From: Bdellovibrionales bacterium
Lineage (GTDB): Bacteria > Bdellovibrionota > Bdellovibrionia > Bdellovibrionales > Bdellovibrionaceae
Reading direction: 5' to 3'
NCBI GenBank assembly: GCA_018266295.1
Contig: JAFEAQ010000004.1
Span: 558,001-622,000, forward strand
Length of the DNA stretch: 64,000 nucleotides
This document shows positions 1 to 64,000 of the stretch, piece by piece. The stretch's first letter is position 1; the number at the start of each line of letters is the position of its first letter. Both the position numbers and the translations under genes were made by a program. Under the pieces are notes generated by a model, which was not told where the DNA came from, made no database searches, and saw nothing but the letters and a program-made list of their open reading frames with translations.

Positions 1-80
1 GCTCAAATAAACATAAGAGTTAATACTTAAAAAATTATTAAAGAGTTTCTAACCATCTTAGATTGAGATAGCATCTATAT

Positions 81-109
81 ATAGAGGGGCCTCATTGCCT
101 CTCTATTTT
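81..109 (+). terminator. Hairpin with short T run upstream of prkA
   Basis: Bases 81-89 pair with 98-106 (9 bp, one G-U pair, 8-base loop), followed directly by TTTT. This could end an upstream transcript or form a leader structure in front of prkA, whose start lies 43 bases downstream. The sequence alone does not decide between the two. Confidence 0.4.
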
Positions 110-151
110 GAGCCACTAGACCGTGGAGCAACTCTTCACAAGGAGTGTACT

Positions 152-2227
152 ATGGCCTCACCTTTAGATCTGAAGCAAATCGTTACAAATTGGCAGAATT
201 CCGGCGAGCGCGTGAATGCCCACTGGTCAGGAAGTTTTGATGATTATTTGGCTCTTGTAAAAAAGAACCCAAAAGTCACTCGCAATGCCTATCAACGTCT
301 CTATGACATGATCATGGAAGCGGGCACTGAAGACTACATCGACTTCAAAAAACAAGTGACTCGTTATAAGTTTTTTGACGATGCTGCCAACAACGGTAAA
401 GACGCGGTCTTTGGGTTGGACGTTGCCTTGATGAAACTTGTGAACGTACTTAGAGCTGCTTCACTCGGCTACGGTACGGAAAAACGTGTGATCCTGCTTC
501 ACGGTCCGGTGGGAAGTGCGAAATCTACGATTTGCCGTATGATCAAAAAAGGTCTTGAGGCTTATTCGAAATCAGACTCCGGTGCACTTTACACTTTTGA
601 ATGGGTGGATGAAGAAGGTAAGCTCGATGGTCTTCTCGGTAAAGGCGTGAAGGCCTTCCAAAGCCCGATGCATGAAGAACCTTTGTTGCTTATTCCTGAA
701 GAACTTCGTCCAAAAATTTGTGAAGAGTTGAATCGCGGTCAAGAAGGCACGTTCCGCGTGCACATTGATGGTGAACTTAGCCCGCCAAGCCGCTTTATCT
801 TCCGTGCTTTGATGGATCGCTATCATGGTGATCTAATGAAAGTTCTTTCTCACGTTCGTGTGAAACGTATGTTCTTGTCAGAAGCAGATCGTATCGGTAT
901 CGGTACCTTCCAGCCGAAAGATGAAAAGAACCAAGACTCTACAGAGCTCACTGGTGATATCAACTATCGTAAGATTGCTGAGTACGGTTCGGATTCAGAT
1001 CCGCGTGCTTTCAACTTCGATGGTGAGTTCAACGTTGCCAATCGTGGGATCATCGAGTTCGTCGAGGTGCTGAAGCTCGACGTTGCGTTCTTGTATGACC
1101 TTTTGGGTGCATCCCAAGAGCATAGAGTAAAACCTAAGAAGTTTGCTCAAACTCATATCGATGAAGTGATCATCGGTCACACGAATGAGCCTGAGTATCG
1201 CCGGCTTCAAGACAATGAGTTCATGGAAGCCCTCCGTGACCGTACTGTGAAGATCGATATTCCGTACATCACTCGTTGGAAAGAAGAAGTGAATATCTAT
1301 AAAAAGGATTTCAACTCTCAGAAACTGAGAGGCATCAGTATTGCTCCGCACACGATTGAAATGGCGGCAATGTGGGCAATCCTGACTCGTTTGGAAAAAC
1401 CTAAGAAGGCGAACCTCACGAGATTGCAAAAACTGAAACTCTATAACGGTAAAACATTACCGAATTATACTGAAGACAACGTCAAAGAGCTCCGTAAGGA
1501 GACTATGCGCGAAGGTCTCGAGGGGATTTCTCCTCGTTACATCCAGGATAAGCTTTCGAATGCGCTTGTGGCGGCTCAGCAGAACAACAAAGGTTCTGTG
1601 AATCCGTTCATGGTTTTGAATGAGCTTGAGTCGGGCCTTAAAAACCACTCGCTCCTTTCAAACGAAGAGCTGAAAGCGGATTACCGCGAACTCTTGGGTG
1701 TTGTGAAACAGGAATACGAAGAGATCATTAAAGCGGAAGTACAAAGAGCGATCAGCGCCGATGAAAGTGCGCTTCAACGTCTTTGTGCGAACTACATCGA
1801 TAACGTAAAGGCTTACACTCAGAAGGAAAAAGTCCGTAACCAGTTTACTGGTCAGGATGATGAGCCGGATGAGCGCCTGATGCGTTCAATCGAAGAGAAG
1901 ATCGAAATTCCTGAGTCTCGCAAAGACGATTTCCGTCGCGAGATCATGAATTACATCGGTGCTTTGGCGATTGAAGGTAAGAAGTTCAATTACAAAATGA
2001 ACGAGCGCCTGCATAAGGCTTTGGAACTGAAACTTTTTGAAGACCAAAAAGACAGTATCAAACTCACGTCATTGGTTTCTTCTGTGACCGACAAGGATAC
2101 GCAAGAGAAGATTGATATCGTGAAGACTCGTTTGATTAAAGACTTTGGGTACGATGATGTTTCCGCAACTGACGTGCTCCATTACGTGGCGAGTATTTTT
2201 GCCCGTGGGGACGTCAAAAACAAGTAG
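152..2227 (+). CDS. prkA: PrkA-type serine protein kinase / AAA protein (YeaG family)
   Basis: About 691 residues, the usual size for PrkA. The P-loop GPVGSAKST is at about residues 118-126, in an N-terminal AAA-like domain, followed by the C-terminal PrkA kinase-type domain. An upstream in-frame ATG exists at 95, but ATG 152 is preceded by AAGGAG at the right distance and gives the normal N-terminus ([11 protein letters not shown]). It is cytoplasmic. In Enterobacteria the homologue YeaG works with YeaH in nitrogen-starvation and stationary-phase stress, and in Bacillus PrkA is linked to sporulation. It is the first gene of a tight unit with yeaH and spoVR homologues, a triad conserved across many Proteobacteria. 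Family assignment is firm; the substrate here is unknown. Confidence 0.95.
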
Positions 2228-2236
2228 TGTGAAATA

Positions 2237-3331
2237 ATGTCAATTAAAGAAGACCACAACAGGTTTAAGGATATCGTTAAGGGAAAGGTGAAAGAGGACT
2301 TTAAAAAGTACGTCACCCAAGGGGAGATGATTGGCAAAAGAGAGAATGAATTTGTCAAAATCCCACTCCCACACATCGAAATTCCGAATTTCCGTTATGG
2401 TCCGAAACAGCAAGGCGGCGTTGGTCAAGGACAGGGACAACCCGGTGAAGGGGTTGGCGAACCTGGAGATGGCCAAGGCCAAGCTGGTGAAAATCCCGGC
2501 GAGCACTTGCTGGAAGTAGAACTCAGCATGGACGAGCTCGCCGACATCCTCGGCGAGAAGCTCGAACTTCCGCGCATTCAACCTAAAGGCAATAAGAACA
2601 TCGAAATGGAGAAGACCCGTTACTCGGGAATGGCTCCTGTCGGTCCAGAAGGTTTGCGCAACTTTAAGTCTTCCTATAAAAAAGCATTGAAACGTTACGT
2701 GAGCTCGGGGATTTACAATCCAGAAGATCCAGTGATTGTTCCTATTCGCCGCGACTTCCAATATCGCAGCTTCAAGAAGGTCACGAAGCCGATGGCCAAA
2801 GCTGTCGTCATCTATATGATGGACGTCTCTGGTTCCATGGGTGATGAACAAAAAGAGATCGTTCGTCTTGAAAGCTTCTGGATCAATACTTGGCTCAAGA
2901 AGCATTACAAGGGTCTTGAAACTCGTTTCATCATTCACGATGCGGCCGCAAAAGAGGTCGATGAAGACACTTTCTTCCGCACCAGTGAATCGGGTGGTAC
3001 TTTGATTAGTTCTGCCTACAAACTTTGCCAGCAGATTATCGAAACTGATTACCCAGTGAATGAATGGAACATTTATCCATTCCATTTCTCGGATGGTGAT
3101 AACTGGAGTGGCGAGGACACGCGTCTTTGTACGCGTTTATTGAAAGAATTCTTCCTGCCGAAGACCAACGTGTTCTGTTACGGACAAGTTGAAAGTAAGT
3201 ACGGCAGTGGTCAATTCCTGAAAGACCTACAGAAAGAGTTTGGCCCTGATGAACGCATCATCTGCAGCCAGATTGAAAACCGGGATAAAATCCTCGATTC
3301 GATTAAGGACTTCTTAGGGAAAGGCAAGTAA
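2237..3331 (+). CDS. yeaH: YeaH/YhbH family protein (DUF444, VWA-like)
   Basis: 364 residues, starting 9 bases after prkA. A basic N-terminus is followed by a low-complexity Gly/Gln/Glu/Pro stretch (about residues 57-88). A von Willebrand A-like domain follows, with a MIDAS-type motif DVSGSMG at about 196-202, as in DUF444 proteins. It is shorter than E. coli YeaH (about 427 residues), mostly in the N-terminal part. DUF444 proteins are the usual genetic partner of PrkA kinases and probably act with or downstream of them in the cytoplasm. The spacing indicates cotranscription with prkA. The Shine-Dalgarno sequence is weak, consistent with translational coupling. Confidence 0.93.
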
Positions 3332-3334
3332 GCC

Positions 3335-4858
3335 ATGGCAAATCTCACTCCCGAACTAGAGCGCGAAAGAGTAAAAATCTGCAAAATAGCGAAAGATGCC
3401 GGCCTCGATTGCTTCGAAACTATTTTCGAATTGATTACCTATGATCAAATCAATCAGTTCGCGGCCTACGGCGGTTTTCCAGTAAGATATCCACATTGGA
3501 AATTTGGGATGGAGTACGAACACCTCTCGAAATCCTATGAGTACGGGCTTTCTAAAATCTATGAAATGGTGATTAACACAGACCCTTGCTACGCCTACCT
3601 GATGGAAGGCAATGCGATGATGGACCAGAAGCTTGTGATGGCCCATGTTTATGGTCACTGTGATTTCTTTAAGAACAATATTTGGTTTTCTAAAACGAAT
3701 CGTAAAATGATGGACCAAATGGCGAATCATGCGACTCGCATCCGCCGTTACGTAGACCGCTATGGTACCGAGACTGTTGAAAGCTTTATTGACCTTTGCT
3801 TAAGCCTCGAGAACTTGATCGACCGTTTTAGTCCTTATGTGGACAAGTCGATTGTACCGAAAGCTCCCGAAGCGGCTCCACAAGATTCTGACTTCTTGCT
3901 GAAGGTAAACCGTCCTTATATGCGCGACTATATTAATCCGCCTGATTTCGTGGCGGAGCAGAAACGCAAGATGGCAGAGCTTTCGCAAAAATCCGCGAAG
4001 TTTCCGCCAGAACCTGAAAAAGACATCCTTCGTTTCTTGATTCACTATGCTCCGTTGGCGGATTGGCAACAGGATATTTTGTCGATTATCCGTGATGAAG
4101 CTTATTATTTCTCGCCTCAGGGTATGACGAAAACGATGAATGAAGGTTGGGCGTCCTATTGGCATTCGAAGTTGATGACCACGAAGATCCTCGATGATTC
4201 TGAAATCATCGACTTCGCCGATCATCATAGTGGTACCATGGCGATGGCTCCGAATGGATATAATCCCTATAAAGTAGGCATTGAGCTGATGCGCGATATC
4301 GAAGAGCGTTGGAATAAAGGGCAATTCGGTCGTGAGTGGGAGCAATGTGACGATATCCGTGAACGTAAACACTGGGACAAGAAACTAGGTCTTGGTCGTG
4401 ATAAGATCTTCGAAGTTCGTAAGGTCTATAATGATGTGACGTTCATCGATGAGTTCCTGACTGAGGACTTCTGTGTTCGAAATAAGTTATTCGTTTACAA
4501 GTTTAATAAGAAAACGAATAAGTTCGAGGTGGACACACGCGACTTTAAGGCGATTAAGCATCAGTTGCTGTTTCACATGACGAACTTTGGTCAGCCGATC
4601 ATTCGTATCGAAGATGCGAACTTCGAGAATCGTGGCGAGTTATTGCTGACTCACTTGCATGAAGGTATCGACATGCAACCTGACTACATGGAGCAAACAC
4701 TTAAAAATCTCTTTAAGTTGTGGACTCGTCCCGTTAACCTTGCAACCGCAATGGATGGCGAGGCACAGCTTTTTAGATTTGATGGAAAAGAGTTTAAGAA
4801 CTATAAGTTAAACCAAGGACCAAGTCCGAATCCATCAAACACAGAGAATGGCGAGTGA
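3335..4858 (+). CDS. spoVR: SpoVR family protein (YcgB-like)
   Basis: 507 residues, the normal length of SpoVR/YcgB proteins. Typical family segments are present, including the N-terminal Trp/Tyr-rich YPHWKFGMEYE region and the VYGHCDFFKNN motif with its conserved His and Cys. It starts 3 bases after yeaH, so it is very probably translated from the same message. SpoVR was first described as a spore cortex protein in Bacillus. In non-sporulating bacteria it travels with prkA and yeaH as a stress or stationary-phase module of unknown biochemistry. Its stop codon overlaps the next gene by 4 bases (GTGA), extending the operon. Confidence 0.95.
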   Translation: MANLTPELERERVKICKIAKDAGLDCFETIFELITYDQINQFAAYGGFPVRYPHWKFGMEYEHLSKSYEYGLSKIYEMVINTDPCYAYLMEGNAMMDQKLVMAHVYGHCDFFKNNIWFSKTNRKMMDQMANHATRIRRYVDRYGTETVESFIDLCLSLENLIDRFSPYVDKSIVPKAPEAAPQDSDFLLKVNRPYMRDYINPPDFVAEQKRKMAELSQKSAKFPPEPEKDILRFLIHYAPLADWQQDILSIIRDEAYYFSPQGMTKTMNEGWASYWHSKLMTTKILDDSEIIDFADHHSGTMAMAPNGYNPYKVGIELMRDIEERWNKGQFGREWEQCDDIRERKHWDKKLGLGRDKIFEVRKVYNDVTFIDEFLTEDFCVRNKLFVYKFNKKTNKFEVDTRDFKAIKHQLLFHMTNFGQPIIRIEDANFENRGELLLTHLHEGIDMQPDYMEQTLKNLFKLWTRPVNLATAMDGEAQLFRFDGKEFKNYKLNQGPSPNPSNTENGE

Positions 4859-5220
4859 ACCAAAAGAATACCAAGCTAGTCTACTCCACGGATCCCAAAG
4901 ACCAGGTGTGCCCAAAGTGTAAAGAGTACGTTTCTGAGTGCACCTGCGTTAAACAAGAAGCAGTTCAATCCCGAAACTTCGTAGCTGTATTCCGACTGGA
5001 AAAGAACGCGCGCGGCGGCAAGGTAGTGACTGTGATCGATGCATTACCTAAAATTGAAATCTACCTTAAGGATCTTTGTAAGGAACTAAAAACAAAGTGC
5101 GGAGTCGGGGGAACTTACTCGACTTCAGGCAAAGAAGGCCTTATCGAGATCCAGGGAGATAAACGCGAGCAAATAAAAAAGATATTTGATCAAAAAGGCA
5201 TAAAATACAAAGGTATGTAA
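4855..5220 (+). CDS. yciH: SUI1/YciH-type translation factor with N-terminal Cys motif
   Basis: 121 residues from a GTG start that overlaps the spoVR stop by 4 bases. The C-terminal half is a SUI1/eIF1-like fold (core KCGVGGTYSTSGKEGLIEIQGD, followed by a segment matching YciH). The N-terminus begins like YciH (LVYST) but then carries C19-x2-C22 and C29-x-C31, a possible small zinc site absent from E. coli YciH as I recall it. SUI1 proteins act at the ribosomal P site and influence start-codon selection. Placement in the prkA-yeaH-spoVR operon suggests a role in stress-dependent translation; this is inference from context. Confidence 0.85.
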   Translation: MNQKNTKLVYSTDPKDQVCPKCKEYVSECTCVKQEAVQSRNFVAVFRLEKNARGGKVVTVIDALPKIEIYLKDLCKELKTKCGVGGTYSTSGKEGLIEIQGDKREQIKKIFDQKGIKYKGM

Positions 5221-5278
5221 GGTACTTAGCCTGTAAAAAACTTTTGTTCTGGATGTGAATAATACTAGCCTTGTCAAA

Positions 5279-5302
5279 ATTATGCGCGTTCGCCAGCATA
5301 AT
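5279..5302 (+). other. Leader hairpin before response regulator
   Basis: ATTATGC at 5279-5285 pairs with GCATAAT at 5296-5302 around a 10-base loop, ending about 20 bases before the GTG start of the downstream regulator. No T run follows, so it is more likely a 5' leader structure or an operator than a terminator. Confidence 0.25.
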
Positions 5303-5322
5303 CAATGCAAGGGGAAAATGAA

Positions 5323-6006
5323 GTGGCTCAAATGAATAGAAGAATCTTAATCGTCGACGACTACGAAGAAAGCTGTAAGTTGCTCTCAGAAATCCTGAGT
5401 TCAACTTATGAATGCTATTACACCTCTGACAGCACGAAGGCGTTTCCGTTAGTTGTAGAAAAGAAGCCTGACTTGATTTTGCTCGATTATAAGATGCCTG
5501 GTTTGATGGGTATTGATATCTGTAAAATGATTCGTGAAAACGAAGCGACGAAGAACACGCCAATTATCTTTGTGTCCGGTGCGGCCACAATCGACGAAAA
5601 AATTCGTGCATTTGAACAAGGTGCGGACGACTTCATTTCAAAACCTTTCCACGTGAAAGAGCTGATTTTGCGAATCAAAGCTCGTCTGTCTGAGAAAGAT
5701 CAGGATTTGGGGGCCGAACTTCAGGCAGCTAACTTGAGAATGAACCTTCTTTCGCGCCAAGTATTCGTTGGCGGTGAAGAAGTTCAGTTAACTCCAAAGC
5801 AATTCGATATCTTGAAAATGCTCGTGTCCAACAAGAACAACCTTGTGACTCGCGAAAAGTGCTTGGATGAAATTTGGGGTGACACGGAAGTGACTTCACG
5901 TAACGTGGATTCACAAATCAACTACCTCAAACGTAAGATCAATAAATTCCAGGGTAAGATTCTCGCGGTACCAAGCTTAGGTTACCGTCTTGAAGTACAG
6001 GATTGA
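5323..6006 (+). CDS. OmpR/PhoB-type response regulator
   Basis: 227 residues with a receiver domain (acidic pair in ILIVDD, phospho-acceptor Asp at about 55 in LLDYKMPG, conserved Lys in SKPF) and a C-terminal winged helix of the OmpR/PhoB type (LTPKQFDIL, VTREKCLDEIWG, LKRKI, and the final GYRLE wing). An in-frame ATG lies at 5305, but AAGGGGA at 5309-5315 is well placed only for GTG 5323. It is a DNA-binding transcription factor. No histidine kinase is next to it, so it is an orphan regulator here. The 3' end is followed immediately by a strong terminator. Confidence 0.93.
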   Translation: MAQMNRRILIVDDYEESCKLLSEILSSTYECYYTSDSTKAFPLVVEKKPDLILLDYKMPGLMGIDICKMIRENEATKNTPIIFVSGAATIDEKIRAFEQGADDFISKPFHVKELILRIKARLSEKDQDLGAELQAANLRMNLLSRQVFVGGEEVQLTPKQFDILKMLVSNKNNLVTREKCLDEIWGDTEVTSRNVDSQINYLKRKINKFQGKILAVPSLGYRLEVQD

Positions 6007-6041
6007 CTGAGCCCATAAAACCTTAAAAGGGTGCAGACGCT

Positions 6042-6072
6042 AAAAAGCCAGGTGATGAACCTGGCTTTTTTG
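6042..6072 (+). terminator. Rho-independent terminator after response regulator
   Basis: A 12-bp perfect stem (6042-6053 with 6059-6070) around the loop GATGA, ending in a run of six T. A near copy lies at about 6857-6887. Confidence 0.9.
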
Positions 6073-6121
6073 TTTTTAGTGCTCCAAGCTCTGGAGCCGG
6101 ACTTGCAGATTTCATAACCTC
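6046..6121 (+). repeat. Duplicated terminator/spacer module, copy A
   Basis: This segment is repeated at 6860-6937. The first 43 bases differ at two positions only, and similarity fades towards the ribosome binding site of the downstream gene. Both copies lie between a 3' gene end and the start of a small secreted-protein gene. Confidence 0.8.
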
Positions 6122-6150
6122 TCTCGAAACTATAAATAAGGGAGGCAGTG

Positions 6151-6591
6151 GTGAAATTCGCTTTATCCATAGTTTTGGTTTTGGTGTCCTTCGCGGCTCG
6201 TGCCGATATGATTGGCTACGGAACGCGCAATTGCAATACGACGAACGAGAGCCGCGGTTTGCTGAATAGCGATCCGGTTTGTATTCAAAGGGTCCGTTGT
6301 GAGCAGTACGCATTGTCGAATCCATCTACATATTCTTTGGTGTCTGTACGAGCTTATTGCCGACCGGGTTCTTCGGGGCGCTGCCCTTCGGGATCCGCAT
6401 GTATTGCTGACCCATCAATTCGTGATTCTGACATAGCGCGAATTCGCCCTATGCCAGACCGTCCTATAGAACGAGACTGTGATCAGCAAGGTTCTTCTTC
6501 AAAACCTTCATCGCCACAAAAATCAGAATCAAAAAATCCATTTGGTACGATCACGACGGGAAATCCCGATAGCTTCAAGGGGAATAGATGA
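6151..6591 (+). CDS. Small secreted protein, Cys-rich, unknown function
   Basis: 146 residues. An N-terminal signal peptide (MKFALSIVLVLVSFAARA) points to export. The mature part is rich in Cys, Ser, Arg and Pro, with several Cys that could form disulfides, and has a low-complexity Ser/Pro tail. GTG 6151 is chosen over GTG 6148 because GGAGG at 6141-6145 gives 5-base spacing. It overlaps the following gene by 4 bases (ATGA), so the two are probably coexpressed. I do not recognise a family. Confidence 0.7.
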   Translation: MKFALSIVLVLVSFAARADMIGYGTRNCNTTNESRGLLNSDPVCIQRVRCEQYALSNPSTYSLVSVRAYCRPGSSGRCPSGSACIADPSIRDSDIARIRPMPDRPIERDCDQQGSSSKPSSPQKSESKNPFGTITTGNPDSFKGNR

Positions 6592-6854
6592 AAAAGATTT
6601 TTGTTCTTCTTATTGTGAATTTTCTGAGTGCTTTGGCCTTTGCTGCGACAGGAAGTAAAATTTCTGTCGAAGGTTATGTGACTGGATTTGATAATGAAAC
6701 CATTATTATCGAAAGCGGCAGCCAAAAAATCGATATTCCGAAGAAAATGTATCAAAATAAAGTCATGGCTGGAGAGCTCATCTCTGTTGAAATGAGCCAA
6801 AGCGATTTTAAAAACCTTAAAAAAGAAAATATAAAATCGAAGAGCGAGAAATAA
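6588..6854 (+). CDS. Small secreted protein, unknown function
   Basis: 88 residues. The signal peptide (MKKIFVLLIVNFLSALAFA) is followed by a short beta-rich domain (about residues 22-70) and a Lys-rich tail. The pattern of alternating hydrophobic residues (GYVTGFDNETIIIESG) resembles a small OB- or SH3-like barrel, but I cannot assign a family. The start overlaps the stop of the upstream secreted protein by 4 bases. A terminator follows directly. Confidence 0.7.
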   Translation: MKKIFVLLIVNFLSALAFAATGSKISVEGYVTGFDNETIIIESGSQKIDIPKKMYQNKVMAGELISVEMSQSDFKNLKKENIKSKSEK

Positions 6855-6856
6855 AG

Positions 6857-6887
6857 AAAAGCCCGGTGATGAACCTGGCTTTTTTGT
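6857..6887 (+). terminator. Terminator after the small secreted-protein pair
   Basis: The stem AAAAGCCCGGT / ACCTGGCTTTT encloses the loop GATGA and has a single C-T mismatch; a T run follows. It is the second copy of the terminator at 6042-6072. Confidence 0.8.
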
Positions 6888-6937
6888 TTTTAGTGTTCCA
6901 AGGCTTGGGAACTAGACTTGCGAGATTGCAAGACCTC
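6860..6937 (+). repeat. Duplicated terminator/spacer module, copy B
   Basis: Second copy of the 6046-6121 module (43 bases with two mismatches, then weaker similarity). It carries the terminator and the upstream region of the next secreted-protein gene. Confidence 0.8.
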
Positions 6938-6962
6938 AATGAACAATAGCTTTGGAGGAAAA

Positions 6963-7472
6963 ATGAAGAATATTTTCGTCGCTGTAGCGATCGCTTTCAT
7001 GAATTTATCAGCATTTGCTGCGGAAAAATCTCAGACCAACGTTGGCAACGGTTCGATGATGACGGCCGTAAAAAAATTGGAGCTTTCAGCAGACGGCGAT
7101 CCTAAAAAAGGCACGCACTCTTATTATTATCAGTATTGGGATATGAAAAAGATGTCTATGGCCGCGGCGAAGAAAGCAGCACCGGGCCTTTGTGAGTTTC
7201 GCGCGATTATAAAAGACGGACCCAAGGCCATTACAATTCCTGCTAAAAGTAAGTACAAGATTTCAAATACTGAGAGATCTCAAGAAGGTGGCGAGCTGCC
7301 GGCTGGCTGCTTAGTTCTCGATGCGGTCTTTGAAGGAAATGAAACCGTTAGCACGCCTCAATTGCAGATTGCTTGCTGCTCAGAGAAACCCCTGGCGACA
7401 GACGCTCAGCAGAGTGCCTTTACTCAACTAGTAGAGAAGTCATTAAAGCCATTGGTTGTGTTCAGCCGTTAA
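6963..7472 (+). CDS. Secreted protein, unknown function
   Basis: 169 residues with a signal peptide (MKNIFVAVAIAFMNLSAFA). ATG 6963 is preceded by GGAGG at a good distance; the longer frame from 6918 has no ribosome binding site. The mature part has a YYYQYWDMKK segment and three Cys, one pair adjacent in ACCSEK. No family recognised. It converges with the TadA-NUDIX gene, the two stop codons overlapping. Confidence 0.7.
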   Translation: MKNIFVAVAIAFMNLSAFAAEKSQTNVGNGSMMTAVKKLELSADGDPKKGTHSYYYQYWDMKKMSMAAAKKAAPGLCEFRAIIKDGPKAITIPAKSKYKISNTERSQEGGELPAGCLVLDAVFEGNETVSTPQLQIACCSEKPLATDAQQSAFTQLVEKSLKPLVVFSR

Positions 7473-8407
7473 GATTTCTGAGATTGCACGCGCTGATGTT
7501 TTTTAAGGCCCCAGTTGACGCCCCATAAGACATCGGCGTGATAGCCGAATACTTTCGAAGCCTGTGAGGCGGGAATCCACTCGGCACCCTTGTTGTAATC
7601 GGCATCTTTGACCGGACGAGGTTCGTGCCAAGCTTCATCAAGCACGCCAACAAGGAAAACAGTGTCGCAAGGATTGATTTTTCCATTCCAATCAAAGTCG
7701 TAACGACGACGAAGTTCTAGATCTGGCAGAATACGAATTTTGTAGCCAGTTTCTTCGAAAGTCTCTCGGACAGCGGCTTCTGCGGCGGTCTCGTCATTTT
7801 CGATTTGGCCACCGGGCAGAAAGAAATATTTCTTTTTGTTGTGTGGATCAATCGCATGAAAACCAAGAATTTTATTTTTGTGAACAATGACCACACTGGA
7901 TCGATAGCGATAATTTTTGCTGTCACGTTCGTGTTTGTGCTCGTCACGGCGGGATTTGAAAAAATCCTGCAGAAGCTCTCCGCATTCTTGTTCGAGCACG
8001 CCAGAGGTAAATTCAATCTGATGATTCAAACGTTTGTCGTCAAAAGTAGAATACAAAGTTTCAACTGCGCCACCGCGCGGATCTTTTGCTCCGTACACCA
8101 CGCGCTTCACGCGAGACTGCAACAAAGCCCCTGCGCACATCAAGCACGGCTCAAGTGTCACGTACAATGTGCAATCTTCGAGGCGCCAGTTCTGAGTTTT
8201 CTTAGCGGCAGTGTGAAGCACAATCGCTTCCGCATGGGCCAAAGGACTTTGCCATGTTTCGCGATGATTATAGGACTGCGCAAGCACGCTCACGCCATCG
8301 GGCCCGACAAGCAGGGCGCCAACAGGGACTTCGCCCTCGGAACCCGCTTTGTGAGCGAGTTTCAGGGCATGTCGCATCCATTTTTCATCAAGATTTTTTT
8401 GCTTCAA
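7469..8407 (-). CDS. tadA: TadA-type tRNA adenosine deaminase fused to a NUDIX hydrolase
   Basis: About 312 residues. The N-terminal half is a TadA-type deaminase: HAE (zinc His and proton-shuttle Glu at about 58-60) and PCLMC (zinc Cys at about 88 and 91). TadA makes inosine at the wobble position of tRNA-Arg(ACG). The C-terminal half is a NUDIX domain with a full box (G-x5-E-x7-RE-x2-EE-x-G) at about 200-222, followed by the rest of the fold. The first in-frame ATG falls inside the deaminase, so I place the start at TTG 8407, preceded by GAGGA; TTG 8422 is possible. The gene overlaps the end of the upstream TerC gene by 20 bases. The two activities may be linked or merely tethered; the NUDIX substrate is unknown. 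Confidence 0.85.
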   Translation of the reverse strand: MKQKNLDEKWMRHALKLAHKAGSEGEVPVGALLVGPDGVSVLAQSYNHRETWQSPLAHAEAIVLHTAAKKTQNWRLEDCTLYVTLEPCLMCAGALLQSRVKRVVYGAKDPRGGAVETLYSTFDDKRLNHQIEFTSGVLEQECGELLQDFFKSRRDEHKHERDSKNYRYRSSVVIVHKNKILGFHAIDPHNKKKYFFLPGGQIENDETAAEAAVRETFEETGYKIRILPDLELRRRYDFDWNGKINPCDTVFLVGVLDEAWHEPRPVKDADYNKGAEWIPASQASKVFGYHADVLWGVNWGLKKHQRVQSQKS

Positions 8408-9155
8408 CGTGATCCTCAGCAATACGCTCGCGCAGTTTTACGGGCTCGATCTTTTTCTTAGAACGCATTTTGATATTCAAAAGCTCTACGAAAACGGAGA
8501 AGGCCATCGCAAAGTAAATGTAACCTTTTGGTACGTGTTGATCAAAGCCTTCTACAATCAAAGTCAAACCGATCATCAACAAGAAGCTCAAAGCCAAAAT
8601 CTTCAACGACGGATGACGATCAACAAAGTCGCTAATGCTTTTCGCTGAGAAGAGCATCACCGCGGTGGACGCCAAAACCGCTGCCACCATGACGGAAAGC
8701 TGGGTCACCATACCGACGGCAGTAATCACTGAATCCAAAGAAAATACGATGTCGAGCAAAAGAATCTGAATGATCACCGCATGAAAGGAATGCGCCACTT
8801 GATTGGACTGGCTGCCTTCTTCGCCTTCAAGCTTGTGGGAAATTTCCAACGTGCTTTTGCCAATGAGGAACAGACCTCCCAAAATCAAAATCAGATCGCG
8901 CCCCGAGATCCCTTGGCCGAAAAAGTTGAATATCGGTTCGGTCAAAGTAATGATCCAAGACAGGGACATCAGCAGAATCAGACGGGTAATGACCGCGAGG
9001 GAAAGACCCATGACGCGAGCCTTGTTCTGCTGCTCCTTCGGGAGTTTTCCGGCTAAAATTGAAATAAAGATAATGTTATCAATACCGAGGACCAACTCGA
9101 GGGCGAAGAGGGTAAAGAACGAAACCCAAATCGCGGGAGTCATAAAAGCTTCCAT
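8388..9155 (-). CDS. TerC family integral membrane protein
   Basis: About 255 residues with roughly seven hydrophobic segments and the TerC hallmarks: FALELVLGIDNIIFISI near the N-terminus and LLLDIVFSLDSVITAVG in the middle, both carrying membrane-embedded Asp residues. TerC proteins are inner-membrane proteins associated with metal (manganese) export and tellurium resistance. ATG 9155 is favoured over GTG 9161 because AAAGG sits 5 bases upstream. The 3' end overlaps the TadA-NUDIX gene, so the two are cotranscribed. A role in manganese export is inferred from family members. Confidence 0.9.
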   Translation of the reverse strand: MEAFMTPAIWVSFFTLFALELVLGIDNIIFISILAGKLPKEQQNKARVMGLSLAVITRLILLMSLSWIITLTEPIFNFFGQGISGRDLILILGGLFLIGKSTLEISHKLEGEEGSQSNQVAHSFHAVIIQILLLDIVFSLDSVITAVGMVTQLSVMVAAVLASTAVMLFSAKSISDFVDRHPSLKILALSFLLMIGLTLIVEGFDQHVPKGYIYFAMAFSVFVELLNIKMRSKKKIEPVKLRERIAEDHVEAKKS

Positions 9156-9342
9156 GAACACCTTTCAAGATGTTAAAACATAAGTAATATCAACAAGATA
9201 AGTTGAAATCACAGGATCCGAGATTAGTGACTCCTCGAACCCCTGTCAATGGCGCAGTGCTGCGTGCGCAAAATCTAAGCTCCGCGGGGCTTTAGCGTTT
9301 GTCATCTAGGGGTCGGTTTGTTATAGACTTACTCTTTCAAAA

Positions 9343-9359
9343 CTCCCGCAACGCGGGAG
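9343..9359 (+). other. Hairpin in the rpsU leader
   Basis: CTCCCGC (9343-9349) pairs with GCGGGAG (9353-9359) around a 3-base loop, 36 bases before the rpsU start. There is no T run. It may be a 5' UTR structure of the rpsU-yqeY-dnaG-rpoD message. Confidence 0.35.
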
Positions 9360-9394
9360 CATTTCCGACACGCGTGAGAGGCAGGTGATTTTCA

Positions 9395-9598
9395 GTGTCA
9401 ATGACGAAAATCAAAGACGGAGAAAGCTTTGAATCAGCATTCCGCAGATTTAAAAAATCTTGCGAAAAAGCGGGCATTCTTTCTGAAGTTAAAAAACGTG
9501 AGCATTTCGAAAAGCCAAGCGTTCGCTTGAAAAAGAAATCAATGGCTGCTCGTAAACGCGCGATGAAGAAATCTAGAAAAGGCTGGGGCAACGACTAA
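9395..9598 (+). CDS. rpsU: 30S ribosomal protein bS21
   Basis: 67 residues, highly basic, with the S21 pattern ([19 protein letters not shown] then [16 protein letters not shown] and a basic tail). bS21 binds near the anti-Shine-Dalgarno region of 16S rRNA and helps initiation. GTG 9395 fits the upstream GCAGGTGA; ATG 9401 is an alternative. It leads the macromolecular-synthesis operon with yqeY, dnaG and rpoD, as in many Proteobacteria where rpsU-dnaG-rpoD are linked. Confidence 0.95.
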
Positions 9599-9616
9599 GC
9601 CTAGCGGAGGTTTCTA

Positions 9617-10063
9617 ATGGAAATCAGAGATCAGATCATGGCCGACGTGAAGGAGGCCATGAAAAGTAAAGATCAACTTAAACTCAACACTTTGCGATTC
9701 CTTCAAGCTGCGGTGAAAAACCGTGAGATTGAACTTCGCCCCAACCCGATCAACTCTGACGAAGTCATGGGCGTGATCAAAAAGTTGGTGAAGCAAAGAA
9801 AAGAATCGATTGAGCAATACCAAAACGGTGGCCGCCAAGATCTTGCAGATCAAGAAGCCGCTGAATTGAAAGTACTTGAGGGCTATCTGCCAGCTCAAAT
9901 GGGCAGAGATCAAATCGAGAAGGTTGTCACGGAAGTGATTGCAGCTCTCGGTGCGAAAACTGTGAAAGACATGGGTCCTGTTATGAAGGAAGTCATTGCT
10001 CGCACAGCCGGTACTGCCGACAACAAAACAGTCAGCGAAGTTATTAAGTCTAAACTTACTTAA
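9617..10063 (+). CDS. yqeY: YqeY/GatB-like protein
   Basis: 148 residues matching the YqeY family: N-terminal MEIRDQIMADVKEAMKSKD, LNTLRFLQAAVKNREIE, and a C-terminal tRNA-binding-like domain similar to the tail of GatB (LPAQM, VKDMGPVMKEV). A good ribosome binding site (GGAGG) precedes the ATG. YqeY proteins are often next to rpsU and are thought to act in tRNA-dependent amidation or tRNA binding; the exact function is not established. It lies between rpsU and dnaG. Confidence 0.93.
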   Translation: MEIRDQIMADVKEAMKSKDQLKLNTLRFLQAAVKNREIELRPNPINSDEVMGVIKKLVKQRKESIEQYQNGGRQDLADQEAAELKVLEGYLPAQMGRDQIEKVVTEVIAALGAKTVKDMGPVMKEVIARTAGTADNKTVSEVIKSKLT

Positions 10064-10108
10064 TTTTGAGTCGCCTCAATGAGGCGCTTAATTGACGAGC
10101 GGAGTTGC

Positions 10109-12031
10109 ATGAAATTTTCTCCAGAGTTTATTGAGAAGGTCCGTGATTCTAGTAATCTCGTCGACATCATCTCTCAGTACACACAGTTGAAACCTACGGG
10201 AAGCGGCCTTATGGGCCGCTGTCCTTTTCCGGACCATCAAGAAAAGACGCCGAGCTTTTCTGTATCCGAAACCAAGCAGGTGTATCACTGCTTCGGTTGT
10301 CATAAAAAAGGCAACATCTTTACGTTCCTTCAAAACTATCAGGGCATGAGCTTTCCTGAGGCTATCGAGTATCTTGCGAACCGCGCAGGAATTCCGATGC
10401 CTGAGAAAAACTCTGGCAATGATGAGCAGTTTGATCGCGCGAAAGAGCGTAAGAAGCTCCTCAATCGCGTGAACCAGCTGGCGAACTATTATTTCGGCGA
10501 GCAGCTGAAACGCGTGAACGCCGACCATCCGGTGAAGAAGTACATCGCGAAGCGCGGGCTCTCGCAAGAGGTCCTCGATGCTTTCCAGATCGGCTATGCG
10601 ACACCGGACTGGGATGGATTGGTTAAATATTTAGAGTCTAAAAAAGTGCCGATGGATTTGGTCGAGGAAGCTCGTCTGGCCAAAGCCCGCTCGGGTGGGA
10701 AAACCGGCTACTTTGATATCTTCCGTGACCGCTTGATGTTCCCGATTCTGAACCCGATGGGCGAGCCCGTCGCGTTCGGCGGACGTATCATTGAACAGGG
10801 TGAACCCAAATATTTGAATTCGCCAGAGACGCCTGTATTCGTTAAGGGGAAAATTCTTTACGGATTGGCGCAAACTGCGCGCTATATACGAACCGAAGAC
10901 CAAGCCATCATTGTCGAAGGATATATGGACTTGGTTTCCTTGTATCAGGCAGGCATTCGTAATGCGGCGGCGACCATGGGGACGGCTTTGACGCCGGACC
11001 ATGGAAAACTTTTAAAGCGCATGACTAAGAATGTGGTGGTCTTGTTTGACGGCGATTCCGCCGGGCAAGAGGCTGCAGAACGGAGTCTTCCGATCCTACT
11101 TTCGGCCGATGTCCATCCGAAAGGCCTTACGTTGCCGGACGGAATGGATCCCGATGACTTTGTGAAAGCAAAGGGTGCGGATGCTCTCCGTGACCTCATG
11201 GCGAAAGCTCCAGACTTGTTTGTTTTAATTTTGCAGCGTTGGATGGAAGACTATCGTGGTGAGGCTTCGCAAAAGGTGAAGCTTTGCGATCAGTTGAAAC
11301 CCGTCCTCGAGACCATTCCTGATTCGCGATTACAGGATCTTTACCTTCAGGAAGCGGCCCGTCGTATGAGTGTGCCATCGACTTGGTTGAAGGAAGCTTT
11401 GTTTAAAACCAGTGGAAAACTTGCAGCCGAGGCGCAAAATATTCGACGTGAAAATTCCGTCAACTCGCAAAGACCGGCTCCGCAAGGTGGCACAGCGTAT
11501 GCAACAAACAGCTCAATGGCATCCGTGAGAGGAAATTCGGCAGCTTCAGAGGCGCCAACATCTTCTTCTGAGCCAAAAACTGTGCCAAATACTCCGAGAT
11601 TTATTCTGAAGGGTGCGCCTAAACCGGAAATTTTGCTCATGGGACTTGTACTCAAAAGTCGTGCCAACTTCGATGCATTTTTGAAGGAAAACGTGAGTGA
11701 AACTCTCTCGCATCCGGCAGTCATTGAGATCTTGAAGAAAGCGACCGATGTCTATAGACAAGATCCTAATAAATTTGATAAATTGACCAGTCTTCTCGTA
11801 TCATTTGTGGATCATCCTGAAGTGCTTTTCGTGAATGAAAATGCCAACGAGTCATTTGACGAGGACAGTGAACGAAAACTTTTAAGAGATGTGTTTAAAA
11901 GAGTTCGCGACAACAGCTTGAAAGAGCAGGCGAAAAAATTAGCAAGAGATCTGAAAGCAGATCCAAGCGCCGAGAAGCTGGAACAGATTATGAACATTCA
12001 AAGAAACCGACACTCTTTGAATAAAAATTAG
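10109..12031 (+). CDS. dnaG: DNA primase
   Basis: About 640 residues. The N-terminal CHC2 zinc-binding domain has Cys38, His43, Cys61 and Cys64. The Toprim catalytic core contains the IIVEGYMD and VVLFDGDSAGQEAA motifs that hold the catalytic Glu and Asp residues. A Ser/Pro/Thr-rich linker leads to a C-terminal helicase-interaction domain. ATG 10109 follows GGAG and gives the normal primase N-terminus; an earlier frame start at 10079 has no support. It makes RNA primers at the replication fork together with DnaB. Third gene of the rpsU operon. Confidence 0.96.
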   Translation: MKFSPEFIEKVRDSSNLVDIISQYTQLKPTGSGLMGRCPFPDHQEKTPSFSVSETKQVYHCFGCHKKGNIFTFLQNYQGMSFPEAIEYLANRAGIPMPEKNSGNDEQFDRAKERKKLLNRVNQLANYYFGEQLKRVNADHPVKKYIAKRGLSQEVLDAFQIGYATPDWDGLVKYLESKKVPMDLVEEARLAKARSGGKTGYFDIFRDRLMFPILNPMGEPVAFGGRIIEQGEPKYLNSPETPVFVKGKILYGLAQTARYIRTEDQAIIVEGYMDLVSLYQAGIRNAAATMGTALTPDHGKLLKRMTKNVVVLFDGDSAGQEAAERSLPILLSADVHPKGLTLPDGMDPDDFVKAKGADALRDLMAKAPDLFVLILQRWMEDYRGEASQKVKLCDQLKPVLETIPDSRLQDLYLQEAARRMSVPSTWLKEALFKTSGKLAAEAQNIRRENSVNSQRPAPQGGTAYATNSSMASVRGNSAASEAPTSSSEPKTVPNTPRFILKGAPKPEILLMGLVLKSRANFDAFLKENVSETLSHPAVIEILKKATDVYRQDPNKFDKLTSLLVSFVDHPEVLFVNENANESFDEDSERKLLRDVFKRVRDNSLKEQAKKLARDLKADPSAEKLEQIMNIQRNRHSLNKN

Positions 12032-12115
12032 TCTGAAGTACTTGTCGGACGTACAGCCAAAATCGATTTTTAAATTTTAGTTTTTAAAGCACGTGAATAG
12101 AAGAATGGGGTATCA

Positions 12116-13942
12116 ATGAAATCAAACACTCCGAATGCCAATGTGAAAGAACCGGTAAAAGTTCTCGCAGTGGCAGAGCAAGAAGCTTTGATCAAAGAAG
12201 AGATCCAGAAGTTTATCAAGCTCGCGAAAGAGAAAGGCACTCTGACAATCGAAGAGATCAATGATCTTCTTCCGCCAGAGATCATTGCGCCTTCCGTACT
12301 TGATTCCTTCATGCAAGGTCTCGAAGCCAGCGGTGTTGTTATCACTGAGCTGGTTGAAACAGCTAAGGAAGAGGGCGAAGGCTCTTTCCTTGCTGATCCA
12401 GATAAAGAAGATGAAGAAGCAGACGAAGACGAAATCGCCGAGAGCGAAGACGTTAAGGGCAACGACCCTGTTCGTTTGTATTTGCGCAAAATGGGTAGCG
12501 TATCCCTTCTCACTCGTGAGGGTGAGGTTGAGATCGCCCGTCGTATCGAAAAAGGGGAGCGTGAGATCGTTAAGGCGATCCTCTTGTCACCTTTGGGTAC
12601 CTACGAAATCATCCAGCTCGGTAAGCGCTTGGATGAAGGCCGTATCAAAGTTAAATCGATCTTCCGCGGTCTGGAAGACGAAGAAACTCAATACGACGAA
12701 AAGGAATACATCGATAAAATTCATGAGCTCATCGGTACAGTGACTGCTTACCACGAGTCTGTGAAAAAATATTTCGACATCCTTCGTAAAGAAGAAACCA
12801 ACACACCAGCTCGTAAAGCGGCGATGGATGAGTTGTTGAAAGTGAACGACAAGTTGATGGCAAGTTTCGAGTCCATTAACTTCAACCGTAAGACAATCAA
12901 CCGCATCGTGATCAAGTTTAAAAACTTGGTGGGCCGTATGTCGACTCTTCGCCGTCGTATCAAAGATGGTACGGAGAGAACATTCTCTAAAGACGTGCCA
13001 ACACTCGTTGAGCGTTTGAAGCTCATCGATGGTAACGAAAAAGAACTCACGAAGATGACTCGTGAGACCGGTTTGAACTACAACAAGTTCCGTTCATATG
13101 CTCTTCAAGCTCAAGAGGCTCAACGCCGCTTGCAACGTTTGGACAGCGAAACTGAGATGAACTTCCGTTGGATCCAAGACACTTACACAGCTATCTGGAA
13201 AGGTGAGCGTGAGGCTGACTTGGCGAAATCTGAACTCGTTGAAGCAAACTTGCGTCTCGTGGTTTCTATCGCTAAGAAGTACACAAACCGCGGTCTTCAA
13301 TTCTTGGATTTGATCCAAGAAGGTAACATCGGTTTGATGAAAGCCGTTGATAAGTTCGAATACCGTCGTGGTTACAAGTTCTCAACTTATGCGACTTGGT
13401 GGATCCGTCAGGCGATCACTCGTGCGATTGCCGATCAGGCGCGTACGATTCGTATCCCTGTTCACATGATCGAAACGATCAATAAACTTGTTCGTACTTC
13501 TCGTTATCTCGTTCAAGAGCTTGGCCGTGAGCCAATCCCTGAAGAGATCGCAGAGAAAATGGATATGCCGGTGGATAAAGTTCGCAAGGTTCTCAAAATT
13601 GCGAAAGAGCCTATCTCTTTGGAAACTCCAGTGGGTGAAGAAGAAGATTCTCATCTCGGGGACTTTATCGAAGATAAAAAGGTTATCAATCCAGCTGAAG
13701 CCATCGTGAACTTGAACTTGGCTGAACAAACTCGCCGTGTGCTTTCTACTCTCACTCCGCGTGAAGAGAAAGTATTGCGTATGCGTTTCGGTATCGGTGA
13801 AGAATCTGACCATACTTTGGAAGAAGTAGGTCAAGACTTCAACGTAACCCGTGAGCGTATTCGTCAGATCGAGGCGAAGGCGTTGCGCAAGCTTCGTCAC
13901 CCAAGCCGCAGCAATAAGCTGAAGGCATTCATCGACGGGTAG
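12116..13942 (+). CDS. rpoD: Primary sigma factor sigma-70
   Basis: 608 residues. Region 1.1 is at the N-terminus ([20 protein letters not shown]), followed by an acidic stretch and region 1.2 ([12 protein letters not shown]). A large non-conserved region follows. Region 2 is nearly universal ([19 protein letters not shown], then [15 protein letters not shown]). Region 3 and region 4.2 ([18 protein letters not shown]) complete the protein. It directs RNA polymerase to housekeeping promoters. It sits at the end of the rpsU-yqeY-dnaG unit, followed by a strong terminator. Confidence 0.97.
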
Positions 13943-13973
13943 TAAAGTAATAAAAGTATTTTTACTTTGTGCA

Positions 13974-14001
13974 GGGAAGGTGGAAACACCTTCCCTTTTT
14001 T
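13974..14001 (+). terminator. Terminator after rpoD
   Basis: GGGAAGGTG (13974-13982) pairs perfectly with CACCTTCCC (13987-13995) across a GAAA tetraloop, followed by a T run. Confidence 0.93.
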
Positions 14002-14122
14002 ATTTTAACACAAAGTCTAGTTCGCGTTTGTCCTCGCGCAGAAGATATTGTCGTCTCTTAAACGCGGGCATACGATTTCCGCATCAACATAGTTTCACCG
14101 CTATCACTTAGGAGGATACATC

Positions 14123-14989
14123 ATGAAACTTCTTGCACTTGCAACGATCACTCTTGCTTCTGTTTCTGCACTTGCAGCAGGCAAATCTACTACTGAGTAC
14201 TACTACCAACCATCTGCTGGTGTAAACGCAGTCACGGCAACTTACAAAATGGATATTTCACCAGGTAAAACAGAAACTAGCGGCGTTGAGAGCGATGACA
14301 AAAGCGAAATGAGCGACATCTATTTGAACTATGCTTATGGTTTAAATGATAACAACGCTCTTGGTGCAGAGCTTTTCTTTGGCTCTAATAAGCAAACTAA
14401 AGGAGCTAACTCTCATACTGCAAATGGTATGGGCGATCTTCACTTGTTCTACAAAGGTTTCACAGATATGTGGCACTATGGTGCTGACTTGGGTATCAAC
14501 ACTGCGAAAATCAAGACGGACACGACTGGCAACTTCGTAGACAACCGTTCTACTGGTGGCATGTCTTTGAAAGTGAATGGCGGTCTTTTGATGAGCAGTG
14601 GTGCTCTGAACTACGGTGCTGATTTGTCCTATGTAATGGCATTTGAGCGCAGCGTAGATAGCACTACAGACATTAAAGTTACCGGTGGCAATGTTTTGAA
14701 ACTGGCTCCATTCGTCGAGTACAACTGGGGTATGGGTTTTGTCGGCGCCGAGCTTTCTTACAACACAGTAAGCGATGTTACGACGAAAGTCTCTGGCTCT
14801 GATTCAACTTCGAAAGTTGCAAGTTTCACAGGCCTTTTGGCATACGGTACTTTCGACTTCAACGACATGTTCACAGGCGTTTTGGGTTTGGGCATGGAAA
14901 TGCACCAAGATGTTACTCAATCTAATGGCGATAAAGATAAAGCTTACACTGAAACAGTTGCGAACCTTGGCGTTCGTATGACTTTCTAA
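14123..14989 (+). CDS. Outer-membrane beta-barrel-like secreted protein
   Basis: 288 residues. The signal peptide ends in SALAAG. The mature protein alternates hydrophobic and polar residues, has many Gly/Tyr/Asn-rich turns, and ends in VRMTF with a terminal Phe, typical of outer-membrane barrels recognised by Bam. There are no Cys. The ribosome binding site AGGAGG is strong and a clean terminator follows, so it is monocistronic and probably well expressed. Function unknown; it could be a small porin or an abundant structural barrel. Confidence 0.75.
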   Translation: MKLLALATITLASVSALAAGKSTTEYYYQPSAGVNAVTATYKMDISPGKTETSGVESDDKSEMSDIYLNYAYGLNDNNALGAELFFGSNKQTKGANSHTANGMGDLHLFYKGFTDMWHYGADLGINTAKIKTDTTGNFVDNRSTGGMSLKVNGGLLMSSGALNYGADLSYVMAFERSVDSTTDIKVTGGNVLKLAPFVEYNWGMGFVGAELSYNTVSDVTTKVSGSDSTSKVASFTGLLAYGTFDFNDMFTGVLGLGMEMHQDVTQSNGDKDKAYTETVANLGVRMTF

Positions 14990-15020
14990 TTTGATTTTAG
15001 ATCAAATAGGAAACTATTAA

Positions 15021-15046
15021 GGGAGACTTCGGTCTCCCTTTTTTAT
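15021..15046 (+). terminator. Terminator after the barrel protein
   Basis: GGGAGAC (15021-15027) and GTCTCCC (15032-15038) close a stable TTCG tetraloop, followed by TTTTTT. Confidence 0.93.
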
Positions 15047-15157
15047 TGTCCGAAATAAGGGCATTAATTCCGGAATCGGACGGGTAAACAGAAGAAATTC
15101 GTTATGACTCGGGCATTGTTGTTGCTCTGATAAAGGCTTTCAACGAAAGTAGTGTCT

Positions 15158-16699
15158 ATGCAATCCGCCACTTCTGTGCCATTTGAACATCTTCTCCAAC
15201 AATCGTTTCTGCTGCCTTCTTTCCGTGGCGGGCAACGCGAGATCATTTCTGCAATTTTGGCGAAAAAAGATGTCATGGCAGTATTGCCGACGGGCGGGGG
15301 AAAGTCCCTCTGCTATCAGTTCCCGGCGGTCTATACTCAACAGCTTGTGGTGGTGATTTCTCCGCTGATTGCTTTGATGAAAGATCAAGTGATGAATCTG
15401 CAGCGCCAAGGGATTGCCGCCGGTTGCTTGCACTCCGGTCAGTCTGATTTAGAAAAGCGGGCGATCTTTGCTGAAATCAATAAGGGCGGCGCTTTTCTGC
15501 TTTATCTTTCTCCTGAGCGTGTTCAGAAAGAAGGGTTTCAGAAGTGGATTCAAGGCCGTCAGATTGCTCTCTTTGCGGTCGATGAAGCCCATTGCGTTTC
15601 TCAATGGGGTCATGACTTCCGTGAAGAGTACGGTCAGCTGAAAGTTCTGAAAACACTTCGCCCGGATGTGCCTATTCTGGCTTTGACGGCGTCGGCGACT
15701 CCGACGGTGCTTGCCGATGTTTCTAAAAACTTGGGTCTGGTGAATCCAGAACGTATGGTTCATGGATTCTATCGTAATAATCTTTACTATCAGGTTGAAC
15801 AGTGCGGGGATGAAGACGCAAAACTCTTGATGTTGATGCAAGCAATTCGCCAGACGCCAACAGGCAGAATCATCGTTTATTGCGGCACTCGCCGGGTGAC
15901 TGAAGAGCTTTCAGGCGCATTGTCACGTACGTTTGATCAGGTTGGTTTTTATCACGCAGGGCTTGCGACCGAAGAGCGCACTGAAACACAAGAGGCTTAT
16001 GCACGCGGGGATTTGCGAATCCTTGTTGCAACCAATGCTTTCGGGATGGGGATTGACCAGCCGGATGTGCGTCTTGTGGTGCACTTCCAAATGCCGGCGA
16101 ATATCGATTCTCTTTATCAGGAAATGGGCCGTGCGGGTCGTGATGGTAAACATTCTACATGCTTGATGCTTTATGCGAAGAAAGATAAAGGGCTTCAGTC
16201 CTACTTCATTGATAATTCGGATGCGCCGAAAGCGATCAAAAGTGCGCGCTGGAGAAATTTAGAAGCTTTAGTGAATTACTCCGAAGGCGGTGAGTGTCGG
16301 CATGCAGAGATTCTGACTTACTATAAGGATTCTCAGCGTATTGAGAGCTGTGGTCACTGCGATAGCTGTGATCCAAAATCTGAGCGTCGTGTGCAGAAAC
16401 CAGCGAAACCTGTTGTGACTAAACTCGTGAAACCGAAATCACGCAAATCGAAATCGGGTGCTGAGGAAGTTGAACTTGATGATATTCAAGAGCAACGTTT
16501 TGAGAATCTCCGTCGCTGGAGAAAAGCGAAAGCTCAAGAGCTCGATGTTCCAGCCTTCGTGGTGTTCAGTGATCAGACTTTGAAGCAATTGGCGTTAAAG
16601 AACCCGCAGAATATTACAGACCTAGAAGATATCTATGGTATCGGCGAATCTAAGATCGAGAAGTTCGGCTGGGATCTCCTTGCCGAACTTCAGGGTTAG
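15158..16699 (+). CDS. recQ: RecQ-family ATP-dependent DNA helicase (short form)
   Basis: About 513 residues. Helicase motifs in order: PTGGGKS (motif I), VDEAHC (motif II, DExH type), LTASAT (motif III), ATNAFGMGIDQPDVR (motif V) and QEMGRAGRDG (motif VI). The zinc site has one Cys at about 380 and three Cys in the SCGHCDSC cluster at about 398-404. A Lys/Ser/Pro-rich linker follows and then an HRDC domain (about 443-513). The winged-helix part of the RQC region found in E. coli RecQ (609 residues) appears to be missing. ATG 15158 has GAAAG 8 bases upstream; GTG 15152 is the alternative. Acts in recombination and repair of stalled forks. Confidence 0.92.
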   Translation: MQSATSVPFEHLLQQSFLLPSFRGGQREIISAILAKKDVMAVLPTGGGKSLCYQFPAVYTQQLVVVISPLIALMKDQVMNLQRQGIAAGCLHSGQSDLEKRAIFAEINKGGAFLLYLSPERVQKEGFQKWIQGRQIALFAVDEAHCVSQWGHDFREEYGQLKVLKTLRPDVPILALTASATPTVLADVSKNLGLVNPERMVHGFYRNNLYYQVEQCGDEDAKLLMLMQAIRQTPTGRIIVYCGTRRVTEELSGALSRTFDQVGFYHAGLATEERTETQEAYARGDLRILVATNAFGMGIDQPDVRLVVHFQMPANIDSLYQEMGRAGRDGKHSTCLMLYAKKDKGLQSYFIDNSDAPKAIKSARWRNLEALVNYSEGGECRHAEILTYYKDSQRIESCGHCDSCDPKSERRVQKPAKPVVTKLVKPKSRKSKSGAEEVELDDIQEQRFENLRRWRKAKAQELDVPAFVVFSDQTLKQLALKNPQNITDLEDIYGIGESKIEKFGWDLLAELQG

Positions 16700-16722
16700 A
16701 TCTCTGGTCCTTATCACATAGC

Positions 16723-17472
16723 CTATATTTGTTGTAACTGCTGAACGACCCATTGAGGGTCGTCTAACGGTAAATCATGTCCTGCCCATGGATGAAAATG
16801 AATCGGGCAGCCCCAAGCTTTAGCTAGATTTTTTGAGCAAGACACATTCACAAAATGATCATTTTCAGAGGCAAAAAGGATTACTGGTACCGGCGGCTCT
16901 GACGGGAAACTATAATTACCAGCCGCAACGAGTTGCTTAACAAAATTTGCTGGATGAACCGGATGGTCCTCAGACTCTTTTGTCCAATACGGCAGAGCAA
17001 ATTCGCGGCGCTCGGACGAGTTCGCGGTCATATTGAGGATCTCGCGCTCCATGTCTTCAGTTTTATAACGAGTTTTGTAACCTACAGCGAGGCCGAGCAT
17101 TTTTAAGTAATTGCCCGGGCGTAAGCGCTCGTAGAACTTAGAATACTTTGCAGAGCTAGAATTAATAAGTACCAACTGCTGAACTTCGGCAGGGTATTTG
17201 TCCGCCCATGCCGTTGCGATCATCGCGCCAAGAGAAATTGCAAAGATATGAACCTTTTCACCTTGCTGGATAAATTTGCTCTGGCGGCGGAGTTCCTCCA
17301 CCATCGTATCCATGTCAGTAGGGCTTTTCTCGTTATAGAGAGTGCCGTTGCCGGGGATCTCGATGAATTCAAAGTGATCGTTAGGGAAGGCCTTTTGCAG
17401 CGTTTGAGGTAGGTCGACCCAGTGGCCCACTCCTCTGACTAATCCACGAATTAGTATCCAGTTTCTTTGCAT
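16723..17472 (-). CDS. Alpha/beta hydrolase, cytoplasmic
   Basis: 249 residues with no signal peptide. The alpha/beta-hydrolase pattern includes the oxyanion region near LIRGLVRGVGHW, the nucleophile elbow AISLGA (first Gly of GxSxG replaced by Ala), an acidic residue in SENDHFV and the catalytic His in AGHDLP. This places it among BioH- or esterase-like enzymes; the substrate cannot be told. It converges with recQ, leaving only 23 bases between the stop codons. Confidence 0.8.
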   Translation of the reverse strand: MQRNWILIRGLVRGVGHWVDLPQTLQKAFPNDHFEFIEIPGNGTLYNEKSPTDMDTMVEELRRQSKFIQQGEKVHIFAISLGAMIATAWADKYPAEVQQLVLINSSSAKYSKFYERLRPGNYLKMLGLAVGYKTRYKTEDMEREILNMTANSSERREFALPYWTKESEDHPVHPANFVKQLVAAGNYSFPSEPPVPVILFASENDHFVNVSCSKNLAKAWGCPIHFHPWAGHDLPLDDPQWVVQQLQQI

Positions 17473-17505
17473 GTTTTTATTTTTTATTAGACCAGGGCGC
17501 GAGTC

Positions 17506-17543
17506 AAAAAAAAAGCCGATAGCTTTTGGCTACCGGCTTTTGA
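17506..17543 (-). terminator. Terminator after the glycine-zipper protein (minus strand)
   Basis: Read on the minus strand, AAAAGCCGGTAGC pairs with GCTATCGGCTTTT (one mismatch) around CAAAA, followed by a run of T (A run at 17506-17514 on plus). Confidence 0.85.
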
Positions 17544-17562
17544 AAAGCTTGTTTACTAGCTC

Positions 17563-18600
17563 TTAGAACTGAGTCACGAAAAGTTGCGGGTAGCCTTCAC
17601 GTGAAGTCACGTTGACAACAACGTCGGCGAATGCACCGTAAGACTCTGCACGGATATCGATAGCAGAGATGCGATCGTTACGATTGACGTAAGCACCCAC
17701 TGTCGCGTTCTGACCTAGAACTGGAGTGTTAGACAATTCGTAGATTGGCATACGTTGACCGTAGTCAGTGACCAAAGCAGCTTCATGCAATTGAACGTTC
17801 GCACGCAATACACGAAGTTCTACGTTTGTCAGAGACATCGGTTGTTGCAACTGAATGCGGTACCAACGACCACCACCCTGACGAGTGATTTGGTTGATTT
17901 GCGCTGAGCCAGTGTACTGACCGTATCCAGGAGGTGGAGGCGGAGGAGTTGGACGACCTGGGTATGGAGGTGGGTAGCCTGGACCTGGGCGACCCGGTCC
18001 TGGGCCCGGACGACCTGGATAACCTGGGCCTGGGCGGCCTGGACCATGACCTGGACCTGGGTATCTTGGTGGACGGTATTGATCAAGACCGGCTTGATCG
18101 TAACGAACTTCTTCACGACGAGTTTCATACCAAGAACCATCTTGGCGTGAGCAAGCTACGCCAGAGGTGCTTTCTTGGCGGCCACCTGCATAGATCACGC
18201 TTTGGTATTCACGGCAGTATTCGCCAGTGCGGTAGTTGTACCCTTCACGAGTAGATGTGAAGCTTCCGCGTGCGCCGGTGCGGGAACCATAACGGCCACC
18301 ATCCCAGTTAACGCTTTGACCGATTTGATTTTCAAGACAGCTTCTTTGAGCATCGCCCAACGCGCGGCGATCTGCATCGTCAAGATCACGACCAACGTTA
18401 CCGCCGATCATTGAACCTGCGATAGCACCGATGATCGTGGCAGCTGTTTTACCGTTACCGCCGCCGATTTGGCTGCCGATAACTCCACCGATAACACCAC
18501 CGATGATATTACCGACTTCTTCTTTGCCGGCGAATGCTGGTGATGCTGATTGCAAAACAGTGGCTGCGATCAGAGTTCCGAGTAAAGCTTGTTTCTTCAT
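17563..18600 (-). CDS. Glycine-zipper surface protein with Pro/Gly-rich repeat region
   Basis: 345 residues. The signal peptide ends in SPAFA. A glycine-zipper 2TM segment at about 27-72 has many GG/GxxxG (IIGGVIGGVIGSQIGGG, then a second run). A 17-kDa-surface-antigen-like Cys-containing region (about 80-165) follows. Next is a Pro/Gly-rich stretch with repeated PGPG/RPGPGYP units (about 178-225), then a beta-rich C-terminal domain (about 230-345). GGAG precedes the ATG. Proteins with this zipper usually insert in or span the outer membrane. The Pro/Gly region looks like a flexible or elastic spacer; the C-terminal domain may be a ligand or structural domain. Function unknown. Confidence 0.8.
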   Translation of the reverse strand: MKKQALLGTLIAATVLQSASPAFAGKEEVGNIIGGVIGGVIGSQIGGGNGKTAATIIGAIAGSMIGGNVGRDLDDADRRALGDAQRSCLENQIGQSVNWDGGRYGSRTGARGSFTSTREGYNYRTGEYCREYQSVIYAGGRQESTSGVACSRQDGSWYETRREEVRYDQAGLDQYRPPRYPGPGHGPGRPGPGYPGRPGPGPGRPGPGYPPPYPGRPTPPPPPPGYGQYTGSAQINQITRQGGGRWYRIQLQQPMSLTNVELRVLRANVQLHEAALVTDYGQRMPIYELSNTPVLGQNATVGAYVNRNDRISAIDIRAESYGAFADVVVNVTSREGYPQLFVTQF

Positions 18601-18818
18601 TTCTGTGGCTCCTTCAAAATAAGGTATAAAAAGTTACCAAGCGTTTTAGACGATGGACACTACTCCACAATTTGTGCCAAGTAAAATGGAGCCAAAATGG
18701 CCTAGGTAGCTAATTCAATTCGAGTTTTTCTCATGTGGCGGGGGCTCGTGTTGCATGCCGGAAGGTGTTGCTAAATATCTGATTTTTGGTAGTTTTGAGG
18801 GAACTAATCTGTCTCGAT

Positions 18819-18895
18819 GGGGGGCTAGCTTAGTTGGTTAAAGCAGCCGGCTCATAACCGGCGGATCGGGGGTTCAAGTCCCTCGCCCCCTACCA
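18819..18895 (+). tRNA. tRNA with CAT anticodon (Met elongator or Ile2)
   Basis: 77 bases including an encoded CCA end. Acceptor stem of 7 bp (first pair G1-U72), D arm GCTTAGTTGGTTAAAGC, anticodon stem GCCGG/CCGGC with loop CTCATAA, T stem GGGGG/CCCTC with TTCAAGT loop, discriminator A. A CAU anticodon is shared by elongator Met tRNA and the lysidine-modified Ile2 tRNA. The CTCATAA loop fits either, and I cannot separate them by eye. The G1-U72 pair is unusual. Confidence 0.95.
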
Positions 18896-19037
18896 TTTAC
18901 AATTTTGGTGTCAGACTGTCGCCTGAGTCCAAGCTGGACAAAAGTCCTAAGGCCCACTCCTGGGCTCCATTGGAAATTTTAAGCTTTAAATTAATTTTGT
19001 TTAATTATTTAGAATCAATATTCCGATGGAAAATAGT

Positions 19038-20129
19038 ATGAGCGAAAACAAACCCCTCATTTGTATCGTTGATGACGACACCTTACAAAGTGAAGCGCTA
19101 GCTGATATTTTGATCTCTGAAAATTTTCGGGTGATCAACTTTCCGTCGGCAAGCGCATTTCTAAATGCACCTGAGTCCTTTCCAAATTATGATCTTGTGA
19201 TTTCAGATATCAATATGCCGGGAGCTTCGGGTTTTGATCTTTGTCGGGCTTTGCGAGACTCGGCTTCTTTGATTCGCCTTCCGGTGATTTTAATTACGGG
19301 TTCAGATCCGAGTGTTGATCGCGTTCAAGGTGTTGAAGCCGGTGCTGATGAGTTCATCGGTAAACCTTTTGAGGTTCGTCACTTACTTGCAAAGATCCGC
19401 TCTTTATTAAGTATTCGTGAGCGCGAAGTGCTGCGATTGAAAGAACTGGAGACCTCCAAAGATTTAAATATCGAATTAGGTCGCTTTGTTTCGCCAAATA
19501 TTGCTCGTCGTCTTGGTTTTGCGGATCATCAGGGAATTCTGCGGCCTCATCGTGCGGAGGTGACGGTTTTATTTGTGGATCTGAGAAGGTTTACTGCGTT
19601 TTCGGAAAAAGTTGAGCCGGAAGAAGTGCTAGAAGTTTTGCATGACTATTATACCGCTGTTGGTACAGCGGCGGTAAAATATAAGGGAACTCTCAGTCAC
19701 TTAGCTGGTGACGGAATTATGGTTTTCTTTAATGATCCAGAGCCGGTCAAAGATCATCGCGAAGTGGCCATTCATATGGCGCTTGAGGCGCGAGAGGCTC
19801 TCAATCAGCACAAAAAAATTTGGGATGAGAGAAACTACGATATCGATTTTGGTATTGGCATTAGCGAAGGTTACGCGACTATCGGCGGGATTGGGTTTGA
19901 ACAATTCTCACAATACACCGTTATTGGAACAGTAAGCAATTTTGCGTCGCGATTGAGTGACGTTGCAACAGACGGACAGGTTTTGATTTCTCATCGCTTT
20001 CTGTCTCGAGTGAAAAACATGGATTGTGTGACAATGCCACTGGGGCAGGTGAACTTAAAAGGAATTGAAAAGCCTGTATCTATCTATAATGTTCTATCGG
20101 TTCACGGCTCAGCCCGCTTGGCGGGCTAA
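19038..20129 (+). CDS. Response regulator with class III adenylate/guanylate cyclase domain
   Basis: 363 residues. Receiver domain at 1-125 (phospho-Asp at about 57 in ISDINMPG, Lys in GKPF), a coiled-coil-like connector at about 125-150, and a class III cyclase domain at about 170-360. Metal Asp residues are present (Asp181 in FVDLRRF, Asp225 in AGDG), as are the base-contact Thr294 (QYTVIG), transition-state Asn301 and Arg305. The usual Lys four residues before Asp225 is His221. Nucleotide-cyclase activity controlled by phosphorylation is the likely role, making cAMP or cGMP; the His leaves specificity open. ATG 19038 follows GGAA; ATG 19026 is possible. Confidence 0.9.
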   Translation: MSENKPLICIVDDDTLQSEALADILISENFRVINFPSASAFLNAPESFPNYDLVISDINMPGASGFDLCRALRDSASLIRLPVILITGSDPSVDRVQGVEAGADEFIGKPFEVRHLLAKIRSLLSIREREVLRLKELETSKDLNIELGRFVSPNIARRLGFADHQGILRPHRAEVTVLFVDLRRFTAFSEKVEPEEVLEVLHDYYTAVGTAAVKYKGTLSHLAGDGIMVFFNDPEPVKDHREVAIHMALEAREALNQHKKIWDERNYDIDFGIGISEGYATIGGIGFEQFSQYTVIGTVSNFASRLSDVATDGQVLISHRFLSRVKNMDCVTMPLGQVNLKGIEKPVSIYNVLSVHGSARLAG

Positions 20130-20177
20130 GCGCTGATTTATCCGCTGTTTTTTATTGGTCGCCCGAGAACCGGTTGA

Positions 20178-20429
20178 TATCGAGCGGTAAGTCGTTTTTT
20201 CGGTCTAAATATTGGGACCCGGACTGCTAAAGGTGAACCAGACTTCACGCCGGCTGTTTTTGTCTATGTCGATGAGGGAGTTTTAATTGGAAGGATCCCG
20301 ACCGCGCCGTATCAGCTTTTGTTGGATACTAAAAAGTTAAGAAACGGCCGGCACCAGCTTTATGGCGTCCTTTATGGGGTCTCCGCGACGGTAGACTCCA
20401 ATAAGATTTATATTCATGTAAAGAACTAG
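20178..20429 (+). pseudogene. Remnant of an Ig-like-domain protein (no start codon)
   Basis: An open frame of 83 codons runs from after a TGA at 20175 to a TAG at 20427-20429, with no ATG, GTG or TTG. The translation has the look of a bacterial Ig-like module (VFVYVDEGVLIGRIPTAPY, then LLLDTKKLRNGRHQLYG, and a final strand NKIYIHVKN). Such modules occur at the C-terminus of secreted glycosidases and adhesins. The 5' part of the gene is gone, so it is most likely a decayed gene end. The rest of the 20130-20470 gap holds nothing else I recognise. Confidence 0.55.
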
Positions 20430-20470
20430 TACGTCTGTCGCGCGCATCAACGACATGTCGGTGATGCGAC

Positions 20471-21214
20471 CTAATTGTTCAGAGCGCCGGCTTGAATCCA
20501 GTCGTAGAGAGCTTTTTTATCTTGATCACTGACGACTCGTCCTTGTGGCATACGTCCGTCAGAAACCACGCCATAAAGCAGGCTTTGATTCGCGTTGCCT
20601 TTAACGATAATTTTTAAGAAGTCATTATAGGTTTTCAGTGTATATCCACCGGCATTGCCGTGGCATCCAGCGCACGTTGATAGGAAGCTGTTGTAGAGAT
20701 ACGAGTATGTGGCCATTGAAGGCGTCGCTGTCGGAGTAGGTGTTGGCGTTTGTTTCGGGGTCGGAGTTGCCGTAGGAGCTGGTGTTGGCGTCATGACCGG
20801 AGTTGGGCTTGGGGTTGATGTTGGCAAAGACATAATCCAATCTGCAATCACCCGTTGCTGGTCGGAAGGGAGCATTGCCAAAGGAGGCATGTTTCCTAAA
20901 GCGATACGTTGATAGATCAGTGAACTGTTAGGATTCCCAGGGACCACATAGCGAGAAGCTGCAATTTTATTGAGGTCATCAGCAAAAGAGAATCCTGTCC
21001 CAGAGGCATTCGAGCCCGCATGGCAAGAAACGCAGTTTTTTTCCATAATGATGAGAGCTTGAGATTTTAGATCGGCGCTGCCTAGATCCATCGCACCGGG
21101 GGAGCCGACGGTTTTTTCGACCATTTCGAAGCCGTTTCCGCAGTTTTGAAAGCCAATCAGCAAAGTCACAAGTATCAAGATTGTGACGACACCCTTTTGC
21201 AGGCCATAGCGCAT
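20471..21214 (-). CDS. Di-haem cytochrome c-type lipoprotein
   Basis: 247 residues. An N-terminal hydrophobic segment ends in LLIGFQNC, an atypical lipobox with acylation Cys25. Two cytochrome-c-like domains each have one CxxCH: CVSCH at about 61 and CAGCH at about 180. Met residues in NMPPLAM and DGRMPQGR are candidate axial ligands. The domains are joined by a Thr/Pro repeat linker at about 131-165 that looks extended and flexible. GGGGAGG precedes the ATG. It probably sits in the periplasmic face of a membrane and carries electrons, or senses or scavenges; partner unknown. Confidence 0.85.
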   Translation of the reverse strand: MRYGLQKGVVTILILVTLLIGFQNCGNGFEMVEKTVGSPGAMDLGSADLKSQALIIMEKNCVSCHAGSNASGTGFSFADDLNKIAASRYVVPGNPNSSLIYQRIALGNMPPLAMLPSDQQRVIADWIMSLPTSTPSPTPVMTPTPAPTATPTPKQTPTPTPTATPSMATYSYLYNSFLSTCAGCHGNAGGYTLKTYNDFLKIIVKGNANQSLLYGVVSDGRMPQGRVVSDQDKKALYDWIQAGALNN

Positions 21215-21338
21215 GGAATCCTCCCCACGAGATCTTTATTTATATTAATCTGAAGGTGATTTATTAAATAAAGGACTCGCAAGGATTTTCATTTTGAGTC
21301 AGGGGAGAAGACCTCTTTCCAAATATACGCTCAAATAT

Positions 21339-21373
21339 GTTGTCCATGTTTTTGTTTGTGCCACATGGACAAC
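21339..21373. repeat. 10-bp perfect inverted repeat downstream of the dehydrogenase
   Basis: GTTGTCCATG (21339-21348) and CATGGACAAC (21364-21373) flank a 15-base T-rich loop, between the haem-lipoprotein promoter region and the 3' end of the YahK-like gene. It could be a bidirectional terminator or a protein site; no clean T run follows on either strand. Confidence 0.5.
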
Positions 21374-21384
21374 GCCTGAACGAC

Positions 21385-22431
21385 TTAATTATTCAAAGAT
21401 TTCAAATCAATCACGAAGCGGTACTTGACGTCGGACTTGACCATACGATCATAAGCCTCGTTGATTTTCTGAATTGGAATCATCTCGATATCCGAGACAA
21501 TGTTATGGTCGCCACAGAAATCCAGCATTTCTTGGGTCTCTTGAATGCCGCCGATCAAAGAACCTGCGAGGCTTCTGCGACCCATGATTAAAGCGCCGGC
21601 GTGCAATTCTGGCGGCTTGTCTGGAAGACCGACCAACACCATTGTGGCATCCCGGCGAAGCAAACTCAGATAAAGATCGTAGTCATGCGGAGCTGAAACC
21701 GTATCAAGAATGAAATCAAAGGTGCCGGTGTGAGCTTTCATTTGTGCCAGATCCTTAGAGATCACCACTTCGTGAGCACCCAGGCGTTTTGCATCTTCGA
21801 CCTTCGAAGGCGAAGTGGTGAATACAACAACGTGTGCGCCCATCGCATTGGCGAGTTTAACACCCATGTGGCCAAGACCACCTAAACCAACAACTCCGAC
21901 TTTTTGTCCCTTGCTTACTTTCCAGTGACGGAGTGGAGAGTATGTTGTGATCCCCGCGCACAAAAGCGGAGCCACGGCCCCGAGATCGAGATTTTTTGGA
22001 ATTGAAAGACAGAACTCTTCACGAACAACAATCGAAGAGGAGTAGCCGCCGTAGGTAGGAGTGCCGTCTTTTTCTTTACTATTGTAAGTGCCGACGAAGC
22101 CGCGTTCACAGAACTGCTCAAGGCCTTCGCGGCAAGAGCGGCAGTCGAGGCAGGCGTCGACCATGCAACCCACACCGGCAAAATCACCGACTTTGAATTT
22201 TTTAACGTTGTTACCGACCGCAATAACTTTGCCGACGATCTCATGTCCCGGAACCATTGGGAATATTCCACGCCCCCATTCATCCCGTGCCTGGTGAACG
22301 TCGGAGTGGCAAACACCACAGTATTGAATTTCGATATGAACGTCATTCGCTCTGAGATCACGGCGCTCAAAAGAAAAAGGTGCAAGAGGGGCTTTAGCAG
22401 AAGGAGCAGCATAGGCTTTTGCTTTAAACAT
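21385..22431 (-). CDS. Zinc-dependent alcohol dehydrogenase (YahK/CAD-like aldehyde reductase)
   Basis: 348 residues, medium-chain dehydrogenase. Catalytic zinc ligands: Cys in YCGVCHSD and GHE in VPGHEIVG. Structural zinc Cys cluster in CLDCRSCREGLEQFC. Rossmann motif VGVVGLGGLGHMG binds NADP(H) or NAD(H). The sequence pattern matches YahK and cinnamyl-alcohol-dehydrogenase-like reductases that reduce broad aldehydes. GAGG lies upstream of the ATG. It diverges from the CapA-like gene. Detoxification of aldehydes is the likely role; substrate not determined. Confidence 0.93.
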   Translation of the reverse strand: MFKAKAYAAPSAKAPLAPFSFERRDLRANDVHIEIQYCGVCHSDVHQARDEWGRGIFPMVPGHEIVGKVIAVGNNVKKFKVGDFAGVGCMVDACLDCRSCREGLEQFCERGFVGTYNSKEKDGTPTYGGYSSSIVVREEFCLSIPKNLDLGAVAPLLCAGITTYSPLRHWKVSKGQKVGVVGLGGLGHMGVKLANAMGAHVVVFTTSPSKVEDAKRLGAHEVVISKDLAQMKAHTGTFDFILDTVSAPHDYDLYLSLLRRDATMVLVGLPDKPPELHAGALIMGRRSLAGSLIGGIQETQEMLDFCGDHNIVSDIEMIPIQKINEAYDRMVKSDVKYRFVIDLKSLNN

Positions 22432-22549
22432 GAGATACCTCGCAGAAAATTAGATTGGAGGTTATTTCATAATATGGTCACTCAGAAATCAAGGCTCAGC
22501 ATAGTGTCCTATGTTAGATAGGTCTTCTTACGCAATCGAAGGAGCCCTT

Positions 22550-23677
22550 ATGCGCAATTTAGTTTTTGCACTAGCTTTGCTTTTGTCTCAAAACATTTTC
22601 GCGGCCCAAGACCTATCATTTGATGCAAACTGCCTACGGGCCAATGATCGTGCGACGATTTCTTTTGTAGGGGATATTCTGGTCCACAAGGCAATTTACG
22701 AATCAGTGGTTAAAAACTCAAAACGTTTTGCTAGCACGTGGAGGAGAACGATTCCCTATTTTGCCAAGGCCGATTTTTCTGTAGGAAATCTAGAGGGACC
22801 CGCCGCTATGGGTATCGATGCTAAGGGCAAAGATCATGGGGATATCGGCTTTGTCTATGACGGCGTTGTATACTCGGGCACGAATTTTGTCTTTAATTAT
22901 CATCCCCAGATACTCGCGGAACTGAATCAGTCGGGATTTGATCTGCTGACTGTGGCGAATAATCATTCGCTCGATCGCAGAAGTATTGGTATTGATCGCA
23001 CGCTGCAAGCGGCTGAAGTTTATAAGATGCCGACCATAGGGACGCGGATGTCAAAAGACACCAACGGTGATTTTCATCGGGTGATGGATATCAATCATAT
23101 TCGTGTGGCATTCATTAGCTGTACAGAAGCGACAAATGGAATGGCGGATCCAGCGAACCAAGTTCTTCGCTGTTACAACAACGAACAACTGATGAAAACG
23201 ATCAAAGATCTTTCATCGCGGTCAGACATTGATGCAGTGATCGTCTATCCGCATTGGGGAGAAGAGTACGAACCCGCACCGAATAAAAACCAAAAGATTT
23301 ATGCTCGAAAATACCTAGAAGCAGGCGCGACCGCGGTGATCGGTTCGCATCCACATGTCTTGCAGCCTTGGGAAACGTACCGCACAAAAGATGGCCGTGA
23401 AACACTCATCGCATATTCATTGGGGAATTTCCTCGCTGGCCAGCCCGGACTTGAAAAGCAAACAGGAGCAATTATTTACATGGGCCTAAGCAAAGAAGGT
23501 CCAGGAAAAGCAAAAATATTCGGAGTCGGATATACGCCGACATATCGTGATGGCTTTGAAATTTATCCTATTGAGTCTGGCGGCAAGACAGACGTGTTGA
23601 ATCATGCCGCTAAGTATTTCGGAACGAACGGACGCTTAGACTTAGCGACAACTCTTGAGCAAAAATTTTGCAATTAA
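22550..23677 (+). CDS. CapA/PgsA-like secreted metallophosphatase-fold protein
   Basis: 375 residues. Signal peptide MRNLVFALALLLSQNIFAA. The mature protein carries the CapA pattern: SFVGDILVHKAIYESV, VGNLEGPAA, LTVANNHSLDRR, VYPHWGEEYE and VIGSHPHVLQPWE, whose Asp/Asn/His residues form a metal site like calcineurin-type phosphatases. CapA/PgsA proteins take part in poly-gamma-glutamate or capsule handling, but many homologues lack a capsule operon, as here. ATG 22550 follows GAAGGAG; the longer frame from 22511 is unsupported. Confidence 0.9.
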   Translation: MRNLVFALALLLSQNIFAAQDLSFDANCLRANDRATISFVGDILVHKAIYESVVKNSKRFASTWRRTIPYFAKADFSVGNLEGPAAMGIDAKGKDHGDIGFVYDGVVYSGTNFVFNYHPQILAELNQSGFDLLTVANNHSLDRRSIGIDRTLQAAEVYKMPTIGTRMSKDTNGDFHRVMDINHIRVAFISCTEATNGMADPANQVLRCYNNEQLMKTIKDLSSRSDIDAVIVYPHWGEEYEPAPNKNQKIYARKYLEAGATAVIGSHPHVLQPWETYRTKDGRETLIAYSLGNFLAGQPGLEKQTGAIIYMGLSKEGPGKAKIFGVGYTPTYRDGFEIYPIESGGKTDVLNHAAKYFGTNGRLDLATTLEQKFCN

Positions 23678-23726
23678 ACAATCAGAGGTATAGCATGATT
23701 ATATAGCCATTAAAGGAAATATAATC

Positions 23727-24536
23727 ATGCAAAAGCTTCTCTTCATGAGCTTCATGCTCGGTCTTTCCCTGCGCAGCTTTGGCGCAGATATCTTACCAAA
23801 AGACTCTTCTCAAGATTTCAAATGTAAAGCGGAAGTACAGAAAGAACTCGAAAAAGTTTTCTCTGGAGTAAGCCCTGATTGGGAACGCACTGTGGACCCG
23901 AGCTTTGATACTCAAGCCTTCCGCACGCCGACAGCAAAAACCGGTGAGTGGTACGAGTTACAAATTAGCGAAAAAGAAACACCGAAGTTGTTTTTCTATT
24001 CGTCAGCAAAGAATTCCACATCTTCATGGAGCAAAACTTGTAAATTAGCGACGACGAAAAAGCCGGGTCTAGAATTTTTTAAGCTCACAGGTAACGACAA
24101 GTCTGAAATTTATGGCGATGCGGATCTCGCAAAGCTTATGGCAGATAAAAAGACGGCGATGATTTATATGTGGTCACCACGCATGGTGTACTCTGTGACT
24201 GAATTCACTCGTATGCGTGCGCTGGCTGAGAAAAGAAAAATGGAATTCGTTCCAGTTCTGGATCCGATGGTGGATATCAAAGAAGCACGTGCAGCTATGA
24301 AAAAGGCAGGCATTGATTTCCAAATTAAAACTGCGAACTCTCAGCGTGAGCCTTCGTCGATCGCTCTTTATAAGCGCATGAATTCGGTGGAGCTTTATAT
24401 GAGAAACGGTACGTTGCATTTCCCGACAGTTTTTGTAACGGCAAACGGTAAAATGCATTCTCGCCGTATTATCGGCGTAATGACAAACGATGGTATGAAT
24501 GCGTCCCTGGATGAAATGATGGGAGAACTCAAATGA
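23727..24536 (+). CDS. Secreted protein, possible thioredoxin-like fold, unknown function
   Basis: 269 residues with a signal peptide (MQKLLFMSFMLGLSLRSFG). The C-terminal half (about 135-265) reads like a thioredoxin fold without a CxxC: TAMIYMWSPRM at the active-site position and a cis-Pro-like TLHFPTVFV segment. TAAAGGA precedes the ATG. It overlaps the next gene by 4 bases (ATGA), so they form a pair. Fold assignment is inference from the motif order. Confidence 0.7.
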   Translation: MQKLLFMSFMLGLSLRSFGADILPKDSSQDFKCKAEVQKELEKVFSGVSPDWERTVDPSFDTQAFRTPTAKTGEWYELQISEKETPKLFFYSSAKNSTSSWSKTCKLATTKKPGLEFFKLTGNDKSEIYGDADLAKLMADKKTAMIYMWSPRMVYSVTEFTRMRALAEKRKMEFVPVLDPMVDIKEARAAMKKAGIDFQIKTANSQREPSSIALYKRMNSVELYMRNGTLHFPTVFVTANGKMHSRRIIGVMTNDGMNASLDEMMGELK

Positions 24537-25735
24537 AGTACTTAATTACAAGCCTTGTTGTGGCTTTCACAGCTCAGAATGGTTTTGCGAAGTGCGTTCC
24601 GGCGAACGAGTATGTCCCATTCATCGGTCAGGCGGCAAAGCCCGATGCCAGTGGTACAGTTCCGGTGGGTATGTATTCTCGAATTAGCCCTGATGGTCGC
24701 TTTATCATGCGTTCCTTCTCAGGCAGCGGCCTTAGCACTGTAACTTTGATGGAAATCCAGAAGCAAGCGGATGGCACAAAGGGCGCAAGAGCTTACGAGA
24801 CGGATTTCAATAACGAAGCTTTTCCGATTCAAGGGACCTGGCGCTTTCTTTCGGACTTAGACGGATCTCACTATCGTGTTGGCGATATTGTTCGCGATCA
24901 GAAAAATGCAAAACGTCAGTTCAAGGGCGGAATTTCAGGATTCTATACAGCGGCAGCTGAAATGCCGGGTGCGACCGATGCCAAAATCGAGATTCGTTCC
25001 TTGTCTTGGCCAAATTCAAATTCTAACGGTGGCCATGGAATGAATGACACTCAAGGTGTTGGACAGTTGACCAATGAGATTATTACGGTAAAGAAAAACT
25101 CTGACGGTTCCTATGACAAAGTAGATTCCAGCAAAGTGTTTTCAATGTGCGACAACCTTCGCAAGACTGATGGGTCGACATTCTCATTGCCGATGATTTC
25201 GACGAATGGATCTGAGTTCTCAGCTCTTCCGCAGAATCCAAAAGACCGCCGTATGACGATAAGAGTTTATAAATTCGGCGCAGACAATAAAGAATGTATT
25301 CCTTCCGATGACCTCAATGTGCCGGCATCCAAAGCGATCTTTGGCTTTCCGCAAACAGGTAAGTCAGCTCCTTTGGTATTTATGTCGAACTCGGTGATTA
25401 ACGGCCAAGCTTTGTATGGTATTCACCTCTATGACCGTGATTTGAAACGCACATTCTTCCTAGGGGATCGTACTAAGTGGGTCAGTGCCGATGCTTTTCC
25501 AGGCATGACTCGAGATGGTCGTGTGGTCTACGGAGCGAAATGGAAAGACTGCGGAACTTGCGCCGAGAGAACGGGTTACGTTATTACAGACTTCTATCAA
25601 TCCGAAGATGTGAAGAAGTTCCGTCAGGCTTACCCGGACCAGGCAAAGAGCCTCAAGCAGTGCGTGACTGAAGAGGAGGTCGCGAAAGTAGAAGCGGAGC
25701 AAGCTGCTATGTATGGATTATCACAAAGCAAATAA
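24533..25735 (+). CDS. Secreted beta-propeller-like protein, unknown function
   Basis: 400 residues with a signal peptide ending GFAKC; the following Cys is not in a lipobox. Segments such as ISPDGRFIMRS and MTRDGRVVYGAKW resemble blades of TolB- or WD40-like propellers. A CGTC motif lies near the C-terminus (KDCGTCAERTG), suggesting a disulfide or thiol site. It is translationally coupled to the upstream secreted protein, whose thioredoxin-like fold lacks that motif. The pair may act together in the periplasm. No family name recognised. Confidence 0.7.
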   Translation: MKYLITSLVVAFTAQNGFAKCVPANEYVPFIGQAAKPDASGTVPVGMYSRISPDGRFIMRSFSGSGLSTVTLMEIQKQADGTKGARAYETDFNNEAFPIQGTWRFLSDLDGSHYRVGDIVRDQKNAKRQFKGGISGFYTAAAEMPGATDAKIEIRSLSWPNSNSNGGHGMNDTQGVGQLTNEIITVKKNSDGSYDKVDSSKVFSMCDNLRKTDGSTFSLPMISTNGSEFSALPQNPKDRRMTIRVYKFGADNKECIPSDDLNVPASKAIFGFPQTGKSAPLVFMSNSVINGQALYGIHLYDRDLKRTFFLGDRTKWVSADAFPGMTRDGRVVYGAKWKDCGTCAERTGYVITDFYQSEDVKKFRQAYPDQAKSLKQCVTEEEVAKVEAEQAAMYGLSQSK

Positions 25736-25786
25736 GCCCCGTCAGTTTTCCAGTGGAAGTCCTTTCCATGTTTTGATATAGTTATG

Positions 25787-25811
25787 GATGTCGGGCTCTG
25801 AACCCGACATC
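25787..25811 (+). terminator. Hairpin after the secreted pair
   Basis: GATGTCGGG (25787-25795) pairs perfectly with CCCGACATC (25803-25811) around a 7-base loop. The T run is poor (TTATG), so termination may be weak or factor-aided. Confidence 0.5.
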
Positions 25812-25913
25812 TTATGAAATAACTAAGTCTCTCCAGACACTCTTTTATTCAATTACTTACATCAGAATATGATGGTTCGAACCTTATGAGATTCGGCCTT
25901 AAGAGGTTTAGTT

Positions 25914-27452
25914 ATGCTAACAGCAAAAGCGTTAGGCTATGCGCTGCCCGAGGGGCGTGCGCTCTTTCAAAATTTAAATTTTACGATCGAAAACAAGAAG
26001 TACGGACTTGTTGGAATCAACGGCGTAGGTAAAAGCACGCTCGTCAAAATTCTCGGCGGAGTCTTGGAGCCGTCGAGTGGTCAGCTAATTGGCGCCACTC
26101 GTGGAGTCTATTTGCCTCAGTGGGAGGACCGGCCCGAGATGACTGCGGGGGAATACCTTGTGGATATCTGGGAAGGCACTGAAGCCACTCTTCGCGAGTC
26201 CTTGCTGAAAGATCTTGATCTTGCAAAGCCTTTGGCGGTTCTCAGCGGAGGGCAGTGGATGCGAGTGCGTCTGCTCCGAGCCTTGGCGCACGCAGGTGAT
26301 TTGCTGATTCTCGATGAGCCAACGAATGATTTAGATCGCGAATCCCGTAAAGGTCTTTATCATTTTGTGCAAACATACACTGGCGGTTTGCTGATAATTA
26401 GTCATGATCGTGAACTGCTTGAGTATGTTGACGAGATTTGGGAGCTCACCAATCAAGGAATTTCTGTCTATGGAGGCGGCTTTGATTTTTATGAAGAAGC
26501 CAAAATAGGAGAGCGGGCTCTACTTGCGGAAAGGATTGATACCGCTCGTAGAGAAAAGAAAAAACAAGAGCGTGAACATATCGAGAAACTCGATCGGCAG
26601 GCCAAGCGGACACGCCTTGCTGAGAAGAAAGCTCCGGATATGGGAATCCCGAAAATTATTCTGGGTGGCCGCAAACGCCAAGCCCAGGTGACCGCCGGAA
26701 AAATCCATTCCGCAGAACAAGAGCGCGACCAACAAAGAGCCGCAGAGTTTCAACAGCTTTTAGAAAAGCAAAAGCAGTCTTCAGAGATTCGCTTAGATTT
26801 TTCTTTAGGCACAAAACCGAAAGGCAAAGTGATTTTCAGTCTCGAAAATTTCAACTGTCGTTATGTCGGTCAAGAATCGATGCTGTGGCAACAGCCCATC
26901 ACTCTGACTTTGTATGCGGGTGATCGCCTCAATATTCGTGGCGGTAATGGCACTGGAAAATCAACTCTGCTGAAGATTTTGACCGGGGTACTCGCATCTG
27001 AAAAATGCGAGCGGTATGGTCATGTTTCCGAGATCCTACGAAAATATGTTTATCTCGATCAGAACTATAATCTGCTAGATAACAAACAAAATATTATAGA
27101 GAGTCTTCTTGAAGACTGCCGCTATGATCAAACTGAGGCGAGAAATCGTCTTGCAGATTATGGTTTTACCGGCGACAGCGTTTTCAAGTCCATCGGTGTT
27201 TTAAGTGGCGGTGAAAGGCTAAGGTTGTGCTTAGCGAAGCTAGCATTCAGTTTAAAGACGCCAGAGGTATGGATCCTGGATGAACCGACCAACAATCTGG
27301 ATCTTGATAGCTTAGCGGTTTTAGAGGCCGCTTTGAGAGAGTACGACGGCACTCTCATCATCGTCAGTCATGATGAGAGATTCATAGAAAGAATCTCCTG
27401 CGGACAATGGCTACAGTTGGTGTCAGCACAAAAAGATCGAAGTGATTTATGA
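25914..27452 (+). CDS. ABC-F family ATPase
   Basis: 512 residues, two ABC domains and no membrane segments. First domain: Walker A GINGVGKST, signature LSGGQWMR, Walker B LLILDEPTNDLD. Second: GGNGTGKST, LSGGERLR, VWILDEPTNNLD. A charged helical linker (about 200-285) joins them, as in translation-acting ABC-F proteins that enter the ribosomal E site. It may protect or rescue stalled ribosomes or confer antibiotic resistance; the subfamily cannot be fixed by eye. The ATG follows AGAGG. Confidence 0.93.
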   Translation: MLTAKALGYALPEGRALFQNLNFTIENKKYGLVGINGVGKSTLVKILGGVLEPSSGQLIGATRGVYLPQWEDRPEMTAGEYLVDIWEGTEATLRESLLKDLDLAKPLAVLSGGQWMRVRLLRALAHAGDLLILDEPTNDLDRESRKGLYHFVQTYTGGLLIISHDRELLEYVDEIWELTNQGISVYGGGFDFYEEAKIGERALLAERIDTARREKKKQEREHIEKLDRQAKRTRLAEKKAPDMGIPKIILGGRKRQAQVTAGKIHSAEQERDQQRAAEFQQLLEKQKQSSEIRLDFSLGTKPKGKVIFSLENFNCRYVGQESMLWQQPITLTLYAGDRLNIRGGNGTGKSTLLKILTGVLASEKCERYGHVSEILRKYVYLDQNYNLLDNKQNIIESLLEDCRYDQTEARNRLADYGFTGDSVFKSIGVLSGGERLRLCLAKLAFSLKTPEVWILDEPTNNLDLDSLAVLEAALREYDGTLIIVSHDERFIERISCGQWLQLVSAQKDRSDL

Positions 27453-27525
27453 TATTTTGCTAGTATGATTGTTAAGGTCTAGAATGTAGTGAGTCATAAA
27501 TGACTGTTCGATATCAAATTGAAAC

Positions 27526-27593
27526 AGTTCATATTTAACAGGGGACGAGAATGAACGCATTCGGAGTCAGCATTCATAAATTAGTTCATATTT
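27526..27593 (+). repeat. Direct repeat AGTTCATATTT (two copies) upstream of the XRE gene
   Basis: The 11-base word occurs at 27526-27536 and 27583-27593, about 57 bases apart, in the AT-rich 360-base gap before the XRE regulator. A tiny ORF lies between and across the second copy. These may be binding sites for the regulator; nothing else is recognised in the gap. Confidence 0.4.
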
Positions 27594-27610
27594 TTGTAAA
27601 GAGTCTTTAA
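27551..27610 (+). CDS. Possible 19-residue small ORF
   Basis: ATG 27551 follows GGGGACGAGA, a fair ribosome binding site, and encodes 19 residues (MNAFGVSIHKLVHIFVKSL) before TAA. The hydrophobic-basic pattern could form a short amphipathic helix. There is no homology evidence; chance is a real alternative. Confidence 0.25.
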   Translation: MNAFGVSIHKLVHIFVKSL

Positions 27611-27811
27611 CAGCGCCTCTGATTTTCGGCATAAATTCCAACAAATTTATGATTAAAAATCGGTTTTAGCAACAGGCGCGAGAATTATTCGGATTGTTTT
27701 AAAATTACGGTAAAATTCACTCGGACGGGATTTTATTGATAAGTAAACGGGCGTAAACTTGTAGTTGATTGTTGGTTGATGATGATGAACGTAAAGCAAG
27801 GATGGTGAAAG

Positions 27812-28171
27812 ATGAAACAAGTAAAAGCTCTCTCAGATTTTTTAAAAGAGAAACGCACACAGGTAGGTCTCTCTCAGAAGGATGTTGCGGATAAGCTCGG
27901 ATATAGTTCCGCACAATTCATCTCTAACTGGGAAAGAGGACTTTCAAGCCCACCAATGCACACCTTGAAGAAGCTTGCTGAGATGTACAACGTGAATGTC
28001 GACGAGATGTTTGATGTGATCTTGGAATCCACTCTTGAACAGGTCAGAGTAGATTTACAAAAGAAATTCTATAATCACACTAAAAAAGCTGCGAATGGGA
28101 CTAGTACGAACAATACGACCACTGCCCCAAACGCAAACAGCAGCAGTAGTAGCAGTGGAATTGCACGATAA
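27812..28171 (+). CDS. XRE-family transcriptional regulator with polar low-complexity tail
   Basis: 119 residues. A Cro/CI-type helix-turn-helix at about 6-65 (LKEKRTQVGLSQKDVADKLG, then AQFISNWERGLSSPP) is followed by a short helical segment and a tail made almost only of Asn, Thr, Ser and Ala (about 90-119). No effector domain is present. It is a small DNA-binding regulator that may act on its own promoter. The polar tail is unusual and could be a flexible tether. A terminator follows. Confidence 0.88.
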   Translation: MKQVKALSDFLKEKRTQVGLSQKDVADKLGYSSAQFISNWERGLSSPPMHTLKKLAEMYNVNVDEMFDVILESTLEQVRVDLQKKFYNHTKKAANGTSTNNTTTAPNANSSSSSSGIAR

Positions 28172-28200
28172 CCTTACGTGAATCATCATAACAAGGAAGA

Positions 28201-28228
28201 GGGCTGCCCTAATCGGCAGTCCTTTTTT
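28201..28228 (+). terminator. Terminator after the XRE regulator
   Basis: GGGCTGCC pairs with GGCAGTCC (one G-U pair) and is followed by eight T. It sits just beyond the stop codon of the converging EamA gene. Confidence 0.85.
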
Positions 28229-29096
28229 TTGCCTTTTGCAGGGTAATGACGTTACCGGCAAGACAGAGCACGATCCCGGTAGCGATTTCCGGAGTCCAGT
28301 GAAAGTTCTCAAAGAAAGACGATAGAGTCAGCGCAATCACGGGGCTCAGGATACTTGTGTAAGACGCTTTCTCAGCGCCTATACGGCCTACCAGCGACAG
28401 ATAGGCACCGAAGGCGATGACTGAGCCAAAGACCGCAAGATACAGCAAGCTGACCGTGTACTTCAGGGTCCAGTCGGCATGAAAACTTTGTTGCAAAACG
28501 AGACCCACTAAAAAAGTAAAAATACTTCCATAGAGCATCCCAAACGCATTTGAAGACATCACCGGAATGTTTTCTTTGCGATGAACGTAAGAAATCAGAT
28601 TTCCTGCAGAGGCAAATACGGTCGCTACAGCGCCCACAACCAAACCCCAGAGAGAAGTGGAGCCGGATTTGAAACTCAAAATCTCTTGCAGAAAAATGAG
28701 CCCGATGCCGAGGCCTCCGATGACAGCTCCGAAAATTACGTTTCGTCGAACGGGGGTTCGAAATAGAAGCCAGGTTCCCAAAATATTATAATAAAGTAGC
28801 AATGTGAAAGTGACTGCCACCATGCCCGAGCTGATCAGTCCTTCAGCCACATAGGTCAGCATATAGTTCACAGAGAACATGCAAATACCTTGCGCTAGAA
28901 ACCAGCGGTGGTGTTTTAACTTAAAATCAAGTGGGAGTCGGAACGCTTTGCAAGCGATGAGTAGAAGAACAGCTGAAATCAGAAAGCGGTAAAAGACTGA
29001 GGCAACCGGTGAGGCGGCTCCAAGTTGGAAGGTGATTACTAACCAAGTGGAGCCCCAAATTAAAGTACAGAGAAGGTAAAGAACTAGGTTTCTCAG
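28209..29096 (-). CDS. EamA/DMT-family transporter with probable CTG start
   Basis: About 295 residues when read from CTG 29096. The first ATG in frame (28880) would remove the first two or three membrane helices. The upstream frame encodes a perfect EamA N-terminus (CTG-encoded start, then RNLVLYLLCTLIWGSTWL) and stays open until just past the upstream gene. GAGGA lies 6 bases before the CTG. The full length gives two EamA repeats with about ten helices, as normal for the family. EamA proteins export amino acids, metabolites or drugs. The gene overlaps the last bases of the GcvH-like gene, so they are coupled. Confidence 0.8.
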   Translation of the reverse strand: MRNLVLYLLCTLIWGSTWLVITFQLGAASPVASVFYRFLISAVLLLIACKAFRLPLDFKLKHHRWFLAQGICMFSVNYMLTYVAEGLISSGMVAVTFTLLLYYNILGTWLLFRTPVRRNVIFGAVIGGLGIGLIFLQEILSFKSGSTSLWGLVVGAVATVFASAGNLISYVHRKENIPVMSSNAFGMLYGSIFTFLVGLVLQQSFHADWTLKYTVSLLYLAVFGSVIAFGAYLSLVGRIGAEKASYTSILSPVIALTLSSFFENFHWTPEIATGIVLCLAGNVITLQKAKKRTAD

Positions 29097-29098
29097 AC

Positions 29099-29494
29099 CT
29101 AGTCCTCATCCTCTTCTTCGTCATCCTCGTCCTCATCGTCGTCGTCATCCTCATCTTCATCCTCGTCATCGAGGTCCTCGGATGCTTCCACGCGGATGAG
29201 CCAGCCTTCTTCAAAAGGATCTTCTTGAATTAGAGTTGGATCGTCGATCACAGCAGAGTTCACTTCGAGAACTGTGCCGGAAACCGGTGAATAGATGTCC
29301 AGCGGACCGTCGTCTGTTTCAACAGTCCCGCAAACTTCGTCAGCTTCAACTTTGTCGTTTTCAGCTGGAAGGTCGACGGAAGTGATTTCTTCGAAATCTG
29401 CAAGGCCCTCTTCGTTGATACCAATAGTGATGATGCCATCCTCTTCTTGGATCCACATATAGCCCATAAAATTTCTTACATCATTGGATGACAT
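29099..29494 (-). CDS. GcvH-like protein lacking the lipoyl lysine, with a poly-acidic tail
   Basis: 131 residues. The N-terminal 100 align with the glycine cleavage H protein (GYMWIQEEDGIITIGINEEG, then DLPAENDKVEADEVCG and IYSPVSGTVLEVN). Where H proteins have the lipoylated Lys of the ESVKA motif, this has Asp62 (VETDDG). Residues 109-131 are all Asp or Glu. No gcvT or gcvP is nearby. It probably uses the lipoyl-domain fold for another job, perhaps as a binding or regulatory protein. AGGAG precedes the ATG. It lies between the EamA transporter and glnA on the same strand, 9 bases from glnA. Confidence 0.85.
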   Translation of the reverse strand: MSSNDVRNFMGYMWIQEEDGIITIGINEEGLADFEEITSVDLPAENDKVEADEVCGTVETDDGPLDIYSPVSGTVLEVNSAVIDDPTLIQEDPFEEGWLIRVEASEDLDDEDEDEDDDDDEDEDDEEEDED

Positions 29495-29503
29495 AACTCT
29501 CTC

Positions 29504-30919
29504 CTAGATATCGTAGTACAAATGGAATTCGTAAGGCACCGGGCGCTGCTGAACAGGACGAACCTCACGATCAATCTTGTAATTGATCCATGTTTCCAGC
29601 AAATCGTCACTGAAAACATCGCCTTTTTTCAAGAATCCGCCATTATTTTTCAAATTCATCAAACTTTCTTCGAGAGTTCCAGGCACCGCAGGAATTCCTG
29701 CAGCCTCTTGAGGAGAAAGTCCGTAGATATCCTTATCCAAAGGATCACCCGGGTGAATTTTATTGATGATACCGTCAAGACCCGCCATCAACACAGCTGC
29801 TTGCGCTAAGTAAATGTTCGCAGAAGGATCTGGAGTACGGAATTCAATACGTTTTGCTTTTGGATTTGGACCAGAGTTTGGAATACGCATTGCCGCAGAA
29901 CGGTTTTTGAAGCTGTATGCCAATTTGGTCGGAGCCTCGAACCCAGGAACCAAACGTTTATATGAGTTTGTTGTTGGATTGATAATACCGCAAAGTGCAG
30001 GAGCATGCTTCAAAACACCACCGATGTAGTAAAGAGCCAATTCGGAAAGACCTGCATACTTATTGCCCGCGAAAAGATTTTTGCCATCTTTCCACAGAGA
30101 CATATGGATGTGCATTCCAGAGCCGTTGTCATTGAACAAGGGCTTTGGCATGAATGTCGCAGTTTTCCCATGACGGCGAGCTACGTTTTTCACGATGTAT
30201 TTAAACCACATCATTTTATCGCCCATTTCAAGCGCTGAATCATAACGGAAGTTGATCTCTGCTTGTCCCGCAGAAGCCACTTCGTGGTGATGACGTTCAA
30301 CGATCATACCGGCGCGCTCAAGCTCCAAGCACATTTCAGTGCGGATATCTTGTTGAGTGTCGGTAGGAAGAGCTGGGAAGTAACCTTCTTTTTGGCGGAT
30401 TTTGTAACCGAGATTGCTGCCGCCTTCGTCGCGTCCTGTGTTCCAAGCCGCCTCTTCGCTATCAATCATGTAGAAACCAGAATTGTTGGTTTGTTCATAG
30501 CGAACGTCATCGAAGATGAAGAACTCGGCCTCAGGACCGAAGTAAGCTGTATCTGCAATACCAGTGGATTGCATGAACGCAACCGCGCGTTTCACCACTT
30601 GGCGCGGATCGCGGTCGTAAGGTTGAAGCGTTTCAGGCATGCAAACGTCGCAAATGAAATGCAGGGTCGGTACTTGCATGAAAGGATCCATTTTCGCAGT
30701 CGAAGGATCTGGCAAGATGATCATGTCAGATTCTTCGATTCCGCGCCAGCCGCGGATAGAGCTGCCATCAAAACCCAATCCATGTTCAAAGATTTCCATG
30801 CTGAGTTCAGCAAATGGGATGGTGATGTGTTGCCAAGTTCCGACTAAGTCACAGAACTTGAGGTCGACCATGCGGGCGCCTTTATCTTTACCGAATTGCA
30901 GAGCTTGTTGTGCGTTCAT
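29504..30919 (-). CDS. glnA: Glutamine synthetase type I
   Basis: 471 residues, the length of bacterial GSI. Signatures: [10 protein letters not shown] near residue 50, PEAEFFIF in the active site, [27 protein letters not shown], and the NRSAAMRIP substrate region. The IYGLSPQE segment has a Tyr where adenylylation occurs in GSI-beta, so control by GlnE is possible. It makes glutamine from glutamate and ammonia. The ATG follows AAGGAG. Directly upstream is glnB, and downstream are the GcvH-like and EamA genes. Confidence 0.97.
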
Positions 30920-30934
30920 ATGTCTCCTTTATGA

Positions 30935-31279
<345 letters not shown>

Positions 31280-31485
31280 TCAAGTTATTAGAACGATAGC
31301 AAATTTGGCTTTTTAGTCAAAAGCCACCATCGTTAACGCAAGACAAAATAATTCGAGTAAATACCCGAGAAATTTTCTAAAATTGCTTCAATTCTGAATT
31401 CAATCGCTTGCGGGCCTATGTGGTTTCTGGTACACACTCGAGCACTGCAAAAAGCTTATTGTTGTCGCAATTTCGGGGGGGATTC

Positions 31486-32085
31486 ATGACTACAACGCGT
31501 TTTTTTGTCTATGGTTCATTGTGCGAGGGGATGGTTCACTTTTCTAAGATTCAAAGTTTTATTGAATCTTCTGTTCCAGCTCAGATCCGCGCCACAGCCT
31601 ACAGACTTAAAGTCGGTTTTCCTGCTCTGATTAATTCTGGAGCAGATTTGGTTCCCGGTCATCTCGTTGAATTACGCTCTTCAGATCTTTTGATTGCTCT
31701 TTTAGATGAGTTTTTTGGCTATAATCAGCAAGATCCGTCTAAAAGCCTCTATCATCGCCAAGAAACTCTTGTGTCCATCGAGGGCGAAAACGTTGAAAAA
31801 GCGTGGGCTTACTTCTTGAATCCAATGAAGTTGCCGGCAAATGCAACGCCAATTCATGGCGGAGATTGGCAAAAGTCCCTCGAGGACCAGCCGGCAATGA
31901 CCCAAAAGCTGACTGATAAGCAGAAATGCTACATTTCTAAGCTAGGGAACTCTTCTGGGCGTGAGATCGTACCTATCGACTTACAACTTTACAGAGAACT
32001 CATGAACTTAGAGCTGATCGTAGACAAGGGCCGAAGACTTGCGCTATCTAAGCTCGGTCATGAAGTCTACAGACACCTTGCCTAA
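31486..32085 (+). CDS. Gamma-glutamylcyclotransferase-fold protein with C-terminal winged helix
   Basis: 199 residues. The N-terminal 110 have the AIG2/GGCT pattern (RFFVYGSLCEGMVHF glycine-rich start, then DLVPGHLVELR and EKAWAYFLNP). The C-terminal part (about 140-199) reads like a winged-helix module (LTDKQKCYISKLG, then a wing ending ALSKLGHEVYRHL). This is an unusual fusion. The natural start is ATG 31486 after a G-rich ribosome binding site; the frame is open from 31408. It overlaps trmL by 26 bases, so the two are coupled. The function could be glutathione or gamma-glutamyl-amine turnover, or a regulator that binds such compounds. Confidence 0.75.
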   Translation: MTTTRFFVYGSLCEGMVHFSKIQSFIESSVPAQIRATAYRLKVGFPALINSGADLVPGHLVELRSSDLLIALLDEFFGYNQQDPSKSLYHRQETLVSIEGENVEKAWAYFLNPMKLPANATPIHGGDWQKSLEDQPAMTQKLTDKQKCYISKLGNSSGREIVPIDLQLYRELMNLELIVDKGRRLALSKLGHEVYRHLA

Positions 32086-32557
32086 GCCGACATTCAAAAT
32101 TGTGCTCATCGAGCCCGAGATCCCACAAAACACGGGGAACATCGGGCGTACGTGCGTAGCTACGAACTGTGAGCTTCATGTTGTTGGCAAAATGGGCTTT
32201 GAGATCAACGATAAAAATTTGAAGCGTGCGGGCCTCGATTATTGGCCGCATCTGACCTGGTATCGCCACGAGACCTTCGAAGATTGGTTGAAGCTTGTGA
32301 CGGATCCAACGCGCATGTGGCTTTTCACCACGAAAACTCAGCGCACCTATTTTGAACCGCAGTATCAGCCTGGAGATTGGTTTGTTTTCGGAAAAGAGAC
32401 CAAGGGTCTTGCTCCGGATTTCTTGGCGAAGTTTCCAAATCAGACCCTCACCATTCCGATGATCGGTGAAGGCGCCCGTAGCTTGAATCTCGCTACTAGT
32501 GTTGCGATTGCGGCCTACGAAGGTGTGCGCCAACTGGGTTTTTGCCAGAAGACATAA
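32060..32557 (+). CDS. trmL: tRNA (cytidine/uridine-34 2'-O)-methyltransferase
   Basis: 165 residues, SPOUT-class methyltransferase. Motifs include IVLIEPEIPQNTGNIGRTC, FGKETKGLAPDFL and IPMIGEGARSLNLATSVAIA, which build the trefoil-knot AdoMet site. TrmL methylates the wobble base of leucine tRNAs. ATG 32060 gives a short lead-in before the first strand; the frame also holds a TTG at 32039. It overlaps the cyclotransferase-like gene by 26 bases. Confidence 0.93.
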   Translation: MKSTDTLPKPTFKIVLIEPEIPQNTGNIGRTCVATNCELHVVGKMGFEINDKNLKRAGLDYWPHLTWYRHETFEDWLKLVTDPTRMWLFTTKTQRTYFEPQYQPGDWFVFGKETKGLAPDFLAKFPNQTLTIPMIGEGARSLNLATSVAIAAYEGVRQLGFCQKT

Positions 32558-32605
32558 TTTATTTTCTATCCCGTGAGATCCCGTAAAAGCAGTATAATGC
32601 CCTCT

Positions 32606-33586
32606 ATGAAGGTCTTTTTTATAACTCTTATGTCTGTGTTCATCGCGCTGACAGCGAGTGCGAAGCCTTTGAAAATCTGCGCACTCCTGCCTCATGCAAA
32701 GGACCGTTATTGGTGGGGGATTGCTTATGGTCTTAAGGATGAATCCGAAAAGATGGGCGTGAAGGTTGAGATCTTCTTAGCTGATGGCTACAGCTTTTTA
32801 GGCCAGCAAAAAAAGCAAATTCTCCAATGTAAAAATCAAAAATTCGATGCCATGATTCTAGGCGGTATTTCGCGTGAGCAACTCTCCATTCCTCTGGAAG
32901 AAGTTCGTCAGGCAGGGATTCCAGTGATTGATTTAGTAAATGGTGTGAATTCTTCGGCGATCGTTGCAAAGGCGACGGTGAACTACCTAAAGGTGTCGGA
33001 TAAGATCTTTGATTTCATTATTAAACATGCTCAGGCAAACAAGTTAAAAAAGCCTATTCGTATTGTCGTGTTTCCAGGACCTAAAGGAGCTGGCTGGTCC
33101 CAAGACACTTACTCTGGATTTATGGCGAAAAGTAAACACAAGGACGTGCAAATTTCTTTTGGTGGGTTTGAAGACACAGGCATTTATCAACAGATGAGTC
33201 TTATTCGTGACTATTTCTCTGACAGGAAGGCTGATTACATTGTTGCTAATGGTGTGGCGGCCTTGGCAGCCAGTCGCTATTTTGGCTATAAGCACGATAA
33301 GCAACAAGTGCCTTATATTATTTCAACGTATGAAACAGATGAAATTATCGAAGCACTAAAAGACGGTAAGATTCTTGCGACTTCCACGGAAAAGCCCGTC
33401 GTCTTGGCGAGACAAAGTATTCACCTTGCTATTGAGGCGATAGAGAACACGATAAATCAAAGTCGTTTTCAAAGTGATATCGGGGTTGCGACGAAAGAGA
33501 ATATTGGTAAAGCCCATCTTGACGAATCACTTCCTGGGAAGGGCTTTTTCTTTGAATCCAATATTCTCAATCGAGAGAACAAGTAG
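32606..33586 (+). CDS. Periplasmic substrate-binding protein (TorT-like)
   Basis: 326 residues. The signal peptide MKVFFITLMSVFIALTASA is followed by a type I periplasmic binding fold. The segment HAKDRYWWGIAYGLKDES at the start of the mature domain resembles TorT, the partner of the TorS sensor; GGISREQ, INGV-type and STYETDEII segments follow the sugar-binding-protein order. No ABC transporter or sensor kinase is next to it. It probably senses or carries a small solute. ATG 32606 gives a clean signal peptide. Confidence 0.8.
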   Translation: MKVFFITLMSVFIALTASAKPLKICALLPHAKDRYWWGIAYGLKDESEKMGVKVEIFLADGYSFLGQQKKQILQCKNQKFDAMILGGISREQLSIPLEEVRQAGIPVIDLVNGVNSSAIVAKATVNYLKVSDKIFDFIIKHAQANKLKKPIRIVVFPGPKGAGWSQDTYSGFMAKSKHKDVQISFGGFEDTGIYQQMSLIRDYFSDRKADYIVANGVAALAASRYFGYKHDKQQVPYIISTYETDEIIEALKDGKILATSTEKPVVLARQSIHLAIEAIENTINQSRFQSDIGVATKENIGKAHLDESLPGKGFFFESNILNRENK

Positions 33587-33597
33587 CGTATACTTTC

Positions 33598-34284
33598 TTA
33601 GAATTGCAAATTAGGACATTTGTTATTCAAGACGCTCTTCAATTGAGCATCGTCATATCTAAAGATTACATCATCATCCGCCGTGTAGCGATAGACATCA
33701 CCATTTGCGAGCTGACATTGGCGAGCATCTGCGTCTTTGAACATGATTTTATTTTTTGAATTTTGACTTGGGCTAGAACCAATTTTGAAACCGCCGTCTA
33801 ACATCAAGCCATCGTTCTTTGTGAACTCAATGCCGCCACGGTTATTAGGATTCACAGAGTAGTCTTGCGTGATTTGTGAACCGGAAACGCTGACCAAAAT
33901 TCCTTTTTGAGAATTGAAGACAAAAACTTTTCCGCTTGGTGTTGTGACACTCAATCTTTGTGTTGCGGCATCGTGGCTGTAAGAAAGGTTGCCTTTGCCA
34001 CGTGGGAAGAAGCGGAACTCACGAGCCGCCGTCGTTTTGCTTTCGTCACCAGGACCATAGGAATTGAAAATCATGAAGAGGCCGTCATCATCAAAAAGGA
34101 AGTCGCGATAGATCAGAGTCTGGTAGGCATCGCGGGGGTGAACCGTCAGATAGCAGCCATTTTGGCCATCAACCATCTGCACTTGAGTGCCACCAAAGAT
34201 TTCGTATTTATCTGTGCAAGCTGCTGAAGCTGCGTGGGCTGAGGATAGAAAACCAAGAGCAACAAAGATGCTGAGTAATTTCAT
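33598..34284 (-). CDS. Secreted protein, unknown function
   Basis: 228 residues. Signal peptide MKLLSIFVALGFLSSAHAASA, then a beta-rich mature part with Cys at both ends (ACTDKYEIFGG and NKCPNLQF), which may form a disulfide. GGAGGT lies just before ATG 34284; the longer frame to 34332 is unlikely. No family recognised. Confidence 0.7.
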   Translation of the reverse strand: MKLLSIFVALGFLSSAHAASAACTDKYEIFGGTQVQMVDGQNGCYLTVHPRDAYQTLIYRDFLFDDDGLFMIFNSYGPGDESKTTAAREFRFFPRGKGNLSYSHDAATQRLSVTTPSGKVFVFNSQKGILVSVSGSQITQDYSVNPNNRGGIEFTKNDGLMLDGGFKIGSSPSQNSKNKIMFKDADARQCQLANGDVYRYTADDDVIFRYDDAQLKSVLNNKCPNLQF

Positions 34285-34367
34285 CGGGACCTCCAGTAAA
34301 AATTTTATCTGGAGGCACGTGGAGCCAGTCAACGAGGACCCATAAAATATGGAGAAACACAGACCTT

Positions 34368-34760
34368 TTATTTGAAGACTATGGCCTTTCCGATAGGAGC
34401 CAAAGAGATACCGGCGAGCTTAAAGTGTTGAAGACCAAAAGGGATGCCAACAATAGTGATGCAAAGCCCGATACCAAAGAACAGGTGCACCAGAGCCAGC
34501 CACCAGCCGCAGAAGACAAACCATAAAATATTTCCGATCACGCCGAGGGCGCCTGTGCCGATGTCTGCGCCACTGACATGCTCGCGATCGACAACGCGGG
34601 AACCAAAGGGCCAGAGATTCAAAAGACCAATGTTGAAAGCAGCACGAGCCCAGGGAATGCCGACGATCGAAATCACCATAATAATTGCAGAGGTGAACCA
34701 CGATATCGCTGTAGTCCATCCACCGAAGAGAAGCCATAAGATATTAAGAATGAAGTTCAT
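34368..34760 (-). CDS. yccF: YccF family inner-membrane protein (DUF307)
   Basis: 130 residues, with an internal two-fold repeat (NILWLLFGGW and NILWFVFCGWW, each followed by a helix ending SIVGIPWA or TIVGIPFG). This matches YccF, a small inner-membrane protein of unknown function found in many Proteobacteria. It is monocistronic, with no strong ribosome binding site. Confidence 0.9.
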   Translation of the reverse strand: MNFILNILWLLFGGWTTAISWFTSAIIMVISIVGIPWARAAFNIGLLNLWPFGSRVVDREHVSGADIGTGALGVIGNILWFVFCGWWLALVHLFFGIGLCITIVGIPFGLQHFKLAGISLAPIGKAIVFK

Positions 34761-34945
34761 GACGAAATACTCACACGGGTTTGTTTGAAAAACCAGTGAT
34801 TAAATCTCAACGTGAGATGGCGGTGGGGAGTCATGGTTCGCCAGCGAATACTTTTATCATGAAGACTGTCATCGCTTTGAGACGGCGCGCCGATGTTGCT
34901 AGAGGTCCTCGGTGGTCTTGTTACACTGAAGAAGTTGGGGGAATC

Positions 34946-36061
34946 ATGTCATTTTCAAAATCTTTTTCTACAATGGCCTCTTTATTACTGATCATCGGCT
35001 GTACGGGTGGGCACTTTTCCGTGCCAAATGTCGCTTCCAGCAGCGGGAATCAGTCATTGGGATCTGTCGGTGGGTCAACTCCAACGCCAACACCGTCAGT
35101 GAGTCCCACGGCGACACCTTTGCCGGGGGCGAGTGTGACGCCGACTCCGACGATGACACCGACGCCAACTCCCAAGGCAAGTCCAGTGAATCAGAATATC
35201 GTGCTGGGTGTGAACGGGCACGATGGTCGCCAGTATTATCCGCTCACACAGTCTGAAAATTTGTTTAAGCTTCTCGATTCAAAAAACTTGCGCTCTTACC
35301 GTGTCGATGCGGATCCTCGAAATTTTACTCTGTTAGACGAGATGGTTCGTTTGCAGAAAAAGTACAACGTGAATGTGCGGCCGATGGTGTATCCGCTGAC
35401 GAAAGCTGATGGTTATACGCTCGCAAAAAAATACGGCGCTGATATTAAAATTTGGGAAATCGGCAATGAACAAGACTACTCAAAGACCGGCGCTCAAGAT
35501 CGCATCAATGCCATGGTGACCATGTACCAGGGCATGAAGCAAGCATCTGACGAATTGGGTTTGAATCTGAAGTTTACGATCAACGTGATGGCTTGTAATA
35601 GTGACGACACCTCAGCAACTGCTCGCTGCCCGAATGATAAAAACGGCGCTATGTGGTTCTTAGATATGGCGAAGGCTTCTGGATTTAATTTTGATTACAT
35701 CAGCTTTCACTACTATGCGTATCTGAGCGACAAGGGTTACTGGTACGATATGTATTTCGGCCAAATGCGTGCAATGGCTACGAAATATAAAACGAAAATA
35801 TTCTACAACGAGGTCAACTGCGCCGATATTTATCAGGGCAATACCGACGGCGGTAAGGCTGGTGATAAGGCTTGCTACGATAGCATGAAGCAGCTACTGA
35901 CCGAGGTGAATGCCAACCACAAAGACATTATCCAAGAGATCAATATGTATGAGCTCCTGGATGAGCCAAACAATGACGGTGTCGAAGCTCACTTTGGCTT
36001 GATGTATGATCTAACCAAACCAAAAGAGCTCTTTAACCTCATAACATCATTTGCGAAATAG
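34946..36061 (+). CDS. Lipoprotein with Thr/Pro linker and glycoside-hydrolase clan-A-like domain
   Basis: 371 residues. Signal peptide with lipobox LIIGC (Cys19), then a linker with repeated TPTP/TPSP units (about 40-85). A TIM-barrel glycosidase-like domain follows. EIGNEQ carries the likely acid/base Glu and FYNEVNC the likely nucleophile Glu, spaced as in clan GH-A families such as GH39. It probably cleaves a polysaccharide at the cell surface. ATG 34946 follows GGGGGAA; the frame is open from 34781 but that part is unsupported. The Thr/Pro linker resembles that of the di-haem lipoprotein at 20471. Confidence 0.8.
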   Translation: MSFSKSFSTMASLLLIIGCTGGHFSVPNVASSSGNQSLGSVGGSTPTPTPSVSPTATPLPGASVTPTPTMTPTPTPKASPVNQNIVLGVNGHDGRQYYPLTQSENLFKLLDSKNLRSYRVDADPRNFTLLDEMVRLQKKYNVNVRPMVYPLTKADGYTLAKKYGADIKIWEIGNEQDYSKTGAQDRINAMVTMYQGMKQASDELGLNLKFTINVMACNSDDTSATARCPNDKNGAMWFLDMAKASGFNFDYISFHYYAYLSDKGYWYDMYFGQMRAMATKYKTKIFYNEVNCADIYQGNTDGGKAGDKACYDSMKQLLTEVNANHKDIIQEINMYELLDEPNNDGVEAHFGLMYDLTKPKELFNLITSFAK

Positions 36062-36073
36062 AGTTTTCGGCGT

Positions 36074-36316
36074 CTAAAGTTCGTAGCTCTCTAGTTTAAA
36101 TTCAATGGTCTGAACTTCGAGTGTGAGGTCTTCAAGGGCCTCGACCACCATGCCGTTGTGAGTGGCGGGAAGTGTTTCGCCAAGATTCACGACGTAGTCG
36201 TCGGGCACGCCCGTATAGGTTACCCAAGCCATCCCTGACAGCACTTTGTAGGAGCCCCGTTTTAGTTCCTTGGGTCTCCAGAGCTCGCCTTTTTGTAGCT
36301 TAATCTGGTAAATCAT
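36074..36316 (-). CDS. DUF2917 family protein
   Basis: 80 residues from ATG 36316. The pattern (short N-terminal strands, a Gly-Trp turn GMAWVTYTG, then DYVVNLGETL) is typical of DUF2917, small cytoplasmic proteins of unknown function with a cupin-like feel. The frame is open further upstream to 36412 but would cross the Lrp regulatory region. It diverges from the Lrp-type regulator and shares its promoter region. Confidence 0.75.
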   Translation of the reverse strand: MIYQIKLQKGELWRPKELKRGSYKVLSGMAWVTYTGVPDDYVVNLGETLPATHNGMVVEALEDLTLEVQTIEFKLESYEL

Positions 36317-36332
36317 ATGTATAATAATACCT

Positions 36333-36350
36333 AATTTTGTTAACAAAATT
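36333..36350. promoter_or_regulatory. 18-bp perfect palindrome between divergent DUF2917 and Lrp genes
   Basis: AATTTTGTTAACAAAATT is a perfect palindrome, 17 bases upstream of the DUF2917 start and 66 upstream of the lrp-like start. It is AT-rich and fits the style of Lrp/AsnC operators. Confidence 0.55.
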
Positions 36351-36415
36351 CTGTCAAAATGGCAGGTTCTATTAAAATACGAATGGCGTTCAGGTTCGCC
36401 GGGAGGAGACACCCC

Positions 36416-36856
36416 ATGATCGATGCAACAGACAGAAAAATATTAGGTTTACTGAGACAAGACTCGCGCATGCAGTACGCGGAGATCGGTAAAAAGGTGA
36501 ATCTGTCGGCTCCAGCCGTTCATGCCCGGGTTAAGAAGATGGAAAAAGAAGGTGTCATCCGGGGCTATACCGTCGACATCGCGCCTGAAGCCTTGGGACT
36601 TCCGATGTGTGCTTTCATCCGGATCGCAAAGAGCCGGGGGCTTTCAATTGATATCGCTAAACATCTCCAGAAAATCGAGAATATCGAAGAATGTCATAGC
36701 GTTGCCGGTGAAGACTGCGTGATGGTCAAAGCCCGCGTGCAATCCCCATTGGAGCTGTCAAAGCTCATCGATAAGGTGCGAAGTTTGGAAGAAATCGACC
36801 GCACCTTGACAGTTGTTGTTTTAGAAACACATTTCGAAAGAGGACTTCAGCCCTAG
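36416..36856 (+). CDS. Lrp/AsnC family transcriptional regulator
   Basis: 146 residues. The N-terminal winged helix (MIDATDRKILGLLRQDSRMQ, then NLSAPAVHARVKKMEKEG and IRGYTVDI) is followed by the RAM effector domain. GGGAGGAG precedes ATG 36416; the longer frame from 36359 is unlikely. It probably controls amino-acid genes, with the asparaginase as a plausible neighbour target. It is convergent with that gene, the stops overlapping by 4 bases. Confidence 0.93.
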   Translation: MIDATDRKILGLLRQDSRMQYAEIGKKVNLSAPAVHARVKKMEKEGVIRGYTVDIAPEALGLPMCAFIRIAKSRGLSIDIAKHLQKIENIEECHSVAGEDCVMVKARVQSPLELSKLIDKVRSLEEIDRTLTVVVLETHFERGLQP

Positions 36857-37371
36857 AATTCCTCAAAGGTGCATTTGTCTTTGTTTTTGCGAACACGAGG
36901 CACCTTGAACACTTGATTGTGGAAGGAAATGTAAAACCCAGGTTGCAGGAGTTTTGCCGCAAGCAACGCTTCAGTCACATTCTGGGCGGCGTCGCTGTCG
37001 TCGAATCCCATTGGAATCATCGCGCCTGTGAAAACCACTGGGACGTGGGGTGTTCCGAGTTCCTTGAAGCAATGTTCTGCGGAAACACTCATGGTGTCAG
37101 TTCCGTGCAGAACAACGATGGGGCAATTTTTCTGTGCTTGATCTTTGATGGTGGCCGCAATCAGGACGCGATCCTGATCCGTCATGTACAGGGAGTCTTT
37201 GCTGAGCACCGGAACGACGATGATGTTTGTGTAAGGCAGGCGCATCTTGGAAAGGATCCGGTTACGAATACTCGTGCCGCGATTTTCGAGCGAGCCATCG
37301 AACTCATTATAAGTTTTTTCGATGGTGCCGCCGGTCGTGATAATAACAACGTCTTGAATGGGAGTGCTCAT
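36853..37371 (-). CDS. Single-domain asparaginase-like protein
   Basis: 172 residues, covering only the N-terminal domain of L-asparaginases (usually about 330 residues). The catalytic Thr motifs are present (TTGGTIEKTY and VLHGTDTM). The C-terminal domain is absent and the stop is followed by the Lrp gene, so this is not an obvious frameshift. Stand-alone forms of this domain occur in other bacteria. Activity is possible but the C-terminal domain normally adds residues to the active site. Role in Asn breakdown is plausible. Confidence 0.85.
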   Translation of the reverse strand: MSTPIQDVVIITTGGTIEKTYNEFDGSLENRGTSIRNRILSKMRLPYTNIIVVPVLSKDSLYMTDQDRVLIAATIKDQAQKNCPIVVLHGTDTMSVSAEHCFKELGTPHVPVVFTGAMIPMGFDDSDAAQNVTEALLAAKLLQPGFYISFHNQVFKVPRVRKNKDKCTFEEF

Positions 37372-37508
37372 GGAGGAATCCTATGCGTGAATAAGGTAAA
37401 AAGCTCTCCTAAAAATCTTAAAAAATCTAAATTTTTTAAACTTCTCTGCTCCCGAAGGGCCCGCCTGGCTGAAAGTCCGACCTAACACGTCTTGTCCAGG
37501 AGGCAAAA

Positions 37509-37556
37509 ATGCCCTGTTTTCTTGCGGTTAATCCACTTTGGGACTATTCTCGGTGA
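37509..37556 (+). CDS. 15-residue in-frame leader ORF before secA
   Basis: ATG 37509 follows a consensus AGGAGG (37498-37503) with ideal 5-base spacing and encodes MPCFLAVNPLWDYSR, then TGA. It ends 3 bases before the secA ATG and is in the same frame. secA itself has only a weak ribosome binding site, so translation of secA is probably coupled to this ORF. Upstream CCTGG (about 37474) can pair with the CCAGG that contains part of the Shine-Dalgarno. The arrangement recalls SecM-type control but the peptide is unrelated. Confidence 0.5.
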   Translation: MPCFLAVNPLWDYSR

Positions 37557-37559
37557 ACT

Positions 37560-40214
37560 ATGGTAAATGAAATTCTACGTAAAATTTTTGGTACTAAACA
37601 CGATCGTGAAATGAAGAGAATCCGTCCTATCGTGGACAAGATCAACTCTTACGAACCTGCGATGCAGGCTCTTAGCGATGAACAGCTCAAAGCAAAAACT
37701 CCGGAGTTCCAAAACCGTTTGAAAAACGGCGAAACCGTGGATGACATTTTGCCAGAAGCCTTCGCCGTTTGCCGTGAAGCTTCGAAGCGTGTGCTCGGCA
37801 TGCGCCACTACGATGTGCAAATGATCGGTGGCATCGTTCTCAATCGCGGCTCGATTTCTGAGATGAGAACGGGTGAAGGTAAAACCCTCGTGGCGACTTT
37901 GCCGGTTTACCTGAACGCGCTCACTGGAAAAGGTGTTCACGTTGTAACGGTGAATGATTACCTCGCTCGTCGTGACGCTGAATGGATGGGTCGTCTTTAT
38001 GGCTGGCTCGGTCTTACGACGGGGATCATCGTTCACGGTCTTTCTGATCAACAACGTAAAGAAATGTACCGCTGTGATATCACTTACTGCACAAACAACG
38101 AATTGGGCTTCGACTATCTTCGTGACAACATGAAGTTCGAACTCGAAGACTATGTTCAACGTGAGTTGAACTATGCGATCGTGGATGAGTGTGACTCCAT
38201 CTTGATCGATGAGGCGCGAACGCCGCTCATTATCTCTGGTCCTGCAGAAGCTTCGACGGACAAGTACATCACTATCAACAAAATCATTCCTCAATTGAAG
38301 CGCGACGTGCATTTCAACATGGAAGAGAAAACGAAAACGGCTTCTCTGACTGACGAAGGGAATGCGAAGGTGGAAGAACTTTTGGGTCTTGAGAATCTTT
38401 ACGATCCAAGAAACATCGACATTCTTCACCACGTTTACCAAGCATTGAAAGCTCACTACCTCTATCGTCTTGATGTGGAATACATGATCAAAGACGGCGA
38501 GATCGTGATCGTCGATGAATTTACCGGCCGTTTGATGCCGGGTCGTCGCTGGAGTGACGGTCTTCACCAAGCCATCGAAGCCAAAGAAGGCGTTGAAGTG
38601 AAGAACGAGAATCAGACTCTCGCAACGATTACTTTCCAAAACTACTTCCGTATGTACAACAAGATCGCGGGTATGACAGGTACTGCCGATACTGAGGCGA
38701 CAGAGTTCAAAAAGATCTATAACCTCGATGTATCAGTCATTCCAACGAACAAGCCGATCTTGCGTATGGACCAAGAAGACGTCGTTTACAAATCTGAAGC
38801 GGCGAAGTTCAAAGCCATCGCTGCGGATGTCCGTGAGCGTTCAGCAAAAGGCCAGCCGATCCTGGTTGGTACTGTGAGCATCGAGAAATCAGAAGCTCTC
38901 AGTGCTGCATTGAAACGTGAAGGCATCCGTCATGACGTTTTGAATGCAAAAGCCCATGAACGTGAAGCGGAAATCGTTGCTCAGGCTGGCCGTAAAAACG
39001 CCGTGACCATCGCGACGAATATGGCGGGTCGTGGTACCGATATCATGCTCGGCGGTAATGCCGAAGTGATGGCGAAGAAAGCCGTTGATGACGAAACATC
39101 ACCGGAATACGCAGAGGCTCTTGAGAAATTCAAAAAGCAATGTGCTGAAGAACGCAAAGAAGTTGTGGCGGCTGGTGGTTTATACATCATCGGTACAGAA
39201 CGCCATGAATCTCGTCGTATCGACAATCAGTTGCGCGGTCGTTCGGGTCGTCAAGGGGATCCAGGTGAGTCTCGCTTCTACTTGTCACTCGAAGATACGT
39301 TGATGAGAATTTTCAATGGTGAACGTATTCAGAAGATCATGAGCATGCTCAATATCCCTGAAGACGAACCAATCACGGCGAAAATGGTGACGAACGCAAT
39401 TGAAGGTGCTCAACGTAAAGTGGAAGGCCATCAGTTCGATATCCGTAAGCACTTGATCGATTACGATGACGTGATGAACAAACAAAGAACTGTGATCTAC
39501 CGCATGCGCCGCCAAGTTTTGGATGGCCAAGACGTAGAAAGAACGATTCTTGATTTCTTGGGCGATATCACCTCAGGTCTTTTGGACACTCACATTCCAG
39601 AAATGGGCAAAAAAGAAGAGTGGAACCTCGAGGCTTTGAATACAGCCTTGTCTCAGCAGTTCGGCATCCGGTTGGATTTCGGCTCCGTCGCGGCAAACTC
39701 TGAAGCGATCACAGACACAGTCAGCAAAGCGGTGAAAGAGGTTTATGAACGTCAAAAGGCGTCCATGGGCCCGTTCTTCCCACAAGTTCAAAAAATGATT
39801 TTGCTTCAATCCATCGACAATCACTGGAAAGAGCACTTGCAAGTGATTGATAAACTCAAAGAGGGTATCAATCTTCGCGGTTATGCTTCGAAAGATCCTT
39901 TGATCGAGTACAAAAAAGAGGCCTTCAACGCGTTTGAAAACCTCAACAATATCATCAAAGGCGATGTGATTGAAAAGCTCATGAAGGTTCAACTCGTGGC
40001 TCAAGAGCCGGGCGCTGAAGAAGTGCTCGAAGGTATGAGACCCGAGGCGGCTGACTTGAGCGATTTGGATTACTCTTCACCAAGTGATTCTGACATCGGT
40101 GTGATGGAAGAGGCAGCCCCTGCATCTGAAAGACAGAAAATGACTTTCAACCGTGCGCCGGCTGATGATTCTAAAATGAACCGTGCGGATCGCCGCAAAA
40201 TGAAGAAGAAATAG
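37560..40214 (+). CDS. secA: Preprotein translocase ATPase SecA
   Basis: 884 residues. DEAD motor: [11 protein letters not shown] (Walker A), [20 protein letters not shown] (DEAD region), a PPXD region, and second motor motifs [15 protein letters not shown] and [12 protein letters not shown]. Helical scaffold and wing domains complete the core. The C-terminus ends in a basic tail ([11 protein letters not shown]) and lacks the usual Cys3His zinc motif that binds SecB and lipid. SecA drives export through SecYEG. Two companion genes follow closely. Confidence 0.97.
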
Positions 40215-40219
40215 TCGCT

Positions 40220-40906
40220 GTGGCTCAGTGCCCTGTTTGCCAGTCCGAGATTGTGATTAATTCGCAGCACTTTGGGACTCTTTTTACATGTCCCAAGTGC
40301 AGTGCGGTTTTCTTTGTCGACTGGGGCGGGCAGCCTGAAGCCGCGGCAAGTTCTGAAAATTTCAGTAGCGATGAAATTCCTGATGCCCTTGAAACCTCTT
40401 CTGGCGAACTACTCAATGAAGAAGGGCCTGCTGTAAATCAATTCGGCGGGGACCCAATGAACTTCGAGGTGGCTCCTTATGAGCAAGAACCGGTTCCGCA
40501 TGAAGAAGTTCCTGCGGTTGAAGTTACCGAAGAAGAAGAAATTAACTACGACTTCTCGCAGCCAATGGGCGCGACAACTCCGCAGCCAATGACACCGTTA
40601 GAACCAGAGTCAAATCCACTCAGTGATATTGCAGATTTCGGCAATGCAGATTTAAGCCAATCGGCACTCAATTATACGATTACAATCTCCGGGATTGATT
40701 CGGGTGCTCTTCGTACCCAGATCCAGGAGGCGATTACTGACTCCAAATTTGGTTGGAACGTCATTCAGATCATGGCCCAGATTAAGGGCGGGGTTTTGAC
40801 AATAAGATCTGTGAATGCCGTAAAAGCCAGTATACTGATTCAAAGGGTGAAGTATCTCCCGGTGAAGATCAGTTGGAGGCAGGATGTTCTTTCAAGCACT
40901 GTCTAA
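40220..40906 (+). CDS. Zinc-ribbon protein of unknown function downstream of secA
   Basis: 228 residues from a GTG start 5 bases after secA. The N-terminal zinc ribbon has Cys4, Cys7, Cys24, Cys27 (MJ0042-like). A long acidic, Pro/Glu-rich linker (about 35-145) follows, and then a compact C-terminal domain (about 148-228) with alternating strands and helices. The linker looks disordered. Close linkage suggests coexpression with secA. No family recognised for the C-terminal domain. Confidence 0.75.
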   Translation: MAQCPVCQSEIVINSQHFGTLFTCPKCSAVFFVDWGGQPEAAASSENFSSDEIPDALETSSGELLNEEGPAVNQFGGDPMNFEVAPYEQEPVPHEEVPAVEVTEEEEINYDFSQPMGATTPQPMTPLEPESNPLSDIADFGNADLSQSALNYTITISGIDSGALRTQIQEAITDSKFGWNVIQIMAQIKGGVLTIRSVNAVKASILIQRVKYLPVKISWRQDVLSSTV

Positions 40907-41537
40907 AATCCTTATTGCAGCTTTAGCTCTGAACCTTTCTTTGGGGACGGCCGTCGTTTATGCAAACGAAGGCAAAGAAGAGAAAAAAGAAGAAAAGAAA
41001 GAAGAGAAAAAGGGCGAAGGCAAAGAGGGTGCTAAAGAAGGCGAAGGCGGCGGCGAGGGCGAAGGCAGTGACGCCCAGAAAAAGCAGGCCAACGAAGCTA
41101 CGGAACTGCAAGCCAAAGTCCAAGCTCTGCAAGCTAAGATCAAATCCAAAGAAGAGAATATCCAAAAGCTGATCGAAGAAAAGAATCATACCAAAGATCC
41201 CGACAAGGTTGCTGAGATCATCAAAGAAATGGTTGCTGATCATAAAGAGATGAGCAAGATGATCGAAGAGTACGAGCAAAATCGTAGCTTACTTCGTTAT
41301 CGTTATCCTGAAAAAGGTTTTGCTGGCGGCCGTACTTACGAGCGCATGGAAGTAAAACCACTCGATCAAATGGAAAATCAAATGAGCGTTGAAGCGAAGC
41401 TCAAGCGCAATCTCAAGACTGTGCGCTCTCAATATGGCGAAACTGCCGATGCGAAGAATCCGAAAAAGAAAAAGCCAGGTCAGAAGCGAGAAACAGAGGC
41501 TCCGTCATTGACAGAGCCCCTCGTAATTCAGAAGTAG
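40884..41537 (+). CDS. Secreted coiled-coil protein with Lys/Glu-rich region
   Basis: 217 residues. Signal peptide (MFFQALSKILIAALALNLSLG, cleavage near VYA), then a Lys/Glu/Gly repeat region (about 31-65), a coiled coil (about 72-140, regular heptads such as LQAKVQALQAKIKSKEENI) and a basic tail. It overlaps the zinc-ribbon gene by 23 bases and uses its own GGAGG. Probably periplasmic and structural. Function unknown. Confidence 0.75.
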   Translation: MFFQALSKILIAALALNLSLGTAVVYANEGKEEKKEEKKEEKKGEGKEGAKEGEGGGEGEGSDAQKKQANEATELQAKVQALQAKIKSKEENIQKLIEEKNHTKDPDKVAEIIKEMVADHKEMSKMIEEYEQNRSLLRYRYPEKGFAGGRTYERMEVKPLDQMENQMSVEAKLKRNLKTVRSQYGETADAKNPKKKKPGQKRETEAPSLTEPLVIQK

Positions 41538-41977
41538 TTATTGCATTGCATGGAGTTTGTGAAGAAACGAACTCCGTTATCCAACGAAAAATCCACAGTT
41601 CCGTTGTGCGGATGATCCAAAACTTTTCCGATATCAGCGATCGTCACATAAGCCGCAAGATCCTTCATCAAAGCGTTTGAAGGCTTGAAACTGCGAAGTT
41701 CTGCGTAGCCATTGCCATAGTTCACAGCGCGGCTGCTTAATGACAGCTTCTCTGTTCTAATCACAGAGTTTGTTGTGCTGAGGATCGTCAGCTCCATTTC
41801 ATTTGGAGAAATGCGAAGCTCGAATGGCAAGTTGACAGTGCCTGCAGTTCCCTGAAGGTAACCAGCACCTTTGCAGTACCAAGTTGCCAGGCCGCCATCG
41901 TTGACCTCATGGCCTGCTTGAGCGCTGAGGCTAGCGAAAACCAAGAGAGCTGAAACAAAAGAAATAAGAATTCTCAT
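41528..41977 (-). CDS. Small secreted protein, unknown function
   Basis: 149 residues with a signal peptide (MRILISFVSALLVFASLSAQA), two Cys in the mature part (TWYCKGAG and SMQCNNYF), and a beta-rich pattern. AGAGGAA precedes the ATG. It converges with the coiled-coil gene, the 3' ends overlapping by 10 bases. No family recognised. The TIGR02147 regulator is 11 bases upstream on the same strand, so it may be a target or partner. Confidence 0.72.
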   Translation of the reverse strand: MRILISFVSALLVFASLSAQAGHEVNDGGLATWYCKGAGYLQGTAGTVNLPFELRISPNEMELTILSTTNSVIRTEKLSLSSRAVNYGNGYAELRSFKPSNALMKDLAAYVTIADIGKVLDHPHNGTVDFSLDNGVRFFTNSMQCNNYF

Positions 41978-41988
41978 AACGTTCCTCT

Positions 41989-42732
41989 TTATACTTTCGT
42001 GACTGGGAAAAGTTGGATGCTCAGAGTGTAGATCTCTGTTTTGCGTCCAGTTTCTAGATACTTCGTCAGAGAGCGGCGGAATTTTGCAATCTTCGCCCGA
42101 GCCGCTTCCATTTTATTTTTATCAATCGCCATTGTCATAGAAGTGACGGTGCGGTCCTTAATGTCCACGTTGTCGAGCTTATCAATAACATTGCTCATCA
42201 CTTTTTTATGGAAATTACGAATGGCTTGAGCCGGTACATCGCCAGATGTGTAAGTTGAAGTATGAGTGGGTTTCATACGCCCTTTTGCATCGGTCTTGAT
42301 GTAACCAAGGTTTGTTAAGCTCGCGATGAGGCCCGAGGTTTCTTGTTCCGAAATTCCCAAACGCTGAGAAATGAAACCGATGTCGGAACGGAATGTGCGC
42401 GTTTCCATCAAAGAAAGAATGGCCATCGCGTTGGGTGAAAAAACTCTTTCGAAATCGTTCAAGGGGATTTGTTGCCCGCTCAAAGACTTCTTTTTGTAAG
42501 TCTTTTCTTGGCGAATGGTTTCGATGAAGGAAAGCGTATCGGTGTTGCTCAAAGCAAGCTTTTCAGAAATGCGATGTCCGAGCTTTTCAGTCAAGTTGCG
42601 CTTACCATTGAAGATTTCTGTGAGGCGGCCACTGGGGATTGATAAGTCGCGGGCAAAGGCGCGGATTGAATAATTTGTGTTTCGGGATTTTTTTTCCGTA
42701 TAAATTTTGAAAAGAAAATCTTTTGAGGTCAC
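41989..42732 (-). CDS. TIGR02147/DUF4423 family regulator
   Basis: 247 residues from a GTG start after AGGGAGA. An N-terminal helix-turn-helix (SIRAFARDLSIPSGRLTEIFNG) is followed by a second winged-helix-like part (about 98-150, FRSDIGFISQRLGISEQE) and a C-terminal domain. TIGR02147 proteins are known mainly from Fibrobacteres and Bdellovibrio and have no proven function beyond predicted DNA binding. The 11-base gap to the secreted protein indicates one operon. Confidence 0.88.
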   Translation of the reverse strand: MTSKDFLFKIYTEKKSRNTNYSIRAFARDLSIPSGRLTEIFNGKRNLTEKLGHRISEKLALSNTDTLSFIETIRQEKTYKKKSLSGQQIPLNDFERVFSPNAMAILSLMETRTFRSDIGFISQRLGISEQETSGLIASLTNLGYIKTDAKGRMKPTHTSTYTSGDVPAQAIRNFHKKVMSNVIDKLDNVDIKDRTVTSMTMAIDKNKMEAARAKIAKFRRSLTKYLETGRKTEIYTLSIQLFPVTKV

Positions 42733-42878
42733 TTGTTGTCTCCCTGTTTTGTCAGCTAACTTTTTTCCGAAACACTTATGGGAGCAACGACATATATAAG
42801 AAATGTTGTTTAAAATGAACCCGAAAATTGAAACGGGAGCATCAAAAAGTGGAATGGGAGCGGGGCTTTACGTGGATT

Positions 42879-43319
42879 TTACTGGACTGGCTTAAATGTA
42901 GGTACGTAGCGCACCTTGTCAGCGCCGCGGACTTCCTTCTCATAGTTCGAGTAGGCTTGCGGATTCTCTTGATACTTTCGAACAGACTCTTCTTCGATGG
43001 CTTTATTGGAAGCTTCGTTTTTCGCATCGACTTGGGCGGCCGTTACTTCGGGCTCCCATTTTTCTCCAACATAGACCGCATTGCCCTCAAAGAATTGAAC
43101 CTCTTTTTCGTAACGAATTCGGTCTTGATAAAAGATGTATGACCAACGGTCTTTTCCATGGAAGCGCTGGGTGCGCTGAGGGCTTCCCATGACTTCAAGA
43201 ACGTCGTCTTTTTCCATTCCGATGTGAAGCTTATTGTATTCTTTGAGCATGTTTGTCTGACATGCGGACAAGATGAGGCTGCAACCGACTAATGAAATCG
43301 CAAGAATAGATCGCAGCAT
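42879..43319 (-). CDS. BamE/SmpA-like outer-membrane lipoprotein
   Basis: 146 residues. Lipobox LSAC at Cys20. The mature domain has the SmpA/OmlA signature (MEKDDVLEVMGSPQRTQRF, then a strand WSYIFYQD) followed by a charged helical extension to the C-terminus not seen in E. coli BamE (113 residues). GAGGTG precedes ATG 43319. Role in outer-membrane protein assembly is inferred. The extension may be a binding part. Confidence 0.85.
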   Translation of the reverse strand: MLRSILAISLVGCSLILSACQTNMLKEYNKLHIGMEKDDVLEVMGSPQRTQRFHGKDRWSYIFYQDRIRYEKEVQFFEGNAVYVGEKWEPEVTAAQVDAKNEASNKAIEEESVRKYQENPQAYSNYEKEVRGADKVRYVPTFKPVQ

Positions 43320-43394
43320 ATGGCACCTCACCCCTTTCATTTATTTTCGCCCGAATCCGCGAAAAAATAAATGGTCGGCTGCCGGAAAACATTT

Positions 43395-43417
43395 ACTTGT
43401 CTCAGATTGAGACAAGT
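43395..43417. repeat. 10-bp perfect inverted repeat upstream of the BamE-like gene
   Basis: ACTTGTCTCA and TGAGACAAGT are separated by GAT. It lies about 76 bases upstream of the BamE-like start, facing the other way to the putative RNA on the plus strand. It could be an operator for either. Confidence 0.6.
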
Positions 43418-43780
43418 TTTGTTAAAACGGATGACATTGTCTCGATCCCTCGATGGGAAGACATCTTGCGGACCAACATTAAGGCAAGCTCGCTCTTAAA
43501 AACAACAACGCCGAAGATTTTGGAAAAGGCGCGAAGCTTGAGTGGCAAGAATGAGGCTTTCAATAAATTCATTACGATGCTCGAAATTTTTCTGTGAAAC
43601 AAAGACACCAGTTGGAAACACTGAATCGTCTCCGAACGGCTCGGACCATAGTTGGAAACTTGAGAAAAAATTGGTGGCACCATTTGGCACCAGATAGCAT
43701 TTAAATCAGTTAAGAGGTAGACCCCAGAGTATTAGTTCATGAGACCTAGGCCGGAGGTCCCTCGCCTCCGGCCTTTTTTT
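43397..43780 (+). ncRNA. Possible small RNA or gene remnant ending in a strong terminator
   Basis: The stretch 43320-43789 has no confident gene, yet ends in a perfect terminator. A frame from TTG 43397 encodes 66 plausible residues but has no ribosome binding site and begins inside the inverted repeat. It may be a small protein, a decayed gene or noncoding. The 43598-43745 part repeats AGTTGGAAAC and GGCACCA and contains no good frame. Confidence 0.3.
43749..43780 (+). terminator. Strong orphan terminator
   Basis: GGCCGGAGG (43749-43757) and CCTCCGGCC (43765-43773) form a perfect 9-bp GC-rich stem followed by seven T. No convincing plus-strand gene precedes it; the pilin-like gene starts 10 bases after. 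Confidence 0.93.
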
Positions 43781-43789
43781 AGGAAGTCG

Positions 43790-44797
43790 ATGAAGATTAG
43801 CAGTTTCAAAAGTCATTTATTAAATGACAAAAGCGGGCTGAGTTTTCATCACCTGAACTCAGAGGGAATGTCGTTAGTCGAAGCCATGGTTTTTCTGGCC
43901 ATTTTCGCTATCGCCCTCTTGGTTTCGCTTCAATGGTTGCAATCTGTTTATCTCGGCAACACTCGGCTCAATCGTAATACCAGTATCGATAATGCCATGG
44001 CTGAAGTGGCGATTGCATTTGGAACGGACGATAAGTATTGCAACTACATCCTGAGTAGTTATGGCAATAATCCGAATCCCGATCCGGAACTGAAGCTGAC
44101 AATGGCAGACCCTGCAGGCGCCGAAGTGTCGAAAATTGAATTGCATGACGAGAATGGAACGATCCTAGGAGCTGTTCTAAGTGAAGGCAAACCCTTTGAT
44201 ATCAAACAAAATGATCTGATTGTGAAATCGATGAGGCTGAAACCTATCGCGGCAAAAGATCCATTAAACATTATTGCAAAACTCGAATTTACTTTTCAAA
44301 AAGGGACCGGCACTAAAATTTCAGAAGCGACGAGATGGATTCCGGTGAACACAACTATTGATCCTGTGACAGGGTTTGTGGCGACTTGCTCGATTGCTGG
44401 GGATTCTTTGATGACATTGAAAAGTCGCAACTGCGAGATCGGTAGTGATGGCTATGAACACTATGACGTTTCGACGGATAAGTGTGTTCTGAATGCGAAT
44501 GTTTTCTGGCACCGAAGCTCTATGAATCCAAAGCAAATTCAATGTCCAGCGGGGAGCCGGCCCGCTGTTTCGATGTTTGATATGACTCCTGAAAATACAA
44601 TATGTCATTCTGATGGCGGCAGGGGAGTGATTTTAAAAGCTCGCACCTATCAAAGCGGTTATATTTGGAATTCGGACGACGAAATTTCCTATATACCAAG
44701 TTATGATCGTGCAACGGCATCGTGTCTATTTACATACGTGGCGGCGGCGAACCCCAACGACTTTGTGCCAGAAATTAAATGTGTAGGGACGCCATGA
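43790..44797 (+). CDS. Pseudopilin-like protein (type IV pilin N-terminus)
   Basis: 335 residues. A long leader ends in EG, then MSLVEAMVFLAIFAIALLV, a prepilin peptidase site (Gly at -1, Glu at +5) and hydrophobic helix. The large, Cys-containing C-terminal part is unlike major pilins. It is probably a minor pseudopilin of a type II secretion or type IV pilus machine. ATG 43790 follows AGGAAG; the frame from 43739 crosses the terminator. It overlaps the next gene by 4 bases. Confidence 0.85.
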   Translation: MKISSFKSHLLNDKSGLSFHHLNSEGMSLVEAMVFLAIFAIALLVSLQWLQSVYLGNTRLNRNTSIDNAMAEVAIAFGTDDKYCNYILSSYGNNPNPDPELKLTMADPAGAEVSKIELHDENGTILGAVLSEGKPFDIKQNDLIVKSMRLKPIAAKDPLNIIAKLEFTFQKGTGTKISEATRWIPVNTTIDPVTGFVATCSIAGDSLMTLKSRNCEIGSDGYEHYDVSTDKCVLNANVFWHRSSMNPKQIQCPAGSRPAVSMFDMTPENTICHSDGGRGVILKARTYQSGYIWNSDDEISYIPSYDRATASCLFTYVAAANPNDFVPEIKCVGTP

Positions 44798-45687
44798 AGA
44801 AAGGTTTTACTTTTGTAGAAATGGTGATCTCGGTCATGCTTGTTACGATGGCGGGCGTACTGATTTCATCGTTTGCTAAAGCGTTAATGGATTCTTTCAG
44901 TAAGATTGATAATACACAAGTGCTTCTGGATACGACTCAGCTTGTGCGTATGACTCTTGAAAAAAGTGGCCAATGCCGTTTGAATTTTATCGGTCTGCCG
45001 ATGACCTTTCCGCAAACGCAAGATACTCAAGTCTCGAAAATTTCCGGCTATGATATAAAAACAAACACTCCGGCGAGTCCTCTTGTCAGCCATGGCCAAG
45101 TGATGAGTGGCGCGATTGTTCAGAGCTTAAGCTTGAGACCGCTTCATCAGATTGAAGGCGGTCTTATCATGGCGGAACTTCGTATGGATTTTCACCCGCA
45201 GGGTCTCCGTGATCCGGCAGATCAAAGCCAAAATATGATTCGCACAATCCCGATGGTCTTTCGAGTTCAAAGCGGCGCTGTGATAGACTGCTGGATTCGC
45301 AACGAAAAAACGAATATGGATGCCGATAATATTTGTCTGCAACTTACCGGCGGAATTTTAAACGCCTTTGATAAAGAGACGGGAAAATGCGGCTTAGCGA
45401 ATGGGAAATGGATTCGTGGTGATTTGAATTCGGCGAGTTGTCCGTCGGGCGCTTACCTTCCCCCGTTAGCAAGCCCGACAGGAAATTGCTCTTCAGACGC
45501 TAACTTCAATGATGAAGCTGCCCAGGAGCCTGTGCACATGAACGATGGCAGTATCATCATGCTAGCGCGAGATCCTGTTCGCTATAATTTCGGCGGGCCC
45601 AATACCTGCCTGTGCGATTGGGCAGCGGATCTGTCTCCTGATGAATTAGCTGGCGCTCATTGCATGATCCTTTGTGTTGTTCCGTAG
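44794..45687 (+). CDS. Pseudopilin-like protein
   Basis: 297 residues. A short leader MKKG precedes FTFVEMVISVMLVTMAGVL, a classical prepilin site (Gly at -1, Glu at +5). The C-terminal part is large and Cys-rich. It is coupled to the first pseudopilin through an ATGA overlap. Together with the next gene it resembles a minor-pilin priming set (PilV/PilW/PilX or GspI/J/K style). A terminator-like hairpin follows. Confidence 0.85.
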   Translation: MKKGFTFVEMVISVMLVTMAGVLISSFAKALMDSFSKIDNTQVLLDTTQLVRMTLEKSGQCRLNFIGLPMTFPQTQDTQVSKISGYDIKTNTPASPLVSHGQVMSGAIVQSLSLRPLHQIEGGLIMAELRMDFHPQGLRDPADQSQNMIRTIPMVFRVQSGAVIDCWIRNEKTNMDADNICLQLTGGILNAFDKETGKCGLANGKWIRGDLNSASCPSGAYLPPLASPTGNCSSDANFNDEAAQEPVHMNDGSIIMLARDPVRYNFGGPNTCLCDWAADLSPDELAGAHCMILCVVP

Positions 45688-45709
45688 TGCCGTTCATTCC
45701 ACTCTGACA

Positions 45710-45747
45710 TGCTCTAAAAATATCATTCAGGTAGAGCAGGGTTTTTT
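45710..45747 (+). terminator. Probable terminator between pilin-like genes
   Basis: TGCTCTA (45710-45716) pairs with TAGAGCA (45732-45738) with a 15-base loop, followed by six T. The stem is short. Confidence 0.55.
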
Positions 45748-45807
45748 GTTTATACTTTAGTCAAGAATTTCGCAGAACGTAATCACGAAACCTTGGCGGT
45801 ATGTAAG

Positions 45808-46470
45808 ATGAAAAATCAAAAGGGCTCGGCAATTTTATTGGCTATGCCTCTGATTCTGGCTCTCGGTGTAATGGCTGGCAGCTACATGATTTGGTACACT
45901 TCTCACGCTCGCCTGCAGATGCGCAATAAGGCTTATGAAAGATCCAGTGCTATTAGTATCAGTCTTAAAATGATTTACTCATCTCGAGCATCATGCAGAG
46001 ACAACTTAGTGGCAAATGGGTTTGGCACTAGGCTTTCTGATTTAACCCGCCCGGGAGGCGTCAGTTTCATCCGGCCAGGCACCAATGGCGGAGTGGCGAA
46101 CACGATTCTTATAACCTCCGGCAAAAGCTATGAAGAATTGCAAGTTTTGAAAGTCGAATTTTCTCCACCGCGAACTTTCTTTGCGGGTGAAACATCTTAC
46201 TTATCCGATTTGCAAGTTTCTTATGAGAATCCAATCACTCAATCCGTACAGACATTCACAATGCCATTCTATTTTGTTGCTGATAGCGCGGGGAATTTAA
46301 CGGATTGCTTGCTAACGGGCTATGTTCCAGTTGCGGGAACTTCCCAAGCTGCGCACTATCCAGTCACAACGGATGATCTGATTTGCACCCATACCCACAG
46401 TGCGGATTACATTTATCTGCCATACAATCAAACCTGCGCGCCACGTGGGGCGTCTGTTTCTCAGAATTAA
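45808..46470 (+). CDS. PilX/GspK-like membrane protein
   Basis: 220 residues. It starts MKNQKGSAILLAMPLILALGV, a pilin-like leader and hydrophobic helix, but the +5 Glu is missing, as in PilX- and GspK-like minor pilins. The rest is beta-rich with Cys pairs (CLLTGY, CTHTHS). It probably completes the pseudopilin set, though it has its own spacer. ATG 45808 is preferred to TTG 45793. Confidence 0.75.
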   Translation: MKNQKGSAILLAMPLILALGVMAGSYMIWYTSHARLQMRNKAYERSSAISISLKMIYSSRASCRDNLVANGFGTRLSDLTRPGGVSFIRPGTNGGVANTILITSGKSYEELQVLKVEFSPPRTFFAGETSYLSDLQVSYENPITQSVQTFTMPFYFVADSAGNLTDCLLTGYVPVAGTSQAAHYPVTTDDLICTHTHSADYIYLPYNQTCAPRGASVSQN

Positions 46471-46684
46471 TTAAGCATGCGATCTGTTTTGAGACTTAAT
46501 TTTGAAATAAAGAAAAATCTTCGTGAGCACTACGGTATACGGACTGGCGTAAGTCTAAATTTTCACTCGCAGAAATTTTGTGGCGCCCGTGGGGCAACAT
46601 GGGCAGGGTCACTGCTATCATCGATTTCAAGTCACGGTAAGGCGCTCGCTAGTATTCATTGCAAGAATCGAATACTTCGCAAAT

Positions 46685-46714
46685 TTGACAGTACTTCATT
46701 CAGACAACGATAAT
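46685..46714 (+). promoter_or_regulatory. Near-consensus sigma-70 promoter for the SodC-repeat lipoprotein
   Basis: TTGACA (46685-46690), 18-base spacer and GATAAT (46709-46714), only 19 bases before the start codon. It implies a very short leader. The rest of the 46471-46733 spacer holds no gene I support. Confidence 0.65.
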
Positions 46715-46733
46715 TTATAGAGGGGGGCTCTCT

Positions 46734-48074
46734 ATGAAACGCTCAACGTGGTCGGTCTCGGGATTGGTGATTATCTTCACTTCTTTGGGGCTGATTTACA
46801 ATGCATGTTCCACCAAGAATTTTGAAATCACAGATGCGCAAACCTCTCTCGATCTTGGCAGTCAATCGGGAAGTGATCCGACAATCACTCGATACATGAT
46901 CACGAATGGAATTATCAAACTCACTCCGGCGGGAGTTGCAGCGGCTATTCCGTTTACCGGTAGAATCATGATGGTACGAGACACCCTCAAAGGCGTCACT
47001 GACGTGTATGTCCATGCGGCGGGATTAAGTGCTTCATCTGCCTATCCTGTGCATGTGCATGACCAAGCTTGTGCTGTCGGCGGTGGTGGACATTATTTGA
47101 TTAATAAAGAACAGACAGCAACGTCTGAGATGAACGAAGTATGGCCGGCTCTTCAAACAGGTGTCGATGGCAGTGGGTCTGGTTTTAAGAGCGTGAACCA
47201 TGTCGTTCGTCCTGAAGGGCAGTCGATTGTGATTCATGATCCGACGACGCCTGCGACACGCATAGCATGCGGAAGTTTCGTACCGCAGCTTTCGACTTCT
47301 TCGAAATCAGGCAGATTCGCTCTGCTTTCTGCAGGCGTGACTGCGAACTCAACCATTAACGGCAATGCGGTGATCATTCGTAATCCAACATCAAACCAAA
47401 CTGTCGTGAAAGTAAAAGTCGCGGGTCTTGCTGCGAACACAAATTATCCTGCCCACGTGCATGGTCAATCTTGTGCGAATATGGATGGGGGAGCTCACTA
47501 TAAGATGAACCCTGCTGTGACTGAGGTAACACCTTCAGTAGCTAATGAACTTTGGGTGCCACTCGCAGCCAATGCGACAGGCTTTGCAGAGTCTCGCATT
47601 GAAGTAGATCACGTTGCTGGAGCGGAGGCGCTCTCGATCGTCATTCATGATCCGGTGACTCCGGCAAATCGCTTGGCTTGCGTGGATCTCATCACCGACG
47701 GTGGCTTTGTTAGTACGGATGTTGGTTTGCAACGGGGAAGAAACGTCCTTGGCAGCGGCAAGCTTGAACGTAAAGCCAATGGGACTACAGTCGCTTCGGT
47801 GGCGCTCTCAGGTCTTTTGCCAAATACAGCTTACACGGGACATGTGCATGATCGTCCATGCCACATCTCAGGCGGCGGCGGTCACTACAAACTGGATTAT
47901 AGCAATGCACTCGCAGTTGAAAGTAACGAGATCTGGATTCGCGTTATAACGGATGCGAGCGGTTCTGGTAGCGGCAGTACGATGAGCCAAGCGATAGCGC
48001 GGCCCGAAGCTCAGTCGATCGTGATTCACGATCCAACGGATGGCGGACGCATTGCTTGTATGGATCTCTACTAG
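46734..48074 (+). CDS. Lipoprotein with three Cu/Zn-superoxide-dismutase-like repeats
   Basis: 446 residues. The atypical lipobox LIYNAC (Cys25) is followed by three tandem SodC-like units (about 55-180, 190-317 and 325-446). Each has the HVH pair (His107/109, His241/243, His370/372), a GG-x-HY His (120, 255, 384), VIHD (168, 305, 432), and an Arg-x-Ala-Cys near the end (Cys179, 316, 442), with a partner Cys after HVH. These match SodC copper ligands, arginine and disulfide. The zinc-loop ligands look lost. Activity as a dismutase is possible but uncertain; copper binding is likely. GGGGGG precedes the ATG. Confidence 0.85.
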   Translation: MKRSTWSVSGLVIIFTSLGLIYNACSTKNFEITDAQTSLDLGSQSGSDPTITRYMITNGIIKLTPAGVAAAIPFTGRIMMVRDTLKGVTDVYVHAAGLSASSAYPVHVHDQACAVGGGGHYLINKEQTATSEMNEVWPALQTGVDGSGSGFKSVNHVVRPEGQSIVIHDPTTPATRIACGSFVPQLSTSSKSGRFALLSAGVTANSTINGNAVIIRNPTSNQTVVKVKVAGLAANTNYPAHVHGQSCANMDGGAHYKMNPAVTEVTPSVANELWVPLAANATGFAESRIEVDHVAGAEALSIVIHDPVTPANRLACVDLITDGGFVSTDVGLQRGRNVLGSGKLERKANGTTVASVALSGLLPNTAYTGHVHDRPCHISGGGGHYKLDYSNALAVESNEIWIRVITDASGSGSGSTMSQAIARPEAQSIVIHDPTDGGRIACMDLY

Positions 48075-48096
48075 TAGCGACTTTATCAGTCGCTAC
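48074..48096. terminator. Hairpin at convergent gene ends
   Basis: GTAGCGACT (48074-48082) pairs perfectly with AGTCGCTAC (48088-48096) around TTATC, overlapping the stop codons of both genes. It may serve both directions; T runs are short. Confidence 0.55.
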
Positions 48097-50441
48097 TTTG
48101 TCCAGACGTCATAGTGAGTATAATCAATCACGCCGCCATTAAGGCCCATACGGCGTTTTAAGAAAGATTGGATTTGATCCGAGAACACCCAGAAGTAAGG
48201 ATTGTTTCGCGCAAGTCCCCAGCGACCCAGTGTCGCTTTCCAGCCCGTTTCATCTTGTGATCCACGCAAGCTTTGCGCGAAATTCTGAATATCGTTTTCA
48301 TCCACGATGAAGAAGTAATTTGGATAGCTTGTCGCTAACTCTGGCAGAATCATCAAATCGTCATTCTCTGGAGTGCGCTGCTTGTCTTCAAACAGCAGAG
48401 AGCCTTCGCTGCGAAATTTCTTATTCTTCACCATCGTGTAGATCTGACGAACTTGTCCTTTGGATTGAACTACCAGCAAAGACGTGTCCGGCAGGTGTCG
48501 AACCCACGAGTTCGCGCCACTGGCATTCGGCACGGACAAAGTTGAAAGCGTGTATTCCACGGGATTTAAATTGGGTTTGCTCCAGAGCGCTGTCGGGAAG
48601 GTCATGCTTTTCCAGTTGATAGGATCTGGATAGCGCTGAACCATAAACGGCAGTCGCTCCGTCAAAATGCGCTGATACATTTGCGCGCGTGCGGCTTCAG
48701 GTTGAGAGGCTCCGTCAAGGCGAACTTGCGATGGATAGCTATTCGGAATTGGCTTATCGATGAGCTTCTTTTCAAGCGACGCCAGCAACGTCGGCGAGTA
48801 CCAGTTTTTAACGATCGGAGGACGCAATTCTGGCGGAAAGAAATCCAAGAAGTTGTTTTCACCTTCCATACGAATCATGCCCATATAAACACGTGTATGA
48901 AGTTGGTGGGTGATATTTCCATAGACATCAAAGCCCACGACAAGATTATAAACTAAGCGTTCAAACAAGCCATAATCCAAAACATAAGCAGAGTGAGCGG
49001 CGTCTCCACGGGGTCCCTTGAGAACATAGGAGTTGTCGTTGTGACGAAGAACCGTCAGTACGCTATTTTCGTTTCTGCCATCGCCATTCCAAAGATTATT
49101 GAGCGAGAGCCCCTGTGGGTAGTTCTTCTTAATCGCTTCAGCGCGAAGCAAACGATACTGATTGCGAAGAGCAGGATATTTTTTGAAGTAGCCTGCAATG
49201 CCTGACAACTTACCGTCACTGCCTTGTTCAGCTGGGACGACGAGTAACTGCTTCGAAGCTTCGCGGAATTCAGGATCCTTTACTAATAGATCTGAAGCTG
49301 GGTCCATGAAGAACACATAGAATTGGTCATCGATGGAGTTTACGGCTTGTGTCCCGTTGCAAACAGGCCCTTTGATAAAAGTCGCAACATGGTATTGTGA
49401 ATCTTCTAGTAAAAACTGGAAGCGCGCCTTTGTCGGAATCGCTTCAAAAGTCAGGAATGGATTTGCTGACTCTTTTGGGTCATAAGAAGGCATTCTTGAA
49501 ACTTTCCATGGTTCTGAAAAGAAATTTCTTTTCATCCACTGGAGTTTTGCTTCGTTCATTAAGTAAGGCAGATGCGTTTTTTCTACGATCGTCTGCATGA
49601 GCGGCTTAAAGCAGTAGTAAAAATTCTCCGTTCCGGGCGGATCATTCGGTCGTCGTGTTGCAATTTCAGAGAGGCTTTCGGAGCAAGAAGTTTTACTGCG
49701 AATCAAGCGGAAGAATTGTTTTGGATCATTTGAGAAATGCACGTGGGCTAAGAACAAGTGTTCATACAGGTAGCGCGACACCAAACGTGATTCTGGAGAT
49801 GTCTCATTCAGGAAAGTCTGCCATGAATTAATATTCTTCGATTCATCCGCAGTGATGTCTACCTGACTAGGAACAGAGCCAGGCGCACCTCTTTGAATCC
49901 AGCCTAAGAGCAACTGGCTTTCGTTGTCAGTCAAAGCCGGTAAGCCATATGGCATCGCGACGACTGGTTGGTCTGCGGTAGAGGCACAAACAGGCGCCAT
50001 CTCCGATGGAGGAGGAAAATTCGCACCTTCGGCATGTTTTTCAAGAAGCGTTCTTGCGAATTGTCCAAGGTAAGGATTCGTTGGATTTACAACAGACGTG
50101 AAAGACTTCTGTCGCCAAGCTTGTTCAGAATCCGCATCGATATCTAAACGTGTGGGTTGAATAGAGGCCTTGCGAGAGGCATCGTAAACTTTTGCGAGCG
50201 TCGTTCCGCGCTCAAAACCAGAATAGCTAGTTAAGTTCAGCTGACAGGGAGCATTGTTGCACGAGTGACAGACGACGCAGCGATTGTCGAAAGTGCGTTG
50301 GATTTCAGAGGTCCGCGTATTTTGCTCAGGAAATGTGTTGGATGCGAGCGTCGTTTCTTGCGTGGGAACAGAATGATAATATGAATAGACGCCGAAAAGT
50401 GCGAAGACAGCAAATCCAATTGCTAACGAAGCTCGTTTCAC
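48093..50441 (-). CDS. cti: Fatty acid cis/trans isomerase with haem c site
   Basis: 782 residues from a GTG start after GGAGG. An N-terminal hydrophobic anchor or signal is followed by RCVVCHSCNNAPCQLNLTSY with one CxxCH (Cys55 to His59), the haem site of Cti. The rest follows the Cti family to the end at its usual length. Cti is periplasmic and converts cis to trans unsaturated fatty acids in membranes to resist solvents and heat. It is monocistronic. Confidence 0.95.
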   Translation of the reverse strand: MKRASLAIGFAVFALFGVYSYYHSVPTQETTLASNTFPEQNTRTSEIQRTFDNRCVVCHSCNNAPCQLNLTSYSGFERGTTLAKVYDASRKASIQPTRLDIDADSEQAWRQKSFTSVVNPTNPYLGQFARTLLEKHAEGANFPPPSEMAPVCASTADQPVVAMPYGLPALTDNESQLLLGWIQRGAPGSVPSQVDITADESKNINSWQTFLNETSPESRLVSRYLYEHLFLAHVHFSNDPKQFFRLIRSKTSCSESLSEIATRRPNDPPGTENFYYCFKPLMQTIVEKTHLPYLMNEAKLQWMKRNFFSEPWKVSRMPSYDPKESANPFLTFEAIPTKARFQFLLEDSQYHVATFIKGPVCNGTQAVNSIDDQFYVFFMDPASDLLVKDPEFREASKQLLVVPAEQGSDGKLSGIAGYFKKYPALRNQYRLLRAEAIKKNYPQGLSLNNLWNGDGRNENSVLTVLRHNDNSYVLKGPRGDAAHSAYVLDYGLFERLVYNLVVGFDVYGNITHQLHTRVYMGMIRMEGENNFLDFFPPELRPPIVKNWYSPTLLASLEKKLIDKPIPNSYPSQVRLDGASQPEAARAQMYQRILTERLPFMVQRYPDPINWKSMTFPTALWSKPNLNPVEYTLSTLSVPNASGANSWVRHLPDTSLLVVQSKGQVRQIYTMVKNKKFRSEGSLLFEDKQRTPENDDLMILPELATSYPNYFFIVDENDIQNFAQSLRGSQDETGWKATLGRWGLARNNPYFWVFSDQIQSFLKRRMGLNGGVIDYTHYDVWTK

Positions 50442-50552
50442 AATTCCTCCATTGATAAATCTTAAAGATTTATCGGCTACTTAGAGGGTGAAATGGAGTC
50501 GAAACTGTCCCGCGCTGGAGGACGCGAAGAGGTCCTGGATCAATGTCCGGGG

Positions 50553-52037
50553 TTAGTTAGAAACCGTTGCCTCAGCGAGCTTGCGTTTGAGGATTTTTCC
50601 GCTATCGCCTTTAGGCAATTCGTTGAGGAAAACAAAAAACTTAGGAATTTTGAACTTCGCGAGGTTTTTAAGGCAGTGAACATGTAAGTCCTCGGCGGAA
50701 AGGTCTGGGCGGTCTTTTACGACAAATGCTTTACCGACCTCGCCCCATTTTTCATCCGGGACGCCAATCACAGCAACTTCGCGGACTCCTGGAAGAGTGC
50801 GGATCACTTGTTCTAGTTCTGGCGGGTAAACATTTTCTCCACCGCTGATGTACATGTCTTTCTTGCGGCCAACGACGTACACAAAACCTTCTTCATCACG
50901 ACGAACGAGATCGCCGGTATGAAGCCAGCCATTTTTGATCGTTTCACGAGTGGCCTTTTCATTACGCCAGTAACCCGCCATGCACATCGGGCCTTTCAGC
51001 ACCAATTCGCCGACTTCGTTTGCCGCGACTTCATTGCCGTCGTTATCAACGACGCGGATTTCAATATAGAAGTTAGGAAAGCCGATTGAGCCGATTTTTC
51101 TTAAGGCATCTTCTTCATTCAAAGAAAATACATTCGGGCCGAACTCGGTCAGTCCATAGCCCTGACGAACCGGAATACCTTTGTTATCCCAGATCTTAAT
51201 CAATGGAATCGGCATCGGTTCGCCGCCGCAGATCGCGTAGCGAATGGCTGAGATATCAATATTCTCAAACAGCGGCGAGCGCGCCATCATATCCATTGTC
51301 GTAGGGACACCAAATAAGATCGTGGCTTTTTCACTCGAAGAAAGCTCGAGGATTTTGTCGCCGTCGAATTTTTTTAGAAGAACGATCGTACCGCCGCGAT
51401 GAAGAATCGGAGTGGTCAAAACATTCCAGCCACCGGTGTGGAAGAATGGGAGGAAAATCACCGTGCAGTCGTTTTGCGACAGATTCAGTCGCATCGTTGT
51501 ATTGATGGAGTTCCAGAAAATCATTTCGTGGGTCAGCACAGCCCCCTTCGGAGCCCCCGTGGTGCCGGATGTGTAAAGAATCATCACGGGGTCTGAAGGA
51601 GAACCCAAAAAGCTCTCGTCGAGTCGTTCATCAGAGGGGATCCTAGAACTTAACAAAGCTTTCTGGGTTATTTTTTTATTTTCAAATAACTGAGCAGCGA
51701 GATCCGCAAACGCTTCTTGATAAACAAGCAGAGCCGGTTCGCTGTCGCTCACGATGTGTTCCACCTCACGGTAAGTCAGGCGGAAGTTCACCGGAACTAA
51801 AATCGCGCCCAAGCGTTGGGCCGCGAAGAATAAAACCACATAGTCGAGATCGTTATGAGAGATCGCAGCAATGCGGTCATTTTTCTGAATGCCATATTGA
51901 GTGCGAAGCTCGTGGGCTTTTGCAAGAGATGCTTGATAGAGTTGGCTATAAGCTAAAGCGCGGCCAGTCTCGCCATCTTTAAGGGCGATTTTTCCGGGAG
52001 AATACTGATTCCAGCGCTTCAGCCAATCTAATTCCAT
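50553..52037 (-). CDS. Acyl-activating AMP-dependent ligase (acyl-CoA synthetase type)
   Basis: 494 residues. ANL-superfamily motifs: YTSGTTGAPKGAVLTH (P-loop), QGYGLTEFGP, GWLHTGDLVRRDEEG, GRKKDMYISGGENVYP, and the final catalytic Lys region (PKGDSGKILKRKL). It activates a carboxylate, probably a fatty acid, as acyl-AMP then thioester. Start ATG 52037 has AGAGG 6 bases before it; ATG 52043 overlaps that site. It is 12 bases behind the KAS-III-like gene and coexpressed. No signal peptide; cytoplasmic. Confidence 0.92.
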   Translation of the reverse strand: MELDWLKRWNQYSPGKIALKDGETGRALAYSQLYQASLAKAHELRTQYGIQKNDRIAAISHNDLDYVVLFFAAQRLGAILVPVNFRLTYREVEHIVSDSEPALLVYQEAFADLAAQLFENKKITQKALLSSRIPSDERLDESFLGSPSDPVMILYTSGTTGAPKGAVLTHEMIFWNSINTTMRLNLSQNDCTVIFLPFFHTGGWNVLTTPILHRGGTIVLLKKFDGDKILELSSSEKATILFGVPTTMDMMARSPLFENIDISAIRYAICGGEPMPIPLIKIWDNKGIPVRQGYGLTEFGPNVFSLNEEDALRKIGSIGFPNFYIEIRVVDNDGNEVAANEVGELVLKGPMCMAGYWRNEKATRETIKNGWLHTGDLVRRDEEGFVYVVGRKKDMYISGGENVYPPELEQVIRTLPGVREVAVIGVPDEKWGEVGKAFVVKDRPDLSAEDLHVHCLKNLAKFKIPKFFVFLNELPKGDSGKILKRKLAEATVSN

Positions 52038-52049
52038 GAGCATCCTCTA

Positions 52050-53048
52050 CTATGTATTGTAGCCCCATTCAAGTGCGAGGGCTGCCATCGACATTCCTCC
52101 GCCAGAACCTAAAAGAACTACAAGGTCGCCCTTCTTCATTTTGTGATCATGAGCCGCATCCGCCAGAGCCATACCAATAGAAGCACTGCCGGTGTATCCG
52201 AAGCGATCCATAATATAGTGGGCCTTGTCGCGAGAAACCTCGAGACGATCCATTGTTTCGTAAATACTCTGAACGTTAAATTGTGTAATGAAGAAGTGAG
52301 AAACATCTTGGGGGCGCTTATCCATACGCTCGAGCAAAGTTTTCGTCAGGCGTGGCCAATGAATGCCATTTGTTTCAGGTGGAATGCGTTTCGGAAATGC
52401 CAAAAGGTGTTTCTTTGAATGCAAAACATCTTCGTTCACAGGAATCGCAGAACCACCGGCATAGATCCCCATGTAGTCATGGTATTGGCCGTCAGTATAA
52501 AGTTCGCTGGTGATAAAGCCCGCAGTGTCTTTCGCCGGCTGAAGAACCGCAGCACCAGCGCCGTCGGCGAACAACGAAGCAATCTTATAGTCATCGAAGT
52601 TAAGGTACTTACTCATTGCGTACGCGCCGACAACAAGGATGTTTTGATATTTAGAATCGCTCGCGATGTACTTGCTGGCGATATCGCAGCCGGTAACAAA
52701 GCCCGCGCAAGCAGTGTTGATGTCGAATGTGCCGGCCTTCGCTGCCCCCATGCGATATTGGACAACGGAAGCAGTTGAAGGAGAAAGATAATCAGGAGTG
52801 TCTGTTGACACAATAATAAGATCGAGATCTTTCGCAGTGATGCCGGCATTTTTCAGGGCTTCTTCAGCGGCAGGAATAATGAGGTCGGAGGTAGTTTGAT
52901 CTGATTTCATCCAACGACGTTCGCGAATGTTTCTGTTTTCTGCGAGGAAAGTGCCGATGTCTTTCTTATAGAGATCATTGAAGTATTGATTTGTAACAAC
53001 ACGTTCAGGCGCATACATACCCGTGCCGGCAATCGTTGCTTTTCTCAT
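52050..53048 (-). CDS. KAS-III-like (FabH/OleA fold) enzyme with altered active site
   Basis: 332 residues, thiolase fold. The nucleophile Cys114 is present (NTACAGF). In place of the His-Gln-Ala-Asn motif there is TQFN (about 255-258), and in place of the Asn of YGNTSAAS there is Tyr (FGYTGSAS, 283-290). So two of the three catalytic residues of FabH appear changed. It could be an acyltransferase, a chain-condensing enzyme of another type or a different starter enzyme. AAAGGA precedes the ATG. It leads the unit with the ligase and diverges from the SDR. Confidence 0.88.
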   Translation of the reverse strand: MRKATIAGTGMYAPERVVTNQYFNDLYKKDIGTFLAENRNIRERRWMKSDQTTSDLIIPAAEEALKNAGITAKDLDLIIVSTDTPDYLSPSTASVVQYRMGAAKAGTFDINTACAGFVTGCDIASKYIASDSKYQNILVVGAYAMSKYLNFDDYKIASLFADGAGAAVLQPAKDTAGFITSELYTDGQYHDYMGIYAGGSAIPVNEDVLHSKKHLLAFPKRIPPETNGIHWPRLTKTLLERMDKRPQDVSHFFITQFNVQSIYETMDRLEVSRDKAHYIMDRFGYTGSASIGMALADAAHDHKMKKGDLVVLLGSGGGMSMAALALEWGYNT

Positions 53049-53169
53049 AGAATTATTCCTTTCAAACCGAATCTTGTAAGACGATGTACAAATCTTTTTT
53101 TGACTTTGGCAAGAAGTAAAATCTAGAGCTTTTACTCAAAACGCAGAGTGAAAAAATCAAATTTGTTGA

Positions 53170-53186
53170 CCGGGCATTTTGCCCGG
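53170..53186 (+). other. Hairpin next to the SDR ribosome binding site
   Basis: CCGGGCA (53170-53176) and TGCCCGG (53180-53186) form a 7-bp stem with a 3-base loop just before the GGGAGA region upstream of ATG 53202. It could limit ribosome access. Confidence 0.4.
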
Positions 53187-53201
53187 GAGATATCAGCACT
53201 C

Positions 53202-53954
53202 ATGACAAACTTAAGTTTTAACTTTAAAAATAAATCCGCGATCGTTACTGGAGGAGCTTCTGGTATCGGTTTTCAAATCACAAAATCTTTCCTCACCGCA
53301 GGCGCCAATGTCAGCGTGTGGGATTACTCCGACAATGCTCTTGCGCAAGCCAAAGCAGAGCTCGGTCAGTTCGCAAGTCAACTTCACTTCACTAAAGTAG
53401 ATGTGGGTAACAGAGACTCTTGCGCACAAGCAGCGTCTTCTGTTCCTTGGGCTGTGGATATCTTGGTGAATAACGCCGGAATCACCCGCGACAAATCTTT
53501 TGCGAAGATGACGGGTGAAGAGTGGGATGCTGTGATCAACACAAACCTCACGGGTTTGTTCAATGTCACAAAATCTGTTTTTGAAAAATTCAATGCAGCG
53601 TCTGCTCATAAGCGCATCGTGAATATTTCGAGCGTCGTTGCGCTCTATGGAAATTTTGGTCAAACGAACTACGTCGCTGCCAAAGCGGGTGTTATTGGAA
53701 TGACCAAAACATGGGGTAAAGAATTTGCGCGTAAAGGTTTTACAGTGAATGCGATTGCGCCTGGCTTTATCAAAACGGCCATGACACAAGCCATGCCGAA
53801 AGAAGTTTTGGAGCAAATGGCTGCAAAAGTTCCTTCGCAACGTATGGGTGAAGTCGATGACATCGCAAACACTGTTTTGTTCCTTTCTTCTGAACAAGCA
53901 ACATACATCAACGGGACTGTGATCAGCGTTGATGGCGGTCTAGTGATCGGTTAA
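53202..53954 (+). CDS. Short-chain dehydrogenase/reductase (FabG/PhaB-like)
   Basis: 250 residues. TGGASGIG cofactor motif, NNAGITRD, the Ser-Tyr-Lys triad (NISSVVALYGNFGQTNYVAAKAG) and PGFI. It has the classical SDR length and resembles 3-oxoacyl-ACP or acetoacetyl-CoA reductases. ATG 53202 gives the normal N-terminus, though a GTG at 53148 is in frame. It diverges from the KAS-III-like unit and is followed by two alpha/beta hydrolases in the same direction. Confidence 0.9.
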   Translation: MTNLSFNFKNKSAIVTGGASGIGFQITKSFLTAGANVSVWDYSDNALAQAKAELGQFASQLHFTKVDVGNRDSCAQAASSVPWAVDILVNNAGITRDKSFAKMTGEEWDAVINTNLTGLFNVTKSVFEKFNAASAHKRIVNISSVVALYGNFGQTNYVAAKAGVIGMTKTWGKEFARKGFTVNAIAPGFIKTAMTQAMPKEVLEQMAAKVPSQRMGEVDDIANTVLFLSSEQATYINGTVISVDGGLVIG

Positions 53955-53973
53955 CTCTGAGGGGAGTTTGATT

Positions 53974-54924
53974 ATGAAAGTAGTGGTCGGTATTTTTTCG
54001 TTTCTATTAGTGTTGATGATTTCTGGTTTCGCATTCGCGACCAGCAATGCAGAAAACTTCAAAGGCGAGACTTTCAAAGGATTCATTAAAATCCGCGAGG
54101 GCCGCGAGCTCTTTGTAGATTACGTTAAACCTGAAGCCGGCCAGCCTACGCTGATCATTCTCAATGGCCTTACTTACAGTACTGTTCAATGGAATCGCTT
54201 CGTCGATGAAATTAGCAAACGCGGTGTGGGTCTTCTTCGTTATGACATGTTTGGAATGGGGCAGACTTTGTTGAAGTATGCTCCGGCGACAGAGATGATC
54301 TCTTATCAAGATCAAGCAGAAGACCTGAAAAAGCTTTTGACCGTGATGAAGTTGAAGGGTCCATATAACTTTGTGGGTCTTTCTTATGGCGGCGGCATTG
54401 GTCTCGCGTACTCCTTCGTTTACCCACAAGATATTAAGAACCTCATCTTAATGGCGCCCTACACGGAGCCACTCGAAGGACAATATAAATGGATCATGTC
54501 GCAGATCTGGGCGACTCGCCAAATCTATCCATACAATCCCGCATCTGATGATGAGCTCTATGATTACTTCTTGCATCAGATCGTGTACGCGACTTATCCG
54601 CAGGCAGAGCCTGTGGTGTTGCAGAACCCATTCATCCTTGAAGGTGTCTTCAGAATGGTTCAAGGCATTCGTAAGTTCCGTCCGGTGGATTTGACCAAAC
54701 AAATTCCTGCGACAACTCACTTGATGATTGCGGAGTACGACCAATACATCCCACGCAACGTCCTTAATAACTTCTGGGACAAAGTTCCGGCAGCTTCAAA
54801 AGGAACTTGCGTGATCGTGAAAAACTCTGAACACAAAATTCCGGAGGCAATGCCGGCTTTTGCAGCGAAATGGGTTTACGACATTCTTCAAGGAACGAAT
54901 CATGCCTCTTCTAAATGTCAATGA
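53974..54924 (+). CDS. Secreted or anchored alpha/beta hydrolase
   Basis: 316 residues. An N-terminal hydrophobic segment (MKVVVGIFSFLLVLMISGFAFA) marks export or anchoring. Nucleophile elbow GLSYGG, a likely acid in AEYDQYIP and catalytic His in SEHKIPE. GAGGGGAG precedes ATG 53974. It is 19 bases after the SDR and overlaps the next hydrolase by 23 bases. Substrate unknown; an ester or lipid is likely. Confidence 0.85.
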   Translation: MKVVVGIFSFLLVLMISGFAFATSNAENFKGETFKGFIKIREGRELFVDYVKPEAGQPTLIILNGLTYSTVQWNRFVDEISKRGVGLLRYDMFGMGQTLLKYAPATEMISYQDQAEDLKKLLTVMKLKGPYNFVGLSYGGGIGLAYSFVYPQDIKNLILMAPYTEPLEGQYKWIMSQIWATRQIYPYNPASDDELYDYFLHQIVYATYPQAEPVVLQNPFILEGVFRMVQGIRKFRPVDLTKQIPATTHLMIAEYDQYIPRNVLNNFWDKVPAASKGTCVIVKNSEHKIPEAMPAFAAKWVYDILQGTNHASSKCQ

Positions 54925-55714
54925 TGGTACAGGCTTTCAGCTAAACTACGAGGTTCACCCGGGCCTCGTTCCCGAAACCACACTTTTCATCCACGGTAAT
55001 TTGGCGTCCAATCGCTGGTGGCAGCCTTCTCATGAGTTTTGGCAGGCTCAAGCTCGCGCGAAAAACTATGCAGGGTCTTTGATTTATGCTGAATTCCGCG
55101 GTTGCGGTAAGAGCTCGGCTCCAAAAAATGATTCTGAAGTCGACATGCACCGTTTTGCGAACGACTTTATTGCTCTTGTTAAAGATCTCAATGTCGGTCC
55201 GGTTCACTTGGTGGGCCACTCCACGGGTGGTTTGATCGCAGCTTTGATGATGACGAAAGCTCCGGAGCTTTTCAAAAAGGCAGTCTTTTTGGACCCGGTA
55301 GGGGCGACAGGGGTTCAATTTGATAACTCGATGATCGCCGCGTTTGAGCAAATGAAAATTGATAGAGACCTCGTGGGCACGGTGATGCACTCGACGATCT
55401 GGCAGAATAATAAAGAGTCCGATTTCTTTAAAAATGTGGTGGTGGAGGATGCGTTCCATGCGGTGAAATCCGTAGGACACCTTGTGTTAAAGGCCCTTGA
55501 TGGCCTCGATTCGCGCCAAACCATTGCTAAAATCACACACCCAGTCCTTGTTTTGCACGGGGAGCACGACAAACTCTTGCCCATGCAGGATTCCGAGGCG
55601 ATGGCGGGCTTGATGAAAAATGCCCAATTTAAGGTCATTCACGGCCAGGGGCATTGCGCGAATGTCGAAGCGCCAGAAAAATTTGTCAGACTGGCGCAGG
55701 AGTTTTTGTTCTGA
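54902..55714 (+). CDS. Cytoplasmic alpha/beta hydrolase
   Basis: 270 residues with no signal. Oxyanion/core LFIHGNLASNRWW, nucleophile GHSTGG, acid in HGEHDKLLP and His in GQGHCANVE. AAGGAA precedes ATG 54902. It overlaps the upstream hydrolase, so SDR, hydrolase 1 and hydrolase 2 form one unit. It resembles esterases or haloalkane-dehalogenase-type proteins; substrate unknown. Confidence 0.85.
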   Translation: MPLLNVNDGTGFQLNYEVHPGLVPETTLFIHGNLASNRWWQPSHEFWQAQARAKNYAGSLIYAEFRGCGKSSAPKNDSEVDMHRFANDFIALVKDLNVGPVHLVGHSTGGLIAALMMTKAPELFKKAVFLDPVGATGVQFDNSMIAAFEQMKIDRDLVGTVMHSTIWQNNKESDFFKNVVVEDAFHAVKSVGHLVLKALDGLDSRQTIAKITHPVLVLHGEHDKLLPMQDSEAMAGLMKNAQFKVIHGQGHCANVEAPEKFVRLAQEFLF

Positions 55715-55787
55715 GAATTAGTCTCAGTCCAAAAGTGCCGACCAATAATACAACGCGATAAGACACCGTAAGGATTGGCATAAATTC

Positions 55788-55816
55788 TTGCGAGCACTTT
55801 CTTTTTACGCTAGTAA
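55788..55816 (+). promoter_or_regulatory. Possible promoter of the oxidase operon
   Basis: TTGCGA and TAGTAA are 17 bases apart, 61 bases before the cytochrome start. The -10 match is poor. Confidence 0.25.
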
Positions 55817-55877
55817 TCAATGATACAAATGTGAAAACCAATTGATTACAAATCGTCCCTCTGGGGAGTGCAGTTCT

Positions 55878-56414
55878 ATGTCTGAATCTAGAGATGAATA
55901 CAATCGCGGTGGAATGAATGCCTTTATTTTCTCAATGGTGTTCGTTTGCTTATTTTTTATCTACATCGTTGCGATCCATCCGGGTGTGAACCTCGGTGAG
56001 AAAGTCGTTGATCCAAATGCAGTGGCTGCTGCTTCTGGCGAACCGGCTTTCGATATCACAACCGTGAAAGAGCCTTGGGTTAAGGACGATAAAGTTATTG
56101 CTTACGGCGCAAAACTCTTCGCTACGAACTGTGCTATGTGCCACGGTAACGAAGGTAAGGGTGATGGCCCTGCAGGACAAGGTTTGAACCCAAAACCACG
56201 TAATATGGTTGAAGGCAAATGGACTCAAGGCGGCGGCATGACCGATCACTTTAAAGTAGTTACTAACGGTATCCCAGGGTCTTCGATGGCGGCTTTCGGT
56301 CACTTCAAAGTTGCGGACCGTTGGGCTTTGGTTCAATTCATCGAATCTATCACTACAAACAAATCCAAAGATTCTCCTGAAAAGGTTGCAGAGTTCGCAA
56401 AAACTGCGAAATAG
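55878..56414 (+). CDS. Membrane-anchored cytochrome c
   Basis: 178 residues. A single N-terminal membrane helix (about 17-35) is followed by a periplasmic cytochrome c domain with CAMCHG. A Met in the NGIPGSSMAAFGH region is the likely axial ligand. It is the first gene of the oxidase locus and probably donates electrons to the oxidase. GGGGAG lies upstream. Confidence 0.9.
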   Translation: MSESRDEYNRGGMNAFIFSMVFVCLFFIYIVAIHPGVNLGEKVVDPNAVAAASGEPAFDITTVKEPWVKDDKVIAYGAKLFATNCAMCHGNEGKGDGPAGQGLNPKPRNMVEGKWTQGGGMTDHFKVVTNGIPGSSMAAFGHFKVADRWALVQFIESITTNKSKDSPEKVAEFAKTAK

Positions 56415-56420
56415 GGAAGC

Positions 56421-57302
56421 ATGATGAAGCTCGGTCGTTGGAACACGCAGAAGAGAGTTCAAGGAGTCGCGGTGGCGGCTCTTTTTGCGCTTTTGTTTGC
56501 GCCAATGGCACATGCGTCTTACGAACCTAAACCGGCTGAAATGTTGGCGGGTGAACAGGCCAAAGAACTTCAAGGTGTTGGTATCGATGAAAAGATCGGT
56601 TCAAACATTGACCTGAATCTGACTTTTAAAGATGAAAACGGCGAAACTGTGACCCTGGCTAAATACATTAACGGTAGCCACATTCCCGTGATCATCAGCC
56701 CTGTCTATTATAGTTGCCCGGGTCTTTGCAATTTCCACCTTAACGGTCTGACTGATGCTTTGAAGCTGATGGACTGGAGCGTGGGCGATAAATTCAAAGT
56801 TGTTGCAATCAGCTTTGACGCTAAAGAAACTCCGGATCTCGCGCTCAAGAAAAAAGCCTCTTATATGAAAGTCTATGACCGCGCTGGAACAGAAGGCGGC
56901 TGGAGTTTCCTTACGGGCGACGAGGCAAATATTAAAGCTCTTACTTCTGCTGTCGGCTTCAAGTTTAAATGGAACGAAGAAGCCAAAGAGTGGGCTCACG
57001 CATCGGCGGCGATCGTGGTCACTCCAGACGGTAAAATCTCACGTTATTTGCCAGGGATCATGTTTGATCCTAAAGACGTGAAGCTTGCGATTAACGAAGC
57101 TTCAAACGGTAAAATGGGAACCTTTGTTGATAACTTGGTTCTTTATTGTTTTCAGTACAATCCGCATCAGAGCAAATACACCCTGTACGCTTTCAATATC
57201 ATGAAGCTAGGCGGGGCGCTGATGGTTCTGGTGTTGGCTTTATGGTTATTGCCGATTTGGGTTCGCTCACGTAGAGCGGGTTCAAAAGTGGCGAGGAGTT
57301 GA
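56421..57302 (+). CDS. SCO1/SenC-type copper chaperone
   Basis: 293 residues. N-terminal signal or anchor, thioredoxin fold with CPGLC (Cys99, Cys103) and the copper His in EWAHASA. A C-terminal membrane helix (about 263-282) is added, an arrangement seen in delta-type SCO proteins. It delivers copper to the CuA centre of CoxB, encoded next. Confidence 0.93.
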   Translation: MMKLGRWNTQKRVQGVAVAALFALLFAPMAHASYEPKPAEMLAGEQAKELQGVGIDEKIGSNIDLNLTFKDENGETVTLAKYINGSHIPVIISPVYYSCPGLCNFHLNGLTDALKLMDWSVGDKFKVVAISFDAKETPDLALKKKASYMKVYDRAGTEGGWSFLTGDEANIKALTSAVGFKFKWNEEAKEWAHASAAIVVTPDGKISRYLPGIMFDPKDVKLAINEASNGKMGTFVDNLVLYCFQYNPHQSKYTLYAFNIMKLGGALMVLVLALWLLPIWVRSRRAGSKVARS

Positions 57303-57308
57303 GGTTTC

Positions 57309-58265
57309 ATGATGTGGTTTAATTTAGCACAGGCACAGTCCTTTATGCCTACGGAAGGAACGAAGATTGCGACTCAAGTCGACAATCTCTATGCATTCCT
57401 TCTTTTGGCGAGTTTCGTATCGTGTGTCATCCTCATTGGTGGGATGGTCTACTTTGTATGGAAATACAGACGTAAGACAAACAACGATAAAACCGCCTAT
57501 ATCACTCACAATACATTCTTGGAGTTCTTGTGGTCATTCATTCCACTTGTGATCTTCTTGGGCGTATTCGGTTGGGGCTGGTATATTTACCATGATATGC
57601 GTTCTATGCCGACAGATGCGTTGGAAGTTCACGTATTTGGTAAGCAATGGGCTTGGGAATTCGAATATAAGTCAGGTGTTAAGACTGGTAACATGATCGT
57701 TGTTCCTGTGAACAAAGACGTGAAGCTCATCATGACTTCTAAAGATGTTATCCACAGCTTCTACATCCCATCTTTCCGTATCAAGCAAGACGTGGTTCCG
57801 GGCCGTTACACGGCTTTGTGGTTCAATGCTGATAAATTGGGTGAATTCCACGTGTTCTGCGCAGAATTCTGCGGAACTCAGCACTCTGGCATGTTGGCGA
57901 CTTTGAAAGTTGTTCCACAAGCTGAATACGATGCTTGGTTGGAAGAAGAATCTCAGGTCGGTACTTTGCCATTGGCTAAACGTGGTGAAAAACTCTTCTC
58001 TGTGAAAGCCTGCGCATCTTGCCACTCTGTTGCTGATGCTTCTACTAAAGTAGGTCCTTCTCTTTGGAAAAAATTTGCTACCTCTGAGCATATCGAGGGT
58101 GAGCCGGATGTGAGCGTTGATGAAAACTACATTCGCGAATCTATCTTGAATCCAAATGCGAAGATCGTAAAAGGCTTCCCGAAAGGGGTTATGCCTACGT
58201 TCCAAGGTCAATTGAGCGAAACCGAGCTTAATGCACTCATCGAGTACATTAAGACGTTGAAATAA
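57309..58265 (+). CDS. ctaC: Cytochrome c oxidase subunit II with fused cytochrome c (caa3 type)
   Basis: 318 residues. Two N-terminal membrane helices (about 28-52 and 70-94), then the CuA domain (His149, Cys184, Cys188, His192, Met195), then a cytochrome c domain with CASCH at 235-239 and a Met in GVMPTFQG. The fusion marks a caa3-type oxidase. GAGG precedes the start. Confidence 0.97.
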
Positions 58266-58275
58266 GGAGGGCACG

Positions 58276-59871
58276 ATGGCAAATGCAGCAGCCCACGGTA
58301 GTGATAAAAATTATCTAAATGAAACCAGCGGTATTTGGTCTTGGTTAACAACTTTGGACCACAAACGTATCGGTATCATGTACTTCGTTACAGTTATGTT
58401 CTTCTTCTTGTTGGGTGGAATCATGGCTCTCTTGATCCGTTTGGAGTTGATGACTCCAGGCCCGACGATCATGACAGCTGACACTTACAATCAAGTCATG
58501 ACTTACCACGGGGCCATCATGGTCTTCATGGTGATCATCCCGGGAATTCCGGCTATCTTAGGGAACTTCTTCCTGCCGATTCATATCGGTGCAAAGGACG
58601 TGGCCTTCCCGAAACTGAACCTTCTTTCTTGGTACTGCTTGATGGCGGGTGCTCTTCTAGCCTTCTCGACTCTGTTCACACACAAAATCGATACTGGTTG
58701 GACGTTCTACACTCCTTACTCTATTAAGACTGGAACTTCCGTTGTAACAATGGTGATCGCGGCCTTCATCATGGGTATGTCATCCATTTTGACAGGTTTG
58801 AACTTCATCGCGACTGTACATAAGCTCCGTGCTCCTGGCATGACGATGTACCGTATCCCACTCTTTGTTTGGGCGCTTTATTCAACAGCGATCCTTCAGG
58901 TTTTGGCGACTCCGGTTTTGGGTATCACGTTGTTGCTCCTTACTATGGAACGCACTTTCGGTGTTGGTATCTTTGATCCAGCATTGGGCGGTGACCCGGT
59001 CTTGTTCCAGCATTTCTTCTGGTTCTACTCGCATCCTGCGGTTTACATCATGATCTTGCCTGCAATGGGGATTGTGTCTGAAGTGATCGCGACGTTCTCT
59101 CGCAAGACAATCTTCGGTTACACAGCGATTGCATACTCTTCATTGGGTATTGCGGGCGTTTCCTTCTTCGTATGGGGCCATCACATGTTTGTGTCTGGTC
59201 AATCTGCGACAGCGGGTATCTTGTTCTCTTTCATCACGATGCTCGTAGGTGTTCCTACGGCGATCAAAATGTTCAACTGGATCGCAACTATGTACAAAGG
59301 CTCTGTGCAAATGCAGTCGCCAATGTTGTTCGCGTTGGGCTTCTTGTTCTTGTTCGCCATCGGTGGTGTGACAGGGATCATGTTGGCAGTTTTGCCAATC
59401 GACGTTCACTTCCATGATACTTACTTCGTTGTAGCCCATTTCCACTACGTAATGGTGGGTGGTACTTTGATGGCGATCATGGGGGGTTTCTACTACTGGT
59501 TCCCGAAAATGTTCGGAAAGATGTACAACGAAGTAACAGCTCGTTTGTCTTTCGTGTTCATCTTCATCGGGTTCAACGTGACGTTCTTCCCTCAATTCGT
59601 TTTGGGTGCGATGGGTATGCCACGTCGTTATTTCGACTACATTCCGGCGTATCATTCTTTGAACGCGATTTCGACTGTGGGATCTTGGTTGATCGCTACA
59701 GGTTTCTTGATTGGATTGTACACAATCATCAATGGTTTGACGAAAGGTGAGAAAGCTCCGATGAATCCTTGGGGAGGTAAAACTCTCGAGTGGACAACGG
59801 CATCTCCTCCGCCTCACTTCAACTTTGATGTAGAACCAGTTATTACAGCGGGGCCATATGAGTACAGATAG
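58276..59871 (+). CDS. ctaD: Cytochrome c oxidase subunit I, A2-type
   Basis: 531 residues, about 12 helices. Haem and CuB ligands include His253, the His302-His303 pair and His388/His390 ([14 protein letters not shown]). At the D-channel end the A1 glutamate is replaced by the Tyr251-Ser252 motif ([10 protein letters not shown]), characteristic of A2-type oxidases such as those of Thermus and Rhodothermus. AAGGAGG precedes the start. It reduces O2 and pumps protons. Confidence 0.97.
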
Positions 59872-60523
59872 TCACTCAGCACACGGACACGAACATCATT
59901 TTGCTCATCACTTCAGAAGTGCTGAGCATGAGTACCTCACGAGCAAAGAAGGCATCTGGTTATTCATGGTAACTGAGATCCTCATGTTCGGTGGTCTTTT
60001 CGTTGGATATTCTATCTTCCATAACATCTATCCTGAGATGTTTGCTGAAGGTGCGAAGTCCCTCGATTGGAAGATGGGCTTCACGAACACTTTGGTTCTG
60101 ATCTTCTCTTCTTTGACAATGGCTTTGGGTATCTACTTCTTGCAGAAGAACCAAGCGAAAAAAGCGGCGATGTCTTTGGCGATCACCATCCTTTGCGGTG
60201 CGATCTTCATGGTCATCAAGTACTTCGAATACACGCATAAGTTCCACTTGGGTCTTTTCCCGGGTCGTTTCTTGGACGTGGCGAAAGTCGGCGCTCAGCA
60301 TGCGAACCTTGGTATGTACTTCGGTTTCTATTACTGCATGACGGGCCTTCACGGGATCCACGTTCTTTTGGGAATGGGTTTGATCTCTTGGGTTCTTTTC
60401 AGAACTGTTCGTGGCGACTTTAACTCGAACTATTATACAGCGGTTGAAGGTGTTGGTATCTTCTGGCACATCGTCGACTTGATCTGGATTTTCTTGTTCC
60501 CATTACTTTACTTGGTTGGATAG
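59858..60523 (+). CDS. ctaE: Cytochrome c oxidase subunit III
   Basis: 221 residues with five or so helices and a His-rich N-terminus. Family features include [18 protein letters not shown] and [11 protein letters not shown]. It overlaps the subunit I gene by 14 bases. It stabilises subunit I and may take part in proton uptake. Confidence 0.95.
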
Positions 60524-60535
60524 GAGAGGATTGCA

Positions 60536-60862
60536 ATGGCAAATTCACATGACGACAGTCAGGGACATCACATCACTCCGTTTGCTACCTACTTGAAAGT
60601 TGCGGGCGCTTTGTTCGCTCTCACTTTCTTGACGGTCATTGCTCACCACTTTAACCAACAGTTGGGCGCTTTGGCGGCTCCGGTTGCGTTCTTGATCGCA
60701 ACTGTAAAAGCAGTTTTGGTTATGTTGTGGTTCATGCACTTAAAATACGACAGTGTTATCAACCGTGTGATCTTCGGCGCAGGATTCTTCTTCTTGGCGT
60801 TGTTGCTTGCGTTTAGCGGTTTGGATATCTGGACACGTGTTGTAGAGACCAGCACGTTGTAA
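60536..60862 (+). CDS. ctaF: Cytochrome c oxidase subunit IV (COX4 family, prokaryotic)
   Basis: 108 residues with three helices, the last two short. The FLIATVKAVLVMLWFMHLKYD segment is typical of the family. A good ribosome binding site (GGAGAGG) precedes it. A small structural subunit. Confidence 0.9.
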   Translation: MANSHDDSQGHHITPFATYLKVAGALFALTFLTVIAHHFNQQLGALAAPVAFLIATVKAVLVMLWFMHLKYDSVINRVIFGAGFFFLALLLAFSGLDIWTRVVETSTL

Positions 60863-60865
60863 GCT

Positions 60866-61744
60866 GTGCTTCGTATTTACGCGGATCTTACTAAGTTTGG
60901 CATAGTCATCTTCGTCCTTCTTTCTGGACTGGCTGGCTATGCCACTAGCTTTCAAATTGAGACCGCATTCGACTGGCATCATTTTCTTAAGTTTGTTGCT
61001 GGTTTGTACTTCCTGAGCTCCGGCAGCTTGGCTTTAAACCAAGTTCAAGAATGGAAGCTCGATCAAAAAATGCCCCGCACATCGAAACGTCCGATCGCCG
61101 CTGGAAAACTAAAACCAGCTGCGGCGGGTATTTTGGCGTTTGCTTTGCTTTTCGTTGGTGTGAACTGGCTCTTCCAGACGTCGCCGACAGCAGGTTGGGT
61201 GGGATTGTTCACGGTGATTTTCTACAACGTGATCTACACGATGTACTTAAAACCGAAGTGGATCTATGCCGCCGTTCCGGGTGCAATCCCAGGAGCTTTA
61301 CCAGTAACCATCGGTTATGCAGCCAACGCTGCAGATATTTTTAATTCTGAATCTGTGTATTTGTTCTTAATCATGTTCCTGTGGCAGATGCCGCACTTCT
61401 GGACTTTGGCGATCAAGTTCAAAGACGATTACGCCAAGGGCGGAGTTCCGGTTTTGCCGGCAGCCCTCGGAATGGATACAACTCTTTATCAAATTGGTTT
61501 GTACACAATCTTGTATGTGGCAGTGGCTTTAGCTTCGCCATGGTTTGTGCATTCAAGTTGGATTTATCTTTTGGTCTGCTTGCCGTTTGCTTTTAAGGTG
61601 ATGCAGGAATTTATTCGTTTTTACCGCTCTAAAGGAACTGAGCGCTGGTTTGCGTTCTTCATGTGGACCAACATCAGCATGCTGGTCTTCCTTTTCGTTC
61701 CAGTCATCGACAAATGGAACTTCCTCTTCATCGGCCGTAACTAG
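60866..61744 (+). CDS. ctaB: Haem O synthase (protohaem IX farnesyltransferase)
   Basis: 292 residues from a GTG start, about nine helices, UbiA superfamily. The prenyl-diphosphate site is in the NQVQEWKLDQKMPRTSKRP region, with Glu in place of the first Asp of the usual NxxxD motif. A second Asp-rich region is KFKDDYAKGG. It makes haem O for the oxidase; a ctaA gene for haem A is not in this window. Confidence 0.95.
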   Translation: MLRIYADLTKFGIVIFVLLSGLAGYATSFQIETAFDWHHFLKFVAGLYFLSSGSLALNQVQEWKLDQKMPRTSKRPIAAGKLKPAAAGILAFALLFVGVNWLFQTSPTAGWVGLFTVIFYNVIYTMYLKPKWIYAAVPGAIPGALPVTIGYAANAADIFNSESVYLFLIMFLWQMPHFWTLAIKFKDDYAKGGVPVLPAALGMDTTLYQIGLYTILYVAVALASPWFVHSSWIYLLVCLPFAFKVMQEFIRFYRSKGTERWFAFFMWTNISMLVFLFVPVIDKWNFLFIGRN

Positions 61745-61800
61745 GAAAAGGTACCAGGTCGCTTTTCCGGATCATCTTTTATATATGAGATTTGGTGGGT

Positions 61801-61882
61801 GGGTGTAGCTCCGCAGGTCTTTCTACATCCTGTAATCGGGGCTACTGCCCCGAACCCCGTAGAGCTCGGCCATCGTGGCCGA
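61801..61882. repeat. Hairpin-rich spacer element (REP-like)
   Basis: In 61745-61968, CGGGGC/GCCCCG (61837-61842, 61847-61852) and TCGGCCA/TGGCCGA (61866-61872, 61876-61882) form stable stems. The spacer sits between ctaB and a lipoprotein gene. It has the look of a dispersed intergenic repeat, but copies cannot be tested here. No T run follows. Confidence 0.5.
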
Positions 61883-61968
61883 CCTCCTAGTGTATTTTGG
61901 GGAAGAAAAGGGCTGTGGATGTTTTAAATCACACATGACTTTTTCTTTGAATCTATTAGTCTTTCAGT

Positions 61969-62424
61969 ATGAGTAAATTAAATGTAGTTTTTATGACAAT
62001 TTTATTGCCGCTGGTTGTGGGGTGCGACGGCTTTTATCGAGTGAGGAAGGATGTAGAGATTGCATCTATCCCAGAAAAAGCCTGTATCGAAGATTCGATA
62101 GCCGAGAGTTTCAAATTTGCTTCCGTTAGAAATTGTAAAATCGTTGGTGTGTCTGTTTGGTATGTCGCATTTGGCTTTAGCGAAATGGACCATCAGCATT
62201 ACAGGGCAAAGATTGCTGAACATGTAACTGCTGATGGAAAGCGCTCTCTAGAAATGACTTCTTCAGGATTAACCTCACCCTTAACTAATGATGTCTACTT
62301 AGGCGTGAAAGCTCGTTTTGATACCTTAGAATCACTTCTTGAAAAGAAGTGTGGTGTAACCCTGAAACAAAGCGTTGAGGTCGAGGAAATGAATAAACGA
62401 ATTTCGCAGACCCCTAACTGCTAG
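61969..62424 (+). CDS. Small lipoprotein, unknown function
   Basis: 151 residues. Lipobox LVVGC (Cys19), then a mature part with several Cys (EKACIED, RNCKIVG, KKCGVTL, TPNC). It is more AT-rich than its neighbours, and the ribosome binding site is weak. No family recognised. It converges with maiA, 3 bases apart. Confidence 0.7.
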   Translation: MSKLNVVFMTILLPLVVGCDGFYRVRKDVEIASIPEKACIEDSIAESFKFASVRNCKIVGVSVWYVAFGFSEMDHQHYRAKIAEHVTADGKRSLEMTSSGLTSPLTNDVYLGVKARFDTLESLLEKKCGVTLKQSVEVEEMNKRISQTPNC

Positions 62425-62427
62425 GGG

Positions 62428-63087
62428 CTACTTGATCTTCATTTCTTCGGGGCAGTCCGGCTGTCTGAATGGATGGGCTTTGGCGAAGGCTTCGAGTTTT
62501 TGACAGTTGTTGAAGACTTTTGTGATGGTTGCGTATTTTTCGGTGTTGGTTTTGAAGCGTTGGCAAGTGATGACCTGCGGGACGATGAAGACATCGGCCA
62601 TTGTCACTTGGTCGCCGAAGCTGTAGGTGCCGGCGAATTGCTCGAGGTTTTTTTCAAGGGCATCGAGTCCGCGGTAGGCCCACTCTTGGAACCATTCTTC
62701 TTTTTGCTCTTGGTTGTAGCCTTTGGCTTTTTCTAGGTAGCTGAGAACTCTTAAGTTCCCCATCGGGTGCATGGATGAGTTTACGATTTCACAGACTTGG
62801 CGGACGCGGGCGCGAGTGTAGAGATCTTTGGGCAGAAGGGCTGGGTTTGGGTAAAGCTCTTCAAGATACTCGATGATTGCGTAGGAGTCTGGAATGACTT
62901 TTCCGTTGTGAATAAGTGAAGGTACTCCGCCGATCGGGTTTAGTTTTTTGTATTCAGGGCTTTGTTGTTCATTCTTGAGAAGGTTCACAGCCTTATATTC
63001 ATAGTTGAGGCCCTTTAAGTTCATTGCGATACGGGCGCGGAAGGATGTCGAGCTACGAAAATAGTTGTGTAAAATAAATTCTGCCAT
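62428..63087 (-). CDS. maiA: Maleylacetoacetate isomerase / zeta-class glutathione transferase
   Basis: 219 residues. GST fold with the zeta motif YFRSSTSFRARIAMNLKG near the N-terminus, including the catalytic Ser. GGVPSLIHNGKVIPDS binds glutathione, and the all-helical C-terminal domain has TMADVFIVPQV. It isomerises maleylacetoacetate in Tyr/Phe breakdown; other genes of that pathway are not adjacent. Confidence 0.9.
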   Translation of the reverse strand: MAEFILHNYFRSSTSFRARIAMNLKGLNYEYKAVNLLKNEQQSPEYKKLNPIGGVPSLIHNGKVIPDSYAIIEYLEELYPNPALLPKDLYTRARVRQVCEIVNSSMHPMGNLRVLSYLEKAKGYNQEQKEEWFQEWAYRGLDALEKNLEQFAGTYSFGDQVTMADVFIVPQVITCQRFKTNTEKYATITKVFNNCQKLEAFAKAHPFRQPDCPEEMKIK

Positions 63088-63133
63088 AATCTGATAACAC
63101 TACTAGATATCCAGCGAGTCAAAGGTGATTGCG

Positions 63134-63880
63134 ATGATGAATGCACTGAATAGATCCACTCAGATCTTCACAAAACTGATGTACGTCAATGGCTCGGTAC
63201 TTTTTTCCATGAGCTTGCAAAGACTGGTTTTGTTTCTAATCGTGGTACGTCATTGGCTTTTTGGTGCGGATGGACTGACGATTGCCATGAGCTTTATTAC
63301 CGGGGCGCGATTTGATCTTTGCGTTTTGGGCTTCATGAATCTACCGGTTCTGTTCATTGTTTGGATTCTCAGTACAGATAAGGTTGCCAATAACACCAAC
63401 AAACTTGTTCAATTCATTCGTCGTTGGATACTCTGGATATACTTTGGCGTGACTACTCTGATTATCCATGTTCTTGGTTTGCTGGATCTCATGTTCTTTA
63501 CGGCGAATAGCCATCGTTGGACTTACTATGATTGGCAAGCTAGCGGTTTGGGTTTTGTCGGTAAAGTTGCGTCCGCGTGGGGTGGTTTGTTCACTTTTGG
63601 CGTTATTATGTTGTTCATTGTGCTGTGGCTTTTTCGCAGCATCTTTACATTGTATAAGGTTCAGCTCAATTCTGTGTCGCTCGAGAAACTGAAATTCAGT
63701 GAGTCGAAACTGGCTTTGGTCGTGATGGGCGTGCTCCTTCCGCTTTTTATTACAGCTCTGGCGGCTCGTGGGACTTGGACTGCGCATCATATTAACATTG
63801 AGCATTCAGAAGTCAGTGGTGTTCAGGCCCTGAATCAAATGACATTAAGCCCGGTATGGGCCTTTGATAAAAAGTTTTAA
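63134..63880 (+). CDS. Membrane domain resembling the N-terminus of LTA-synthase/sulfatase-type proteins
   Basis: 248 residues with about five membrane helices. The pattern (GARFDLCVLGFMNLPVLF, then helices, then AARGTWTAHHINIEHSEVSG and LNQMTLSPVWAF) matches the membrane part of LTA-synthase/MdoB-like proteins. The catalytic sulfatase-like domain does not follow in any frame before the next start. It may be a truncated gene or a stand-alone membrane partner. ATG 63134 follows AAGGTG; GTG 63125 is in frame. Confidence 0.7.
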   Translation: MMNALNRSTQIFTKLMYVNGSVLFSMSLQRLVLFLIVVRHWLFGADGLTIAMSFITGARFDLCVLGFMNLPVLFIVWILSTDKVANNTNKLVQFIRRWILWIYFGVTTLIIHVLGLLDLMFFTANSHRWTYYDWQASGLGFVGKVASAWGGLFTFGVIMLFIVLWLFRSIFTLYKVQLNSVSLEKLKFSESKLALVVMGVLLPLFITALAARGTWTAHHINIEHSEVSGVQALNQMTLSPVWAFDKKF

Positions 63881-63942
63881 ATTCATTCAAGTTATGAAAG
63901 AATGAGCCTCAAACGCTCCCTATTGGAGCAGAAGAGGTATCT

Positions 63943-64000
63943 ATGTTTCAGAAGCTCGCAGTTTTTACAACAGCATTAGTGGCTCTTGTTTCTTTGAATG
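63943..64000 (+). CDS. Start of a secreted protein (cut by window end)
   Basis: ATG 63943 follows AGAGG and encodes MFQKLAVFTTALVALVSLN, a signal-peptide start. The rest lies outside the window. Function unknown. Confidence 0.6.
   Translation, partial: MFQKLAVFTTALVALVSLN

Follow-up and report, generated by a model that had tools for sequence, protein, structure and literature searches.

A GcvH paralogue without the lipoyl lysine, linked to glnA in Bdellovibrio-like bacteria and retained where that operon is gone

What does a carrier protein do once the residue that carries its cofactor has been lost, and why should its gene stand directly behind that of a glutamine synthetase? The question is raised by a 131-residue open reading frame with an ATG start (29099-29494, reverse strand) in the 64-kb stretch of Bdellovibrionales DNA analysed here, which we call the window. 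The frame encodes a GcvH paralogue that automatic annotation would tend to label a glycine cleavage H-protein, although its missing lysine makes that function very unlikely. It is the third gene of a series on the reverse strand, with glnB first (PII, 30935-31273; Pfam P-II, 110.9 bits) and glnA second (a type-I glutamine synthetase, GS-I, 29504-30919; TIGR00653, 651.5 bits, above the cut-off). The gaps are 15 nt between glnB and glnA and 9 nt between glnA and the paralogue, whose Shine-Dalgarno-like AGGAG (29501-29505, reverse strand) overlaps the glnA stop codon (29504-29506). An EamA-type transporter gene follows on the same strand (28209-29099), as it does at 31 loci, and its frame is open from the stop of the paralogue, so that the EamA frame listed at 223 aa is really about 296 aa long. 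No ATG, GTG or TTG stands near the expected start of this transporter (positions 29090-29099); a CTG just past the stop of the paralogue is a candidate start. An earlier note on this DNA had placed the four genes in one unit. A conserved block diverges from them on the forward strand: a GGACT/AIG2-like gene (31408-32085; Pfam GGACT), which is present also at loci without glnBA, and a SpoU-family methyltransferase gene (32039-32557; Pfam SpoU_methylase), identified by domain and synteny and presumably a TrmL.

The membership of the protein in the GcvH family is not in doubt. It matches Pfam GCV_H with an E-value of 2.3e-25 (89.3 bits against a cut-off of 22.2), over residues 13-108, and falls below the NCBIfam cut-offs for GcvH equivalogs (79 against 115.85 bits for TIGR00527; 84.9 against 117 for NF002270). 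Its score for Biotin_lipoyl is 16.5 bits, under the cut-off of 22.1, so that its family is GCV_H and it does not rank as a homologue of the biotin carrier protein BCCP. The AlphaFold model of the core (residues 12-108; 29171-29461, reverse strand) resembles GcvH, with a pLDDT of about 92-95 over residues 11-100. The best 22 Foldseek matches in the PDB are all GcvH proteins, the nearest being 1onl (TM 0.74, rmsd 1.5). What has changed is the site of modification. The genome has a canonical GcvH with its lysine on another contig (C11:988575-988934), after a gene whose sequence we read as GcvT, and Asp62 of the paralogue (codon 29309-29311, reverse strand), which is followed by Gly63, aligns with the lipoyl lysine of that protein. 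Strands 54-60 and 63-69 flank this point, which would place residues 61-62 at the tip of the hairpin and suggests that an X-Gly turn has replaced the one that bears the lipoyl lysine. The motifs of a working H-protein have gone as well: of the HEW and C-terminal helix motifs, Y8, H12, E13 and LM..Y are absent and W14 alone is kept, and in the alignment an acidic or variable tail takes the place of the canonical helix residues. The clear lipoyl-domain fold described by the earlier note, its replacement of lysine by Asp62 and its wholly acidic stretch at residues 109-131 thus all stand.

The same replacement runs through the order. Lysine is found at the lipoyl column in none of 112 aligned paralogues, compared with six of six canonical GcvH proteins; the residues there are D (68), Q (19), E (10), S (7), N (6), G (1) and T (1), and the next residue is glycine in 110 of the 112. 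No lysine of the hairpin is conserved among these sequences, and Cys55, the sole cysteine of the window protein, is present in 53. The alignment represents about 110 distinct genomes, since it includes L003 and L004, whose contigs equal those of G060 and G047 in length and which were excluded from the neighbourhood and dN/dS counts. In close pairs the core is strongly constrained: dN/dS lies between 0 and 0.055 in seven disjoint pairs with dS below 0.75, whereas pairs above that value give 0.08 to 0.59 and are near saturation. With the fold retained, the lysine gone in all 112 sequences and a canonical GcvH elsewhere in the genome, the description of the protein as a repurposed carrier domain was well founded.

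Our sampling comprised a protein search of 66 genomes of the family and 140 of the order, a profile search of 368 genomes of the phylum, and fetches of the regions concerned. The paralogue was found in 115 of the 140 order genomes; the other 25 show that it is not essential everywhere. No phylum-wide count was made, since members from other classes overlap canonical GcvH in score. Outside the phylum, a single-sequence query gave two proteins among the matches listed (L005 and L006), both of which have the lysine. A tree of 98 rows separates 66 paralogue-side rows from 32 canonical or third-copy rows with a support of 99/99 when all columns are used. The same split appears with the hairpin columns removed (SH-aLRT 85), in a tree that rests on few columns and whose bootstrap is not fully settled. 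The paralogue side includes lysine-less proteins of other classes together with four proteins of f22, a distant family in another class. The paralogues are thus one phylum-wide subfamily of single origin, separate from lipoylated GcvH, and the lysine is absent from most of this old subfamily. It is not absent from all of it: the four f22 proteins examined all have lysine at the lipoyl column, so that modification may persist in some of its members, and two of three members of family f11 (L158 and L159) have a lysine one residue before that column. Homologues with lysine at the site, which the earlier note had named as counting against its reading, are thus absent from the order and present in this one distant family of another class. 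Other genomes of the same family as the window have a third GcvH-like copy (L150-L155), in which the lipoyl column is occupied by R (3), K (2) or L (1). This copy retains a canonical-type N-terminal motif and the C-terminal helix and groups separately in the tree, next to canonical GcvH.

How firmly is the gene tied to nitrogen metabolism? Across the order the locus has secA (a name read from the sequence), the TrmL-like gene and the GGACT gene on one strand and, facing away from them on the opposite one, glnB, glnA and the paralogue. By tblastn, glnA lies upstream on the same strand at 63 of 109 fetched loci, which corresponds to 63 of the 66 fetched GS-I genomes. With the window and G115 added, the linkage holds in 65 of 68 genomes that have both type-I GS and the paralogue, G077, G078 and G089 being the exceptions. 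Counts based on open reading frames are lower (60 of 110 neighbourhoods including the window, or 59 of 109, against 63 of 109 by tblastn). At loci without a glnA frame, 39 of 50 paralogues are still beside the same divergent genes, a figure from frame clustering, in which a few glnA genes go undetected. Where the paralogue belongs to another family of the order (L102, L104, L132, L139, L145, L162 and others), a block of genes that we take to encode SpoVR, a YeaH-like and a PrkA-like protein is often convergent with it. Altogether, 43 fetched genomes retain the paralogue without a type-I GS, many of them in the same family as the window. The glnA linkage is thus real among GS-I carriers, and its loss in close relatives, which the earlier note had named as counting against its reading, does occur.

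The genomes that lack GS-I are informative because of what replaces it. Type-I GS and GS-III never occur together in the 140 order genomes (G000-G139) and are mutually exclusive there, yet the paralogue accompanies both, being present in 68 of 74 genomes with the former and 41 of 44 with the latter. The regulators do not follow. GlnE is present in 67 of the 74 type-I genomes and in none of the 44 with GS-III. Among the 41 GS-III genomes that carry the paralogue, PII was not detected in 34 and gave weak matches in seven, strong PII matches among paralogue carriers being confined to type-I GS genomes. In 22 GS-III genomes of at least 95% completeness the paralogue is present and no PII was detected. 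The paralogue is thus found where PII, GlnE and type-I GS have all gone, which rules out each of them as its sole partner. An adaptor of GlnB and GlnA was accordingly dropped as the core role, since genomes devoid of GS-I, PII and GlnE still have the gene. So was a PII-carrier role, conceived by analogy with the binding of PII to BCCP (PMC5080355), as PII is missing in many genomes that have the paralogue. Of the adaptor linked to nitrogen metabolism that had been suggested earlier, the operon linkage survives and the core role does not.

In a cross-tabulation, 109 of the 118 genomes that encode GS-I or GS-III have the paralogue, as do six of the 22 others (Fisher p = 2.8e-6 for genomes of at least 90% completeness, a value that ignores the non-independence of the genomes). 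In this table G027 and G057 are counted as having no GS and are probably outside the sample; G027 in fact carries a 784-aa GS, and a weak GlnA match in G107 (E 6e-34) was omitted. We did not retain GS presence as a correlate, given that nine of the 16 genomes with neither GS nor paralogue have a short GS-like frame and that the genomes are not independent. Such a frame, of 352-387 aa, stands in place of type I or type III in the small genomes G095, G096, G102-G105, G123, G124 and G126.

In other classes of the phylum the paralogue heads a different operon, comprising genes for a HisKA protein, MiaB, a gamma-carbonic anhydrase and GuaB (the last three names read from the sequences). The HisKA-protein gene is directly downstream at 13 of 19 other-class loci, and 13 of 19 have a MiaB-like gene no more than about 3.4 kb away, some of these contigs ending too early for the neighbours to be judged. 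For this downstream gene, present at L202 and related loci, HisKA was the sole domain detected in the one example scanned and HATPase was not found; the product is possibly a degenerate histidine kinase.

In the acidic tail all 23 of residues 109-131 (29102-29170, reverse strand) are Asp or Glu, encoded by GAT (7), GAC (7), GAG (6) and GAA (3); the use of all four GAN codons shows that this is no simple run of one trinucleotide. The tail is the low-confidence part of the AlphaFold model. Within family f1 the median acidic fraction is 0.82 in the 30 members without glnA and 0.90 in the 33 that have it, and in glnA-linked members of other families, whose tails are short, it is 0.45 (n=31). In that family the tail is thus nearly as acidic without glnA as with it, and we discarded the idea that it takes part in an interaction with GS: it tracks lineage and not glnA linkage, and is probably a lineage-specific accessory. 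Long acidic tails occur also in some members from other classes (L176, L180 and L186).

The main rival to the interpretation that we favour is a GS-directed role able to use either type of enzyme. The paralogue would then act on glutamine synthetase, or on GlnB where that is present, as an adaptor or effector with a role like that of the small GS-inactivating proteins. The strength of the glnA linkage, the 9-nt gap in the window and the presence of the paralogue in nearly all genomes with GS-I or GS-III all speak for such a role, as does genome G028, in which a GS-III gene lies 104 nt downstream of the paralogue; together with the glnA linkage this might point to a GS-related job that GS-III can use. 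That adjacency is, however, seen in just one of the 41 GS-III carriers, and those 41 genomes, which have no GS-I, argue against an effector specific to the type-I enzyme. Converse cases exist as well: G071-G073, for example, lack the paralogue but encode type-I GS and PII, and in the f12 genomes G182 and G244, which encode a long GS-III-like GS, the sole GcvH is one with the lysine. Retention of the paralogue without PII and GlnE, its other operon in other classes and the independence of its acidic tail from glnA weigh in the same direction, and we consider a GS effector unlikely.

A further reading makes the protein a decoy H-protein, whose target of regulation would be the glycine cleavage system or the enzymes of lipoylation. 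It does descend from GcvH, and GcvP is found in most paralogue-bearing genomes. We nevertheless think a decoy quite improbable: the HEW and C-terminal helix motifs of canonical GcvH have been lost, and 11 genomes with the paralogue have no GcvP match, among them G101 (100% complete), G050 and G118 (94%), although drafts can miss genes. In addition, small genomes (g42, g46, g57 and g58) have GcvP and no paralogue, and no linkage to gcv genes appeared in the neighbourhoods surveyed. Least probable of all is continued service as a covalent carrier, with the attachment moved to a different residue or the attached group changed. The lysines of the f22 proteins, and those of L158 and L159 one residue earlier, give it some footing. 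In the order, though, every one of the 112 sequences has D, Q, E, S, N, G or T in the column, without a conserved hairpin lysine to take over, and Cys55 is present in only 53 of them; we regard this reading as very unlikely indeed.

We think it somewhat more likely than not that the paralogue is a non-lipoylated pseudo-carrier whose role is that of a subunit for binding or assembly, its main partner being neither GS-I, PII nor GlnE. Its persistence where the rest of the nitrogen operon is gone is what suggests that it is probably such a subunit. On this interpretation a copy of GcvH would have arisen once, near the base of the phylum, and would have lost its lipoylated lysine, the hairpin tip becoming a tight X-Gly turn, along with the HEW and C-terminal helix motifs. 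Judged from its sequence, the resulting protein is probably not lipoylated and probably works by binding other proteins, as a scaffold or assembly subunit. In lineages with type-I GS it would be produced together with GlnB and GlnA, probably through translational coupling. The indispensable partner is probably something else, still to be found and present in GS-III genomes too, and the acidic tail would be an accessory added in particular lineages. Whatever the partner, predatory Bdellovibrio-like bacteria have long possessed this gene and maintain it strictly. It amounts to a deep natural experiment, in which a carrier fold without its cofactor site is held under strong selection across a phylum of predators. 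It is also a reminder that a conserved linkage to glnA can mislead, for the GS-I, PII and GlnE module is swapped for GS-III and the linked gene remains. Our literature search, which covered the titles and abstract openings of open-licence papers, found none on the lysine-less paralogue; its match to a CASP13 paper (PMC6851490) proved unrelated.

Among known systems, the protein shares fold and sequence family with GcvH (PF01597, TIGR00527), from which it differs in the absence of the lipoyl lysine, the HEW motif and the C-terminal helix motif, in scoring below the TIGR00527 cut-off and in its position outside the gcv operon. Like GcvH-L (5a35) and the 'not_gcvH' family TIGR03077, it is a divergent protein of the GcvH fold; its score against TIGR03077, which we take to be a chlamydial family, is 52.5 bits with a cut-off of 144.05, and both of these groups presumably retain the lysine. 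A GcvH-like protein can have a role beyond glycine cleavage, as PMC6067878 indicates for LbpA, the lipoate-binding protein of sulfur oxidation. LbpA is lipoylated, however, and has a conserved lysine and two conserved cysteines, whereas the paralogue has no such lysine and the single Cys55. A parallel is found in plants, in BADC, a homologue of BCCP that lacks the biotinylation motif and is described in PMC11926652 as the 'glue' of the acetyl-CoA carboxylase complex; the same paper reports that an inhibitory role has been proposed too. BADC belongs to the BCCP family, works in the plastid and has a known partner, in all of which it differs from the paralogue. The two are alike in having a carrier fold without the modified lysine alongside an intact carrier in the same genome, BADC being non-catalytic. 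By analogy, then, BADC with BCCP offers a precedent for the paralogue as an assembly subunit. A broader proposal, which we put forward tentatively and hold with less conviction than the binding role itself, is that an undescribed, phylum-wide subfamily of lysine-less GcvH proteins may serve as a general assembly or signalling subunit in two operons, glnB-glnA in Bdellovibrionia-type genomes and HisKA-miaB-carbonic anhydrase-guaB elsewhere, and so may be a bacterial counterpart of BADC.
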